Assembly: GCA_002373775.1 (NCBI GenBank)
Contig: DFJW01000095.1
Span: forward strand, 1-42,418
Direction: 5' to 3'
Length of the DNA stretch: 42,418 nucleotides
Source: Ruminococcus flavefaciens
GTDB lineage: Bacteria; Bacillota; Clostridia; Oscillospirales; Ruminococcaceae
Shown: positions 1 to 42,418 of the stretch, piece after piece
Layout: each line of letters opens with the position of its first letter
Numbering within the stretch: the stretch's first letter is position 1
Position numbers and translations under genes: made by a program
The notes under the pieces: generated by a model
What the model was told of the DNA's origin: nothing
Databases searched by the model: none
What the model saw: the letters and a program-made list of their open reading frames with translations, nothing else

Positions 1-458
1 GCGCACTCGCCCTTGCCGATAACGCCGTCTTCTTCGCCGCCGATAGCACCTACTTCAGCCTCGATAGAAAGTCCGAGACCGTGAGCAACGTTTACGAGCT
101 CAGTTGTCTTTGCTACGTTCTCGTCGATCGGGAAGTGTGAACCGTCGAACATTATAGATGTGAAACCAGCCTTGATGCACTTGTAGCAGCCCTCATATGA
201 GCCGTGATCGAGGTGAAGAGCAACGGGAACAGTGATTCCGAGAGACTTGTCCATAGCTGCTACCATAGCTGCTACTGTCTCAAAACCTGTCATGTACTTG
301 CCTGCACCCTCGGATACGCCAAGGATAACGGGAGAGTTAAGCTCCTGAGCTGTAAGGAGTATAGCCTTTGTCCACTCAAGGTTGTTGATATTGAACTGAC
401 CAACTGCGTATTTTCCTGCTCTTGCTTTCTGGAGCATTTCTGTAGCTGAAACTAACAT
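1..458 (-). CDS. fba: Class II fructose-bisphosphate aldolase, N-terminal half (runs off the window)
   Basis: This gene encodes the glycolytic and gluconeogenic zinc enzyme that splits fructose-1,6-bisphosphate into DHAP and glyceraldehyde-3-phosphate. About 152 residues are visible; the family usually has 285-310, so the C-terminal half lies beyond base 1. The translation starts MLVSATEMLQKA and contains GQFNINN, the zinc/catalytic block HLDHGS near residue 83, and the block MFDGSHFP, all typical of class II aldolases. The ATG at 456-458 is preceded by an AGGAGG ribosome site at about 466-473. A sigma-A promoter and a leader hairpin lie just upstream. The gene appears monocistronic at its 5' end, because the next gene upstream ends in a terminator at 572-605. 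The family call is firm from sequence; the physiological role follows from the family. Confidence 0.95.
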   Translation of the reverse strand, partial: MLVSATEMLQKARAGKYAVGQFNINNLEWTKAILLTAQELNSPVILGVSEGAGKYMTGFETVAAMVAAMDKSLGITVPVALHLDHGSYEGCYKCIKAGFTSIMFDGSHFPIDENVAKTTELVNVAHGLGLSIEAEVGAIGGEEDGVIGKGEC

Positions 459-511
459 AGATTTTTCCTCCTGAGATTTACATTTACAGGGCTGATAGCC
501 CTATCGTTAAT

Positions 512-540
512 ATTATATCACACTCTGATGCAAATTGCAA
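512..540 (-). promoter_or_regulatory. Sigma-A type promoter of fba
   Basis: On the minus strand TTGCAA (540-535) is followed by exactly 17 nt and TATAAT (517-512). Transcription would start near 505, giving a leader of about 47 nt. That leader begins with a small hairpin (AGGGCT / AGCCCT at 488-502, 3-nt loop), placed almost at the 5' end of the RNA, where it could stabilise the message. Confidence 0.7.
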
Positions 541-571
541 GGGGAAACAGGAATTTTTTTAGATCACAAAA

Positions 572-605
572 CACAGCTGCCGGTACTGAAATACCGGCAG
601 CTGTG
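572..605 (-). terminator. Intrinsic terminator of the dockerin/carbohydrate-binding gene
   Basis: There is a perfect 14-bp stem (572-585 with 592-605) and a 6-nt loop. On the minus strand the stem is followed by TTTTG. It lies 49 nt after the stop codon of the gene ending at 654 and insulates it from fba. Confidence 0.85.
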
Positions 606-653
606 CTTTTAATAAGGTGGAAGTGTATGTGCAAACATGGAAAGCTTATATCA

Positions 654-3600
654 TTACGAAACTGTTCCGCCGTAAGCTGCCTGCTCGCCGTCAATGAAAT
701 ATGTAGATCCGCTGAGGTTGCCGCCGATCTTGAAGCTTGCTCCGGATACGTTACCTCCTGCTCTGAGTGTGGAGACGTTCTTTCCTGCGATAAAGGATAC
801 GATCACCTTTCCGCTGTTGTTTACAAGTGAGATACGCTGACCTGCACTGGTCGTGCTGCCTGTTACAGAATAGCTGGGCTGAGCGTCCATGTAGTTTCCG
901 CCTGATGCTGAATCCTCGATATAGATACCGCCCTTTACTGTAACGCCGTTGTTGCTGTCGAAAGGCTCATTGCCGTTTGTTACGAGTATACCGTCGTTGA
1001 TAGTGATAGTACCGTTGGAATCAAAACCGTCATGATCGCCGGAAGCTACGTTCACTCTTGCGAATCCGCCGTTGAATGTGAGTGAATATGAACCAGAACC
1101 TGTTGTAGTGCCCTGTCCCCAGCCCTGTCCGGGACCGAACTGGTTGCCGTTTCCTGAACCGTCAGAACCGCCGCCTGCATTGTAGCCGTCATCTGTAACG
1201 TTGCAGATAACTGCGCCGCTGTTCTGTACGATCTGCTGAGCTTCTATACCTTCGTAGCCCTTTGTTATGCGGATAGTTACATCGTCATAAGTTGCTGCGC
1301 TGCCCTTGCCTATAGTGAGCTGATGATCGCTGTGAGCACCGTCATCAGCAGTTGCGAGTACCATTTTTCCGCCGTAGAGGAACATATCTCCTCCGCAATG
1401 GATAGCGTCGTCAGATGAATCTATAGTGATCGTACCACCGTTTATAGTGAGATTTCCTTTGCTCTGCCATGTTGTTCCGGCTTCATCATAAAGACCTACT
1501 GCCTTTATGCCCTTAGCGGAGATGTCTACCTTGTTGGCATTGCCGTCCTGTCCCATTCCTCCGCCGCTGCCCGGTCTGCTGCCGGACCATGGATCGGTCG
1601 TACCGGTGGAAGTACCGCTTCCGCCGTATGAGCTGCCCTGATATGTGTAGATATTCAGTGTACCGTCGTTCATTATGAACTCCTGCTCTGCCTGTATACC
1701 GTCGGCATATGATGTGATGTCGATAGTTCCGCCGTTTATAGTAACTGTGCCGTATGCCTTGTCAGTTGCAGTATCAGTAGCTGTAGCCTTGATGCCGTCG
1801 CCGCTGCCTGTTGTCTTTACTGTGAGCTTGAGATTGGAATTGTCTGCTGCTGAACCGTCAGACTTTGTTGTATCACCGATAGTCACGCTGTCCTTGCCGC
1901 GGATACCGTCGTCTACTGCGTTTACATTGAGTGTGCCGTTGTAGATCTTGATATCGTTCTTGCATACGATAGCGTCATCCTGATTGCCGTTTACTGTGAG
2001 AGTACCTGTGCCCTTGAATTTGATATCATCGCGTGCAAATATCGCACCCTCTACATAGTTCGTATTTCCGTCAGAATCGGTATATGTCTGTGTATGCGCA
2101 GTACCGTCTGAGATAGTATTTGTCGTGCCTGACTTGGCAACGATCTGCACTTCATCGCCTATTGAAGCAACATAGATCGGTGCTGTGTTTGTGTTTGTAA
2201 GGCTCATTCCCATGAGATCAAGCTCTACCACGCTGTTGGGATAAGCTGTCTTGTCAACGTCAACTACTATCTGTGTGCCGCTGCCTTCACCTGTTACTGC
2301 GAATGTGCCTTCCTTGGATATTGTAAGAACTCCGCCGTTTACCGAAGCTACATCAGCAGGCGCATTCACTGAAATGGAAGAACCGGAAAGTGTGATAGTA
2401 TATCCGTCTGTCGAAGGAGTAACAACTGTGCTGCTGCCGTCCTTGCCTGCGGGATTTACATTTTCGAATGTTGTAACGGAATTTGTTACCTTGAATGAAT
2501 CAGCTGCATCGTTATTGTATGTAACGACTGCACCTGTTGAAGCATTTGTGAGGGTGTATGTCTGTCCTGCCTTTACAGAAGGATCGCTTACGAGAACGTA
2601 CTTGTACTTCTTCGTCCACTTTTCAAAGCTGAGGCTGCCGACGCTTATCGCATTTGCCTTCTTCCACATGCCGTCAGTATTTGAAGCATCGTCTATGCAG
2701 TTGAGAAGCATAGCAGCCTGATTTGCAGATGTAACGCCTGCTGCCTGATTATCTGTTGCTGTTGCGAGAACTGTACCGCCTGTGATATTGACACCTGTTA
2801 CCGCTGTAAGTCCTCTGTCACCGCCTGCAATGAGAGTGCCTGCTGAGATGTCGATCGTGGTCTCAGCCTGTACGGCGTCATTTCCAGCCTTGATAGTCGT
2901 TGTACCGCCGGATACTGTCACTGCACCCTTTGACGACTTGATGCCGTCACCTTCAGCTTCGACTGTGAGTATGCCGCCCTTGACTGTGAGAGAAGTCTTG
3001 CCGTTGATTCCGTTGGTCTCATCAGTTGCGTTCAGTGTTGTTACATTGATGATACCGCCGTTGATCTTGATATCGTTGTTGCATACGATACCGTCCTGAG
3101 TATTTGCTGTAAGATCAAGAACTCCTGTGCCGAGCGTGCCGCCCTTGATAGTGAGGTCATCCTTTGCCTCGATAACAGCAGCACCGAGATTATCGCCTGA
3201 ATATGCAGTATCGCCGTCAGAGATAACGTTCTGTGTGCCGTCCATGAGGTTGATAGAAGTATTCTCAGCATTTGTGATGAGGATAGCAGGAGCACTCTTG
3301 CCTGTGATATTCACGCCGTTGAGGAATATCTTTACAGTCTCAGCGTCAGCAGTCTCGTCTGCAACGTTAACGTTGATCTGTCCGTCATCAAGAGTACCGT
3401 CGATGTAGAATTCACCGGAATGTGTGATAGTTACTGTTGTTCCGTTTACTTCTGCATAGTTTCCTTCTACGCGGATAGAATTATTGAGCAGGTGGATGTA
3501 TGTAGGATCTGTAACGGGATCAACTTCACCGCCTGTTGTGGTAGTTGTAGTAGTAGTTGTTGAAGTATCGGGTGTCTGTCCCTGTGCCCATGAAGCAGGA

Positions 3601-3941
3601 AGAGTATCTCTCAGACCAAGCTTGTATTCCTGAATGATGAGTGCATCGGAATTGGTTATGCCGTTTCCTCTTTCATCAACGTCTGCAAGGTCCTGACCGG
3701 TCGCTGTGATGCCGTCCGGCTTGCCTAAACCGTACACATCCGGATTTGCAAGAGACTGCATGATGAGTACGGCGTCAGCCATGTTTACTTCACCGTCGTT
3801 GTTAGCGTCACCGTAAAGTATAGCTGAAGCAGGATCAGCTGCTTCTGTAACAACAGTTGTCAAAGGCATTGAAGCTGCGACTACACAGGCTGAGGAAAGG
3901 CCGGCGAACAGCTTTCTGAGGTTCTGTTTTTTCATTTTCAT
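654..3941 (-). CDS. Secreted dockerin-bearing carbohydrate-binding protein with Cthe_2159-type beta-helix modules
   Basis: This is a large extracellular protein of about 1095 residues. It opens with a signal peptide (KMKKQN basic end, then a hydrophobic stretch to about residue 34). A type I dockerin follows at about 38-115, with two calcium-loop segments, GDANNDGEVNMADAVLIMQS and DVDERGNGITNSDALIIQE. A Thr-rich linker (about 126-138) leads into two long repeats rich in short beta-strand turns such as VNGNQDDAIVCKNDIKIYNG and ISAGTLIAGGDRG. These match the Cthe_2159 / DUF4353 carbohydrate-binding beta-helix family, whose Clostridium thermocellum founder binds cellulose and pectin-like acid sugars. 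A Gly/Ser-rich linker lies near residue 760. No catalytic motif is evident, so a binding or adhesion role is inferred. An ATG at 3941 or 3935, or a TTG at 3944, could be the start; the AGGAG lies at 3946-3950. Family call is confident, ligand is not. Confidence 0.88.
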   Translation of the reverse strand: MKMKKQNLRKLFAGLSSACVVAASMPLTTVVTEAADPASAILYGDANNDGEVNMADAVLIMQSLANPDVYGLGKPDGITATGQDLADVDERGNGITNSDALIIQEYKLGLRDTLPASWAQGQTPDTSTTTTTTTTTGGEVDPVTDPTYIHLLNNSIRVEGNYAEVNGTTVTITHSGEFYIDGTLDDGQINVNVADETADAETVKIFLNGVNITGKSAPAILITNAENTSINLMDGTQNVISDGDTAYSGDNLGAAVIEAKDDLTIKGGTLGTGVLDLTANTQDGIVCNNDIKINGGIINVTTLNATDETNGINGKTSLTVKGGILTVEAEGDGIKSSKGAVTVSGGTTTIKAGNDAVQAETTIDISAGTLIAGGDRGLTAVTGVNITGGTVLATATDNQAAGVTSANQAAMLLNCIDDASNTDGMWKKANAISVGSLSFEKWTKKYKYVLVSDPSVKAGQTYTLTNASTGAVVTYNNDAADSFKVTNSVTTFENVNPAGKDGSSTVVTPSTDGYTITLSGSSISVNAPADVASVNGGVLTISKEGTFAVTGEGSGTQIVVDVDKTAYPNSVVELDLMGMSLTNTNTAPIYVASIGDEVQIVAKSGTTNTISDGTAHTQTYTDSDGNTNYVEGAIFARDDIKFKGTGTLTVNGNQDDAIVCKNDIKIYNGTLNVNAVDDGIRGKDSVTIGDTTKSDGSAADNSNLKLTVKTTGSGDGIKATATDTATDKAYGTVTINGGTIDITSYADGIQAEQEFIMNDGTLNIYTYQGSSYGGSGTSTGTTDPWSGSRPGSGGGMGQDGNANKVDISAKGIKAVGLYDEAGTTWQSKGNLTINGGTITIDSSDDAIHCGGDMFLYGGKMVLATADDGAHSDHQLTIGKGSAATYDDVTIRITKGYEGIEAQQIVQNSGAVICNVTDDGYNAGGGSDGSGNGNQFGPGQGWGQGTTTGSGSYSLTFNGGFARVNVASGDHDGFDSNGTITINDGILVTNGNEPFDSNNGVTVKGGIYIEDSASGGNYMDAQPSYSVTGSTTSAGQRISLVNNSGKVIVSFIAGKNVSTLRAGGNVSGASFKIGGNLSGSTYFIDGEQAAYGGTVS

Positions 3942-4004
3942 CAAACTCCTTATCGTATTCTGTTTCTCCGCAGTGGAGAGTATTTCTCGAATTACTATGG
4001 CTTG

Positions 4005-4070
4005 ATTATAGCTATTTTTTCTTAAAATAATCTTAAAGCAGTCTTAAATTTTCCTTAAAATAGTCTTAAT
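4005..4070 (-). promoter_or_regulatory. Promoter with five 11-bp-phased direct repeats, probable response-regulator site
   Basis: On the plus strand the heptamer TCTTAAA (or a one-base variant) starts at 4020, 4031, 4042, 4053 and 4064, an exact 11-bp period. On the minus strand this reads as TTTAAGA boxes lying upstream of a TATAAT at 4010-4005. The position expected for a -35 box (about 4028-4033) has no TTGACA match and is occupied by the repeat array. This is the usual arrangement for a promoter activated by an OmpR/PhoB-family response regulator bound on one face of the helix. No such regulator is encoded in the window. Confidence 0.6.
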
Positions 4071-4080
4071 AATGGCTAAA

Positions 4081-4100
4081 GGACGGCATATATGCCGTCC
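4081..4100 (-). terminator. Probable terminator of sigG
   Basis: A perfect 20-bp palindrome (GGACGGCA stem on each side of a TATA loop) starts 8 nt after the sigG stop codon. The minus-strand tail is only moderately T-rich (TTTAGCCATTATT), so termination may be leaky. Confidence 0.6.
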
Positions 4101-4108
4101 CTCTCCGT

Positions 4109-4882
4109 TCATATGCTGTGCTTTATTCGCTCGATCGCGCTCTTCTCAAGACGGGATACCTGTGCCTGTGATATACCTATCTCGCCGGCGACTTCAACCT
4201 GTGTCCTGCCTCGCATGAATCTCAGATAGAGTATGTTTCGCTCACGTTCTCCCAGTTCTTTTATGGCGTCGCGTATGGATATTTCATCCAGCCAGCTCTC
4301 TATGCCGTTGCTGTCACCGATCTGATCCATTATATATACGGTCTCGTCAGAATCGGAATACACCGGTTCGTAAAGCGAGACCGGATCGCTGATGCTCTCA
4401 AGCGCTATCACCACATCTTCGCGCTTTTCACCAGCCTCTGCCGCTATCTCGTCGATGTTGGGCTCGCGCTGGAGCTTCATCATCAGCCTTTCCTTTGCCT
4501 GTATCGCTCTGTACGCAGTGTCCCTGAGAGAACGGCTCACCTTGACGTGGCTGTAATCACGAAGATGCCGCCTGAGTTCGCCGCTTATCATAGGGACGCA
4601 GTATGTTGAGAAACGAACTTCCTTGGTAAGGTCGAAATTGTTTATCGCCTTTATTAGTCCCACAACGCCTATCTGGAAGAGGTCGTCTATATCCTCACCT
4701 CGTCCGGTAAATCGCTGTATGACGCTGAGCACCAGTCTTAGATTTCCGCGTATCAGTTTGTCACGAGCCTCTTTGCTGCCGGTCTCTTTGATCTCACGCA
4801 GCAGCGCTATCTTCTCTTCCTCTTTCAGCACCGTAAGCTCCGAAGTGTTTATTCCTGCGATAACTACCTTATTGTAAGCCAT
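4109..4882 (-). CDS. sigG: RNA polymerase sporulation sigma factor SigG
   Basis: This is a sigma-70 factor of 257 residues, close to the 260 of Bacillus SigG, which drives late forespore gene expression. The N-terminus NKVVIAGINTSELTVL is the SigG signature. Region 2 contains NLRLVLSVIQRFTGRGEDIDD and FQIGVVGLIKAINNFDL, region 3 contains VSRSLRDTAYRAIQAKE, and region 4 ends with the helix-turn-helix GRTQVEVAGEIGISQAQVSR. The ATG at 4882 is chosen because GGAGG lies 10 nt upstream; an in-frame ATG further up would place the ribosome site inside the gene and adds residues not seen in the family. The usual spoIIGA-sigE neighbours are absent. The gene indicates that the organism has, or descends from an ancestor with, an endospore programme. 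Confidence 0.93.
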   Translation of the reverse strand: MAYNKVVIAGINTSELTVLKEEEKIALLREIKETGSKEARDKLIRGNLRLVLSVIQRFTGRGEDIDDLFQIGVVGLIKAINNFDLTKEVRFSTYCVPMISGELRRHLRDYSHVKVSRSLRDTAYRAIQAKERLMMKLQREPNIDEIAAEAGEKREDVVIALESISDPVSLYEPVYSDSDETVYIMDQIGDSNGIESWLDEISIRDAIKELGERERNILYLRFMRGRTQVEVAGEIGISQAQVSRLEKSAIERIKHSI

Positions 4883-4910
4883 AATACAGTATCCTCCAAG
4901 TTGATACATA

Positions 4911-4938
4911 TATTATGGCGCGTTTTCAGGAATATAAA
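4911..4938 (-). promoter_or_regulatory. Possible forespore-type (SigF/SigG-like) promoter of sigG
   Basis: On the minus strand CATAATA lies at 4917-4911 and resembles the -10 box of SigF/SigG promoters (CATnnTA). A loose AT-rich -35 (TTATA) lies about 15 nt upstream. The implied leader of about 22 nt contains the GGAGG. Autoregulation by SigG is known in Bacillus, but the -35 match is weak here. Confidence 0.3.
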
Positions 4939-4975
4939 TCATGGAAAAAACTGGTAATCCCCAGAGAAAACAAAG

Positions 4976-4996
4976 ACCGGCACTGTCAGTGCCGGT
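4976..4996 (-). terminator. Terminator after the pyridoxal kinase / unknown gene pair
   Basis: An inverted repeat ACCGGCACTG / CAGTGCCGGT is followed on the minus strand by CTTTGTTTTC. It starts 10 nt after the stop codon of the gene ending at 5007 and probably ends the sfsA-dgt-GH3-pdxK operon. Confidence 0.75.
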
Positions 4997-5006
4997 ATCC
5001 GTTAAT

Positions 5007-5426
5007 TTATCCTGCTATCTCCGGCAGTATGTGCCTGCCGTATCTGGTATTCAGAGGTGTTATGTAGACGCGGTTAATCTCATGCACAGTATGTGCGTCA
5101 CGCAGCATATCCCTTTCAGGCAGGGACGAGAGCACATAGGCAATGTCCTGTACAAGTGCCGTATCTCCCCAGCGGACAGCATCATAAAGTCCGTTCACTG
5201 CGTATACTGCAAAGGCTGTAGCCGTGTTCGGGATATCCGCAGTGTATCGCATGGGATCGCGGTAATATGCAGAAATGCTCCTCACGCCGGAAAGCTTCTT
5301 CGCTGCCTCATCAGCAGTCATCCTTCCGCCGAGAGCTTCATGCAGTATCTCTGTTATCGCGTATGGATCGTCGCCTGACGGTGACAGTCTTATGACTGCC
5401 GCCGCTCTGCGGATCATGTCCCACAT
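5007..5426 (-). CDS. Unknown 139-residue protein, coupled to the pyridoxal kinase gene
   Basis: I do not recognise this family. The protein is soluble, with no signal peptide or membrane segment. It begins MWDMIRRAAAVIRLSPSGDD and looks mostly helical, with a segment YAITEILHEALGGRMTADEAAKKL and a C-terminal part rich in Arg and Tyr. The start at 5426 lies only 4 nt after the stop codon of the upstream kinase gene, and its AAGGAG ribosome site sits inside the end of that gene, so translation is probably coupled. A terminator follows. Its position makes it a candidate partner or by-standing accessory of the kinase, but nothing in the sequence shows a role. Confidence 0.7.
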   Translation of the reverse strand: MWDMIRRAAAVIRLSPSGDDPYAITEILHEALGGRMTADEAAKKLSGVRSISAYYRDPMRYTADIPNTATAFAVYAVNGLYDAVRWGDTALVQDIAYVLSSLPERDMLRDAHTVHEINRVYITPLNTRYGRHILPEIAG

Positions 5427-5430
5427 ATCA

Positions 5431-6270
5431 TCACTCCTTCACATATCCTATGAGTTTGCCAAGTGCAAGCTCAAAGCAGCTGCCGTACCACACCTCTTCG
5501 AAATGTCCCTCTGTGGCTTCAATGCAGTCAAGTGTGTATCTTACCGATATATCCAGTGCTCTGTCAAGGCTCTTGCCGAGAGCTACAGCTCCGGTGAATA
5601 CGCTGGCGAAAATATCGCCTGTGCCGTGAACTGTACGGTCGATATTCTTGCCGAATGAGTATATGAACCTGTCATTGGCAGAATCATAGGCTGCTGCGCC
5701 CTGTTTATCGCCGCCGAGACATACTCCCGTCAGGACCGGAGTCGAACATCCCAGTCCTGCAAGTCCGCGGAGAGTGTCCTCAACATATGCCTTGTCATAC
5801 TTATCAGGATAAGGCATATCCAGCAGCAGTGAAGCTTCTGTCAGATTCGGGAGGATATAATCCGCCTTTGAGCACAGTTTCCGCATCTCTGCCACGAATT
5901 CGTCTGTGAATCCGGCATACATCTGTCCGCCGTCTCCCATTACGGGATCTATCACTATGAAATTGTCATCCGTGCCGAAATCCCGGCAGAATTCCTCGAC
6001 TATGTGTACCTGCTGCTTTGATCCGAGATATCCTGTATATATGCCGTTGAATTTCAGATCCATGCTCTTCCAGTGAGCAGCTACAGCAGGTATATCCTCC
6101 GTAAGATCACGGAAAGTATAATTGCTGAATCCCTTTCCGGTATGAGTTGAAAGCACTGCCGTCGGTATGACCGCAGTCTCTATCCCCATCGCAGATATGA
6201 CCGGCAGTGCCACCGTCAGTGAACACTTGCCGAAGCATGAAATATCCTGTATCGTAACTACTCTTTTCAT
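5431..6270 (-). CDS. pdxK: Pyridoxal / pyridoxamine kinase (PdxK/PdxY type)
   Basis: This ribokinase-fold enzyme phosphorylates vitamin B6 vitamers with ATP in the salvage route to pyridoxal phosphate. The 279-residue protein begins MKRVVTIQDISCFGKCSLTV, as in the PdxK/PdxY family. It shows the tail block VHGTGDIFASVFTGA, whose GTGD holds the catalytic Asp and anion hole, and VIDPVMGDGGQMY in the nucleotide region. The ATG at 6270 is preferred over one at 6291 because the upstream ATG overlaps the AAGGAG itself. The gene lies 44 nt after the GH3 gene and 4 nt before the unknown 139-residue gene. The distinction between PdxK and PdxY specificity cannot be made from sequence alone; a thiamine-pyrimidine kinase is less likely. 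Confidence 0.88.
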   Translation of the reverse strand: MKRVVTIQDISCFGKCSLTVALPVISAMGIETAVIPTAVLSTHTGKGFSNYTFRDLTEDIPAVAAHWKSMDLKFNGIYTGYLGSKQQVHIVEEFCRDFGTDDNFIVIDPVMGDGGQMYAGFTDEFVAEMRKLCSKADYILPNLTEASLLLDMPYPDKYDKAYVEDTLRGLAGLGCSTPVLTGVCLGGDKQGAAAYDSANDRFIYSFGKNIDRTVHGTGDIFASVFTGAVALGKSLDRALDISVRYTLDCIEATEGHFEEVWYGSCFELALGKLIGYVKE

Positions 6271-6314
6271 TATAATGTGATTCTCCTTCATTATAGATAT
6301 CAGCCGGTCTTCAT

Positions 6315-9062
6315 TCAGATCAGCTCTATATCAAGTATCGCAGCAGAATTCGAAAGCTTTACGGTCAATTCACCGACCTCCGGAATGTCAGCCGGAAGTT
6401 CTGCGCTGTATGCTCTGAAATCATCTGCTGCATCACTGGCAGCGATCCGGATCACTGTCTTTATGCCGCATATATCCAATTCTGCATCCGTCGGCTCAAC
6501 ATATGCCGACGCTTTAAGTTCAAGTCTGTGTTTGCCTGCGAAAGGCACTCCGTTGTATTTCACAGTGCCGTCCCAGCCGCGCACCGTCACATATTGTCTG
6601 CCGAGCCTGCGCGAATATGCTATCAGAGCATTGTCTCCGGAATCAAAGGTCTGCGCTTCAAAACAGCTTCCGCGCACTCCGATATGTTCTCCGGATATAT
6701 CAAGTTCTGCTCTGCACCGTATGTCAGCAGAGGAAGCACCTGCCATGAAAGTATATTTGCCGGTCTCGGTCATGAACTTTCCGCGGTGAAGGTCATATAT
6801 CTGAAGGATATGCTCAGGTATGCTTATCTTCACCCTTCCGGTCTCACCTGCCTTCAGGCTGATGCGCTCAAATCCGCATAGCCTGCGTATGGGGCGGCTC
6901 ACTTCCGAATCCTTCACTGTATAGTATATCTGCACTACGTCTGTACCGTCGGTATCTGAGGTATTCTCAACATCCAGCTCAGCTTCGGCACCGTTTTCAG
7001 TGCGTCTCACTTCAAAGCCCGACCAGCGGAATCCGGCATAGCTCAGTCCGTATCCGAACGGATACAGCGGTTCGCCCTTGAAATACATATATGTAGTGCC
7101 TCCCAGTTCAATATCATATTCCATGATATCCGGAAGGTCATACTCCGATCTGTACCATGTCATCGGCAGTCTTGCAGACGGAACGTTCCTGCCGCTGAGT
7201 GTATGCGCAGCAGCTGTTCCAAGATGAGCGCCGGCATGCGTAGTATACAAGATAGCCGGAAGCAGTTCCTGTTCACGGCATATCGAATACTGATAGCTCG
7301 ATATCAGCAGCAGTACTGTCGCCGGATTGACGCTGTGGAGAAATTCCGTCATGCCCTCCTGTATGTTCAGCTTCAGAGTCCTGCGGTCGTATCCCTCCTG
7401 TGCCACCTGTACAGGATAATTGCCTGTGCAGTATATCACAGTCCCGCAGGCTGACGCGAGTTCAGCTGCGCGTTCCTTTCCGGCACTTACCGTTTCGATA
7501 CGGAACAGCACATCTTCACCGACTGAACGGCGGTGTGTGAAACTCAGTCCTTTATCGTCAAGCATAAGCCGTTCATGTCCGAGATACGCCTCTATCAGTG
7601 TGCCTTTCTCAGTATCAAATGTATTGAATGTCTCATGGGTGAACCAATCATATATCGTCCTGTTATGGAGGCGGAGTTCCCCGTCGGTATTGCGGACGTA
7701 CCTGCGGTATTTCACGGAAAACAGGTTCTTCCAGTTCTCTCCCCAGTCCTGTAGCTCGAATCTTTCAGCTTCGGTGACTTTATCAGCATCAGCGATGATC
7801 CTGCCGTCTTCCTTCGCGGAAAGGTATTTTCCGTTGGGAGCCTTTATGGCAACGATATCCCATAGCCTGTCGTGTACTATCTCACAGTCCGGGAATTCCG
7901 CTCTCATGCCGTCAAGCACACTTACTGCACTGCGGTAAGTGCCGGTGTACCAGTCCTTCAGGCTCTCATCCGCCAGCGGACCGCAGACGGCTATCCTGCC
8001 GCCGACATCACGCAGAGGAAGTATTCCGTCATTTTTCAGCAGCACTACCTGTTCCATTGCCGCACGGAGATTTGTACTGTCAGATGTACTGCTTTCCAGT
8101 ACATCCATGCCTATCCCGTCGAAAGGCGTGTGTTCCGAAAAATGTCCCAGTCTTGCACGGGCATACAGCACGTTTTCAAGAGCACTGTCAATGTCCTGCT
8201 CTGTCAGTATGCCGTTTTTAAGACCTTCACGGGCAGCATTGGCTGTCAGTTCAGCATTATCCGTCATGATATCACAGCCGGCATGCAGTCCCTCGGCAAG
8301 TGCCTCGGAATGGCGTTCACAGTAATGATGCGCAGTCACAGTCTGCGAAAAATCAGCTCCGTCTGTGACAGCGAACCAGAGTCCCCACTGATCTTTCAGG
8401 ACGCTGTTAAGTTCCGGATTGCACATGGCTGGTATCCCGTTTATCTCATTGTACGCCGTCATTACGCTCCTTGCGCCGCCGTACTTTACGGCGTTCATGA
8501 ACGCGGCATAGTAGTATTCGTATTTCAGCCTGAGGGGGATACTGGCATTGCAGCTTCCTCTCTTGTATTCGTTGTTATTGGCACAGAAATGCTTCAGCGT
8601 GGGGATAGTTTTATAGAAACCGTCCTGCTCCCCCGCCATTGTGCGTGTATACGCTGCCGTCATCTCTCCGGCAAGGAAAACATCCTCGCCGTATGCCTCC
8701 TCTGTGCGTCCCCATCGCGGATCGCGTTCCATATCTACTGTAGGTCCCCATACACAAAGGCATCCGCGCTTTTCTTTATTATAGTACGCACGGCATTCGT
8801 CTCCGCATATCTTTCCCAGTTCCTCCATAAGCCGGCGGTCGAATGTGGAGGCAAGTCCTATCGGCTGAGGGAAGACCGTAGAGTAGTGTTCGTCATCACG
8901 TCCCACAAATCCTCTCGCCACTTCGTGCCCGATATAGAAATCATTTATCCCCAGACGCTCAACGCCCTGCTGATGCGTCGTGAGGAGATGCAGCTTATCT
9001 TCCAGCGTAAGCTCGCCTAAAAGCTCACGCGCACGCTGCATAAACCTGTCGTTCCTGTCCAT
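6315..9062 (-). CDS. Intracellular GH3 beta-glycosidase with an inserted fascin-like domain
   Basis: This 915-residue glycoside hydrolase family 3 protein probably removes sugars from the non-reducing end of imported oligosaccharides. The N-terminal barrel (1-310) shows WGPTVDMERDPRWGR, ERD and KHFCANNNE, and the nucleophile Asp234 in VTDGADF. The C-terminal alpha/beta sandwich starts at about 335 (LLKNDGILPL). It is interrupted at about 402-527 by a beta-trefoil-like insert (IKAPNGKYLSAKEDGRI and FELQDWG) resembling fascin-like domains. It then resumes and is followed by the FGYGLSY block, a fibronectin-III-like domain, and a C-terminal CBM6-like region (about 780-915). There is no signal peptide. 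The residue after the nucleophile is Gly, where many family members have Trp, so substrate cannot be named; glucoside or xyloside are both possible. The start has AAGGAG 6 nt upstream. It lies 37 nt after dgt. Confidence 0.88.
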   Translation of the reverse strand: MDRNDRFMQRARELLGELTLEDKLHLLTTHQQGVERLGINDFYIGHEVARGFVGRDDEHYSTVFPQPIGLASTFDRRLMEELGKICGDECRAYYNKEKRGCLCVWGPTVDMERDPRWGRTEEAYGEDVFLAGEMTAAYTRTMAGEQDGFYKTIPTLKHFCANNNEYKRGSCNASIPLRLKYEYYYAAFMNAVKYGGARSVMTAYNEINGIPAMCNPELNSVLKDQWGLWFAVTDGADFSQTVTAHHYCERHSEALAEGLHAGCDIMTDNAELTANAAREGLKNGILTEQDIDSALENVLYARARLGHFSEHTPFDGIGMDVLESSTSDSTNLRAAMEQVVLLKNDGILPLRDVGGRIAVCGPLADESLKDWYTGTYRSAVSVLDGMRAEFPDCEIVHDRLWDIVAIKAPNGKYLSAKEDGRIIADADKVTEAERFELQDWGENWKNLFSVKYRRYVRNTDGELRLHNRTIYDWFTHETFNTFDTEKGTLIEAYLGHERLMLDDKGLSFTHRRSVGEDVLFRIETVSAGKERAAELASACGTVIYCTGNYPVQVAQEGYDRRTLKLNIQEGMTEFLHSVNPATVLLLISSYQYSICREQELLPAILYTTHAGAHLGTAAAHTLSGRNVPSARLPMTWYRSEYDLPDIMEYDIELGGTTYMYFKGEPLYPFGYGLSYAGFRWSGFEVRRTENGAEAELDVENTSDTDGTDVVQIYYTVKDSEVSRPIRRLCGFERISLKAGETGRVKISIPEHILQIYDLHRGKFMTETGKYTFMAGASSADIRCRAELDISGEHIGVRGSCFEAQTFDSGDNALIAYSRRLGRQYVTVRGWDGTVKYNGVPFAGKHRLELKASAYVEPTDAELDICGIKTVIRIAASDAADDFRAYSAELPADIPEVGELTVKLSNSAAILDIELI

Positions 9063-9099
9063 AATAAACTCCTTTTAATCAGACTGTGCCCTTACAAAT

Positions 9100-10524
9100 T
9101 CAGGTGATGCCGGTCAGTTCATGATACAGCTTCTTTGCATAGCCGTCAGTCATGCCGCAGATGTAATCCGTCACCAGCATGAGCCTGAGATACAGCTTCT
9201 CTGCCTCTCCGCAGTCTGCTGAACTGTGTTTGTATGCCCGGATATAATTCTCTGAGATAAGCGCAGTCAGCTTATCATCCAGCACAGAACGAGGCTCATC
9301 CGTATCATAGACTATTGCTGCCCGGACAAATTTGTCCAGCAGGAAACCGAATATCTCTCCGGCAGCTATTTCCAGTCTGAATATCTCCTTGGAACGGAAA
9401 ACATATCTGTATGCAAGATCGCTGAGAGCATGTGCCAGAGCATTGCCATAGGATACGGAAAGCAGTTCCTTTCCGAAGCTTCCTTCCATTATTGCGCGGT
9501 AATTGCGTGTGAATCCGAAAGCTGCACACTTCAGCAGCACTCCCTGCACATAGATCGTCCAGCGCTGTACTGCGTTCTGTTCGGGCGAAAGAAGCCCTTT
9601 TTCCTTTGCCTGCTCATAATAGTATTCAAGCTTTTCAACGGCTTTGCTGTATTCTTTCATCTCGCCGTCACCGGAGCATCTGTGGATATAATTCTCCTTC
9701 AGTTCCGAGAGGAGAACACTGTAGCTTATGAAGCCCTTCTTTACAGCGTCTTCGATGTCTGCGGTCTTGTATGCGATATCATCGGCTGCTTCAAGTATGA
9801 ACGCAAGAGGGTGACGTGCTCCGGCAGAGCCCGTTCCAGCCTTTATTTCGGAAAAGACATCCCTTTCCGAATAATAATATCCCATTTTCTTATCCTTGAT
9901 ATTTCCGCTGTTCCTGTTAGTCTCGGTGGATGCTACGGGATACTTTATTATTGTGTCCAGCAGGGTATACGTCAGGTTCATTCCGTTCTCATCCACTATG
10001 AAATGCAGCTTGGTCAGCAGGCGGAGTGCCTGCGCATTGCCTTCAAAATTCAGCAGATCACTGCACATCTGCGGCAGAAGTATATCCGTTATCTTCTTTC
10101 CCCTGAATGTTAGTCCGCTCAGGTTACGGCTGAACCAGTTGCGGATATAGTCCTCGCCGAAATGCCCGAAAGGCGGATTGCCTATGTCATGGATAAGTCC
10201 CGCGCATTCCAGCACGCTGCATATCTTGTTCACTGCAAGTTCGTCGATATCACTGTCCTTGCGGTACTTTATGATATCGCTGAATATCATCTGTCCCAGC
10301 GATTTTCCAAAAGACGACACTTCAAGGGAATGAGTCAGCCTTGTGCGGACAAAATCTCCCCTGTCAAGAGGGAACACCTGTGTCTTGTCCTGAAGGCGTC
10401 TGAATGACGCACTTCCGATTATCCGGTGATAGTCCCTCTGGAACTCATTTCTCTGATCTGAAACTACGGCTGTCGTACTCACCTCACGCTGTCGTTTTTC
10501 GCATAGAAGCTGTTTCCAGTTCAT
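9100..10524 (-). CDS. dgt: Deoxyguanosinetriphosphate triphosphohydrolase-like HD protein
   Basis: This 474-residue HD-domain enzyme of the dGTPase family hydrolyses dNTPs to the nucleoside and triphosphate, helping balance the nucleotide pool. Visible family blocks are FRRLQDKTQVFPLD and RTRLTHSLEVS (metal His65), the HD pair in GLIHDIGNPPFGHFGE (residues 112-113), NFEGNAQALRLL, and the second helical His/Asp region ILEAADDIAYKTADIEDA. The ATG at 10524 overlaps the sfsA stop codon (ATGA) and has GGAG 8 nt upstream. A GTG at 10533 would start inside that ribosome site. The overlap shows translational coupling with sfsA. Confidence 0.92.
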   Translation of the reverse strand: MNWKQLLCEKRQREVSTTAVVSDQRNEFQRDYHRIIGSASFRRLQDKTQVFPLDRGDFVRTRLTHSLEVSSFGKSLGQMIFSDIIKYRKDSDIDELAVNKICSVLECAGLIHDIGNPPFGHFGEDYIRNWFSRNLSGLTFRGKKITDILLPQMCSDLLNFEGNAQALRLLTKLHFIVDENGMNLTYTLLDTIIKYPVASTETNRNSGNIKDKKMGYYYSERDVFSEIKAGTGSAGARHPLAFILEAADDIAYKTADIEDAVKKGFISYSVLLSELKENYIHRCSGDGEMKEYSKAVEKLEYYYEQAKEKGLLSPEQNAVQRWTIYVQGVLLKCAAFGFTRNYRAIMEGSFGKELLSVSYGNALAHALSDLAYRYVFRSKEIFRLEIAAGEIFGFLLDKFVRAAIVYDTDEPRSVLDDKLTALISENYIRAYKHSSADCGEAEKLYLRLMLVTDYICGMTDGYAKKLYHELTGIT

Positions 10525-11228
10525 TGTTCCCACTCCGTTTCAACGGCTATCATGCCGTTTATTTTTATGGAATCAGCAGTGACATCGCACTGACATGCAA
10601 GACACTTCACTCCCGACGCAGCTGCCCTTCTCAGCGTCTCACCGAATTCAGGATGTGTAGTGTCATTTGGTCTTACGGCGCTTATCCCATTCATCTGCAC
10701 CACAAAAAGCAGATACGCACCGTATCCCTCAGCAGCTGCTGATATCAGTCCGTTCAGATGCTTGATCCCGCGCTCTGTAGGCGCATCCGGGAAATATGCT
10801 ATCCCCTGTCTTTCGAGCGTAACTCCCTTGACCTCCATAAAACTGCGTCTGTCTCCGCAGTCTATGCAAAGATCAAAGCGGGAATCACCGTAAGTGACCT
10901 CTCGCCTGATCGTCATATCAGCAGAAAAAATGCCGCTCTCCGGAAGCCATTCAGCAGCAGCGGCATTCGGTATCTGCGAATCCATATTTATCATTATCGG
11001 CTGACTGCCCTCACGTTCCTTTTCCACGGCGATAAGGTCATATCCGGTCTTTCTCGCCGGAGAATCCGCCTTTTCGAGCCACACTCTGCATCCCGGGACC
11101 AGCAGTTCACGGCACCTTCCCGTATTCTTCACATGCACCGTCTCTATCCTGCCTCCGATGCTGACATGGGCGATGAATCGGTTAAGGCGGTCGATAAATA
11201 CGCCTTCTGCTACGTTATGGTATCTCAT
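10521..11228 (-). CDS. sfsA: SfsA family protein (sugar fermentation stimulation / nuclease fold)
   Basis: The protein has 235 residues, matching the 234 of E. coli SfsA, and carries the family blocks HVKNTGRCRELL, VEKEREGSQPI, RFDLCIDCGDRRSFMEVKGVTL and FPDAPTERGIKHL. The E-x-K pair in MEVKG fits the PD-(D/E)XK-like nuclease fold of the family. The true substrate is unsettled; the name comes from a maltose phenotype. The ATG at 11228 is chosen with AAGGA about 10 nt upstream, as an upstream GTG at 11237 abuts the ribosome site. It is the first gene of the probable sfsA-dgt-GH3-pdxK unit, driven by the promoter at 11260-11288. Confidence 0.92.
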   Translation of the reverse strand: MRYHNVAEGVFIDRLNRFIAHVSIGGRIETVHVKNTGRCRELLVPGCRVWLEKADSPARKTGYDLIAVEKEREGSQPIMINMDSQIPNAAAAEWLPESGIFSADMTIRREVTYGDSRFDLCIDCGDRRSFMEVKGVTLERQGIAYFPDAPTERGIKHLNGLISAAAEGYGAYLLFVVQMNGISAVRPNDTTHPEFGETLRRAAASGVKCLACQCDVTADSIKINGMIAVETEWEQ

Positions 11229-11259
11229 CAATGCCACGTCCTTGTATCATTCTCCGTCT

Positions 11260-11288
11260 ATTTTACCATATCCGCCGGACAATTTCAA
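11260..11288 (-). promoter_or_regulatory. Sigma-A type promoter of the sfsA operon
   Basis: On the minus strand TTGAAA (11288-11283) is followed by 17 nt and TAAAAT (11265-11260), about 32 nt upstream of the sfsA ATG. Confidence 0.65.
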
Positions 11289-11325
11289 TAGTTTAAAGCA
11301 AAATGTGCCTCACTTTTGTCCGTGC

Positions 11326-11360
11326 AAAAAGGCCGCATCAAATAACCGATGCAGCCTTTT
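11326..11360 (-). terminator. Terminator of the flavin reductase-rubredoxin gene
   Basis: The stem AAAAGGCTGCATC / GATGCGGCCTTTT pairs fully only in the minus-strand RNA, where the one non-Watson-Crick position is a G-U pair; on the plus strand it would be a C-A mismatch. A run of five U follows, so direction is clear. Confidence 0.88.
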
Positions 11361-11379
11361 AGTGTCAGACAGTTACATA

Positions 11380-12162
11380 TCACACTTTTTCAAATTCCGA
11401 AGCCGGAACTCCGCAAAGCGGACAGACAAAGTCTTCCGGCAGTTCATCTCCTTCGTACTCATAGCCGCACACTGTACATCTCCAGACTGTCTTTCCTTCC
11501 GGAGTAACGCCTGCCGGTACAGTTTCCGGAACAGCAGTGCCCTTGACTATCTTCTCAAAATCAGACGCAGGATGCTTGCAGAGCGGACAGATGAAATCCT
11601 CCGGCAGTTCTTCACCGACATATTCGTATCCGCATATGGTGCATCTCCAGATAGTCTGACCGTCCGGAGTTTCTCCCACTGCCTTCGGCTTGGGCTTTAT
11701 ATTGCTGAGGTAGTACTCATAAGTTGCCGAGCGCTCATCGGCTATCATGCCAGACTCAGTCACATCTGCGATGAACATTGTATGTGTACCGAGGTCATAA
11801 CTCTGGCAGACACTTCCGCAGAGATAGGCATTCGTGCCCTTTGTAACTATCATCGTACCGTTCTCAGCACGGCGGCAGTCCGTGAAGCCGTCGAATTTGT
11901 CACATTCCCTGCCGCTTCTGAAACCGAAATGCCTGAAGAGTTCAAAGTCTGCCGATTCGCTGATTATGGAAACGGTGAATCTGCCTGTATCGCGTATGAA
12001 ATCATGAGTAAGATTATCCTTGTTCACTGTCACGCTTATGCGGTTCGGAGAAGATGTTACCTGACCGACTGTATTTGTGATACATCCGTTGTCCTTTTCG
12101 TACTCCTCAGATGTGACTACAAACAGTCCGTAGGAAAGCTTGTGCATCGGATTTGCTCCCAT
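11380..12162 (-). CDS. Flavin reductase fused to two rubredoxin domains (Hrb-like)
   Basis: This 260-residue redox protein has an N-terminal flavin reductase / FMN-binding split-barrel domain (1-155, beginning [26 protein letters not shown]). Two rubredoxin domains follow, with iron-binding cysteines C174, C177, C192, C195 and C229, C232, C247, C250 (CTICGYEY...CPLC and [10 protein letters not shown]...CPLC). The single-rubredoxin version in Moorella thermoacetica, Hrb, passes electrons from NADH to the flavodiiron protein FprA for NO or O2 reduction. An oxygen or NO defence role here is inference; no flavodiiron gene is in the window. The gene stands alone, with its own promoter and terminator. 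The ATG at 12162 has GAGG about 8 nt upstream. Confidence 0.9.
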
Positions 12163-12231
12163 AGCTATTACCTCTTTTCAATAATCTACATATTTTTCAA
12201 CATTATACTGTGATAATATGTGCTTTATAAC

Positions 12232-12260
12232 ATTATAATATGTGCAAAACAAAATGTCAA
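12232..12260 (-). promoter_or_regulatory. Consensus promoter of the flavin reductase-rubredoxin gene, with repeated box
   Basis: On the minus strand TTGACA (12260-12255), 17 nt and TATAAT (12237-12232) form a perfect sigma-A promoter. The 11-mer ATAATATGTGC occurs twice on the plus strand at 12213-12223 and 12235-12245, spaced 22 bp. One copy overlaps the -10/spacer and the other lies just past the start site, which suggests a regulator binding two helical turns apart. Confidence 0.7.
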
Positions 12261-12281
12261 GAAAAATATACAGGCTCAGGT

Positions 12282-13961
12282 TCATATCTTCTGCTCTGTC
12301 TCTTCATGTCCGTCTGCCGTCTTATCAGCTTCGTATGCCAGTATATAGAGTATCAGGAACGGCGCAAGCACGAACGTAGAAAGGAGATATCTTGTCTCGT
12401 TGGTGACTGTGGAGATGGCTATGGAGATGATATTCCCAGACACTGGCAGGAATATCGCCCATCTCCGCCTCAGGAACTTCTTTTCCCGGTTGGCGGATAG
12501 GATCATACATATCAATAGTACGAGCGAGATGTTGTCGAACCAGAACACTGTCCTGCGTGTATGGCAGTGTCCCCAGACTATTACAGTGCTGTTCACGACA
12601 TTCATTGCATATGCCGGGAAATGCCTCGGCAAAAGTCGGAGATACAGCTTTATGGTCCCGGTTTTATGCTCTCCCATGCCGAGTATGAGCATATTGTTCA
12701 GCACATCCATATCAGGATCAGCGGTTATCCTCGGATCAAAGTCCTCATGCCATATCAGACTGCTGAGTCCCCAAGGATCATACTCATCTCTGAGCCAGTC
12801 AAGCGGAAGGAACTCCGACACCTCATCCAGTTCCGCGTCCGTTGCTCTTCCGTCGTTGACGGCTGCTGCTATGCCTGTGCCGAACACCTGTAGTCCGAAG
12901 CCGTTCGGTATGGTCCTTGTGCCGAGAACGTCATAGGCATACCAATGATTTGCTGTGAAAAGCACGGCAAAAGTCACTGCCGATGCGATCATCTCGCGGT
13001 ACTTCTTTTTCTTTATCAGCACTGCCAGCAGGAATATCACGGCAAAAATCACGGTCACTATGCCGTTCAGCCTCAGCAGCAGTATCCCGGCAAGAGATAT
13101 ACCGGTCAGGAGAGCTTTCAGCAGTCCGAAACGCTCAGGTTCATCGAGCAGGCAGCATATCAGCAGTGTGAGGCAGCCGATAAAAAACGTATGCGGCGTG
13201 TCTTTCCACGGAAAAAGATAGGGTTCTGTATTTCCGGCTGCGGAATTGAACACTCCCATGACTGCGAACTGCAATGCGAAGGGGACGCCTTTTTTAGTCA
13301 GGAAATGCGCGAACATTGCAAACAGCGCCGCTATCATCAGAAGCTGCACCAGTATCACTATGGTGAAGCTGTCATAGATGCTGAGCAGTGCTTTAAGGAA
13401 TATGGTATGTGCAACAGCGTGTACATCGCAGTAAGAGATGTCTCCGTGTATCTGCTTCCACTGATTGCGGCAGTCAGGCGAGGTACGATAAGGGAAATAA
13501 CAGCTCCAGTACATGCAAAGTGCTGCAAATGTCCAGACGAATACTGCGGCGGCGGCTTTTGCCGGGGAAAGGTCTATGGAATAGCCTTTCCTTTGCCTAT
13601 AAGCCGCACATCCGCGTCTCAGCGCATTGGCTATGCCGGCGAAAAGATATGTCCAGACTGCTGTACCTGCCATAATCAGCAGAACTATCACTGCTGCCGG
13701 CAGATGATAGTCACAGATGAGTATATATGTGAACGAAAGGCTCCATATCGCCGCAGCTATGACATTTCCGGGACGAATTATCCTCTTCCGGCTGCTCTCT
13801 CTGTATTTTACGGCAATTATAATGACTGCCGCCAGTATCAGTACATCCCACACCTTGGTAACATGTTTTTGCAGCAGCGGCAGATCTATGAAACGAAGTG
13901 CAGCTGCTGTCACAGTCAGCAGGACAGTACCGCCGATCAGCCGCTTTTCTTTTAAGGTCAT
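12282..13961 (-). CDS. Polytopic membrane protein, glycosyltransferase-like (DUF6020-type)
   Basis: The protein has 559 residues and about 11-13 predicted membrane helices, for example LIGGTVLLTVTAAALRF near the N-terminus, LILAAVIIIAVKY, and GILLLRLNGIVTVIFAVIFL. A short extracytoplasmic segment YFPYRTSPDCRNQWKQIHGD follows the fourth or fifth helix and resembles the Asp-containing first loop of GT-C-like and DUF6020 membrane proteins. This would fit a lipid-linked sugar transferase or a cell-envelope polymer enzyme, but that is inference. The ATG at 13961 has AGGAGG 8 nt upstream. It lies 65 nt behind the PASTA-SH3 gene, with a terminator in between, so it may be partly co-transcribed with it. 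Confidence 0.75.
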   Translation of the reverse strand: MTLKEKRLIGGTVLLTVTAAALRFIDLPLLQKHVTKVWDVLILAAVIIIAVKYRESSRKRIIRPGNVIAAAIWSLSFTYILICDYHLPAAVIVLLIMAGTAVWTYLFAGIANALRRGCAAYRQRKGYSIDLSPAKAAAAVFVWTFAALCMYWSCYFPYRTSPDCRNQWKQIHGDISYCDVHAVAHTIFLKALLSIYDSFTIVILVQLLMIAALFAMFAHFLTKKGVPFALQFAVMGVFNSAAGNTEPYLFPWKDTPHTFFIGCLTLLICCLLDEPERFGLLKALLTGISLAGILLLRLNGIVTVIFAVIFLLAVLIKKKKYREMIASAVTFAVLFTANHWYAYDVLGTRTIPNGFGLQVFGTGIAAAVNDGRATDAELDEVSEFLPLDWLRDEYDPWGLSSLIWHEDFDPRITADPDMDVLNNMLILGMGEHKTGTIKLYLRLLPRHFPAYAMNVVNSTVIVWGHCHTRRTVFWFDNISLVLLICMILSANREKKFLRRRWAIFLPVSGNIISIAISTVTNETRYLLSTFVLAPFLILYILAYEADKTADGHEETEQKI

Positions 13962-13990
13962 TTTTACCTCCTGATGCTTCTTTTAATACA

Positions 13991-14019
13991 AATGCGGAAT
14001 CCACCGGGAATTCCGCATT
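13991..14019 (-). terminator. Terminator after the PASTA-SH3 gene
   Basis: The 10-bp stem AATGCGGAAT / ATTCCGCATT has a 9-nt loop. On the minus strand it is followed by TTGTATTAAAAG. The weak T-tail could allow read-through into the membrane protein gene. Confidence 0.65.
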
Positions 14020-14026
14020 ATATGAA

Positions 14027-15100
14027 TCAGTTCACGATACTTATATATTCCTTTGCAACGTAGCCGTAGCCGTCCTTGTACTTTATCTTGTACCAGCTAC
14101 CCTCTTCGCCGACGATATCAACTGTTCCTCCCTTTGCGGCTGAACCTATGATGTCACTGTTGGAAGATGCGCTCTTTCTGATGTTGAGGTCGGTCTCTTT
14201 GGTCATGACCTTGCCTTTTCGGAGAACTTCCTCGGCTTTCTCGGTGGTCGGCTGTGTCTGAACCGGCTGTGTACCGGCTTCTGTTTCGGTCTCAGGCTCT
14301 GTAGCTGCCGGACCTTCCGTCGGCATAGGACCTCTGGAGTAAACTATCATTATCATCTCGCCCTTTGCCACTACAGTGCCGGGTTCAAGATTCTGCCTTA
14401 CAACATTGCCTTCCGGCACTTCATCGTCATAGGTAAATATGGGTTCGGGATAGATCGTCAGACCTGCCTCCTCTGCTTTATGCACAGATTCGACATATGA
14501 TAATCCGGAGAGATCAGGGACCACCACTTCGTCCGAATCAGGTTCTGTCTCGGCAGGGAGCTCAGTCTCGGTCTCCATTTCGGTCTCTTCTTCAGTATCT
14601 TCTTCTGTTTCTTCTTCTGTTTCTTCCTCAGTTTCTTTGATCGAATATGACGAGGAATCCCTTGCACTTCTGGATGAAGAACCGCCTGCTCCTCCGTCAT
14701 CGTCATCCTTGTTCATTAAAAGGAATACGCAGACGCCTGCTACCGCCAGCAGGAGCAGGATGATTATGATTATCAGCACAGGCATCATATTGCCGCCGCC
14801 ATTGCCGTTATCAGGCTGTGTACGGTAACGTGGATCCTGCGGATATACGCCGTTGGGCTGATAAGGATTTCCCTGCTGCTGGAACGGATTCTGCTGCACT
14901 CCCTGAGCCTGCTGATAAGGATTCCCCTGCTGGAACGGGTTCTGCTGTGCCCCCTGAGCCTGCTGATAAGGATTCCCCTGCTGGAACGGGTTCTGCTGTC
15001 CTCCCTGAGTCTGCTGATAAGGATTTCCCTGCTGCTGGAAAGGGTTCTGCTGATAAGGTCCATTCTGCTGATAGCCATTCTGACCGAACTGATCTGACAT
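14027..15100 (-). CDS. Membrane-anchored PASTA plus SH3b protein with Q/N-rich repeat N-terminus
   Basis: The 357-residue protein has four parts. Residues 1-100 are low-complexity, built from repeats like NPYQQAQG and QQNPFQQG. A single membrane helix (106-129) is followed by a basic/acidic patch and a Glu/Thr-rich stretch (156-190). A PASTA domain at about 191-257 (VVVPDLSGLSYVESVHKAEEAG to VYSRGP) and a bacterial SH3 domain at about 296-357 (TDLNIRKSASSNSDIIG) lie outside the cell. PASTA domains bind uncrosslinked peptidoglycan in kinases such as PrkC/PknB, and SH3b domains bind wall peptides. The gene starts 17 nt after the Ser/Thr kinase gene at 15118. It appears to supply, in a separate chain, the wall-sensing module that is normally fused to such kinases. 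The start has GAGGAGG upstream. Confidence 0.88.
   Translation of the reverse strand: MSDQFGQNGYQQNGPYQQNPFQQQGNPYQQTQGGQQNPFQQGNPYQQAQGAQQNPFQQGNPYQQAQGVQQNPFQQQGNPYQPNGVYPQDPRYRTQPDNGNGGGNMMPVLIIIIILLLLAVAGVCVFLLMNKDDDDGGAGGSSSRSARDSSSYSIKETEEETEEETEEDTEEETEMETETELPAETEPDSDEVVVPDLSGLSYVESVHKAEEAGLTIYPEPIFTYDDEVPEGNVVRQNLEPGTVVAKGEMIMIVYSRGPMPTEGPAATEPETETEAGTQPVQTQPTTEKAEEVLRKGKVMTKETDLNIRKSASSNSDIIGSAAKGGTVDIVGEEGSWYKIKYKDGYGYVAKEYISIVN
14855..15070. repeat. In-frame tandem repeats encoding QQNPFQQGNPYQQAQG units
   Basis: Within the 5' end of the PASTA-SH3 gene, units of about 48-51 bp (GGAACGGGTTCTGCTG and CTGATAAGGATTCCC blocks) recur about four times. They are in frame, so copy number could vary without a frameshift. 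The repeats keep all other frames open, which produces spurious overlapping reading frames. Confidence 0.8.
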
Positions 15101-15117
15101 ACAGCCACCTCCTCAAT

Positions 15118-16881
15118 TTATTTTGTTATATTTATTTTCTTGGAATACTTGACTTCGCCGTTATATATCCAGCTGACTGTGACTTCGCCGGTCTTGTACA
15201 CTGTAAAGGTCTTGTCTTCATGAAATTCTATTATTGAAGGATCAGATGATTCACGGACCACATCCTTTCCGAAAGGTCCGGTGTTTTTCACTTCCAGTTC
15301 CAGTTCAGCGGATTCGCCTGTTTCTTCTCCGTAGAATGAGAGCCGGCAGGTCTTGTCCTTGCCTTTGAGCTCGGATGCGTCTATGGTGATCGTATACTCA
15401 TTGCCGTCACGTTCCGAATAGATGCTTATATCAGGCGGAGCATCGCAGTACAGCTTTTCAGTAGCATCACTGTTCACTGTTACCGTGACAGTGGTCTCAG
15501 CATGAGTGACCGAATTATATGAATAGCCGAAAAGCTTTCCGATATCCGACATCCGCACTTCATCCGGACAGACTACATCGGTTATCTCTATGTCGTCGTA
15601 TATCTCGATGACGGCTCTGTTGGAATCAAGTTCGACTGAACTTATGGGAACTGTCTTCTGCCCGGAACTTCCGTCATTGTGTTCGTTGTAGAGCTTGTAT
15701 CCGGCAATTGCCGAAACTGCGAGCACTGCTATCGAAAGCAGCACCACCAGCCACACCAGTATGCCTGAACTGCTTTTTCTAACAGGCGGTGCAGGATACG
15801 GATTGTTCATCGGATATACCGGCTGCATCATTGGCTGAGGCTGCATCACCGGCTGTATGACCGGCTGAGGCTGCATCGACGTCATCGGCATAACACGAGG
15901 CGGTATCTGCTGCACCTGTACAGGTACCGGCTGATCGGGGACAGCAGCCGGAGCTGTCTTCTTTCTGTTGAGCGCGTCAAGGTCGCTGAGCATCTCATCA
16001 ATGGTCTGATACCTCTCGCTTCTGTCATATGCACATGCTTTGAGTATTATTCGTGCAAATTCGTCAGATGCGTTTGAAGGCTTAGGCAGCGGCACGCCTT
16101 TCATACGTTTGTCAACGGCTGCTTCTGCCAGCATTTCCTTTTCAAACGGCATATAATAATCGTTCATGAACCTGTAAAGGCATATGCCGAAGGAATATAT
16201 ATCCGCCTGTGCGGTGTAATAATCGCCCTTCTTGGATTTTGAAAAATACACTTCCGGAGCAAGATATCCGGCAGTACCGGCAAAAGTCGTGGAACGGACG
16301 GTCTGCTTGGAGATGTTGAAATCACCGAGCTTGAACACGCCGTCGGTGCTGTAAAAGAGATTTCCCGGTTTAAGGTCGCGGTGGATTATGCCGCGGTCGT
16401 GGGCATCTTTTATGCCGTGTCCGATATCATGGGCAAGGCGGCGGATGTTGTTCTCGGTGAGTTTCAGCTTCTTGTCCTTGATAAGGTCGCGGACACATTC
16501 CAGATACTCCATGCGTATGAGGAAGTAATAGCCTTCGAGTTTGCCGTCTATATAAAGTTCCCTGATGTCCTCATCCTGATATGCGACGATATACCTGCTG
16601 TTGCGCAGTTCGTACATTATAGTTGATTCATTATCCACAAGGCTGCGTTTGTACTCTATAGAGCGCCGACGGAGATCCTCATCCAGCAGAGTAGTCTCAT
16701 CCGGCACTATGGGTTCTATTTTAAGGGCAGAAATATCAGTACGGTTCATGCGCCGCGCGGCTATCTTGTACACCGCACTGTAGCTGCCTGAGCCGATATG
16801 CTCCTGAATGTACCAGTTTTCCCAGAGAGGCTGTTTTATCTGCCCGAGTATCGCTCTTATTATATCTTCAGAGTTTTCCAA
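15118..16881 (-). CDS. Transmembrane Ser/Thr protein kinase with Ig-like extracellular region, DFN motif
   Basis: The 587-residue kinase has its catalytic domain at about 23-300: the glycine loop IGSGSYSAVYKI, Lys54 in ALKIE, HRDLKPGN (Asp169), and APE at 208-210. The magnesium motif is DFN (187-189) in place of DFG. A Pro/Gln/Met-rich linker (about 310-368) precedes one membrane helix (374-394). The outer part (about 405-587) has two beta-rich domains resembling bacterial Ig-like folds. The N-terminal motif QPLWENWYI is shared with the kinase at 40552-42240. The start is a TTG at 16881, supported by GGGGGG upstream and by alignment with the paralogue's N-terminus. The partner PASTA-SH3 gene follows 17 nt downstream. 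Wall or envelope stress sensing is inferred. Confidence 0.88.
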   Translation of the reverse strand: MENSEDIIRAILGQIKQPLWENWYIQEHIGSGSYSAVYKIAARRMNRTDISALKIEPIVPDETTLLDEDLRRRSIEYKRSLVDNESTIMYELRNSRYIVAYQDEDIRELYIDGKLEGYYFLIRMEYLECVRDLIKDKKLKLTENNIRRLAHDIGHGIKDAHDRGIIHRDLKPGNLFYSTDGVFKLGDFNISKQTVRSTTFAGTAGYLAPEVYFSKSKKGDYYTAQADIYSFGICLYRFMNDYYMPFEKEMLAEAAVDKRMKGVPLPKPSNASDEFARIILKACAYDRSERYQTIDEMLSDLDALNRKKTAPAAVPDQPVPVQVQQIPPRVMPMTSMQPQPVIQPVMQPQPMMQPVYPMNNPYPAPPVRKSSSGILVWLVVLLSIAVLAVSAIAGYKLYNEHNDGSSGQKTVPISSVELDSNRAVIEIYDDIEITDVVCPDEVRMSDIGKLFGYSYNSVTHAETTVTVTVNSDATEKLYCDAPPDISIYSERDGNEYTITIDASELKGKDKTCRLSFYGEETGESAELELEVKNTGPFGKDVVRESSDPSIIEFHEDKTFTVYKTGEVTVSWIYNGEVKYSKKINITK

Positions 16882-16925
16882 TATTGCCCCCCATTCCCGG
16901 ACCGATGCCCGTGATTCTACTTATT

Positions 16926-16954
16926 ATAATAGCAATATTAGCCCTTTTTGTCAA
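16926..16954 (-). promoter_or_regulatory. Promoter of the kinase / PASTA-SH3 unit
   Basis: On the minus strand TTGACA (16954-16949), 17 nt and TATTAT (16931-16926) lie about 45 nt upstream of the TTG start of the kinase. Confidence 0.75.
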
Positions 16955-16982
16955 GACAGATATACAATGTTAAAAGGGTTTC

Positions 16983-17011
16983 TTGTTTTTTTCGTGACAA
17001 TTGTATATACT
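16983..17011 (+). promoter_or_regulatory. Candidate promoter of the ECF sigma operon
   Basis: TTGTTT (16983-16988), 17 nt and TATACT (17006-17011) fit sigma-A moderately. The leader of about 108 nt includes an imperfect hairpin at 17058-17075 (CACACCC / GGCGTGTG). No convincing ECF-type promoter (AAC box) was found, so self-activation is not shown. Confidence 0.45.
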
Positions 17012-17125
17012 GTAATTAAAAATATCTTCAAAAATTTTTTTCATTTTTTGTGTTACGCACACCCAAGGGCGTGTGAATGTATTTATTGAAAGCAAAACCA
17101 TGGAATTCTTTCAGGAGGGACGTCT

Positions 17126-17692
17126 ATGACAGGCAAAGAATACTGCCGACTCTGCAAGCAGTCACCAGATACTGCATACAGGGCACTTTTCGACGAATAT
17201 CTCAGCTACGTCTATACGATAGTATACAACAAACTGCGAAGCTGTGCATCCGCTCAGGATATCGAGGAATGTGTAAGCGATGTGTTCGCTGAAATGTACA
17301 TGAAGTACGATATAGATTCTGAATTCAGCGGCGAACTCCACGCATACATAGGTACTATCGCAAAGAGAAAAGCCATAAACCGCTATCATCATACAATTTC
17401 CGAGAGCAGACACATCGAAGCGATCGAAGAAAGCGAATGGGCTGCAATAAACTCAGGTCAGAATGTGACTGCGGATTCCGAAAGATCAGAGATACGCAAT
17501 ATCATGCTCGACAAGATAAACGAACTCGGAGAGCCTGATACCACCATAATTATTCAGAAATTCTACTACGACCGCTCATCTATAGAGATAGCTGACATGT
17601 TATCAATGAATGCACCTGCCGTAAGAATGCGCTGCAAACGCGCTATGGCACGCCTGAGATCATTGCTGGAAGCTGTCGGGATCACACTTTAA
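17126..17692 (+). CDS. ECF-type sigma-70 factor
   Basis: The protein has 188 residues, the usual ECF length. Region 2 is at about 20-90 (FDEYLSYVYTIVYNKLRSCA, DIEECVSDVFAEMYMKYD) and region 4 at about 130-185 (IIIQKFYYDRSSIEIADMLS, PAVRMRCKRAMARLRSLL). Such factors redirect RNA polymerase in response to an outside signal once a membrane anti-sigma factor releases them. The next gene, 13 nt downstream, encodes a membrane protein that fits that role. The start has AGGAGGG 7 nt upstream. The operon is divergent from the Ser/Thr kinase at 15118, so a shared stress circuit is possible. The signal and regulon are unknown. Confidence 0.9.
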   Translation: MTGKEYCRLCKQSPDTAYRALFDEYLSYVYTIVYNKLRSCASAQDIEECVSDVFAEMYMKYDIDSEFSGELHAYIGTIAKRKAINRYHHTISESRHIEAIEESEWAAINSGQNVTADSERSEIRNIMLDKINELGEPDTTIIIQKFYYDRSSIEIADMLSMNAPAVRMRCKRAMARLRSLLEAVGITL

Positions 17693-17705
17693 GGAGGTAT
17701 GAAAT

Positions 17706-18749
17706 ATGAATAATAATGATAGATTCCGTATATTCGAAAATGCTGATGATAAATTCATCGAAAGGCTCAAAGACTCCCCTAAATTTACTGATGATGAAAA
17801 GGAGCGCATGTTTAAAATGAGCAAGAAGATATTTGAAGATAAAAAGAATATGGTGAACGGAAATATCACCATGACTGAAAATGAAGAAGTAAATGGTGTT
17901 GAGCGATACAGCCGTCCGGCTTGGTACAAGCCGCTTATCAGCACAGCTGCCTGCCTCGTTGTACTTGCAGGCGTTGCCGGATCATTCATGGTCATGAAGA
18001 ATCTCGGCAAAACCGGTACTACTGACACATCAAAAGTAACAGCTACACAGGCAAGCACAGAAACAACAGAAGAAGTCCTCACAACAGATGCCACAACTAC
18101 TGCCGGCACAGAAGCTGTTACAACTACTATCGTTACTGTCCCTGTTGCAGCAGCAGAAACTACTACCGAGCCCACTGAGCCTGCAACTGAGGCTGAAAAA
18201 GAAGCCGTTACAGAAATTGTTACAGAAGCTGATACCACAGAGCCGGCTTCTGAAGAGACTACGCTGACAGATCACGATGCAGAACTCATCGCACAGGCAA
18301 CTGAATTATATGACCGCGCATGCGCAAAATACTGGGAATACACATTCGGAGACCCGTTCGCACTTGACAATGACGATGTGTATATCGATGATAGAGGCTG
18401 GCAGTTTACAAGGATAACAGACGACTCGATACAGTCACGTTCTGACATCTTCAGCGGTTTCTATGAAGTTTTTGCATCACGCTATCTCTATGACGACATA
18501 TTATATGACCGCTACATCGAGCATGACGGAAAATACTACGTCGCAAACGTCGGAAGAGGGAGCAATATCTTCTACACCGGTTCTGAGATCACAGACGTAA
18601 AGAGCATAGAAGGCGATGAGATAACCTTCACCGTAGTCAGCACTTACGAGGATCCGGGAACCGGCGAATCCGAGACAAGAACATCGGTATTCTCAATGGT
18701 AGATGAAAACGGTACATGGAAAGCCGGCAGATTTGAGATCCCCAACTGA
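17706..18749 (+). CDS. Probable membrane anti-sigma factor with Thr-rich linker and extracellular domain
   Basis: The 347-residue protein has a charged cytoplasmic N-terminus (1-70, IFENADDKFIERLKDSPKF), one membrane helix (about 76-97), a Thr/Glu/Ala-rich linker (about 105-188), and an outer domain of about 155 residues. The outer domain contains YIEHDGKYYVANVGRGSN and resembles the ligand or IseA-like domains of some clostridial surface proteins, but the match is weak. The position directly behind an ECF sigma gene and the topology point to an anti-sigma factor. The N-terminal part does not show the zinc-binding ZAS motif, so the binding mode would be of another type. The start has AGGAGG 8 nt upstream. 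A strong terminator follows at 18799-18831. Confidence 0.75.
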   Translation: MNNNDRFRIFENADDKFIERLKDSPKFTDDEKERMFKMSKKIFEDKKNMVNGNITMTENEEVNGVERYSRPAWYKPLISTAACLVVLAGVAGSFMVMKNLGKTGTTDTSKVTATQASTETTEEVLTTDATTTAGTEAVTTTIVTVPVAAAETTTEPTEPATEAEKEAVTEIVTEADTTEPASEETTLTDHDAELIAQATELYDRACAKYWEYTFGDPFALDNDDVYIDDRGWQFTRITDDSIQSRSDIFSGFYEVFASRYLYDDILYDRYIEHDGKYYVANVGRGSNIFYTGSEITDVKSIEGDEITFTVVSTYEDPGTGESETRTSVFSMVDENGTWKAGRFEIPN

Positions 18750-18798
18750 AGCAAACCTACGCTCACCAGGCATGATACCTTAGCTTATATATGATAAA

Positions 18799-18831
18799 AG
18801 CCCGGATATGGCAATGTACCATATCCGGGCT
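18799..18831 (+). terminator. Terminator of the ECF sigma operon, probably bidirectional
   Basis: The 13-bp stem AGCCCGGATATGG / CCATATCCGGGCT has a 7-nt loop and is followed by GTTTTTATC. On the other strand it is followed by TTTATC, so it may also end the DUF11 gene at 18887. Confidence 0.88.
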
Positions 18832-18886
18832 GTTTTTATCAGGGTAACGTTCTCAGATCATTACCGTTAGTGCAGTGTCACACTGC

Positions 18887-19750
18887 TCAGATATTTCCGG
18901 TGATTATAAGAGTGCTGACACCAGGCTGTACTGACCACGCACCTGTGGAAGCATCCTGCGTGAACTGTGCCGCAGGGACGGTTATCTGTCCTTCCAGCGT
19001 TGTGAAAGCACCGGTAGTCTCTTCGTAGGTGTAGTTTGTTCCTGCTGCCCAGACCGCACCGTTGAACTCAGCCCTGAGGTTGCTGAGGGCAGGGTCAAAG
19101 ATATCGTTGAATATCACGTTATCGCTGACATCCGCCGCAGTGCTGCCGAAATTCTGGATTATAAAGGTGTATGTCACCTGTCCGTTCTCCTCAACAGCAG
19201 TCGGACTGAGTGACTTGCTTATAGCAAGGTCAGCTCCTTCGGCAGGAACTAAAGTTGCAGATGCACTGACATCCGAGAAGCCTGTTCCGCTCATCACTGC
19301 TGTATTCACGATAGAGGCATTTTCTCCGAGAGGTGCGAACTGATTTGTCCTTGCTGCATAGATGAGCGCAGTGTTTCCGCCTGCCGGTACATTTATACCG
19401 GTAACAGTAAGCGGTGAAAGGCTCGAAATCACCGGTGCTGCCTGCAATATGCCGTTCACATAGCAGCTCATGCTGCCTTCTGTATACGTCATAGGCACAA
19501 CGGTCATCTCCGCGCCTTCCGGGCCGAACTGATATGCTCCGAGGTCATCTGTGACCGTTATATTCTCAAGACAGGAAGCGCCGTTGTTCACAAGACTTAT
19601 CACAAATACCTCTTCACTGTCAGAAGTATAGCTGCCTGTCACGGAATTCTTGGAAGCGGCAAGCACTTCCAGTATCTCGCCTGTTGTTATATTTGAACTG
19701 GTAACTGTTCCGTTATAGGAAAGCGTTGCCTGATTGTAAAATGTTGCCAT
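18887..19750 (-). CDS. DUF11 repeat protein, no signal peptide
   Basis: The 287-residue protein begins MATFYNQATLSYNGTVTSSN, a sequence style common in clostridial DUF11 proteins. It has two beta-rich units; the second (about 170-287) reads DLAISKSLSPTAVEENGQVTYTFIIQNFGST, the typical DUF11 block. No signal peptide, membrane helix or sorting motif is visible. Related clostridial proteins have been proposed to be surface or spore-associated, but this is not shown here. The ATG at 19750 is chosen because GGAGG lies 7 nt upstream; an ATG at 19756 directly abuts it. It lies downstream of glgB on the same strand and may have its own weak promoter near 19808-19837. Confidence 0.75.
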   Translation of the reverse strand: MATFYNQATLSYNGTVTSSNITTGEILEVLAASKNSVTGSYTSDSEEVFVISLVNNGASCLENITVTDDLGAYQFGPEGAEMTVVPMTYTEGSMSCYVNGILQAAPVISSLSPLTVTGINVPAGGNTALIYAARTNQFAPLGENASIVNTAVMSGTGFSDVSASATLVPAEGADLAISKSLSPTAVEENGQVTYTFIIQNFGSTAADVSDNVIFNDIFDPALSNLRAEFNGAVWAAGTNYTYEETTGAFTTLEGQITVPAAQFTQDASTGAWSVQPGVSTLIITGNI

Positions 19751-19773
19751 TCTCATCCCTCCGTCTGATAGAT

Positions 19774-19790
19774 AGGGAGTATTCCTCCCT
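19774..19790 (-). other. Small leader hairpin before the DUF11 gene
   Basis: AGGGAG (19774-19779) and CTCCCT (19785-19790) form a 6-bp stem with a 5-nt loop, 24 nt upstream of the start. It is not followed by T residues in the minus direction, so it is not a terminator. The fold places a GGAGG-like sequence in the stem. Confidence 0.3.
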
Positions 19791-19829
19791 GAAATATCAT
19801 ATGCAGCGGGATATAAAGCTGTGAAAGCT

Positions 19830-21686
19830 TCACGCCTCGGTATTTCGTTTTTTCAGAAGATACATCCTTCCGCTGTAGGGTGGGATATCCATATCCAGAT
19901 GATCGCCGGAATGATCCCAGACCGTCCCGCCGTCCGGAGTATTGCCGCTGTAAAGCTGGTTGTCGGAATCCAGCAGCAGTTCAACATCATAGCCAGAGCC
20001 AACTGTCACTGAGTAGTCCGGCTGGAACCAGTCCGAGAAATTGAGGACTGCAAGTATGTCTCCGTCAGCACTTTTTCTCCTTATTGCATATACGCATCTG
20101 TCAGCTGAGGAACAGTCCTCCCACATGAAATTCGTGGGATCATAGTCGTAGTGCAGAGCATTGTATTTCAGGTAAATGCCGTTGAGTTTCTTTATATACT
20201 CCCTGAACGAATCGTGCAGCGGATATTTCAGCATGTCCCAGTCCTGCTCGCGCTTTTCGTCCCATTCGCGCAGCTGGGCTATCTCGTTGCCCATAAAGTT
20301 CAGCTTTTTGCCGGGATGTGCTATCATATACATATACATCGCCCTCGCCTGTGGGAACTTTTCCGGATACTGCCCGTTCATCTTCTGGGCGATTGTCGCT
20401 TTTCCGTGCACCACTTCATCGTGAGAAAGCGGGAGTATGAACCTCTCGTTGTAGAAATAGAGCATGGAGAATGTCAGCTTGTGATAATCTCTTGTCCTGT
20501 ACATGGGGGCGCTCTGGAAATATTCAAGGGTATCGTGCATCCAGCCGAGATCCCACTTATAGTCGAATCCCAGTCCGCCGTCGAATACCGGAGCTGCTAC
20601 CTTGGGATAAGATGAAGAATCCTCCGCCGCTATTATCGCTGACGGATGCCGCGCTTTCAGACCGCAGTTCATGTCCTTCAGAAACTGTATCGCACTCCGG
20701 TTCTCTCCGCGGTGTTCATCACCGTGCCAGTATATCATATTGCGTATCGCATCCATTCTCAGACCGTCGAAATGATACACCGTAAGCCAGTAATCTGCCG
20801 CAGATTGTATGAAAGAACGGACCTCACCTTTGGAGTGCATGAAATTCCGGCTGCCCCATTCGTTGTATCCGGCTTCATCATCCGGAAATTCATAGAGCCG
20901 TGTGCCGTCATACTCGGTAAGTGCATAGTGATCCACCGCAAAATGCACCGGTACAAGATCAATAAGCACACCTATGCCCTTCTTATGGCAGGTATCCACA
21001 AGCTGCATAAGCTGCTTTGCAGTGCCGTAGCGCGATGTCGGAGAGAAGAAGCCAGTGGACTGATATCCCCATGATTCATCGCAGGGGTGCTCTCCCACAG
21101 GCATCAGTTCAATGTAATTGTAGCCGTATTCGACGCAGTAATCCGCCAGCATACTGCCTAACTCCGCATAATCGTACCACCCCTCGGCAGCGATGATCTC
21201 TTCCCCTGAAAGCTGATCTGCCGGCTTTTCATCATCCGGCAATACCGGAGCTTTTCTCTTCCATGAACCGAGGTGGACTTCGTAGATATTCATAGGCTTG
21301 TCTCTGCCGTCAGTTCTCTTGTCCATCCATTCTTTATCGCTGAAGCAGAAGCCTCTCAGTTCCCTTATCACCGAACACGTTCCCGGCCGCACTTCCATGC
21401 CGAAACCGTATGGATCACAATGGTCTATGAATCTGCCCTGACGGTCATATATGCGGTATTTGTAACGCTGCCCTTCTTTTGCCTCAGGAACAATGAGTTC
21501 ATAGAAATTGCCGTCAGCCACGCTGTTCATGGGGATATCCTCCCAGCCGCTGAAATCTCCTACCACTGATACTTTTGAAGCATTCGGGGCATAAGTGCGG
21601 AAAACAGTTCCATTCGGGGTAATATGAGCGCCCATGAACTCATACGCATCAAACACCTCGCCTTTGTAGAATCCATATATGTCCAT
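19830..21686 (-). CDS. glgB: 1,4-alpha-glucan branching enzyme
   Basis: This GH13 enzyme forms the alpha-1,6 branches of glycogen. The 618-residue protein has a CBM48-like N-terminal domain (about 20-110, FRTYAPNASKVSVVGDFSGW) and a barrel with VLIDLVPVHF, the nucleophile Asp312 in FDGLRMDAIRNM, the acid/base Glu355 in IIAAEDSSSYP, and LPLSHDEVVHGKATI holding Asp423. Family length is 600-730. The ATG at 21686 has GCGGAGG 5 nt upstream; an in-frame ATG at 21719 lies inside the leader and inside the operator-like site. It is divergent from the TetR-type gene, whose product may control it. Confidence 0.95.
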   Translation of the reverse strand: MDIYGFYKGEVFDAYEFMGAHITPNGTVFRTYAPNASKVSVVGDFSGWEDIPMNSVADGNFYELIVPEAKEGQRYKYRIYDRQGRFIDHCDPYGFGMEVRPGTCSVIRELRGFCFSDKEWMDKRTDGRDKPMNIYEVHLGSWKRKAPVLPDDEKPADQLSGEEIIAAEGWYDYAELGSMLADYCVEYGYNYIELMPVGEHPCDESWGYQSTGFFSPTSRYGTAKQLMQLVDTCHKKGIGVLIDLVPVHFAVDHYALTEYDGTRLYEFPDDEAGYNEWGSRNFMHSKGEVRSFIQSAADYWLTVYHFDGLRMDAIRNMIYWHGDEHRGENRSAIQFLKDMNCGLKARHPSAIIAAEDSSSYPKVAAPVFDGGLGFDYKWDLGWMHDTLEYFQSAPMYRTRDYHKLTFSMLYFYNERFILPLSHDEVVHGKATIAQKMNGQYPEKFPQARAMYMYMIAHPGKKLNFMGNEIAQLREWDEKREQDWDMLKYPLHDSFREYIKKLNGIYLKYNALHYDYDPTNFMWEDCSSADRCVYAIRRKSADGDILAVLNFSDWFQPDYSVTVGSGYDVELLLDSDNQLYSGNTPDGGTVWDHSGDHLDMDIPPYSGRMYLLKKRNTEA

Positions 21687-21710
21687 AACATCCTCCGCTG
21701 ATACTAATAA

Positions 21711-21728
21711 TTGACACATGTCTATAAT
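21711..21728. promoter_or_regulatory. Operator-like site 1 between glgB and the TetR gene
   Basis: The core GACA-CA-TGTC is a small palindrome inside an 18-bp site. An inverted copy occurs at 21796-21813, with 15 of 18 positions identical. This site overlaps the -35 box of the TetR-gene promoter and the start of the glgB transcript, so binding could block both. Confidence 0.6.
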
Positions 21729-21739
21729 CGTGCTATAAT
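21711..21739 (+). promoter_or_regulatory. Consensus promoter of the TetR-family gene
   Basis: TTGACA (21711-21716), 17 nt and TATAAT (21734-21739) form a perfect sigma-A promoter, with a leader of about 90 nt before the ATG at 21837. Confidence 0.8.
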
Positions 21740-21742
21740 TAT

Positions 21743-21771
21743 ATTATATGATAAAACAAACTCTATTTCAA
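21743..21771 (-). promoter_or_regulatory. Promoter of glgB
   Basis: On the minus strand TTGAAA (21771-21766), 17 nt and TATAAT (21748-21743) lie about 57 nt upstream of the glgB ATG. It is divergent from, and nearly overlaps, the TetR-gene promoter. Confidence 0.75.
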
Positions 21772-21795
21772 CCAACGATTTTTTACAACAGTTGC

Positions 21796-21813
21796 ATAAT
21801 AGACACTTGTCAA
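21796..21813. promoter_or_regulatory. Operator-like site 2 between glgB and the TetR gene
   Basis: Read on the minus strand, this site matches site 1 at 15 of 18 positions, with core GACA-AG-TGTC. It lies in the leader of the TetR gene and upstream of the glgB -35 box. The two sites are about 85 bp centre to centre, close to eight helical turns. Confidence 0.55.
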
Positions 21814-21836
21814 AAAATGTCGAATAAGGAGAGCAT

Positions 21837-22370
21837 ATGGATATACGGATAGAAAAGACAAGAAGGAGCATCATCAACGCATTCCTTGAACTCAGGTCGC
21901 GGAAGCCTCTGGAAAAGATAACTGTGAAAGAGCTTGCAGGTCTCGCTGAGATAAACAAAGCCACATTCTACCTCCACTACCATGACACTTATGACCTTTC
22001 GGAATCCCTTGAAAAAGATGTTGTGCAAAGCTGTCTGAGGAGCATCCAGCATCCGGAACTGATATTCAGCGATACAAGGCAGTTCATACGCGAACTGGAA
22101 GACGCTTTTGTGGCTAACGAACAGCTTATCAAAATACTATTCGAAGGCAGCCGCAGCAGCAGTTTCGTCTCATTGCTGGAAAATGATCTCATGGCAGTCA
22201 TGCGCAGTGTCAGACCGGACTACGAACCCAGCTCAGAGAGCCGCATGATGCTGACTTACCTCATCTACGGAGGATACTACACCTATTTCAAGTACTGTGA
22301 CCACGGCATAAAATCTGTAATGGCACTTATCGAAAAGCTCTCGGACAGCATAGTATGCCTCTACGAATAA
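21837..22370 (+). CDS. TetR/AcrR-family transcriptional regulator
   Basis: The 177-residue protein has an N-terminal helix-turn-helix (about 10-50: IINAFLELRSRKPLEKITVKELAGLAEINKATFYLHY, with the classic KATFYLHY recognition end) and a C-terminal all-helical ligand domain. Such proteins are usually repressors released by a small molecule. It is divergent from glgB, and the shared intergenic region carries two inverted operator-like sites, so it probably represses itself and possibly glgB. The ligand is unknown. The start has AAGGAG 5 nt upstream. Confidence 0.88.
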   Translation: MDIRIEKTRRSIINAFLELRSRKPLEKITVKELAGLAEINKATFYLHYHDTYDLSESLEKDVVQSCLRSIQHPELIFSDTRQFIRELEDAFVANEQLIKILFEGSRSSSFVSLLENDLMAVMRSVRPDYEPSSESRMMLTYLIYGGYYTYFKYCDHGIKSVMALIEKLSDSIVCLYE

Positions 22371-22389
22371 CATATCTCACACAATACAA

Positions 22390-22427
22390 AAAGCACCTGA
22401 TGTCCTTTGCCAGACATCGGGTGCTTT
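22390..22427 (+). terminator. Terminator of the TetR-family gene, shared with the convergent unit
   Basis: The 15-bp stem (22390-22404 with 22413-22427) has an 8-nt loop. Its single imperfect position is a G-U pair in the plus-strand RNA but an A-C mismatch in the minus-strand RNA, so it evolved mainly for the plus-strand gene. It also lies just past the end of the convergent minus-strand gene. Confidence 0.8.
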
Positions 22428-22432
22428 GCTGC

Positions 22433-23026
22433 TTATTTCTCAGCCCTTGCTCTGATATACTGCTCAAGGCAGTCTATCGTGCGTTCAATACCAAGACGGC
22501 TGCTGTTGATGCTGAGGTCGTAGAGTCTTGAATCTCCCCAGTGACCGGAGCAATGATAATTGTGATAGCGCTTTCTCTTCTTATCCTTCTTGTTGATGAG
22601 AGATTCAGCGTCATCCTTTGAAAGATCATAGACTTTCATTACACGCTTTATCTTTTCTTCCATATCTCCAAGGATGAACAGCGAGACAAGTGCGGGATAC
22701 TTGCGCAGTTTTGTCTCCGAGCAGCGTCCTACCACCACGAAAGATTCGCCTGAAGCCGCTTTCTTATCTATGAAATCGAACTGCATCTCCGCGATGTTGT
22801 CCTCGATAGAATTGCTGTAGCCATTGACGCGGCGTGAAAACAGACGGTGCTTAGGCATCTCATTGTACTTCTCGACTTCTTCAGGAGTCAGGTCTGTCAT
22901 ATCTGCAATGTCGGTGATAAGATGTCTGTCATATATCGGTATATCAAATCTTTTAGCAAGTTCCTCTGCAATGACTCTTCCGCCGCTTCCGAACTCACGT
23001 CCAACAGAAATTATAAGCTGTGACAT
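22433..23026 (-). CDS. Cytidylate kinase-like family protein
   Basis: The 197-residue P-loop protein begins MSQLIISVGREFGSGGRVIAEELAKRFDIP, where GREFGSGG takes the place of a classical Walker A. It also has YDRHLI, VVVGRCSE and a Lys/Arg-rich lid KKDKKRKRYHNYHC. The family is named for its similarity to CMP kinase, but many members stand beside transporters and have no proven substrate. It lies 21 nt after the SLC13-type permease gene, which suggests a joint function or regulation of the transporter. The start at 23026 has GGGGGT upstream. Confidence 0.85.
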   Translation of the reverse strand: MSQLIISVGREFGSGGRVIAEELAKRFDIPIYDRHLITDIADMTDLTPEEVEKYNEMPKHRLFSRRVNGYSNSIEDNIAEMQFDFIDKKAASGESFVVVGRCSETKLRKYPALVSLFILGDMEEKIKRVMKVYDLSKDDAESLINKKDKKRKRYHNYHCSGHWGDSRLYDLSINSSRLGIERTIDCLEQYIRARAEK

Positions 23027-23047
23027 AATTCATACCCCCATTACTTA

Positions 23048-24400
23048 TTATAAATACCTTACGAAAATGTATACAGTCGATATAGCAAGAACTATAACAG
23101 TCGCCGGTGCAAGCTTGCGGCAGTATTTTCCCCAGCCGATAGGGTGTCCGTTCTTTGCTGCGACTGATGTGCCTACTACGTTTGCAGAAGCTCCGATAGG
23201 AGTTGCACTTCCGCCGATATCCGTACCGATAGAAAGTGCCCAAGCCAGCGTGTTGAGACTTACGCCTGCTGTTTCTGAAAGGCTCTGTATAACGGGTACC
23301 ATTGTTGCTGCAAACGGGATATTGTCAACAAATGCGCTTGCGATAGCTGATACCCAGAGGATGATAGCTATCATCATCATCACATTGCCTCCGCTGATCT
23401 TCTCGATGAAATCAGCTATCATTTCGAGGATGCCTGTCTCTTCAAGTCCGCCGACAACTACGAACAGTCCGATGAAGAAAAGAAGTGTCTTATAATCGAC
23501 TTTCTTGAGAAGTCCGAGCGCATCCTTGCCTGCTGTGATGAGTGTTACAGCTGCTATGAAGATGCCGATAGTAGCAACAGTAAGGTGTGTCATTGCATGG
23601 GTTATGAGAAGCACTACTGCGCAGCCGAAAATGATGCTGCTGATAACGAAATCCTTCTTGTTGGTTATAGCCTCAGAAGGCTTGGGGAGCTTGCTCATAT
23701 CCACAGGTTCTCCGCCGGCTGTAACAAGTTCCTTGCGGAATACTATGTAGAAGAATATTATGGATACCACCAGTGAGATACCTGCTGCAACACCTGTATT
23801 TGTCAGGAAGTCAAAGAAGGAGTAACCCAGTGAAGTACCTACGATAATGTTCGGAGGATCTCCGCACATTGTCGCTGAACCGCCGAGATTCGCACAGAAT
23901 ATCTCTGCCAGTATCATCGGTACAGGATTGAATTTGAGCAGTGAAGCAAGTTCTACCGTTACTGCTGCAAGGAAGAGGATTACTGTGATGCTGTCGATGA
24001 ACATTGAAAGTACAGCTGACATCACCATAAATGTTATGAATATCGGTATGGTCTTGCATTTTACCATATAGGCGATCTTCATGCAGAGCCAGCGGAAGAA
24101 TCCCGCCTTCGCCATTCCTTCGACCATTACCATCATACCGGCGATGAACAGTATCGTCGCCCAGTTGATACCTTTGCTCTCGCTCTCTGTCACCTGATAC
24201 CAGAAATCCTTTTTGACAAAGCCTTCCAGCGCCAGTGTGTTCCAGATAGCTTTTCCGTCTCTCATGCAGATCCCGAATACCACAGTGAGCGTGAGTACTC
24301 CGCTGCCGAGAGTCACAAAATGCCGCTCTATCTTATCGAGTACGATCATTACGAACATCGCAACGAATATCACAACGGCAAATATCTGTGCTGCTGACAT
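23048..24400 (-). CDS. SLC13 / ArsB-NhaD superfamily ion permease
   Basis: The 450-residue membrane protein has about 11-12 helices and the duplicated signature of this superfamily, NLGGSATMCGDPPNIIVG and DIGGSATPIGASANVVG, together with SMFIDSITVILFLA and AFVDNIPFAATMVP. Related proteins carry sodium, dicarboxylates, arsenite or sulfate, so the ion cannot be named. Transport across the cytoplasmic membrane is driven by ion gradients in characterised members. It is the first gene of a two-gene unit with the cytidylate-kinase-like gene. The start has GGAGG 8 nt upstream and a promoter at 24467-24495. Confidence 0.88.
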   Translation of the reverse strand: MSAAQIFAVVIFVAMFVMIVLDKIERHFVTLGSGVLTLTVVFGICMRDGKAIWNTLALEGFVKKDFWYQVTESESKGINWATILFIAGMMVMVEGMAKAGFFRWLCMKIAYMVKCKTIPIFITFMVMSAVLSMFIDSITVILFLAAVTVELASLLKFNPVPMILAEIFCANLGGSATMCGDPPNIIVGTSLGYSFFDFLTNTGVAAGISLVVSIIFFYIVFRKELVTAGGEPVDMSKLPKPSEAITNKKDFVISSIIFGCAVVLLITHAMTHLTVATIGIFIAAVTLITAGKDALGLLKKVDYKTLLFFIGLFVVVGGLEETGILEMIADFIEKISGGNVMMMIAIILWVSAIASAFVDNIPFAATMVPVIQSLSETAGVSLNTLAWALSIGTDIGGSATPIGASANVVGTSVAAKNGHPIGWGKYCRKLAPATVIVLAISTVYIFVRYL

Positions 24401-24466
24401 ATTTTTACCTCCGAATAATTATTTTCTCCTTCTTTATAGTTAAATAAGAAGAAAAAACCATTTCGA

Positions 24467-24495
24467 ATTATAACACATTTGCTCCGTCAATTCAA
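24467..24495 (-). promoter_or_regulatory. Promoter of the SLC13-type permease unit
   Basis: On the minus strand TTGAAT (24495-24490), 17 nt and TATAAT (24472-24467) lie about 67 nt upstream of the ATG. Confidence 0.65.
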
Positions 24496-24643
24496 GGCAA
24501 TTCGGCATTTTTTATATTTAACTAATTATTTCTACAAATACCTCTCAATTCTCGCAAATGATGCCGGATTTTAGTACATTCTGACAATTATATCACAACT
24601 GTTCAGTCACAGGTAAACTTTAGGTAAAATTTATCATCTTTTC

Positions 24644-24672
24644 TTGATATTTGGCGCTGCATGTGATATAAT
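24644..24672 (+). promoter_or_regulatory. Promoter of the Ca/Na antiporter-trmB unit
   Basis: TTGATA (24644-24649), 17 nt and TATAAT (24667-24672) lie about 40 nt upstream of the ATG. Confidence 0.75.
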
Positions 24673-24712
24673 TATCAGGTAAAGATCAGAAAGTGTCACG
24701 GAGAACAGAAAT

Positions 24713-25639
24713 ATGATGTATTTTATGCTCATAGCAGGATTTGTGCTGCTCATAAAAGGAGCAGATTTTTTTGTGGACGGCAGTTCAGCGACTGCAAAGC
24801 GGCTGAAAGTGCCTTCACTGCTTATTGGAATGACCATAGTCGCAATGGGGACAAGCCTGCCGGAAACGTCTGTCAGCGTCAGCGCTGCCATTGCCGGCAA
24901 GAACGAACTCTCAATAAGCAATGCTGTAGGCTCGAATATATTCAACCTCATGGTAGTTGCCGGTGCATGTGCGCTTCTGCGCCCACTCCCGATCAGCCGT
25001 GATACGCTGAAAAGGGATTTCCCGTTCTCAATAGCTGCGGCTGCCATTCTGCTGGTGCTCGGCGGCATAAGCAGAGAGCTCGGTCATCTGGACGGAGCAG
25101 TTCTTCTTGTGATATTCGCCATGTTCCTTTTCACCATGATACAAAGCGCCCTGAAGGAACGTTCCGATTCAGCTGAGGAAGACATCAGCAGCCTTCCGGT
25201 ATGGAAATGTGTCCTGTTTATCATCGGCGGCGCTGCTGCCATAGCAGCCGGCGGAAAAATGGTCGTGGAAGGTGCTTCCAACATCGCAAGCCATTTCGGC
25301 ATGTCCGATAATCTCATCGGCATGACAATAGTCGCTCTCGGCACAAGTCTCCCGGAACTCGTCACATCCATCGTCGCTGCAAGAAAGAACGAGATAGATA
25401 TGGCTCTCGGAAATGTAATAGGCTCAAATATATTCAATATACTTTTCGTACTCGGCATAGCTTCCGCTATATCGCCTATCGCTTTTACCACGCTCAATAT
25501 CATCGACACTGCCGCTCTTATCATAGTCAGCCTCATCGTCCTGCTTTTCTGCATTCCCGGAAAGAAACTCGTCCGCTGGAACGGAGCCGCAATGCTCGCT
25601 GTATACTCAGGATATACCGTTTATCTTTTCATACGCTGA
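24713..25639 (+). CDS. Calcium/sodium antiporter (CaCA family, YrbG-like)
   Basis: The 308-residue membrane protein has about 10 helices and two inverted halves. Each half carries the alpha-repeat: GMTIVAMGTSLPETSVSVSAA near residue 40 with NAVGSNIFNLMVV, and GMTIVALGTSLPELVTSIVAA near residue 205 with NVIGSNIFNILFV. These GTSLPE and GSNIFN motifs hold the ion-binding Glu and Asn residues. It exchanges cytoplasmic calcium for sodium or protons. The start has GGAG 9 nt upstream. The trmB gene follows after 15 nt. Confidence 0.92.
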   Translation: MMYFMLIAGFVLLIKGADFFVDGSSATAKRLKVPSLLIGMTIVAMGTSLPETSVSVSAAIAGKNELSISNAVGSNIFNLMVVAGACALLRPLPISRDTLKRDFPFSIAAAAILLVLGGISRELGHLDGAVLLVIFAMFLFTMIQSALKERSDSAEEDISSLPVWKCVLFIIGGAAAIAAGGKMVVEGASNIASHFGMSDNLIGMTIVALGTSLPELVTSIVAARKNEIDMALGNVIGSNIFNILFVLGIASAISPIAFTTLNIIDTAALIIVSLIVLLFCIPGKKLVRWNGAAMLAVYSGYTVYLFIR

Positions 25640-25654
25640 CACAAGGAGGTCAAT

Positions 25655-26317
25655 ATGCGCATACGACACAAACCATGGGCAAAGCCCGAACTCGAAGCAT
25701 GTCCGTTCTACATCCATGAGCCGCAGGCCCAGATCGGCTGCTGGGAAAAACTCTTCCCCCACCCTGAACGTCCGCTCTATGTTGAGCTCGGATGCGGAAA
25801 AGGCGGATTCATCTCTCAGGCTGCTCCGGCTCATCCGGAGATAAATTTCATTGCAATGGATATCAAGAACGAGATGCTCGTTCTCGCAAAACGCAAACTT
25901 GAAGCGGCATATGCAGAAAAAAACATGCCTATGGACAATATCCGCATAGCTATACAGAACATCGAACGTCTTGAACTGGCGTGGAATGAAAATGACCGTG
26001 CTGACCGTATATACATCAATTTCTGCAATCCATGGCCGAAAGGCAAACATAAGAAACGCAGGCTCACCCACACAAGGCAGCTGGTGAACTATAAAAAATT
26101 CCTCCGCGGCGAACTCTGGTTCAAGACCGATGATGACGAGCTCTTTGAGGAGTCATTCGAATACTTCAAAGAGGCTGGTTTCCGTATCAAATACCAGACT
26201 CGCGATCTCCATGCGGAAAGCCCGTATGAGAATTTCGTCACAGAGCATGAGAAGATGTTCACCGATGAGGGAAAGAAGATAAAATTCCTTATAGCTGAAC
26301 CTATAAAGGAGGATTGA
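25655..26317 (+). CDS. trmB: tRNA (guanine-N7)-methyltransferase
   Basis: This enzyme methylates G46 in the variable loop of tRNA using SAM. The 220-residue protein has the SAM-binding block YVELGCGKGGFISQAA, NFIAMDIKNEM, the characteristic INFCNPWPKGKHKKRRLTH, and the C-terminal substrate block FKTDDDELFEESFEYF ending in TEHEKMF. The start has AAGGAGG 7 nt upstream, 15 nt after the antiporter gene. A 70-residue gene follows after 3 nt. Confidence 0.95.
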   Translation: MRIRHKPWAKPELEACPFYIHEPQAQIGCWEKLFPHPERPLYVELGCGKGGFISQAAPAHPEINFIAMDIKNEMLVLAKRKLEAAYAEKNMPMDNIRIAIQNIERLELAWNENDRADRIYINFCNPWPKGKHKKRRLTHTRQLVNYKKFLRGELWFKTDDDELFEESFEYFKEAGFRIKYQTRDLHAESPYENFVTEHEKMFTDEGKKIKFLIAEPIKED

Positions 26318-26320
26318 ACT

Positions 26321-26533
26321 ATGGAACACGAAAAGTCTTTCGGAAATTTCACTGTAGGCATCGGTTCATCTAAAGTTGCCGGTGCAGGAACTCTCGACAA
26401 AGCTGTTGATGCGCCCAAGGTACGGACTAAATATGATAAAGAGACTATCGCCAAAAACATAGTCAAGGCTTCACTGATATCTGCCGGAGTGATAATCAGG
26501 CACGGTGGGCTAAAAAAGAAAAAGAAGAAATGA
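26321..26533 (+). CDS. Unknown small protein (70 aa), Lys-rich tail
   Basis: The reading frame starts 3 nt after trmB, with an AAAGGAGG ribosome site inside the end of trmB. The predicted protein begins MEHEKSFGNFTVGIGSSKVA and ends in a run of lysines. A short mildly hydrophobic segment lies at about 49-60 (VKASLISAGVII). I do not recognise a family. The strong ribosome site and tight spacing argue that it is translated. Confidence 0.6.
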   Translation: MEHEKSFGNFTVGIGSSKVAGAGTLDKAVDAPKVRTKYDKETIAKNIVKASLISAGVIIRHGGLKKKKKK

Positions 26534-26566
26534 ACTGCACTGTCCGCAATATGACCGATACCGGTC

Positions 26567-26595
26567 TTGACAAACGGTTCTGTATGTGATATAAT
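26567..26595 (+). promoter_or_regulatory. Consensus promoter of the pyr operon
   Basis: TTGACA (26567-26572), 17 nt and TATAAT (26590-26595) form a perfect sigma-A promoter. Transcription would start near 26602, leaving a leader of about 143 nt that contains the PyrR attenuator. Confidence 0.88.
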
Positions 26596-26621
26596 AATAA
26601 CAATATTCAAGGCAAACCTTT

Positions 26622-26723
26622 AAATCCGATCCCGTGAGGTCGGCAAGGAGCGCACTGCAAGTGAGAATATACACTCTTACTATAGCTATAACTATGCTCC
26701 CTGTATGCCGGGAGCATTTTTTA
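26622..26723 (+). promoter_or_regulatory. PyrR-dependent transcription attenuator
   Basis: The leader holds the PyrR binding loop at about 26626-26643 (a CCGA/TCGG stem around TCCCGTGAGGT, matching the UCCnGnGAGGY consensus). An antiterminator can form by pairing GGAGC at 26647-26651 with GCTCC at 26696-26700. The terminator hairpin ATGCTCCC / GGGAGCAT (26694-26717) is followed by a run of T. In the known Bacillus mechanism, UMP-bound PyrR stabilises the binding loop, the antiterminator cannot form, and transcription stops before pyrR. Confidence 0.88.
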
Positions 26724-26744
26724 TTGCCTGAAAGGATGGGTAAA

Positions 26745-27281
26745 TTGGAGACAAAACGCATCATCATGGATGAAAAGGCGATGCAGCGCGCTATAGCACG
26801 CATCTCCTATGAGATAATCGAAAGGAACAAGGGCGTTTCCGGGCTCTGTATCGTCGGGATAATCTCCCGCGGCGTGCCTCTCGGAAGGCGGATCTGCGCA
26901 AAACTCAGCGAACTCGAAGGCGCAGAAGTGCCGTTCGGATCGCTGGACATCACCAAATACAGGGACGATCACAGCGGTGCCGACCACAATGACAGGACAG
27001 ACATCCCCTTCGATATCCGCGACAAGAACGTCATCATCGTGGATGACGTCATATTTACCGGAAGGAGTTCCCGTGCCGCTATGGATGCTATCATCAAACG
27101 CGGAAGGCCGCGCAGCATCCAGCTCGCCGTACTCATCGACAGAGGTCACAGAGAACTGCCGATCCGTCCGGATTATATCGGCAAGAATCTCCCCACATCC
27201 CACAGCGAAGTAGTAAAAGTTTCCGTCAGCGAGCTGGACAGCTCTGACGGAGTTGCTATATACCAGAACTCAGACCAATAA
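26745..27281 (+). CDS. pyrR: PyrR, pyrimidine operon attenuation protein / uracil phosphoribosyltransferase
   Basis: The 178-residue protein binds pyr mRNA in response to UMP and usually has weak uracil phosphoribosyltransferase activity. It shows the PRPP-binding motif [21 protein letters not shown], the block [12 protein letters not shown], and DITKYRDD. The start is taken as the TTG at 26745: the AAAGG ribosome site is 9 nt upstream, and the encoded [16 protein letters not shown] aligns with the Bacillus N-terminus. An ATG at 26736 directly abuts the ribosome site. pyrC starts 10 nt after the stop. The terminator hairpin of the attenuator lies just in front. Confidence 0.93.
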
Positions 27282-27291
27282 AGGAGGAATT

Positions 27292-28569
27292 ATGTCATCA
27301 CTTCTCATCAAGAACATCCGCGCAGTTGACGCTAAGTCCGATTCTGTCACCGACGTATTCATCGACGGCGGAATTATCGCAGAGATCGGTCAGAATCTCC
27401 ACACAGGCGCTGACCAGGTCATCGACGGTACCGATCTCCTGCTCACTCCCTCTCTCTTCGACATGCATGTTCACTTCCGTGATCCCGGTCAGACTCATAA
27501 GGAGGACATCCTCACCGGATGTGCCGCTGCTCTGGCAGGCGGAGTCACAGGCGTGCTCGCTATGCCGAACACCGTCCCCCCCTGTGATAACCCGGAAACT
27601 ATCCGCTATATCATAGACAAGGCAAAGGATACAGGCGTTGAAGTTTACCCGGTTGGCTGCATCACAAACGGCATGTCCGGCAACGGTCTCTGTGACTATG
27701 ACGCGCTCAAGGAAGCCGGCTGCATATGTATCTCCGATGACGGAAGACCGGTAGTCAACGCTGAACAGATGCGTCAGGCGCTGGAGCTTTCCAAAGAGAA
27801 CGGTCTGCTCGTTGCTTCCCACTGCGAGGACCTCAACATTATAAACGGAGGTATCATCAACAAGGGCGCTGTATCAGAAAAGCTTGGCGTAAAAGGCATG
27901 GACAGGGCTTCTGAGGACTACATCACCGCCCGTGAGATAATCCTCGCATCTTCTGTTGGCGCAAGGATACATATCTGCCATGTCAGCACTGAAGGAAGTG
28001 CCGCTATCATACGCTTTGCAAAATCACGCGGTATCAAGGTCACTTGTGAGACAGCTCCCCATTATTTCCAGCTCACTGATGAGCTTCTTCTGAAGCGCGA
28101 TGCCGATTACAGGATGAATCCGCCTCTGCGTACTCCGGAGGACGTGAGAGCGATAATCGAAGCCATAAAGGACGGCACTATCGACTGCATAATCACAGAC
28201 CATGCTCCTCATGCAGCAAATGAAAAAGCTGACTTTGAGAAAGCACCGAACGGCGTTGTCGGTCTCGAAACTTCCTTTGCCGCAACTCTCACCGCACTTT
28301 ACCACACCGGCGAGATCAGCCTCAAAAAGGTCGTTGAGCTTATGTGCGTGAACCCGAGACGCATACTCGGACTGGAGATACCTGCGATACAGGTCGGAAA
28401 GACTGCCGATCTCATGATCGCGGATATAAACAAAAAATGGACTGTGGATCCCGACAAACTCCATTCAAGATCGCATAATACCGTATTCAAGGGCATGACT
28501 CTCACAGGCAAGCCGCTCGTTACGATCTCAAAGGGCATTATAAGATACGATGCCCGCAGTGAAGAATAA
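27292..28569 (+). CDS. pyrC: Dihydroorotase
   Basis: This zinc amidohydrolase closes carbamoyl aspartate to dihydroorotate in pyrimidine synthesis. The 425-residue protein is of the Bacillus (class I) type. Metal and substrate residues are visible in DMHVHFRDPGQTHKED (near residue 58), SHCEDLN, HICHVST, and ITDHAPHAANEK with the catalytic Asp. It also carries PNTVPPCDNPE. The ATG at 27292 has AAAGGAGG 6 nt upstream, 10 nt after pyrR. Confidence 0.96.
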   Translation: MSSLLIKNIRAVDAKSDSVTDVFIDGGIIAEIGQNLHTGADQVIDGTDLLLTPSLFDMHVHFRDPGQTHKEDILTGCAAALAGGVTGVLAMPNTVPPCDNPETIRYIIDKAKDTGVEVYPVGCITNGMSGNGLCDYDALKEAGCICISDDGRPVVNAEQMRQALELSKENGLLVASHCEDLNIINGGIINKGAVSEKLGVKGMDRASEDYITAREIILASSVGARIHICHVSTEGSAAIIRFAKSRGIKVTCETAPHYFQLTDELLLKRDADYRMNPPLRTPEDVRAIIEAIKDGTIDCIITDHAPHAANEKADFEKAPNGVVGLETSFAATLTALYHTGEISLKKVVELMCVNPRRILGLEIPAIQVGKTADLMIADINKKWTVDPDKLHSRSHNTVFKGMTLTGKPLVTISKGIIRYDARSEE

Positions 28570-28596
28570 TAACCGAACACGAAAGGAATTGATATT

Positions 28597-29523
28597 ATGT
28601 CATTTGACAGACTCATCGAAAGAATAAAGGAACTCAAAAACCCCACAGTCGTAGGTCTTGATCCCAAGCTGGAGTATGTACCGGATTTCATCCAGAAGCG
28701 ATATCTCGATAAGGACGGCTGGACTCTCAAAGCTGCCGCAAAGGCTATCTATGACTTCAATCAGGCTATAATCGACGAGATACACGATATCGTGCCGGCT
28801 ATAAAGCCACAGGCTGCTTACTACGAAATGTACGGTCACTATGGTATCAGAACTCTCGAAAAGACTATCCGCTATGCAAAGCTCAACGGCATGTTCGTAA
28901 TGACTGACGGAAAGAGAAACGATATCGGCGCTACTATGGAAGCTTACACAAACGCACATCTCGGCGTTACTCCTGTAGGTGAGAACGAGCTGGAAGCTTT
29001 CGGTGCTGACGCTCTCACTGTGAACGGCTACCTCGGAACTGACGGTATTGCTCCACTGCTCAAAGTCTGCAAAGAACGCGACAAAGGCATATATGTGCTG
29101 GTCAAGACTTCCAATCCTTCATCCGGTGAACTCCAGGATATGAAACTGGCTGACGGCCGCACTATCTATGAGGCTATGGGCGATATGTGCGAGAAATGGG
29201 GCGAAGACAACATAGGCAAGTACGGCTATTCAGCAGTAGGAGCAGTTGTGGGCGCTACATACCCGGCAATGCTCACAGAGCTCAGACAGCGTCTGCCCCA
29301 CACAATGTTCCTCGTTCCCGGATACGGCGCTCAGGGCGGCGGTGCAGAAGGTCTCAAGGGTGCTTTCGATGAGAACGGCCTCGGCGCTATCGTAAACTCA
29401 TCAAGAGCCGTTATGTGTGCATATAAGAAGGAAGGCTGCGATGAGCGTGATTTTGCCAAGGCTGCACGCCGTGAAGTCATCCGCATGAAAGACGATATCA
29501 CTCAGTACATAAACCTTAAATAA
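28597..29523 (+). CDS. pyrF: Orotidine-5'-phosphate decarboxylase (long, type 2)
   Basis: This enzyme converts OMP to UMP, the last step of the pathway. The 308-residue protein belongs to the longer family found in mycobacteria and some Firmicutes, compared with about 240 residues in Bacillus. The catalytic Lys-Asp array is in VMTDGKRNDIGATMEAY, and the phosphate-binding end is VPGYGAQGGGAEGL. The start has AAAGGA about 10 nt upstream; pyrC ends 27 nt before. carA follows after 74 nt. Confidence 0.95.
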   Translation: MSFDRLIERIKELKNPTVVGLDPKLEYVPDFIQKRYLDKDGWTLKAAAKAIYDFNQAIIDEIHDIVPAIKPQAAYYEMYGHYGIRTLEKTIRYAKLNGMFVMTDGKRNDIGATMEAYTNAHLGVTPVGENELEAFGADALTVNGYLGTDGIAPLLKVCKERDKGIYVLVKTSNPSSGELQDMKLADGRTIYEAMGDMCEKWGEDNIGKYGYSAVGAVVGATYPAMLTELRQRLPHTMFLVPGYGAQGGGAEGLKGAFDENGLGAIVNSSRAVMCAYKKEGCDERDFAKAARREVIRMKDDITQYINLK

Positions 29524-29597
29524 TAACTACTGATAAAAGTTACCGTACAATGGCGTGCGGATACTATAGATCAACGAATATTTGGAGGGAATTGTAT

Positions 29598-30707
29598 ATG
29601 TCTTTATTCAATCTATCCGAAAAAGCCTATCTCATGCTTGCCGACGGGCAGATATTCGAAGGGCGCAGTTTCGGTGCAAAGGGCACTGTGATCGGTGAAG
29701 TCGTATTCACCACCGGTCTTACAGGATATCAGGAAACACTTACCGATCCCAGCTATTACGGGCAGATCGTGACTCAGACTTTCCCGCTCATAGGAAACTA
29801 CGGCGTGAACTCTCAGGACAACGAATCCGCAAAGTCATATGTCAGCGGTTATATCGTGAGAGAATGGTGCAATATGCCGTCAAATTTCCGCTGTGAGGGC
29901 AATATCGGTGATTTTCTCACAGAACATAACATCATAGGCATCCACAGCATCGACACCCGCAGACTTACCCGTATAATACGCGAAGTCGGAGTTATGAACG
30001 GCGTCATCACCACTGAGGATGTATATTCCAAGAAGGAAGAACTGCTGGAGAAGATCCGAGCTTTCTCCGTAAAGGATGCGGTAAAGAGCGTCACTGACAA
30101 CGCTCTGCACACCTACGAGCCTGATGGAGAGAAGAAATTCCGCGTGGCACTGTTCGATTTCGGTTACAAGCGCAATATCCGTCAGGAACTCCTGAAGCGC
30201 GGATGTGAGGTTGTAGTCGTACCGGCAGACACTGACGCTGAAAAGATAAGAGAGATCTCTCCGGACGGCATAATGCTCTCCAACGGCCCCGGAGATCCGG
30301 CTGAGAATACAGACATCATTTCCAATATACGCGAGATAGAAAAGCTCGGTATACCGATATTCGGAATCTGCCTCGGTCATCAGCTCATGGCTCTTGCCAA
30401 CGGTGGAAAGACCGAGAAGCTGAAATACGGTCACCGCGGTGCAAATCAGCCCGTTATCGACCTTGACAGCGGTCTTACATACGTTACCAGCCAGAATCAC
30501 GGCTATGCAGTTATCGGTGACAGCATCGACAAGTCGGTAGGCTATGTATCTCATATAAATGCCAACGACAAGACCTGTGAAGGCATACGCTATACTTCCG
30601 TAAATGCCTTCACTGTGCAGTTCCATCCGGAAGCTCACGGCGGACCGCTCGACACTGCATATCTTTTCGATGAATTTGTAAAGAATATGGAAAAGGAGCG
30701 TGACTGA
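29598..30707 (+). CDS. carA: Carbamoyl-phosphate synthase small (glutaminase) chain
   Basis: This subunit releases ammonia from glutamine and passes it through a tunnel to the large chain. The 369-residue protein has the N-terminal CPSase domain (EGRSFGAKG, EVVFTTGLTGYQETLTDPSY) and a class I glutaminase domain with the nucleophile Cys in GIFGICLGHQL-type sequence (FGICLGHQLM) and the His-Glu pair in QFHPEAHGGP. The ATG at 29598 has GGAGG about 9 nt upstream. carB starts 1 nt after its stop codon. Confidence 0.96.
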   Translation: MSLFNLSEKAYLMLADGQIFEGRSFGAKGTVIGEVVFTTGLTGYQETLTDPSYYGQIVTQTFPLIGNYGVNSQDNESAKSYVSGYIVREWCNMPSNFRCEGNIGDFLTEHNIIGIHSIDTRRLTRIIREVGVMNGVITTEDVYSKKEELLEKIRAFSVKDAVKSVTDNALHTYEPDGEKKFRVALFDFGYKRNIRQELLKRGCEVVVVPADTDAEKIREISPDGIMLSNGPGDPAENTDIISNIREIEKLGIPIFGICLGHQLMALANGGKTEKLKYGHRGANQPVIDLDSGLTYVTSQNHGYAVIGDSIDKSVGYVSHINANDKTCEGIRYTSVNAFTVQFHPEAHGGPLDTAYLFDEFVKNMEKERD

Positions 30708-30708
30708 T

Positions 30709-33700
30709 ATGCCGCTGAGAAAGGATATCAAAAAAGTACTCGTAATAGGTTCAGGTCCTATAGTTATCGGACAGGCTGCTGAATTCGACTATGCCGGCAC
30801 TCAGGCATGCCGTGCGCTCAAACAGGAAGGACTGGAAGTCGTACTCGTAAACTCCAACCCTGCTACTATAATGACAGATAAGGCTATGGCTGACAAGGTC
30901 TATATCGAACCCCTGACTCTCGATGTGATAAAGCGCATAATCGAGATAGAGAAGCCGGACAGTCTGCTCTCCACTCTCGGCGGTCAGACCGGACTCACAC
31001 TTTCAATGCAGCTGGCTGAGGAAGGATTCCTCGATTCCCATAACGTAAAGCTCCTCGGTGCTGATCCGGAAACTATCCACAAGGCTGAGGACAGACAGGC
31101 TTTCAAGGACACAATGGAAAAGATCGGCGAACCCTGCATCCCTTCAAAGGTCGTTGAGACAGTTGAGGACGCTCTGGACTTTGCCGAGGTCATTGGCTAC
31201 CCTGTGATCGTCCGTCCTGCATTCACACTTGGCGGTACCGGCGGCGGTATCGCAAACACAAAGGATGAACTCCATGAGATCGCTACCAACGGTCTCCGCC
31301 TTTCACCTATCACCCAGATACTCGTTGAAAAGTGCATAAGCGGCTGGAAGGAGATCGAATTTGAAGTTATCCGTGACGCCAAGGGAAATGTCATCACCGT
31401 ATGCTCCATGGAGAACTTCGATCCCGTCGGAGTACACACCGGCGACAGTATCGTTATCGCGCCTGCTGTAACGCTCTCTGACCGCGAATACCAGATGCTC
31501 CGTACCGCAGCTATAAACATAATCAAGGAACTGAAAGTCGAGGGCGGCTGCAACTGTCAGTTCGCACTTCACCCCACCAGCTTCAAGTATGCGGTCATCG
31601 AGGTAAATCCCCGTGTATCACGTTCTTCTGCTCTTGCTTCAAAGGCAACAGGCTACCCCATCGCCAAGACTGCTGCAAAGATCGCTATCGGATATACTCT
31701 CGATGAGATCATCAATCAGGTAACAGGCAAGACTTATGCCTGCTTTGAACCTGCTCTGGACTACGTTGTAATAAAGTTCCCGAAATGGGCATTTGATAAA
31801 TTTGTATACGCCAAGCGTACTCTCGGCACACAGATGAAGGCTACCGGCGAAGTAATGGCTATAGGTACAAGCTTTGAGCAGGCTATGATGAAGGCTGTCC
31901 GCTCTATTGAACTTGGTCTTGACACCATGAATCTGAAGAAGTTCTCGAAACTCACAGATGATGAAGTCCGTGCAAAACTCCACGATGTCGATGACGAGCG
32001 TTCATTCTGCGTATTCGAAGCGCTCAAACGCGGTATCACTCCTGAAGAGATACACGAGATAACCATGATCGACAACTGGTTCCTTTATAAACTGCTGAAC
32101 CTCGCAGAGCTTGAAAAATGGCTGGCTGAAGGTGAACTCACTGAGGAAAAGTACAATATTGCCAAGCAGTACGGCTATCTTGATTCTACCATTGAAAGGC
32201 TCTCCGGACAGAAGTGCCCGACGCACAAGAGCGCTGTCTACAAAATGGTAGATACCTGTGCAGGCGAATTCAAGGCTGAAACTCCTTATTTCTACTCAAC
32301 TTTCGATGAAGAGAACGAAGCAAAGCAGTTCATCGAACGCACAGACAAGGGCAAAAAGAAAGTCATAGTATTCGGCTCAGGTCCTATAAGGATAGGTCAG
32401 GGCATCGAATTCGACTACTGCTCTGTACACTGCGTATGGACTCTGAAAGAGCTGGGATACGAAGCAGTTATCTGCAATAACAACCCTGAAACTGTATCTA
32501 CTGATTTCGATACAGGTGACCGTCTTTACTTTGATCCGCTGACCAAGGAGGATGTGCAGTCCATAATCGAAACAGAGCAGCCCTACGGCGTGGTTGTTCA
32601 GTTCGGCGGTCAGACCGCTATCAAGCTCACACGTTATCTCTCGGATATGGGCGTTCGCATACTCGGTACTTCTGCTGATATGATCGACGCTGCCGAAGAC
32701 AGGGAAAGATTCGACGAAGTGCTTGAAAAGTGCGGTATCCCGCGTCCTGCCGGTCACACAGTAATGAACACCGAAGAGGCTCTCAAAGCCGCTCAGGATC
32801 TGGGTTATCCGGTACTTCTCCGTCCTTCGTATGTTCTCGGCGGACAGAACATGATAATCGCTCACTCGGATGCTGATGTAATCGAATACATGGGCATCAT
32901 TATGAGCCATAATATCGAGAACCCCGTGCTCATAGACAAGTACATGATGGGTACTGAAGTCGAAGTTGACGCTATCTGCGACGGCGAAGACTTCCTTATC
33001 CCCGGCATCATGGAGCATATCGAGCGTGCTGGTGTACACTCGGGAGACTCTATCTCCATTTACCCGGCACAGCATCTCTCAGACCGCATAAAGCGCATAA
33101 TCGTTGAGTACACACGTCTCCTTGCAAAGGAACTCAACGTCATCGGTCTGGTAAATATACAGTATGTCGTTTACAACCATGAGGTATTCGTTATCGAGGT
33201 GAACCCGCGTTCTTCAAGAACCGTTCCGTACATCAGCAAAGTTACTGGTATCCCAATGGTGGATATCGCTACCAAGATAATGTTCGGCGCTAAGCTGAAA
33301 GATATGGGCTATGAAAGCGGTCTTTATCCTGCCGGCGATTACGTTGCAGTAAAAGTGCCTGTATTCAGCTTTGAAAAACTCACAGACGTTGATACTATGC
33401 TCGGACCTGAGATGAAATCCACTGGTGAGTGCCTTGGTATCGGACGTAATCTGGAAGATGCTCTCCTCAAGGGACTCATCGCTGCCGGATTCGACCTCAA
33501 GCGTGAGGGCGGCGTGCTGATCTCCGTCCGCGATTCGGATAAGCGAGAGATACTTCCTATCGCTGATAAATTCGAGCGCATGGGATTCGAACTCTACGCC
33601 ACATCCGGTACACAGAGCGTACTGCACAGAAATATGATCGCAGCCAACCTTGTGCGCAAAATATCAGAGGGCGAACCTAATGCTGTCACCCTTCTCGAAA

Positions 33701-33900
33701 GCGGAAAGATACATTACGTTATCTCAACTTCCGCAAAGGGAAGAATGCCTGAGCGCGACAGCGTTAAGATGCGAAGAAAGTCGATAGAGCGCTCGATATG
33801 CAGTCTGACTGCTATTGATACTGCAAAGGCACTTGCAAAAGTCCTTGAATCCGGACGCACGATCAACGATGTAGAACTCATAGATATAACCAAGATATAA
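30709..33900 (+). CDS. carB: Carbamoyl-phosphate synthase large chain
   Basis: This ATP-dependent synthase makes carbamoyl phosphate from bicarbonate, ammonia and two ATP. The 1063-residue protein has the full layout: two homologous ATP-grasp halves, the first opening KKVLVIGSGPIVIGQAAEFDY and the second KKVIVFGSGPIRIGQGIEFDY near residue 550. The C-terminal MGS-like allosteric domain (about 935-1063, FERMGFELYATSGT) usually binds UMP and activators. The ATG lies 1 nt past carA, with AAAGGAG inside carA, so the two subunits are translated in step. A strong terminator follows. Confidence 0.97.
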   Translation: MPLRKDIKKVLVIGSGPIVIGQAAEFDYAGTQACRALKQEGLEVVLVNSNPATIMTDKAMADKVYIEPLTLDVIKRIIEIEKPDSLLSTLGGQTGLTLSMQLAEEGFLDSHNVKLLGADPETIHKAEDRQAFKDTMEKIGEPCIPSKVVETVEDALDFAEVIGYPVIVRPAFTLGGTGGGIANTKDELHEIATNGLRLSPITQILVEKCISGWKEIEFEVIRDAKGNVITVCSMENFDPVGVHTGDSIVIAPAVTLSDREYQMLRTAAINIIKELKVEGGCNCQFALHPTSFKYAVIEVNPRVSRSSALASKATGYPIAKTAAKIAIGYTLDEIINQVTGKTYACFEPALDYVVIKFPKWAFDKFVYAKRTLGTQMKATGEVMAIGTSFEQAMMKAVRSIELGLDTMNLKKFSKLTDDEVRAKLHDVDDERSFCVFEALKRGITPEEIHEITMIDNWFLYKLLNLAELEKWLAEGELTEEKYNIAKQYGYLDSTIERLSGQKCPTHKSAVYKMVDTCAGEFKAETPYFYSTFDEENEAKQFIERTDKGKKKVIVFGSGPIRIGQGIEFDYCSVHCVWTLKELGYEAVICNNNPETVSTDFDTGDRLYFDPLTKEDVQSIIETEQPYGVVVQFGGQTAIKLTRYLSDMGVRILGTSADMIDAAEDRERFDEVLEKCGIPRPAGHTVMNTEEALKAAQDLGYPVLLRPSYVLGGQNMIIAHSDADVIEYMGIIMSHNIENPVLIDKYMMGTEVEVDAICDGEDFLIPGIMEHIERAGVHSGDSISIYPAQHLSDRIKRIIVEYTRLLAKELNVIGLVNIQYVVYNHEVFVIEVNPRSSRTVPYISKVTGIPMVDIATKIMFGAKLKDMGYESGLYPAGDYVAVKVPVFSFEKLTDVDTMLGPEMKSTGECLGIGRNLEDALLKGLIAAGFDLKREGGVLISVRDSDKREILPIADKFERMGFELYATSGTQSVLHRNMIAANLVRKISEGEPNAVTLLESGKIHYVISTSAKGRMPERDSVKMRRKSIERSICSLTAIDTAKALAKVLESGRTINDVELIDITKI

Positions 33901-33912
33901 CATGTCAATTAT

Positions 33913-33953
33913 AGCGGAAGAACGATCCGGCAGAACGTTCTTCCGCTTTTTTT
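33913..33953 (+). terminator. Terminator of the pyr operon
   Basis: The 12-bp stem AGCGGAAGAACG / CGTTCTTCCGCT is followed by a run of seven T. It starts 12 nt after the carB stop codon. Confidence 0.93.
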
Positions 33954-34030
33954 ATTACTAAATTGCAGGCGCCGTTTTTGTGCATTGTTCACGATTTTTT
34001 GTTTAGATAATGTATTAATTTTCATTTTTA

Positions 34031-34059
34031 TTGACTATCGCCAAGCTTTAAGGTATAAT
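34031..34059 (+). promoter_or_regulatory. Promoter of the zinc-ribbon LRR gene
   Basis: TTGACT (34031-34036), 17 nt and TATAAT (34054-34059) lie about 48 nt upstream of the ATG at 34108. Confidence 0.8.
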
Positions 34060-34107
34060 AAAAATTGGCAGTTATTGCCCCGACATCAACAATTTATGGG
34101 GGAAATC

Positions 34108-36249
34108 ATGGCTAACGTATTTGCAATTTGTTATAAGTGTAAAAAAAGGATCCGTGTTGACGACACAGAAGACGCATGGATCTGTAAATTCTGTAAAAAA
34201 CCGTTCATCGTTGAAAAAGCGGTAGCTCTTTTCAACGAAACTGTACATGACGGCAAAGGAACCCCGAGAAGAGTAGAAGTCAAGCTCGTAAGGCCTCACG
34301 CAAAACGTGTACAGACTGAGGAAGTGACTATCGAAGAGGATATCAACATAGTTTCATCTTCCACTGAAAAAGAAGAACTTGAGAAAAAGGCTGAGAAAAA
34401 GATCGAGGATGCAAAGCCTGTTCAGCAGCCTGCACCGCAGAAGAAGGCTGAGGACGTTAAACCTGTTCAGCAGCCTGTTCCTCAGAAAAAGGCTGAGGAC
34501 GTGAAGCCTGTTCAGCAGTCTGTTCCTCAGAAGAAGACTGAGGACGTGAAGCCTGTTCAGCAGCCTGCACCGCAGAAGAAGACTGAGGACGTTAAACCTG
34601 TTCAGCAGCCTGTTCCTCAGAAAAAGGCTGAGGACATTAAACCTGTTCAGCAGCCTGTTCCACAGAAGAAGGCTGAGGACGTTAAACCTGTTCAGCAGCC
34701 TGTGCCTCTGAAAAAGGCTGAGTACGTTAAACCTGTTCAGCAGCCTGTTCCTCAGAAGAAGGTTGAGGACACCAAACCTGTTCAGCAGCCTGTTCCTCAG
34801 AAAAAGGTTGAGGACGTGAAGCCTGTTCAGCAGCCTGTTCCACAGAAGAAGGTTGAGGACGTTAAACCTGTTCAGCAGCCTGTGCCTCTGAAAAAGGCTG
34901 AGGACGTTAAGCCCGTTCAGCAGCCTGTGCCTCAGAAAAAGGTTGAGGACGTTAAACTTGTTCAGCAGCCTGTGCCTCAGAAAAAGGCTGAGGACACCAA
35001 ACCTGTTCAGGCTCCCGTAGTTCAGCCTGCTGTTCACACCATACCTCAGAAGAAATCTGAGGAAATAAAGCCGGTTCAGAAACCTGTAACTCAGCCGGCG
35101 GTTCACACTATACCGCAGAAAAAGGCTGAAGAAATCAAGCCTGTTCAGCAACCTGTGCCTCAGAAAAAGGCTGAGGATGTTAAACCTGTTCAGCAGCCCG
35201 TTCCTCAGAAAAAAGCTGAAGAAATCAAGCCGGTTCAGCAGCCTGCTCCTGCACAGAAGGCAGCCGAGGCTAAGCCTGCCGGCGAAAATGATTTTGACAT
35301 CAAGTTCAATGTGCTCATCAAGTACAAAGGAAACGCTGAGCGCGTTGAGATACCAAGAAATGTCAAGGAGATCGGTGAACACGCTTTCGAGAACTGTTCT
35401 TCGATAAAGCAGGTCATCATCCCTCAGGGCGTTACAGCTATAGGCGGTTACGCTTTCCGTAACTGCTCTTCACTCGAAGAGATAAAAATACCGGTAAGCA
35501 TGATAAAGATCGGAGAATGGGCATTCAGAGACTGCATCAGCCTCAGATCATTCTTCCTGCCGAGTTCTGTTACGGTAATTGAAGAAAGCACTTTCGCAGG
35601 ATGCGAAAGCCTCGTTTCTGTCGAAATGCCTAACCGCATCACTGACATCCGCGCATTCGCCTTCATGGGATGCAAGTCTCTGGAATCCATATGGCTCCCC
35701 AACACCCTCAAAGTGCTCGGAAAGTACGCATTCAAGGGATGTGAAAAGTTGGAGAGCATTGAGATATGCGACGGCGTCACAGCAATCGAGAACAACGCCT
35801 TTGAAGGCTGCTCCAATCTCTCGAACCTGACCATATCCAAGACAGTGCGCACTATCGGCGAATTTGCTTTCAAGGACTGCGTATCGCTGAAAACCGTTTC
35901 TATCCCTTACAGCGTTACTTCTGTTGACGGTTTCAGAGGATGCAAGAATCTCAAGGCGATAAACATCCCCGAAGGAGCCACATTTATAGGCGATTTCAGC
36001 GGCTGTTCAAGCCTTGAATCCATCAAGATACCAAGTACTGTAAAGAAGCTCAGCACACCTTTCAATGACTGCCCCGAACTTCTCAATATTACATGGCCAT
36101 ATCTTATGGATAACCTGAAAATGTTCCCTGCATATCAGGAAACTGTATTTGAACAGCGCCGCTCTGAAAACAAATGCGTTTACTGCGGCGGTGATTTCAA
36201 ACTCATCGGCAAAGTCTGCAAAGTTTGCGGTGCTAAAAAAGATTATTGA
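34108..36249 (+). CDS. Double zinc-ribbon protein with Pro/Lys repeats and BspA-type leucine-rich repeats
   Basis: The 713-residue protein opens with a zinc ribbon (about 5-35, CYKCKKR and CKFCKKP). A charged segment leads to 18 units of the type KPVQQPVPQKKAEDV (about 99-390). A leucine-rich part of the LRR_5 (BspA-like) family follows at about 405-680, with nine to ten units such as IGEHAFENCSSIKQVIIPQGVTAIGG. It ends in a second zinc ribbon (CVYCGGD and CKVCGAK). There is no signal peptide, although most LRR_5 proteins are secreted, so it is probably cytoplasmic. The repeat region should be an extended, flexible spacer. A binding role for the LRR part is likely; no partner is shown. The ATG at 34108 has GGGGGA upstream. 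Confidence 0.85.
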   Translation: MANVFAICYKCKKRIRVDDTEDAWICKFCKKPFIVEKAVALFNETVHDGKGTPRRVEVKLVRPHAKRVQTEEVTIEEDINIVSSSTEKEELEKKAEKKIEDAKPVQQPAPQKKAEDVKPVQQPVPQKKAEDVKPVQQSVPQKKTEDVKPVQQPAPQKKTEDVKPVQQPVPQKKAEDIKPVQQPVPQKKAEDVKPVQQPVPLKKAEYVKPVQQPVPQKKVEDTKPVQQPVPQKKVEDVKPVQQPVPQKKVEDVKPVQQPVPLKKAEDVKPVQQPVPQKKVEDVKLVQQPVPQKKAEDTKPVQAPVVQPAVHTIPQKKSEEIKPVQKPVTQPAVHTIPQKKAEEIKPVQQPVPQKKAEDVKPVQQPVPQKKAEEIKPVQQPAPAQKAAEAKPAGENDFDIKFNVLIKYKGNAERVEIPRNVKEIGEHAFENCSSIKQVIIPQGVTAIGGYAFRNCSSLEEIKIPVSMIKIGEWAFRDCISLRSFFLPSSVTVIEESTFAGCESLVSVEMPNRITDIRAFAFMGCKSLESIWLPNTLKVLGKYAFKGCEKLESIEICDGVTAIENNAFEGCSNLSNLTISKTVRTIGEFAFKDCVSLKTVSIPYSVTSVDGFRGCKNLKAINIPEGATFIGDFSGCSSLESIKIPSTVKKLSTPFNDCPELLNITWPYLMDNLKMFPAYQETVFEQRRSENKCVYCGGDFKLIGKVCKVCGAKKDY
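34402..35280. repeat. 18-unit 45-bp tandem repeat inside the zinc-ribbon LRR gene
   Basis: Thirteen consecutive 45-bp units are followed by two expanded units of 69 bp (adding VVQPAVHTI or VTQPAVHTI) and three further 45-bp-type units. All are in frame, so copy-number change by slippage or recombination would alter spacer length without a frameshift. Variation between units is concentrated at a few positions (A/V/T-E-D, V/T/I-K, Q/L-K-K), consistent with partial homogenisation. The antisense strand is free of stops across the repeat, which creates a false reading frame. Confidence 0.9.
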
Positions 36250-36255
36250 TACCAG

Positions 36256-36281
36256 ACGGGCGGCATATAAATGCCGCCCGT
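36256..36281 (+). terminator. Terminator of the zinc-ribbon LRR gene
   Basis: The 11-bp stem ACGGGCGGCAT / ATGCCGCCCGT has a 4-nt loop and is followed by a short TTTC tail. Confidence 0.75.
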
Positions 36282-36287
36282 TTCATG

Positions 36288-36316
36288 TTGACAAATCCCG
36301 TCAATGAGAGTATAAT
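36288..36316 (+). promoter_or_regulatory. Consensus promoter of the lipoprotein gene
   Basis: TTGACA (36288-36293), 17 nt and TATAAT (36311-36316) lie 43 nt upstream of the ATG. Confidence 0.85.
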
Positions 36317-36358
36317 GTGTATATATATCACTTATTCCGAACAAGAAAGGGAAAGACC

Positions 36359-37267
36359 ATGGATTTCAAAAGATCACTTGCAATTCTCATTGCATCCGCT
36401 ATACTGACATGTACAGCTTCATGCGGTAAGGGAAAGAATTCAGACAGCAGCGCTGAGACTTCTTCCGCAGTCTCCGGAGATACCATATCTACAGAGGATA
36501 CCAGTGCCGAGGATGATACCGATGATACATCTGAAGAAGAAACCGAGACTGACAGCTCATCTTCTGCTACTACTGAAGATACATCAGATGCATCCGAGGG
36601 CTACACTGTAAAAACTTCCACTACTGAAAGCACCACCTCTGCTTCCGGTACCGAAAAATCCGGCACAACCAAATCCGCCAAGACCACTACTGTGACTACC
36701 ACAAAGAAAACTGAGCAGACTACTACCAAACCGGCGGATAAAAAAGAGAACAAGAACAACAATAGCAGCCAGTCCGGTTATAAGACCTGCGATGAACTTG
36801 CATACGCCTATTATCAGGCATATCTCGACCATGATGCGGAAGCAGTATATGCTATGTTCAGCGAGGAAGAGATAGAAGGTTATCTGAAAGCAGTGTCCGC
36901 AGAACTTGGTGACGAAGACCTTTCCGGTTACTTCACCAAAACCGAGATAATCAAAGCTATCAACAAGTCAATGGACAATGTCAGCGAGATAATGAAGTAT
37001 TACGGCGACTCAGACAGCGACGAATGGACTTTCATCTTAGAAGAAGCTATCGACGATATCGAGGAAGAGGACCTCAATAACTTCAACAAGCAGCTTGGTA
37101 CGGATTTTGATTCCGCCCGCGACTGCCAGATAATGTTCTATCACGACGAAAACAACGACAAGTCATTCACCGGCAACAGCAGTTCATTCCTTGAAAAGGA
37201 CGGAAAATGGTATCTTTCCATCTCCAATGCTATGCGCACAGACCTCATAAACTTTATGTTTGAATAA
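36359..37267 (+). CDS. Putative lipoprotein with Ser/Thr/Glu-rich linker
   Basis: The 302-residue protein has a lipoprotein signal (KRSLAILIASAILTCTASC, acylated Cys22). A long Ser/Thr/Glu/Lys-rich linker (about 23-138) follows, then a compact alpha/beta domain of about 160 residues (ELAYAYYQAYLDHDAEAVYAMF, then FLEKDGKWYLSI at the end). The domain resembles NTF2-like or DUF4878-type ligand-binding folds, but the family is not certain. It would be anchored on the outer face of the membrane. The start has AAAGGGA about 9 nt upstream. It stands alone, convergent with the kinase cassette. Confidence 0.8.
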   Translation: MDFKRSLAILIASAILTCTASCGKGKNSDSSAETSSAVSGDTISTEDTSAEDDTDDTSEEETETDSSSSATTEDTSDASEGYTVKTSTTESTTSASGTEKSGTTKSAKTTTVTTTKKTEQTTTKPADKKENKNNNSSQSGYKTCDELAYAYYQAYLDHDAEAVYAMFSEEEIEGYLKAVSAELGDEDLSGYFTKTEIIKAINKSMDNVSEIMKYYGDSDSDEWTFILEEAIDDIEEEDLNNFNKQLGTDFDSARDCQIMFYHDENNDKSFTGNSSSFLEKDGKWYLSISNAMRTDLINFMFE

Positions 37268-37271
37268 AATC

Positions 37272-37318
37272 ATCCCTCCCGTGACTTCCGGACTGAGCCG
37301 ATCCGTCATGGGAGGGAT
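37272..37318. terminator. Bidirectional terminator between the lipoprotein gene and the kinase-ABC cassette
   Basis: A 14-bp stem (37272-37285 with 37305-37318) has one imperfect position, a G-U pair in the plus-strand RNA. The plus-strand tail is ATTCTTATG and the minus-strand tail is GATTTTATT. It lies between two convergent stop codons. Confidence 0.65.
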
Positions 37319-37322
37319 ATTC

Positions 37323-38147
37323 TTATGCTTCTATCACTATACAAGTAACATTATCAACTCCGCCGTTTGCTACAGCCTGTGTTGCCAGCTCATAGGCGGT
37401 GTTCTTTTTCTTCTTTTTCATTATGGAAGCTATCTCTTCGTCACTGCACATATCCGTAAGACCGTCACTGCATATCAGCACGCAGCCTTTCGATATGTCT
37501 ACCGGAGGATACGCCTGCGCTTTCAGTCCGATACTGCGGGCATCGACGCCGAGGAAAGTCGTTATCTTATGCGAATCATCGCTCTGACGCGCTTCTTCCT
37601 CTGTGTAGATATTGGCTTTCAGCTTCTTCATAGCCAGTGTCTGGTCTTCTGATATCTGCGTGAGGACATCATCGCAGTAATAATACACCCGGCTGTCTCC
37701 GATGCTGAATATATAAGCATCTGTGCCGTCCACGAATGCCATTGACATCGTACTTCCGCTCAGGTTAGCCTTTCGCTCTTCTACCATATGGCAGATGCGG
37801 TTATTCGCCTCGGAACAGTACTCGTTGACTATGGCAGGTATGTCTTTCAGGTCTGCCCGGCGCATATTCTCGGCATATTCCTTCAGTGTATCGACTGATA
37901 TCTCAGATGCTACATCACCAAATTCCTCGCCGCCCATTCCGTCACAGACTGCAAAGACATATCTCTCAGATTCCCTGAGCGTTCTTGTTTCGGCATGATT
38001 CTCAGCCGGACGTGTACCTATAGCGTCTGCAAAGTAGTTATCTTCATTTGCCTGACGCACCTTTCCAACATTCGTCGCAACACTGACGCTGACGGTCTGA
38101 TATTCCTTTTGTCCCGCAAGTTTCCGGAAAAATTCTTTTATTCCCAT
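37323..38147 (-). CDS. PP2C-family Ser/Thr protein phosphatase
   Basis: The 274-residue metal-dependent phosphatase shows the PP2C motifs in order: NVGKVRQANEDNYF (metal Asp), FAVCDGMGGEEFGDVAS, GSTMSMAFV, IFSIGDSRVYYY, DQTLAMKKL, LICSDGLTDM and GGVDNVTCIVI. It would remove phosphates placed by the kinase at 40552. It is the last gene of the four-gene cassette. Its ATG is 9 nt after the permease stop codon, and its ribosome site GGAG lies inside the permease gene, so translation is coupled. No membrane helix or extra domain is present. Confidence 0.93.
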   Translation of the reverse strand: MGIKEFFRKLAGQKEYQTVSVSVATNVGKVRQANEDNYFADAIGTRPAENHAETRTLRESERYVFAVCDGMGGEEFGDVASEISVDTLKEYAENMRRADLKDIPAIVNEYCSEANNRICHMVEERKANLSGSTMSMAFVDGTDAYIFSIGDSRVYYYCDDVLTQISEDQTLAMKKLKANIYTEEEARQSDDSHKITTFLGVDARSIGLKAQAYPPVDISKGCVLICSDGLTDMCSDEEIASIMKKKKKNTAYELATQAVANGGVDNVTCIVIEA

Positions 38148-38156
38148 AATATCAGC

Positions 38157-38990
38157 TTATGCTCCTCTGTTGCGTATTTTAAGGCTCAATATACTGATGA
38201 TGACACACACTATGGATATAAGTGCGATTATTCCCCATGCCTTGAGAAGTGTCTCGCTGTCGAATTCGTATATCTCATTGCCCGGCTTAGGCAGCGGATA
38301 TCCGGATGTCTTTGCTGCTTTAAGAGGCAGGCGGTCAGGATCGTTAAGATCTGCGATGCTTCCCAGCGCTGACATTCCCCATTTGCTGAATGTGATATTA
38401 GCTATGACCTCTGACCAGCCTTCAAGTACGAAGAGCACTCCGCACATTACGAGCTGAAGTATCAGCACGAAAGGCATTGCAGTCATTGCCACATTCGGAT
38501 TAGATGCAACTGAGGATATCATGATACCCATGATATCGCTTCCCCATATTACCAGGAAAAGGGTTATGAAATACTCAGGTATCGCACCGAAAAGTATTCC
38601 TTCCGTGGGGAAATCAATAAATACACAGCAAACAGCCATGAGTATGACTGCCTGAATCAGACATACAAAGAAATCAAAAAGGACATGCGAAAGAATGTAT
38701 GAACTTATGTGCAGTCCAGAACGGTACTCGCTGGTGATGGTGTTATGCTCCTTGCATATACGCTGTATGGAATTGAATACGCCTATCCATATGCCGGCAG
38801 AAATTATCGCAAAGAAGCCGGACTGTGTGTCGTCGTATGTCTCGAACATTTTATCTCCCACGATAGCACATACAAGAAATGAGATAACTGCTGCTATGAG
38901 TATGAACTTCCAGTCTCTCTGATTCATGAACAGGCGGAAATTCTTTTTAATGTATACCTGTGTCTGTTTTGCTCTTGATGTTTTAGCCAT
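38157..38990 (-). CDS. ABC-2 / ABCG-like transporter permease
   Basis: The 277-residue membrane protein has about six helices (for example FILIAAVISFLVCAIVG, SSYILSHVLFDFFVCLIQAVILMAVCCVF, AMPFVLILQLVMCGVLFVL). The layout matches the ABCG-type half transporter membrane domain, including the long loop before the last helix. It starts 1 nt after the stop codon of the FHA-ABC ATPase gene, so it is its membrane partner. In Mycobacterium Rv1747, the same modules (FHA, FHA, ATPase, membrane domain) are fused in one chain. The direction of transport is probably export, by analogy with ABCG proteins. The substrate is unknown. Confidence 0.88.
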   Translation of the reverse strand: MAKTSRAKQTQVYIKKNFRLFMNQRDWKFILIAAVISFLVCAIVGDKMFETYDDTQSGFFAIISAGIWIGVFNSIQRICKEHNTITSEYRSGLHISSYILSHVLFDFFVCLIQAVILMAVCCVFIDFPTEGILFGAIPEYFITLFLVIWGSDIMGIMISSVASNPNVAMTAMPFVLILQLVMCGVLFVLEGWSEVIANITFSKWGMSALGSIADLNDPDRLPLKAAKTSGYPLPKPGNEIYEFDSETLLKAWGIIALISIVCVIISILSLKIRNRGA

Positions 38991-38991
38991 T

Positions 38992-40539
38992 TTAACCTCT
39001 CCTCGTCCTCTCGAATTTATCTATGAATTCGTCGCCTCTGCCCTTGCCGCCTTCATAGTTGATCTCCATTACTATCTCACTCAGCTTGTTCACTCCGAAG
39101 AAACCGAGCGCATTCTGGACATCGCCGTAATAAGCAAGTCTGCCGACATTATCGCGTTTGCTCTTGGCGAGTACTATGACTTTGGTGAAAAGATGAGCCG
39201 CATCATCAGGAGAATGTGATATGACTGCGACCACACCGCCTGTATCGGTACAGGATTTAAGGTTCGTCATGAGGTCGAGACGTGTAGCATAGTCCATACC
39301 GGAATCGGGTTCGTCAAGTATGAATACCTGCTGATCGCCTATTGCCTGTATAGCGACCTCAACGCGCTTTTTCTGTCCGCCGCTGAGCTCACATATCTTG
39401 TGGTTTTTCAGGCTTGTGAGCATCATGCGCTGGATTATGACATCAACGCGCTGCTCTATCTCGGCATTGCTGTATTCGCCGGAAAGCGTGGAATCAGCTG
39501 TATCCTTTATGGTGTGGTACACTGTGTCGTTGTCTCTCGTTGTGGAGAACTGCGGAACAAGTCCTACCTTGTGCTTCAGCATCTTGAAGTTCTTGTAGAG
39601 ATTCATATTGTCCAGCAGTACGATACCGTGATTCTTTACACCGTTCCTTCCGCGGGGACCGAGAAGTGCATTTATAAATGTGGTCTTGCCTGCACCTGAG
39701 CCGCCGAGGATGAGTATGAAGTCACCGGATTCGATATCCAGTCCGATGTTGCTGAGCAGGTTCCTGTGGCGGAAGAGTCCGCCGACTCTTGAATACTCGA
39801 TACCGACCTTCATGACCACTGTACGCTGCTCATAATCCTGCTTCTCCACCTTGACCTGAACACTGTTGAACAGTACTTCATCCTCAAGGAATATGAGAGT
39901 GGTATTGGCGATACGGATTATATCAAAGGGATTCAGCATGACAGGATCATGTATCTCATTGCGGTTCACTGCCAGTCCGTTGGTGCTGCCGTTGTCGTTT
40001 ATCTGCCACTTGTCACCGACCTTGTGCATTATAGCGTGGTTGCGTGAAGCCATAAAATCCGTAAGGCAGATGCCGTTCTTGATATTTCTTCCTATAGGAA
40101 CGACCGTCTTTCCGGCAAGAGGATATCTGTTCCACTTTTCATCCACGCTGAAAGTCGTGCTGAAAATAATTACAACTGCTTCCGGATGAGGCTGGTCAAG
40201 ATTCTTTCTGTCTATCCTGAGCACATCTCCGTCGTTGAGCTGGACCGCCTTTGAACCGCGCTCATTGATGTTCAGGAGTTTTTCGCCGTTGTAGTATGTA
40301 CCGTTGAGGCTCTTGTTGTCCTTATAATAGTACAGACCGTCGGCACAAATGAATTCACCGTGGTCACGGGAAACGATGCTGGAATTCAGCCTTATGGCAC
40401 AGGTGCTCTCGGGAGTGTTCCTTCCTATGCGCATGTCGCCGTCAAGTGATACCAGCCTTACCGCGCCTGAAGCTTCCATTACAAGAAGCGTAGCAGGTTT
40501 CGGAGGCAGCGGTTTATAGTATACAGTTTTATTATCCAT
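38992..40539 (-). CDS. ABC transporter ATPase with two N-terminal FHA domains
   Basis: The 515-residue protein begins with two forkhead-associated domains. FHA1 (about 35-110) shows IGRN, SRDHGEF (57-63) and SLNGT. FHA2 (about 145-215) shows IGRN, SRNHAIM (165-171) and GSTNG. Each pattern is the phosphothreonine-binding signature. The ATPase domain follows, with Walker A GGSGAGKTT (279-287), Q330, signature LSGGQKKR, Walker B VFILDEPDSG and His442. The architecture is that of M. tuberculosis Rv1747, except that the membrane domain is a separate gene. The FHA domains would dock on phosphothreonines, probably made by the kinase encoded just upstream (40552-42240). The start has AAGGAG overlapping the kinase stop codon. 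Confidence 0.93.
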   Translation of the reverse strand: MDNKTVYYKPLPPKPATLLVMEASGAVRLVSLDGDMRIGRNTPESTCAIRLNSSIVSRDHGEFICADGLYYYKDNKSLNGTYYNGEKLLNINERGSKAVQLNDGDVLRIDRKNLDQPHPEAVVIIFSTTFSVDEKWNRYPLAGKTVVPIGRNIKNGICLTDFMASRNHAIMHKVGDKWQINDNGSTNGLAVNRNEIHDPVMLNPFDIIRIANTTLIFLEDEVLFNSVQVKVEKQDYEQRTVVMKVGIEYSRVGGLFRHRNLLSNIGLDIESGDFILILGGSGAGKTTFINALLGPRGRNGVKNHGIVLLDNMNLYKNFKMLKHKVGLVPQFSTTRDNDTVYHTIKDTADSTLSGEYSNAEIEQRVDVIIQRMMLTSLKNHKICELSGGQKKRVEVAIQAIGDQQVFILDEPDSGMDYATRLDLMTNLKSCTDTGGVVAVISHSPDDAAHLFTKVIVLAKSKRDNVGRLAYYGDVQNALGFFGVNKLSEIVMEINYEGGKGRGDEFIDKFERTRRG

Positions 40540-40551
40540 ACTTCTTACTCC

Positions 40552-42240
40552 TTAACTCCACTCGCAGACAAATCCGTAATACTCTATAGGTGCTCCGCTG
40601 TCGCCCTTGTTTGCAGTATCTATCCAGCCTCCTGCATTGGCATACCAGTCATCAAAAGTCATATCGTCGTTGGCATATCTTATGTAATATTCATTTCCGG
40701 TATAGTTATCAGGCTGACGGTGTATCTTTCCGTAGCTGTCCTCATAGTAATCCCAGTTGGAATAATCACTGAAATCCGAGCCGTCTGTCCAGTACCATGT
40801 ATTTTCGTCTTCCTTTGTGCGGTATCCGCCGATCCATATATTATCCGCCATTTCGGAAGATGTAAGACCGGTCACGAACTTCTGCTCGCCCTTGCTGTTT
40901 ATAGAAACCAGATGTCCTCCCTGACTTACGCAGAATTCCTCTGCTTCACGCCATGTGACAGCCTTTCCGTAGAATTTGTAGTAATGTCCGTCGTATTCCT
41001 CGGCATCGTCCGGCGCATCTGTCGATGACTTCGAACTGCTGCTGTCCTTATCCATGAAAGCTTTTATGCCAAAGAAGCCGCCTGCTCCGAGTGCTGCAAC
41101 AACGACCAAAGCAGCAGCTATTGCAGGGAGTTTGCTCTTTTTCTTTCCCTTGCCTGCTGATGAGGCCGTAGTGTCAGCACTTTCTTCGATGTATACAGTT
41201 CCGCTTCCGGTGTTGATGGAAGGTATCTCCCTTGACACTGCACTGTGCTGACTGAAAGGATTTGCAGGGCTGTCAGAAAATGTGTTCCTGTATATACCGG
41301 GATCATATGTATTGGAATTGATAGTGCTTGAAGTACTGCCGCCGAATCTGAGCGCGTTTATGTCGTTCACCATTTCTTCTGCGCTCTGATATCTGTCCTT
41401 GGGATCATATGCACAGGCTTTGAGGATTATGGCTGCGAACTCCGGAGAAGCATTCTTCGGAGGCGGCAGCGGATCGCCGTTCATTCTGCGGTCTATCGCC
41501 TCTTCAACAAGGCAGCCGTCCTCAAATGGGAAGCAGTAATCGTTCATCAGCTGGTAGATACATATACCAAGAGAATATATATCAGCCTGATTTGTATAGG
41601 AGTTGTCAACACTCTGCTTTGCCTTGTATATCTCAGGCGCGATGTAGCCTTCGGTTCCGGCAAAGGAACGTGCAGACGCTGAGCTCTTGGAGATATTGAA
41701 ATCGCCGAGCTTATACACATTATCCTCAGACACGAAGAAGTTGGCAGGCTTGACATCGCGGTGTATTATGCCGTTGTCATGGGCTGCTTTGAGTCCGCTT
41801 CCGATATCAGCGGCAAGCTTCAGCACATTCGCCTCTGAGCGGTCGAACCTCTTCTCCTTGACCATTGTCTGGAGACAGGTCAGATACTCCATTCGTATCA
41901 GGAGCACATAGCCCTCTGTATTCTGGAGCTTCATTATCGTCTCATCCTCATATCCGACGATATACGGGCATTTTTTCAGTTTGTACATGATAGTCGTCTC
42001 ATTGACGGCTGCCTGTCTCTTCTTTTCCAGATATGCCTTTTTTCTGTCTTCGTCGAGATACATCACATCATCGAGTGTTATCGGTTCTACTTTAAGTGCC
42101 GAAACATCGGTCCTGTTCTCTCTTTTTGCTTCTATACGGTATACAACGCTTGAAGCACCCGAACCGAGTTCTTCAACGATATACCAGTTTTCCCAAAGTG
42201 GCTGTTTTATTTCAGCCATAATGGCTTTGAAATCCGCCAT
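40552..42240 (-). CDS. Transmembrane Ser/Thr kinase with extracellular C-type lectin domain
   Basis: The 562-residue protein has an N-terminal kinase domain (about 18-297): the glycine loop LGSGASSVVYRI, Lys50, HRDVKPAN (160-167) and APE (201-203), with DFN (180-182) in place of DFG. A Ser-rich linker precedes one membrane helix (about 371-393). The outer region (about 415-562) is a C-type lectin domain: TWREAEEFCVSQGGHLVSI, NIWIGGY, WYWTDGSDFSDYSNW, a QPDN segment (509-512) at the calcium-sugar site position, and the closing FVCEW. Only the outer disulfide cysteines (437, 559) are kept. Kinase and lectin in one chain suggests that sugar or envelope binding controls phosphorylation. The ATG at 42240 has GGAGG upstream; longer in-frame starts read through the promoter region. 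Confidence 0.92.
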   Translation of the reverse strand: MADFKAIMAEIKQPLWENWYIVEELGSGASSVVYRIEAKRENRTDVSALKVEPITLDDVMYLDEDRKKAYLEKKRQAAVNETTIMYKLKKCPYIVGYEDETIMKLQNTEGYVLLIRMEYLTCLQTMVKEKRFDRSEANVLKLAADIGSGLKAAHDNGIIHRDVKPANFFVSEDNVYKLGDFNISKSSASARSFAGTEGYIAPEIYKAKQSVDNSYTNQADIYSLGICIYQLMNDYCFPFEDGCLVEEAIDRRMNGDPLPPPKNASPEFAAIILKACAYDPKDRYQSAEEMVNDINALRFGGSTSSTINSNTYDPGIYRNTFSDSPANPFSQHSAVSREIPSINTGSGTVYIEESADTTASSAGKGKKKSKLPAIAAALVVVAALGAGGFFGIKAFMDKDSSSSKSSTDAPDDAEEYDGHYYKFYGKAVTWREAEEFCVSQGGHLVSINSKGEQKFVTGLTSSEMADNIWIGGYRTKEDENTWYWTDGSDFSDYSNWDYYEDSYGKIHRQPDNYTGNEYYIRYANDDMTFDDWYANAGGWIDTANKGDSGAPIEYYGFVCEWS

Positions 42241-42289
42241 AATCTCTCCTCCATCCGACTTACTCTTATAAATATAAAGATTCTTATTT

Positions 42290-42318
42290 ATTATAGCATA
42301 TAATTTGGAAAATAGCAA
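42290..42318 (-). promoter_or_regulatory. Proximal promoter of the kinase-FHA-ABC-PP2C cassette
   Basis: On the minus strand TTGCTA (42318-42313), 17 nt and TATAAT (42295-42290) lie about 50 nt upstream of the ATG. It is contained in one copy of a 33-bp direct repeat. Confidence 0.7.
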
Positions 42319-42323
42319 CATAC
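42291..42323. repeat. 33-bp direct repeat, copy 1 (promoter-bearing)
   Basis: This copy is identical at 32 of 33 positions to the copy at 42386-42418 and lies 62 bp from it. Each copy carries the -35 element TTGCTA, a 17-nt spacer and a -10-like element, so it is a duplicated promoter. Confidence 0.9.
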
Positions 42324-42370
42324 GCGCGAAAAAAAATGCCGTTTGTAATAACTCAGCCGCGTTCAAGGGT

Positions 42371-42385
42371 GCAGCGTCACGCTGC
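42371..42385. other. Short inverted repeat between the two promoter copies
   Basis: GCAGCG and CGCTGC form a 6-bp inverted repeat around TCA directly next to the -10 of the distal promoter copy. In a transcript from that promoter it would form a hairpin at the 5' end; in DNA it could be a protein-binding site. Confidence 0.45.
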
Positions 42386-42418
42386 TTATAGCATATAATT
42401 CGGAAAATAGCAACATAC
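42386..42418. repeat. 33-bp direct repeat, copy 2 (reaches the window end)
   Basis: This distal copy has the same -35 element (TTGCTA, 42413-42408) and a -10 of TATAAG (42390-42385). The window ends inside or at the edge of the repeat, so its full length and number of copies are not visible. Confidence 0.88.

Follow-up and report, generated by a model that had tools for sequence, protein, structure and literature searches.

In Mycobacterium tuberculosis the threonines of Rv1747 that are phosphorylated by the kinase PknF sit in the linker between its two FHA domains. In the threonine-phosphorylation pathway of type VI secretion (PpkA, PppA, Fha) a kinase, a PP2C phosphatase and an FHA reader are encoded together, and in Firmicutes the PASTA kinase PrkC/Stk1 pairs with the PP2C phosphatase PrpC/Stp1. 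It was reported that Rv1747 is a substrate of PknF, that the interaction depends on both of its FHA domains and that the transporter is positively modulated (PMC3908365). Another report describes FHA I of Rv1747 as also binding a phosphorylated stress protein, which turns the transporter down (PMC5549992), and a disordered linker was described as separating the two FHA domains (PMC11326607). The FHA domains of DgcB, GarA and OdhI are described as binding their own N-tails (PMC6733907).

The core idea, control of an FHA-FHA-ABC exporter by a kinase, has already been published for Rv1747. An initial annotation of the Ruminococcus flavefaciens locus studied here held that no system with its exact set of genes had been described, and this stands in the open-access literature searched, but only for the full set. 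What appears to be new is a conserved threonine in the tail of the ATPase, together with a similar motif in the kinase linkers.

Results

The window, that is the whole stretch of 42,418 nt that was analysed (contig DFJW01000095.1), comes from a bacterium of the gut or rumen and carries on its minus strand a four-gene cassette of kinase, FHA-FHA-ABC ATPase, ABC-2 permease and PP2C phosphatase, which was confirmed as real, with its motifs intact; all coordinates below refer to that strand. The genes are as tightly packed in the ORF map as the initial annotation had described (gaps of 12, 1 and 9 nt), and its three ribosome sites do lie in or over the ends of preceding genes: the AAGGAG of the ATPase gene overlaps the kinase stop, GAGGAGAGG is placed within the 3' end of the ATPase gene, and a GGAG is found within the 3' end of the permease gene, at the long spacing of 14 nt before the PP2C ATG. 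GGAGGAGA stands just ahead of the kinase ATG at 42240, which is likely to be the start rather than the TTG at 42366, up to which the frame is open further upstream. Beyond this ATG, on its upstream side, the contig continues for only 178 nt. A promoter-like site (TTGCTA-17-TATAAT with an extended -10, 42290..42318), 50 nt upstream of the ATG, is a consensus match only, and such matches number 7 in the region against a shuffle average of 9.1. The terminator proposed after the last gene was recovered as a strong hairpin that resembles a terminator and is U-rich on its 3' side (37265..37325; -30.1 kcal/mol, z -4.45), which carries GAUUUUAUUC on that side and was equalled by 0 of 200 shuffles; it did not appear in the list of the pattern scan, whose loop limit was 8 nt. 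Rfam gave no match at gathering score within 36000-42418.

The kinase (40552..42240, 562 aa) is a Hanks-type Ser/Thr kinase that spans the membrane and bears a C-type-lectin-like domain on its outer side; Pfam places Pkinase (1.4e-35) at residues 22-291 and Lectin_C (PF00059, 1e-13) at residues 427-503, and a hydrophobic helix starts at about residue 370. Pfam gave no PASTA match and the NCBIfam score was 120.5 bits against a cut-off of 450, values by which it would not be classed as a PASTA (PrkC/Stk1) kinase. The canonical Ca/sugar motif of C-type lectins consists of EPN or QPD plus WND. The sensor domain of the cassette (40555..40962; PF00059) has animal C-type lectin domains as its best sequence relatives in the PDB, and QPD was found in two of the seven cassette lectin domains (this one and that of L055) and WND in none, so that these domains would not pass as canonical sugar-binding lectins. 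Furthermore, the sensors differ by locus and include lectin, SH3, LRR, F5/8-type C, NPCBM and DUF6273 domains. Given this variety of sensors and the lack of conservation of the sugar motif, a sugar-lectin signal was rejected as the general input, and the earlier suggestion that a sugar-type or envelope signal acts through the lectin domain is weak. Five relative kinases are devoid of a predicted membrane helix and carry a DUF6273 tandem, which Pfam identified in L015 and an alignment in the remaining four. The fold model of the DUF6273 sensor was poor (pLDDT 62.5 from a 5-row alignment) and yielded a single PDB match under E 0.001; it was set aside.

The ATPase (38992..40539, 515 aa; AlphaFold mean pLDDT 88.4) matched FHA over two stretches (6.5e-27) and ABC_tran (2e-22) in Pfam. 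Its N-tail (40513..40539) is predicted to be disordered, with pLDDT below 50 for residues 1-9, and contains the conserved Thr5 (MDNKTVYY), which in the model lies only about 11 residues ahead of the first FHA strand. FHA1 (40213..40431) and FHA2 (39883..40125) both bear the motifs GR, S-x-x-H and NG by Pfam and alignment; GR, H and NG do not vary among the 13 rows compared, and the FHA1 serine hardly does. About 30 residues with a pLDDT of 85-86 lie between the two Pfam FHA matches, and the ABC nucleotide-binding domain (39304..39756, Pfam) has GGSGAGKTT, LSGGQ and FILDEP. The likeness to Rv1747/PknF put forward in the initial annotation was borne out, with a kinase adjacent and with Rv1747 FHA-2 as the best solved-sequence relative of FHA2, in a group of nearest sequences that also comprises EmbR, GarA, DgcB and OdhI. 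ABCG transporters took ranks 1-8 in a Foldseek search with the ATPase model. The best matches of a PDB sequence search were ABCA and not ABCG transporters, and NCBIfam TIGR00955 (ABCG) was matched far below its cut-off. The protein thus has the Rv1747-type arrangement, with two FHA domains at the N-terminus ahead of an ATPase that is ABCG-like by fold.

The permease (38157..38990, 277 aa) is of the ABC-2 type (PF01061, ABC2_membrane, 2.9e-18) and had no PDB sequence match at E 1. The phosphatase (37323..38147, 274 aa) is a PP2C by Pfam (PF13672, PF00481; PP2C_2 5.8e-12), even though its 163.2 bits against the Stp1/PrpC equivalog NF033484 lie under the cut-off of 230. The permease and the PP2C were rejected as bearers of the same conserved threonine, as their N-termini show no constant motif by eye. 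PP2C N-termini carry KT[IV]KLE in L014, L016, L021 and L057 and TIIYE in L058/L059.

The census of related FHA-FHA-ABC loci comprised 56, with FHA-ABC ORFs of less than 400 aa left out (which excluded L124, whose kinase was used as a control), as well as L062, which is interrupted, and L063 and L064, relatives that are partial or lack FHA. A PP2C gene was found within 5 kb on either strand in 42 of them and a kinase gene in 46. The R. flavefaciens genome itself has 12 kinase matches in 2.84 Mb, and a kinase within 5 kb is therefore expected by chance at about 5% of loci; kinases occur at these loci beyond chance. The co-occurrence that the initial annotation proposed to look for was seen in the 39 split loci, in which the permease was adjacent in 34, a PP2C present in 29, a kinase in 31 and all three in 24. 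The 17 fused loci (ATPase plus membrane domain) had a PP2C in 13, a kinase in 15 and both in 12. The set of writer, reader, output and eraser domains is thus present and recurs across genera, but the order of the genes is flexible, the kinase being first in some loci, last in others and on the opposite strand in L087. At L076 and L089 no partner gene lay within 5 kb; L066 was without a permease and L059 without a kinase. A cargo gene was sought in 10 neighbouring proteins of seven loci, and nothing was constant (GH9, transpeptidase, peptidase M15 twice, SH3 and others).

The linker and tail motifs were spotted by eye, post hoc. In the tail, Thr5 was present in 45 of 45 hand-chosen ATPase rows (the R. 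flavefaciens ATPase, 39 of the 120 homologues and five loci), a choice that held none of the nine homologues without the looser tail pattern. This pattern, T.[YFHMLCG][YFC] within residues 1-45, was seen in 111 of the 120 homologous proteins and missing in those nine, three of which (P0041, P0044, P0062) have it further in; the strict pattern was absent in 30 of 120. Of the 41 distinct split sequences taken from the loci, 31 had a similar tail pattern, with all four Thr codons used.

In the cytoplasmic linker of the kinase a candidate FHA-docking motif, TVYIEE (Thr348, 41182..41199), fits the looser form only and not the strict T.[YL]A. Once identical or overlapping kinases were merged, T.[YL]A was found in the linkers of 19 of 38 split-cassette kinases, where letter shuffles gave a mean of 2.1 and a maximum of 6 (second kinases close to the cassette and the two upstream kinases of L017 and L019 are included), versus 0 of 17 fused-locus kinases and 5 of 51 controls; three of these five (L086, L151, L152) are further cassette-cluster kinases beyond the 4.5 kb limit, and L114 and L134 come from cassette-bearing genomes. 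Thinning at 60% identity left 7 of 15 split-cassette linkers versus 4 of 25 controls. The 19 split-cassette linkers without the strict form include that of R. flavefaciens and those of the lectin-kinase relatives L014 and L057. T[TVAI].V[RK] was seen in one control linker only (L086), and thinning reduced the fused-class motif to 1 of 7. The linkers of the five DUF6273 kinases have their main invariant cluster in T-[IM]-L-A-E, of which T, L, A and E are constant. Contig C8, another contig of the R. flavefaciens genome, carries three further kinases, one with five motif copies and two with DUF5050 sensors, which were counted among the controls.

In loci obtained after the motifs were fixed, the kinase motif was present in two of five split linkers (L128, L129) and none of three fused, and the tail motif in four of six split and one of two fused. 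The strict motifs were accordingly rejected as a universal rule, since they held only partly; the linker motif is clade-specific. L128 and L129 belong to the same genus as the discovery locus L069. Across 44 loci, tail and linker motifs of one locus agreed better than those of different loci (463 vs 394, sd 22.5; 3 of 2000 permutations), a comparison from which shared ancestry is not removed.

Discussion

The reading that we favour, at a probability of roughly 0.6, is that the cassette encodes a phospho-threonine-controlled ABC exporter. The membrane kinase would sense something through its outer domain and phosphorylate threonines of its own linker and of the ATPase N-tail. The two FHA domains of the ATPase would bind these phosphothreonines, so that the motor docks on the kinase and/or on neighbouring motors, which would switch or cluster the exporter built from ATPase and ABC-2 permease, and the PP2C would reset the switch. 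As similar threonine motifs occur in the ATPase tail and in kinase linkers, both may share FHA-docking phosphothreonines. The sensor domain would be interchangeable, and the transporter may also receive input from other kinases whose linkers carry a similar motif. We infer phosphorylation, docking, the direction of transport and activation over inhibition; docking could equally inhibit, because the phosphorylated stress protein on Rv1747 FHA I turns that transporter down. More tentatively, a clade-specific phospho-threonine docking code, T-x-[Y/L]-[A/Y/V/I], of which the ATPase tail has a single copy and the kinase linker frequently tandem copies, might plug several sensor kinases of unrelated structure, the three of contig C8 included, into one FHA-gated exporter.

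It is also conceivable, if rather unlikely, that control is Rv1747-like with no shared docking code, the ATPase being phosphorylated elsewhere and the linker and tail threonines being mere good substrates or neutral. The absence of the strict motif from half of the split-cassette linkers and the phosphorylation by PknF of specific Rv1747 threonines, as described in PMC3908365, are in keeping with this, but the tail threonine is conserved within a stretch predicted to be without structure, and in the DUF6273 kinases the motif stands out as the chief conserved cluster of an otherwise variable linker. That ATPase and permease mainly signal, as sensor or scaffold, with export not the output, would fit the lack of an outstanding cargo gene among the 10 neighbouring proteins and the permease-less L066. 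This we regard as improbable, in view of the P-loop and the [LI]SGG signature (each in 38 of 41 distinct split sequences), the neighbouring permease at 34 of the 39 split loci, the fused membrane domain at 17 others, and a fold search that ranks ABCG exporters first. Least credible of all is an anti-phage defence cassette: the kinase does score with the PADLOC PD-T4-6 and mad6 kinase models, but mostly over the catalytic region, the mad3, mad8 and AriA matches of the ATPase (9e-22 to 6e-6) cover parts of the protein only, permease and PP2C had no PADLOC match at E 1e-5, and the sensors are swapped between loci.

If the docking code holds, Hanks kinases and FHA domains would form in bacteria a modular phospho-relay of one transporter and many sensors. 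The cassette is found in Ruminococcus-group anaerobes, in which FHA-gated exporters could be studied without M. tuberculosis, and its conserved threonines offer point-testable predictions on the switching of such exporters.

Among the known systems, type VI PpkA/PppA/Fha has the same set of kinase, PP2C and FHA reader, whereas the cassette reader is fused to an ABC ATPase, and no type VI families were found among 26 scanned proteins of the window. The kinase-PP2C pairing resembles PrkC/Stk1-PrpC/Stp1, but the cassette is without PASTA and scores below the NCBIfam cut-offs. Like PknF-Rv1747, the cassette has an FHA-FHA-ABC ATPase adjoining a Hanks kinase; it differs in that its membrane part is a separate gene (38157-38990; fused in the 17 related loci), in having its own PP2C, swappable sensors and a conserved threonine in a short N-tail, and in an ATPase without a disordered FHA-FHA linker. 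With GarA, OdhI and Bdellovibrio DgcB, as these are described in PMC6733907, it shares a threonine tail before an FHA domain, with hydrophobic residues at +2 and +3, whereas in the cassette this threonine lies about 11 residues from the first FHA strand, the output is a transporter, and a similar motif is also found in kinase linkers.

Organization and recurrence of the cassette

The window corresponds to contig C60 in a draft genome of 2.84 Mb in 115 contigs (87% complete, 5.8% contamination). In the initial annotation a four-gene block was described at 37323..42240. It lies on the minus strand and consists of a kinase (40552-42240), an FHA-FHA-ABC ATPase (38992-40539), an ABC-2 permease (38157-38990) and a PP2C phosphatase (37323-38147). 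The position of the block and the intergenic gaps of 12, 1 and 9 nt were found to be correct, Pfam agreed with the domain content, and ribosome-binding sequences read off the sequence lie within or overlap the preceding gene. After the PP2C gene, where a terminator had been proposed, a hairpin folds far better than shuffled sequences. A promoter-like site is located 50 nt upstream of the kinase, such matches in the region being no commoner than in shuffles. Most of this minus-strand site is contained in the first copy (42291-42323) of a 33-nt direct repeat (97%), and the contig stops exactly at the second (42386-42418). Elsewhere in the window, 34105-36249 encodes a protein in which many KKAEDVKPVQQPVPQ-like repeats separate a zinc ribbon from BspA-type leucine-rich repeats.

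Relatives are distributed patchily. Ruminococcus flavefaciens and uncultured Ruminococcus are among those that carry a name, so the host probably belongs to this group. With the full ATPase as query, matches came from 15 of the 125 genomes in the genus, 12 over residues 1 to 515 and three partially; the FHA-FHA part matched 10 of 247 genomes at family level (E 1e-15), and a profile of that part (A1, E < 1e-30) matched 14 of 394 genomes at order level and 8 of 391 at class level, own genome included in both. Of 39 split loci, in which the permease is a separate gene, 24 carried all three partners within 5 kb of the ATPase (permease 34, PP2C 29, kinase 31). The gene order was not fixed. The kinase is first in, for example, the window, L014, L021, L055, L057 and L067, and last in L013, L015, L018, L022, L060, L061, L065 and L069. 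Five of the eight split loci with no kinase (L016, L020, L070, L075, L127) lie less than 1.4 kb from a contig end and three (L059, L076, L089) do not; L066 has no permease. In 17 fused loci the ATPase and membrane domain form one protein; 15 of these loci have a kinase nearby and 13 have a PP2C. The window kinase has DFN in place of the DFG motif, and GDFN occurs in 23/39 split-cassette kinases, 0/17 fused and 13/55 controls (other kinases). Just upstream of the cassette, L017 (3124-6087) and L019 (639-3607) carry a PP2C and a kinase with, by eye, PASTA-like outer repeats.

Sensor domains

The non-catalytic half of the kinase is swapped among loci, as seen by Pfam for 20 kinases from 19 loci and by sequence for the remainder. 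A lectin fold was found in the window, L014, L021, L055 and L057, and together with SH3 in L065; other types were SH3, F5/8-type C, LRR, NPCBM, pectate-lyase-like or no known domain. It had been suggested that a sugar-type or envelope signal bound by the lectin domain controls export. An outer sugar is not the general input, since the kinases of L015, L017, L018, L019 and L022 have no predicted membrane helix and carry DUF6273 in tandem, as seen by Pfam for L015 and by alignment for all five.

Three loci (L014, L021, L057) have a second, divergent kinase beside the cassette, that of L014 with DUF5050. Among readable linkers (cytoplasmic stretches) of the own genome, L011 and L012 being left out, the looser linker motif was found for the cassette kinase and for three kinases that lie in tandem on contig C8 (one copy in L004, two in L005, five in L006), two of which carry DUF5050; it was not found in L001, L003 or L007-L010. 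These motif-bearing and second kinases suggest that several sensors may serve one transporter. In the C8 region (L146, 924-7980) the three kinases have linker T-x-[YL]-[VIY] motifs, two of them contain DUF5050 and Big_2 domains, and an amidase_3 gene comes next. The window has a second Ser/Thr kinase (15118-16881), followed by a PASTA and SH3 protein (14027-15100); the motif was not found in its linker.

Threonine motifs in tail and linker

The ATPase begins with MDNKTVYY, and disorder is predicted for residues 1-9. Thr5 was invariant in 13/13 aligned rows and in 45/45 hand-chosen rows. A strict pattern, T[VILM][YLMFH][YC], was present in the first 60 residues of 90/120 homologous proteins and a looser one, T.[YFHMLCG][YFC], within residues 1-45 of 111/120; three of the nine misses (P0041, P0044, P0062) have longer N-termini with the motif deeper in. 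The loci supplied 41 distinct split sequences, and T.[YFHMLC][YFC] occurs in 31 of them, with all four Thr codons used. Several fused-class tails read [DE]KTT.[FY].

In the kinase linkers, T.[YL]A was found in 19/38 split-cassette kinases, 0/17 fused and 5/51 controls (split vs control, Fisher p 3e-5, kinship ignored), and in 7/15 split vs 4/25 controls after thinning. Split-cassette linkers hold 32 such sites, against a letter-shuffle mean of 2.2 and a maximum of 7. Where the linker of a lectin kinase could be read, the strict form was present in L021, L055 and L065 and not found in the window, L014 or L057; the linker of the window's cassette kinase has TVYIEE, which matches a looser form (20/38 split, 0/17 fused, 8/51 controls). 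T[TVAI].V[RK] was found in 8/17 fused linkers, 0/38 split and 1/51 controls, and in 1/7 of the fused class after thinning.

When T-centred heptamers of tail and linker were compared over 44 loci, the within-locus match was 463 vs 393.7 between loci (sd 22.5), reached by 3 of 2000 permutations; with linker letters shuffled it was 369.9 (sd 25.5, max 447). Shared ancestry may be a partial cause of this match. In later loci, fetched after the motifs had been fixed in writing, the kinase motif was found in 2/5 split linkers (L128 and L129, of the same genus as L069) and 0/3 fused, and the tail motif in 4/6 split and 1/2 fused. A looser T[VIL].[AY], not among the patterns fixed beforehand, was found in 4/5 split linkers. 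Given these partial results, a threonine code would be clade-specific at best.

Comparison with known systems

By sequence, FHA2 is nearest to Rv1747 FHA-2, EmbR, GarA, DgcB and OdhI. The ATPase ranks with ABCG exporters in fold comparison, its best PDB matches by sequence are ABCA transporters, and its best NCBIfam match is the ABCG-type TIGR00955, far below cut-off. The cited papers state that PknF phosphorylates Rv1747, that both FHA domains are required for the interaction and that Rv1747 is modulated positively (PMC3908365); that the Rv1747 FHA module forms condensates upon phosphorylation (review, PMC11326607); that phosphorylated Rv2623 binds FHA I and turns Rv1747 down (PMC5549992); and that FHA genes of M. 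tuberculosis are clustered with kinases and phosphatases (PMC1262709). In DgcB, the FHA binds the N-tail of the protein itself, in which positions +2 and +3 are hydrophobic (PMC6733907). Based on these relationships and published behaviours, phosphorylation is proposed to lead to docking and clustering of the exporter. As the ATPase tail is short, it would more probably bind a neighbouring subunit or transporter than the FHA1 of the same protein.

In line with the initial annotation, which knew of no described system with this set, no description of it in Clostridia was found in the open-access literature, subscription papers lying mostly outside it. In Rv1747 the membrane domain is joined to the ATPase, as it is in the 17 fused loci. 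Two features of Rv1747 were tested in the cassette and neither was found, so the cassette was not classed as an Rv1747 member; it is a variant of the FHA-gated ABC exporter.
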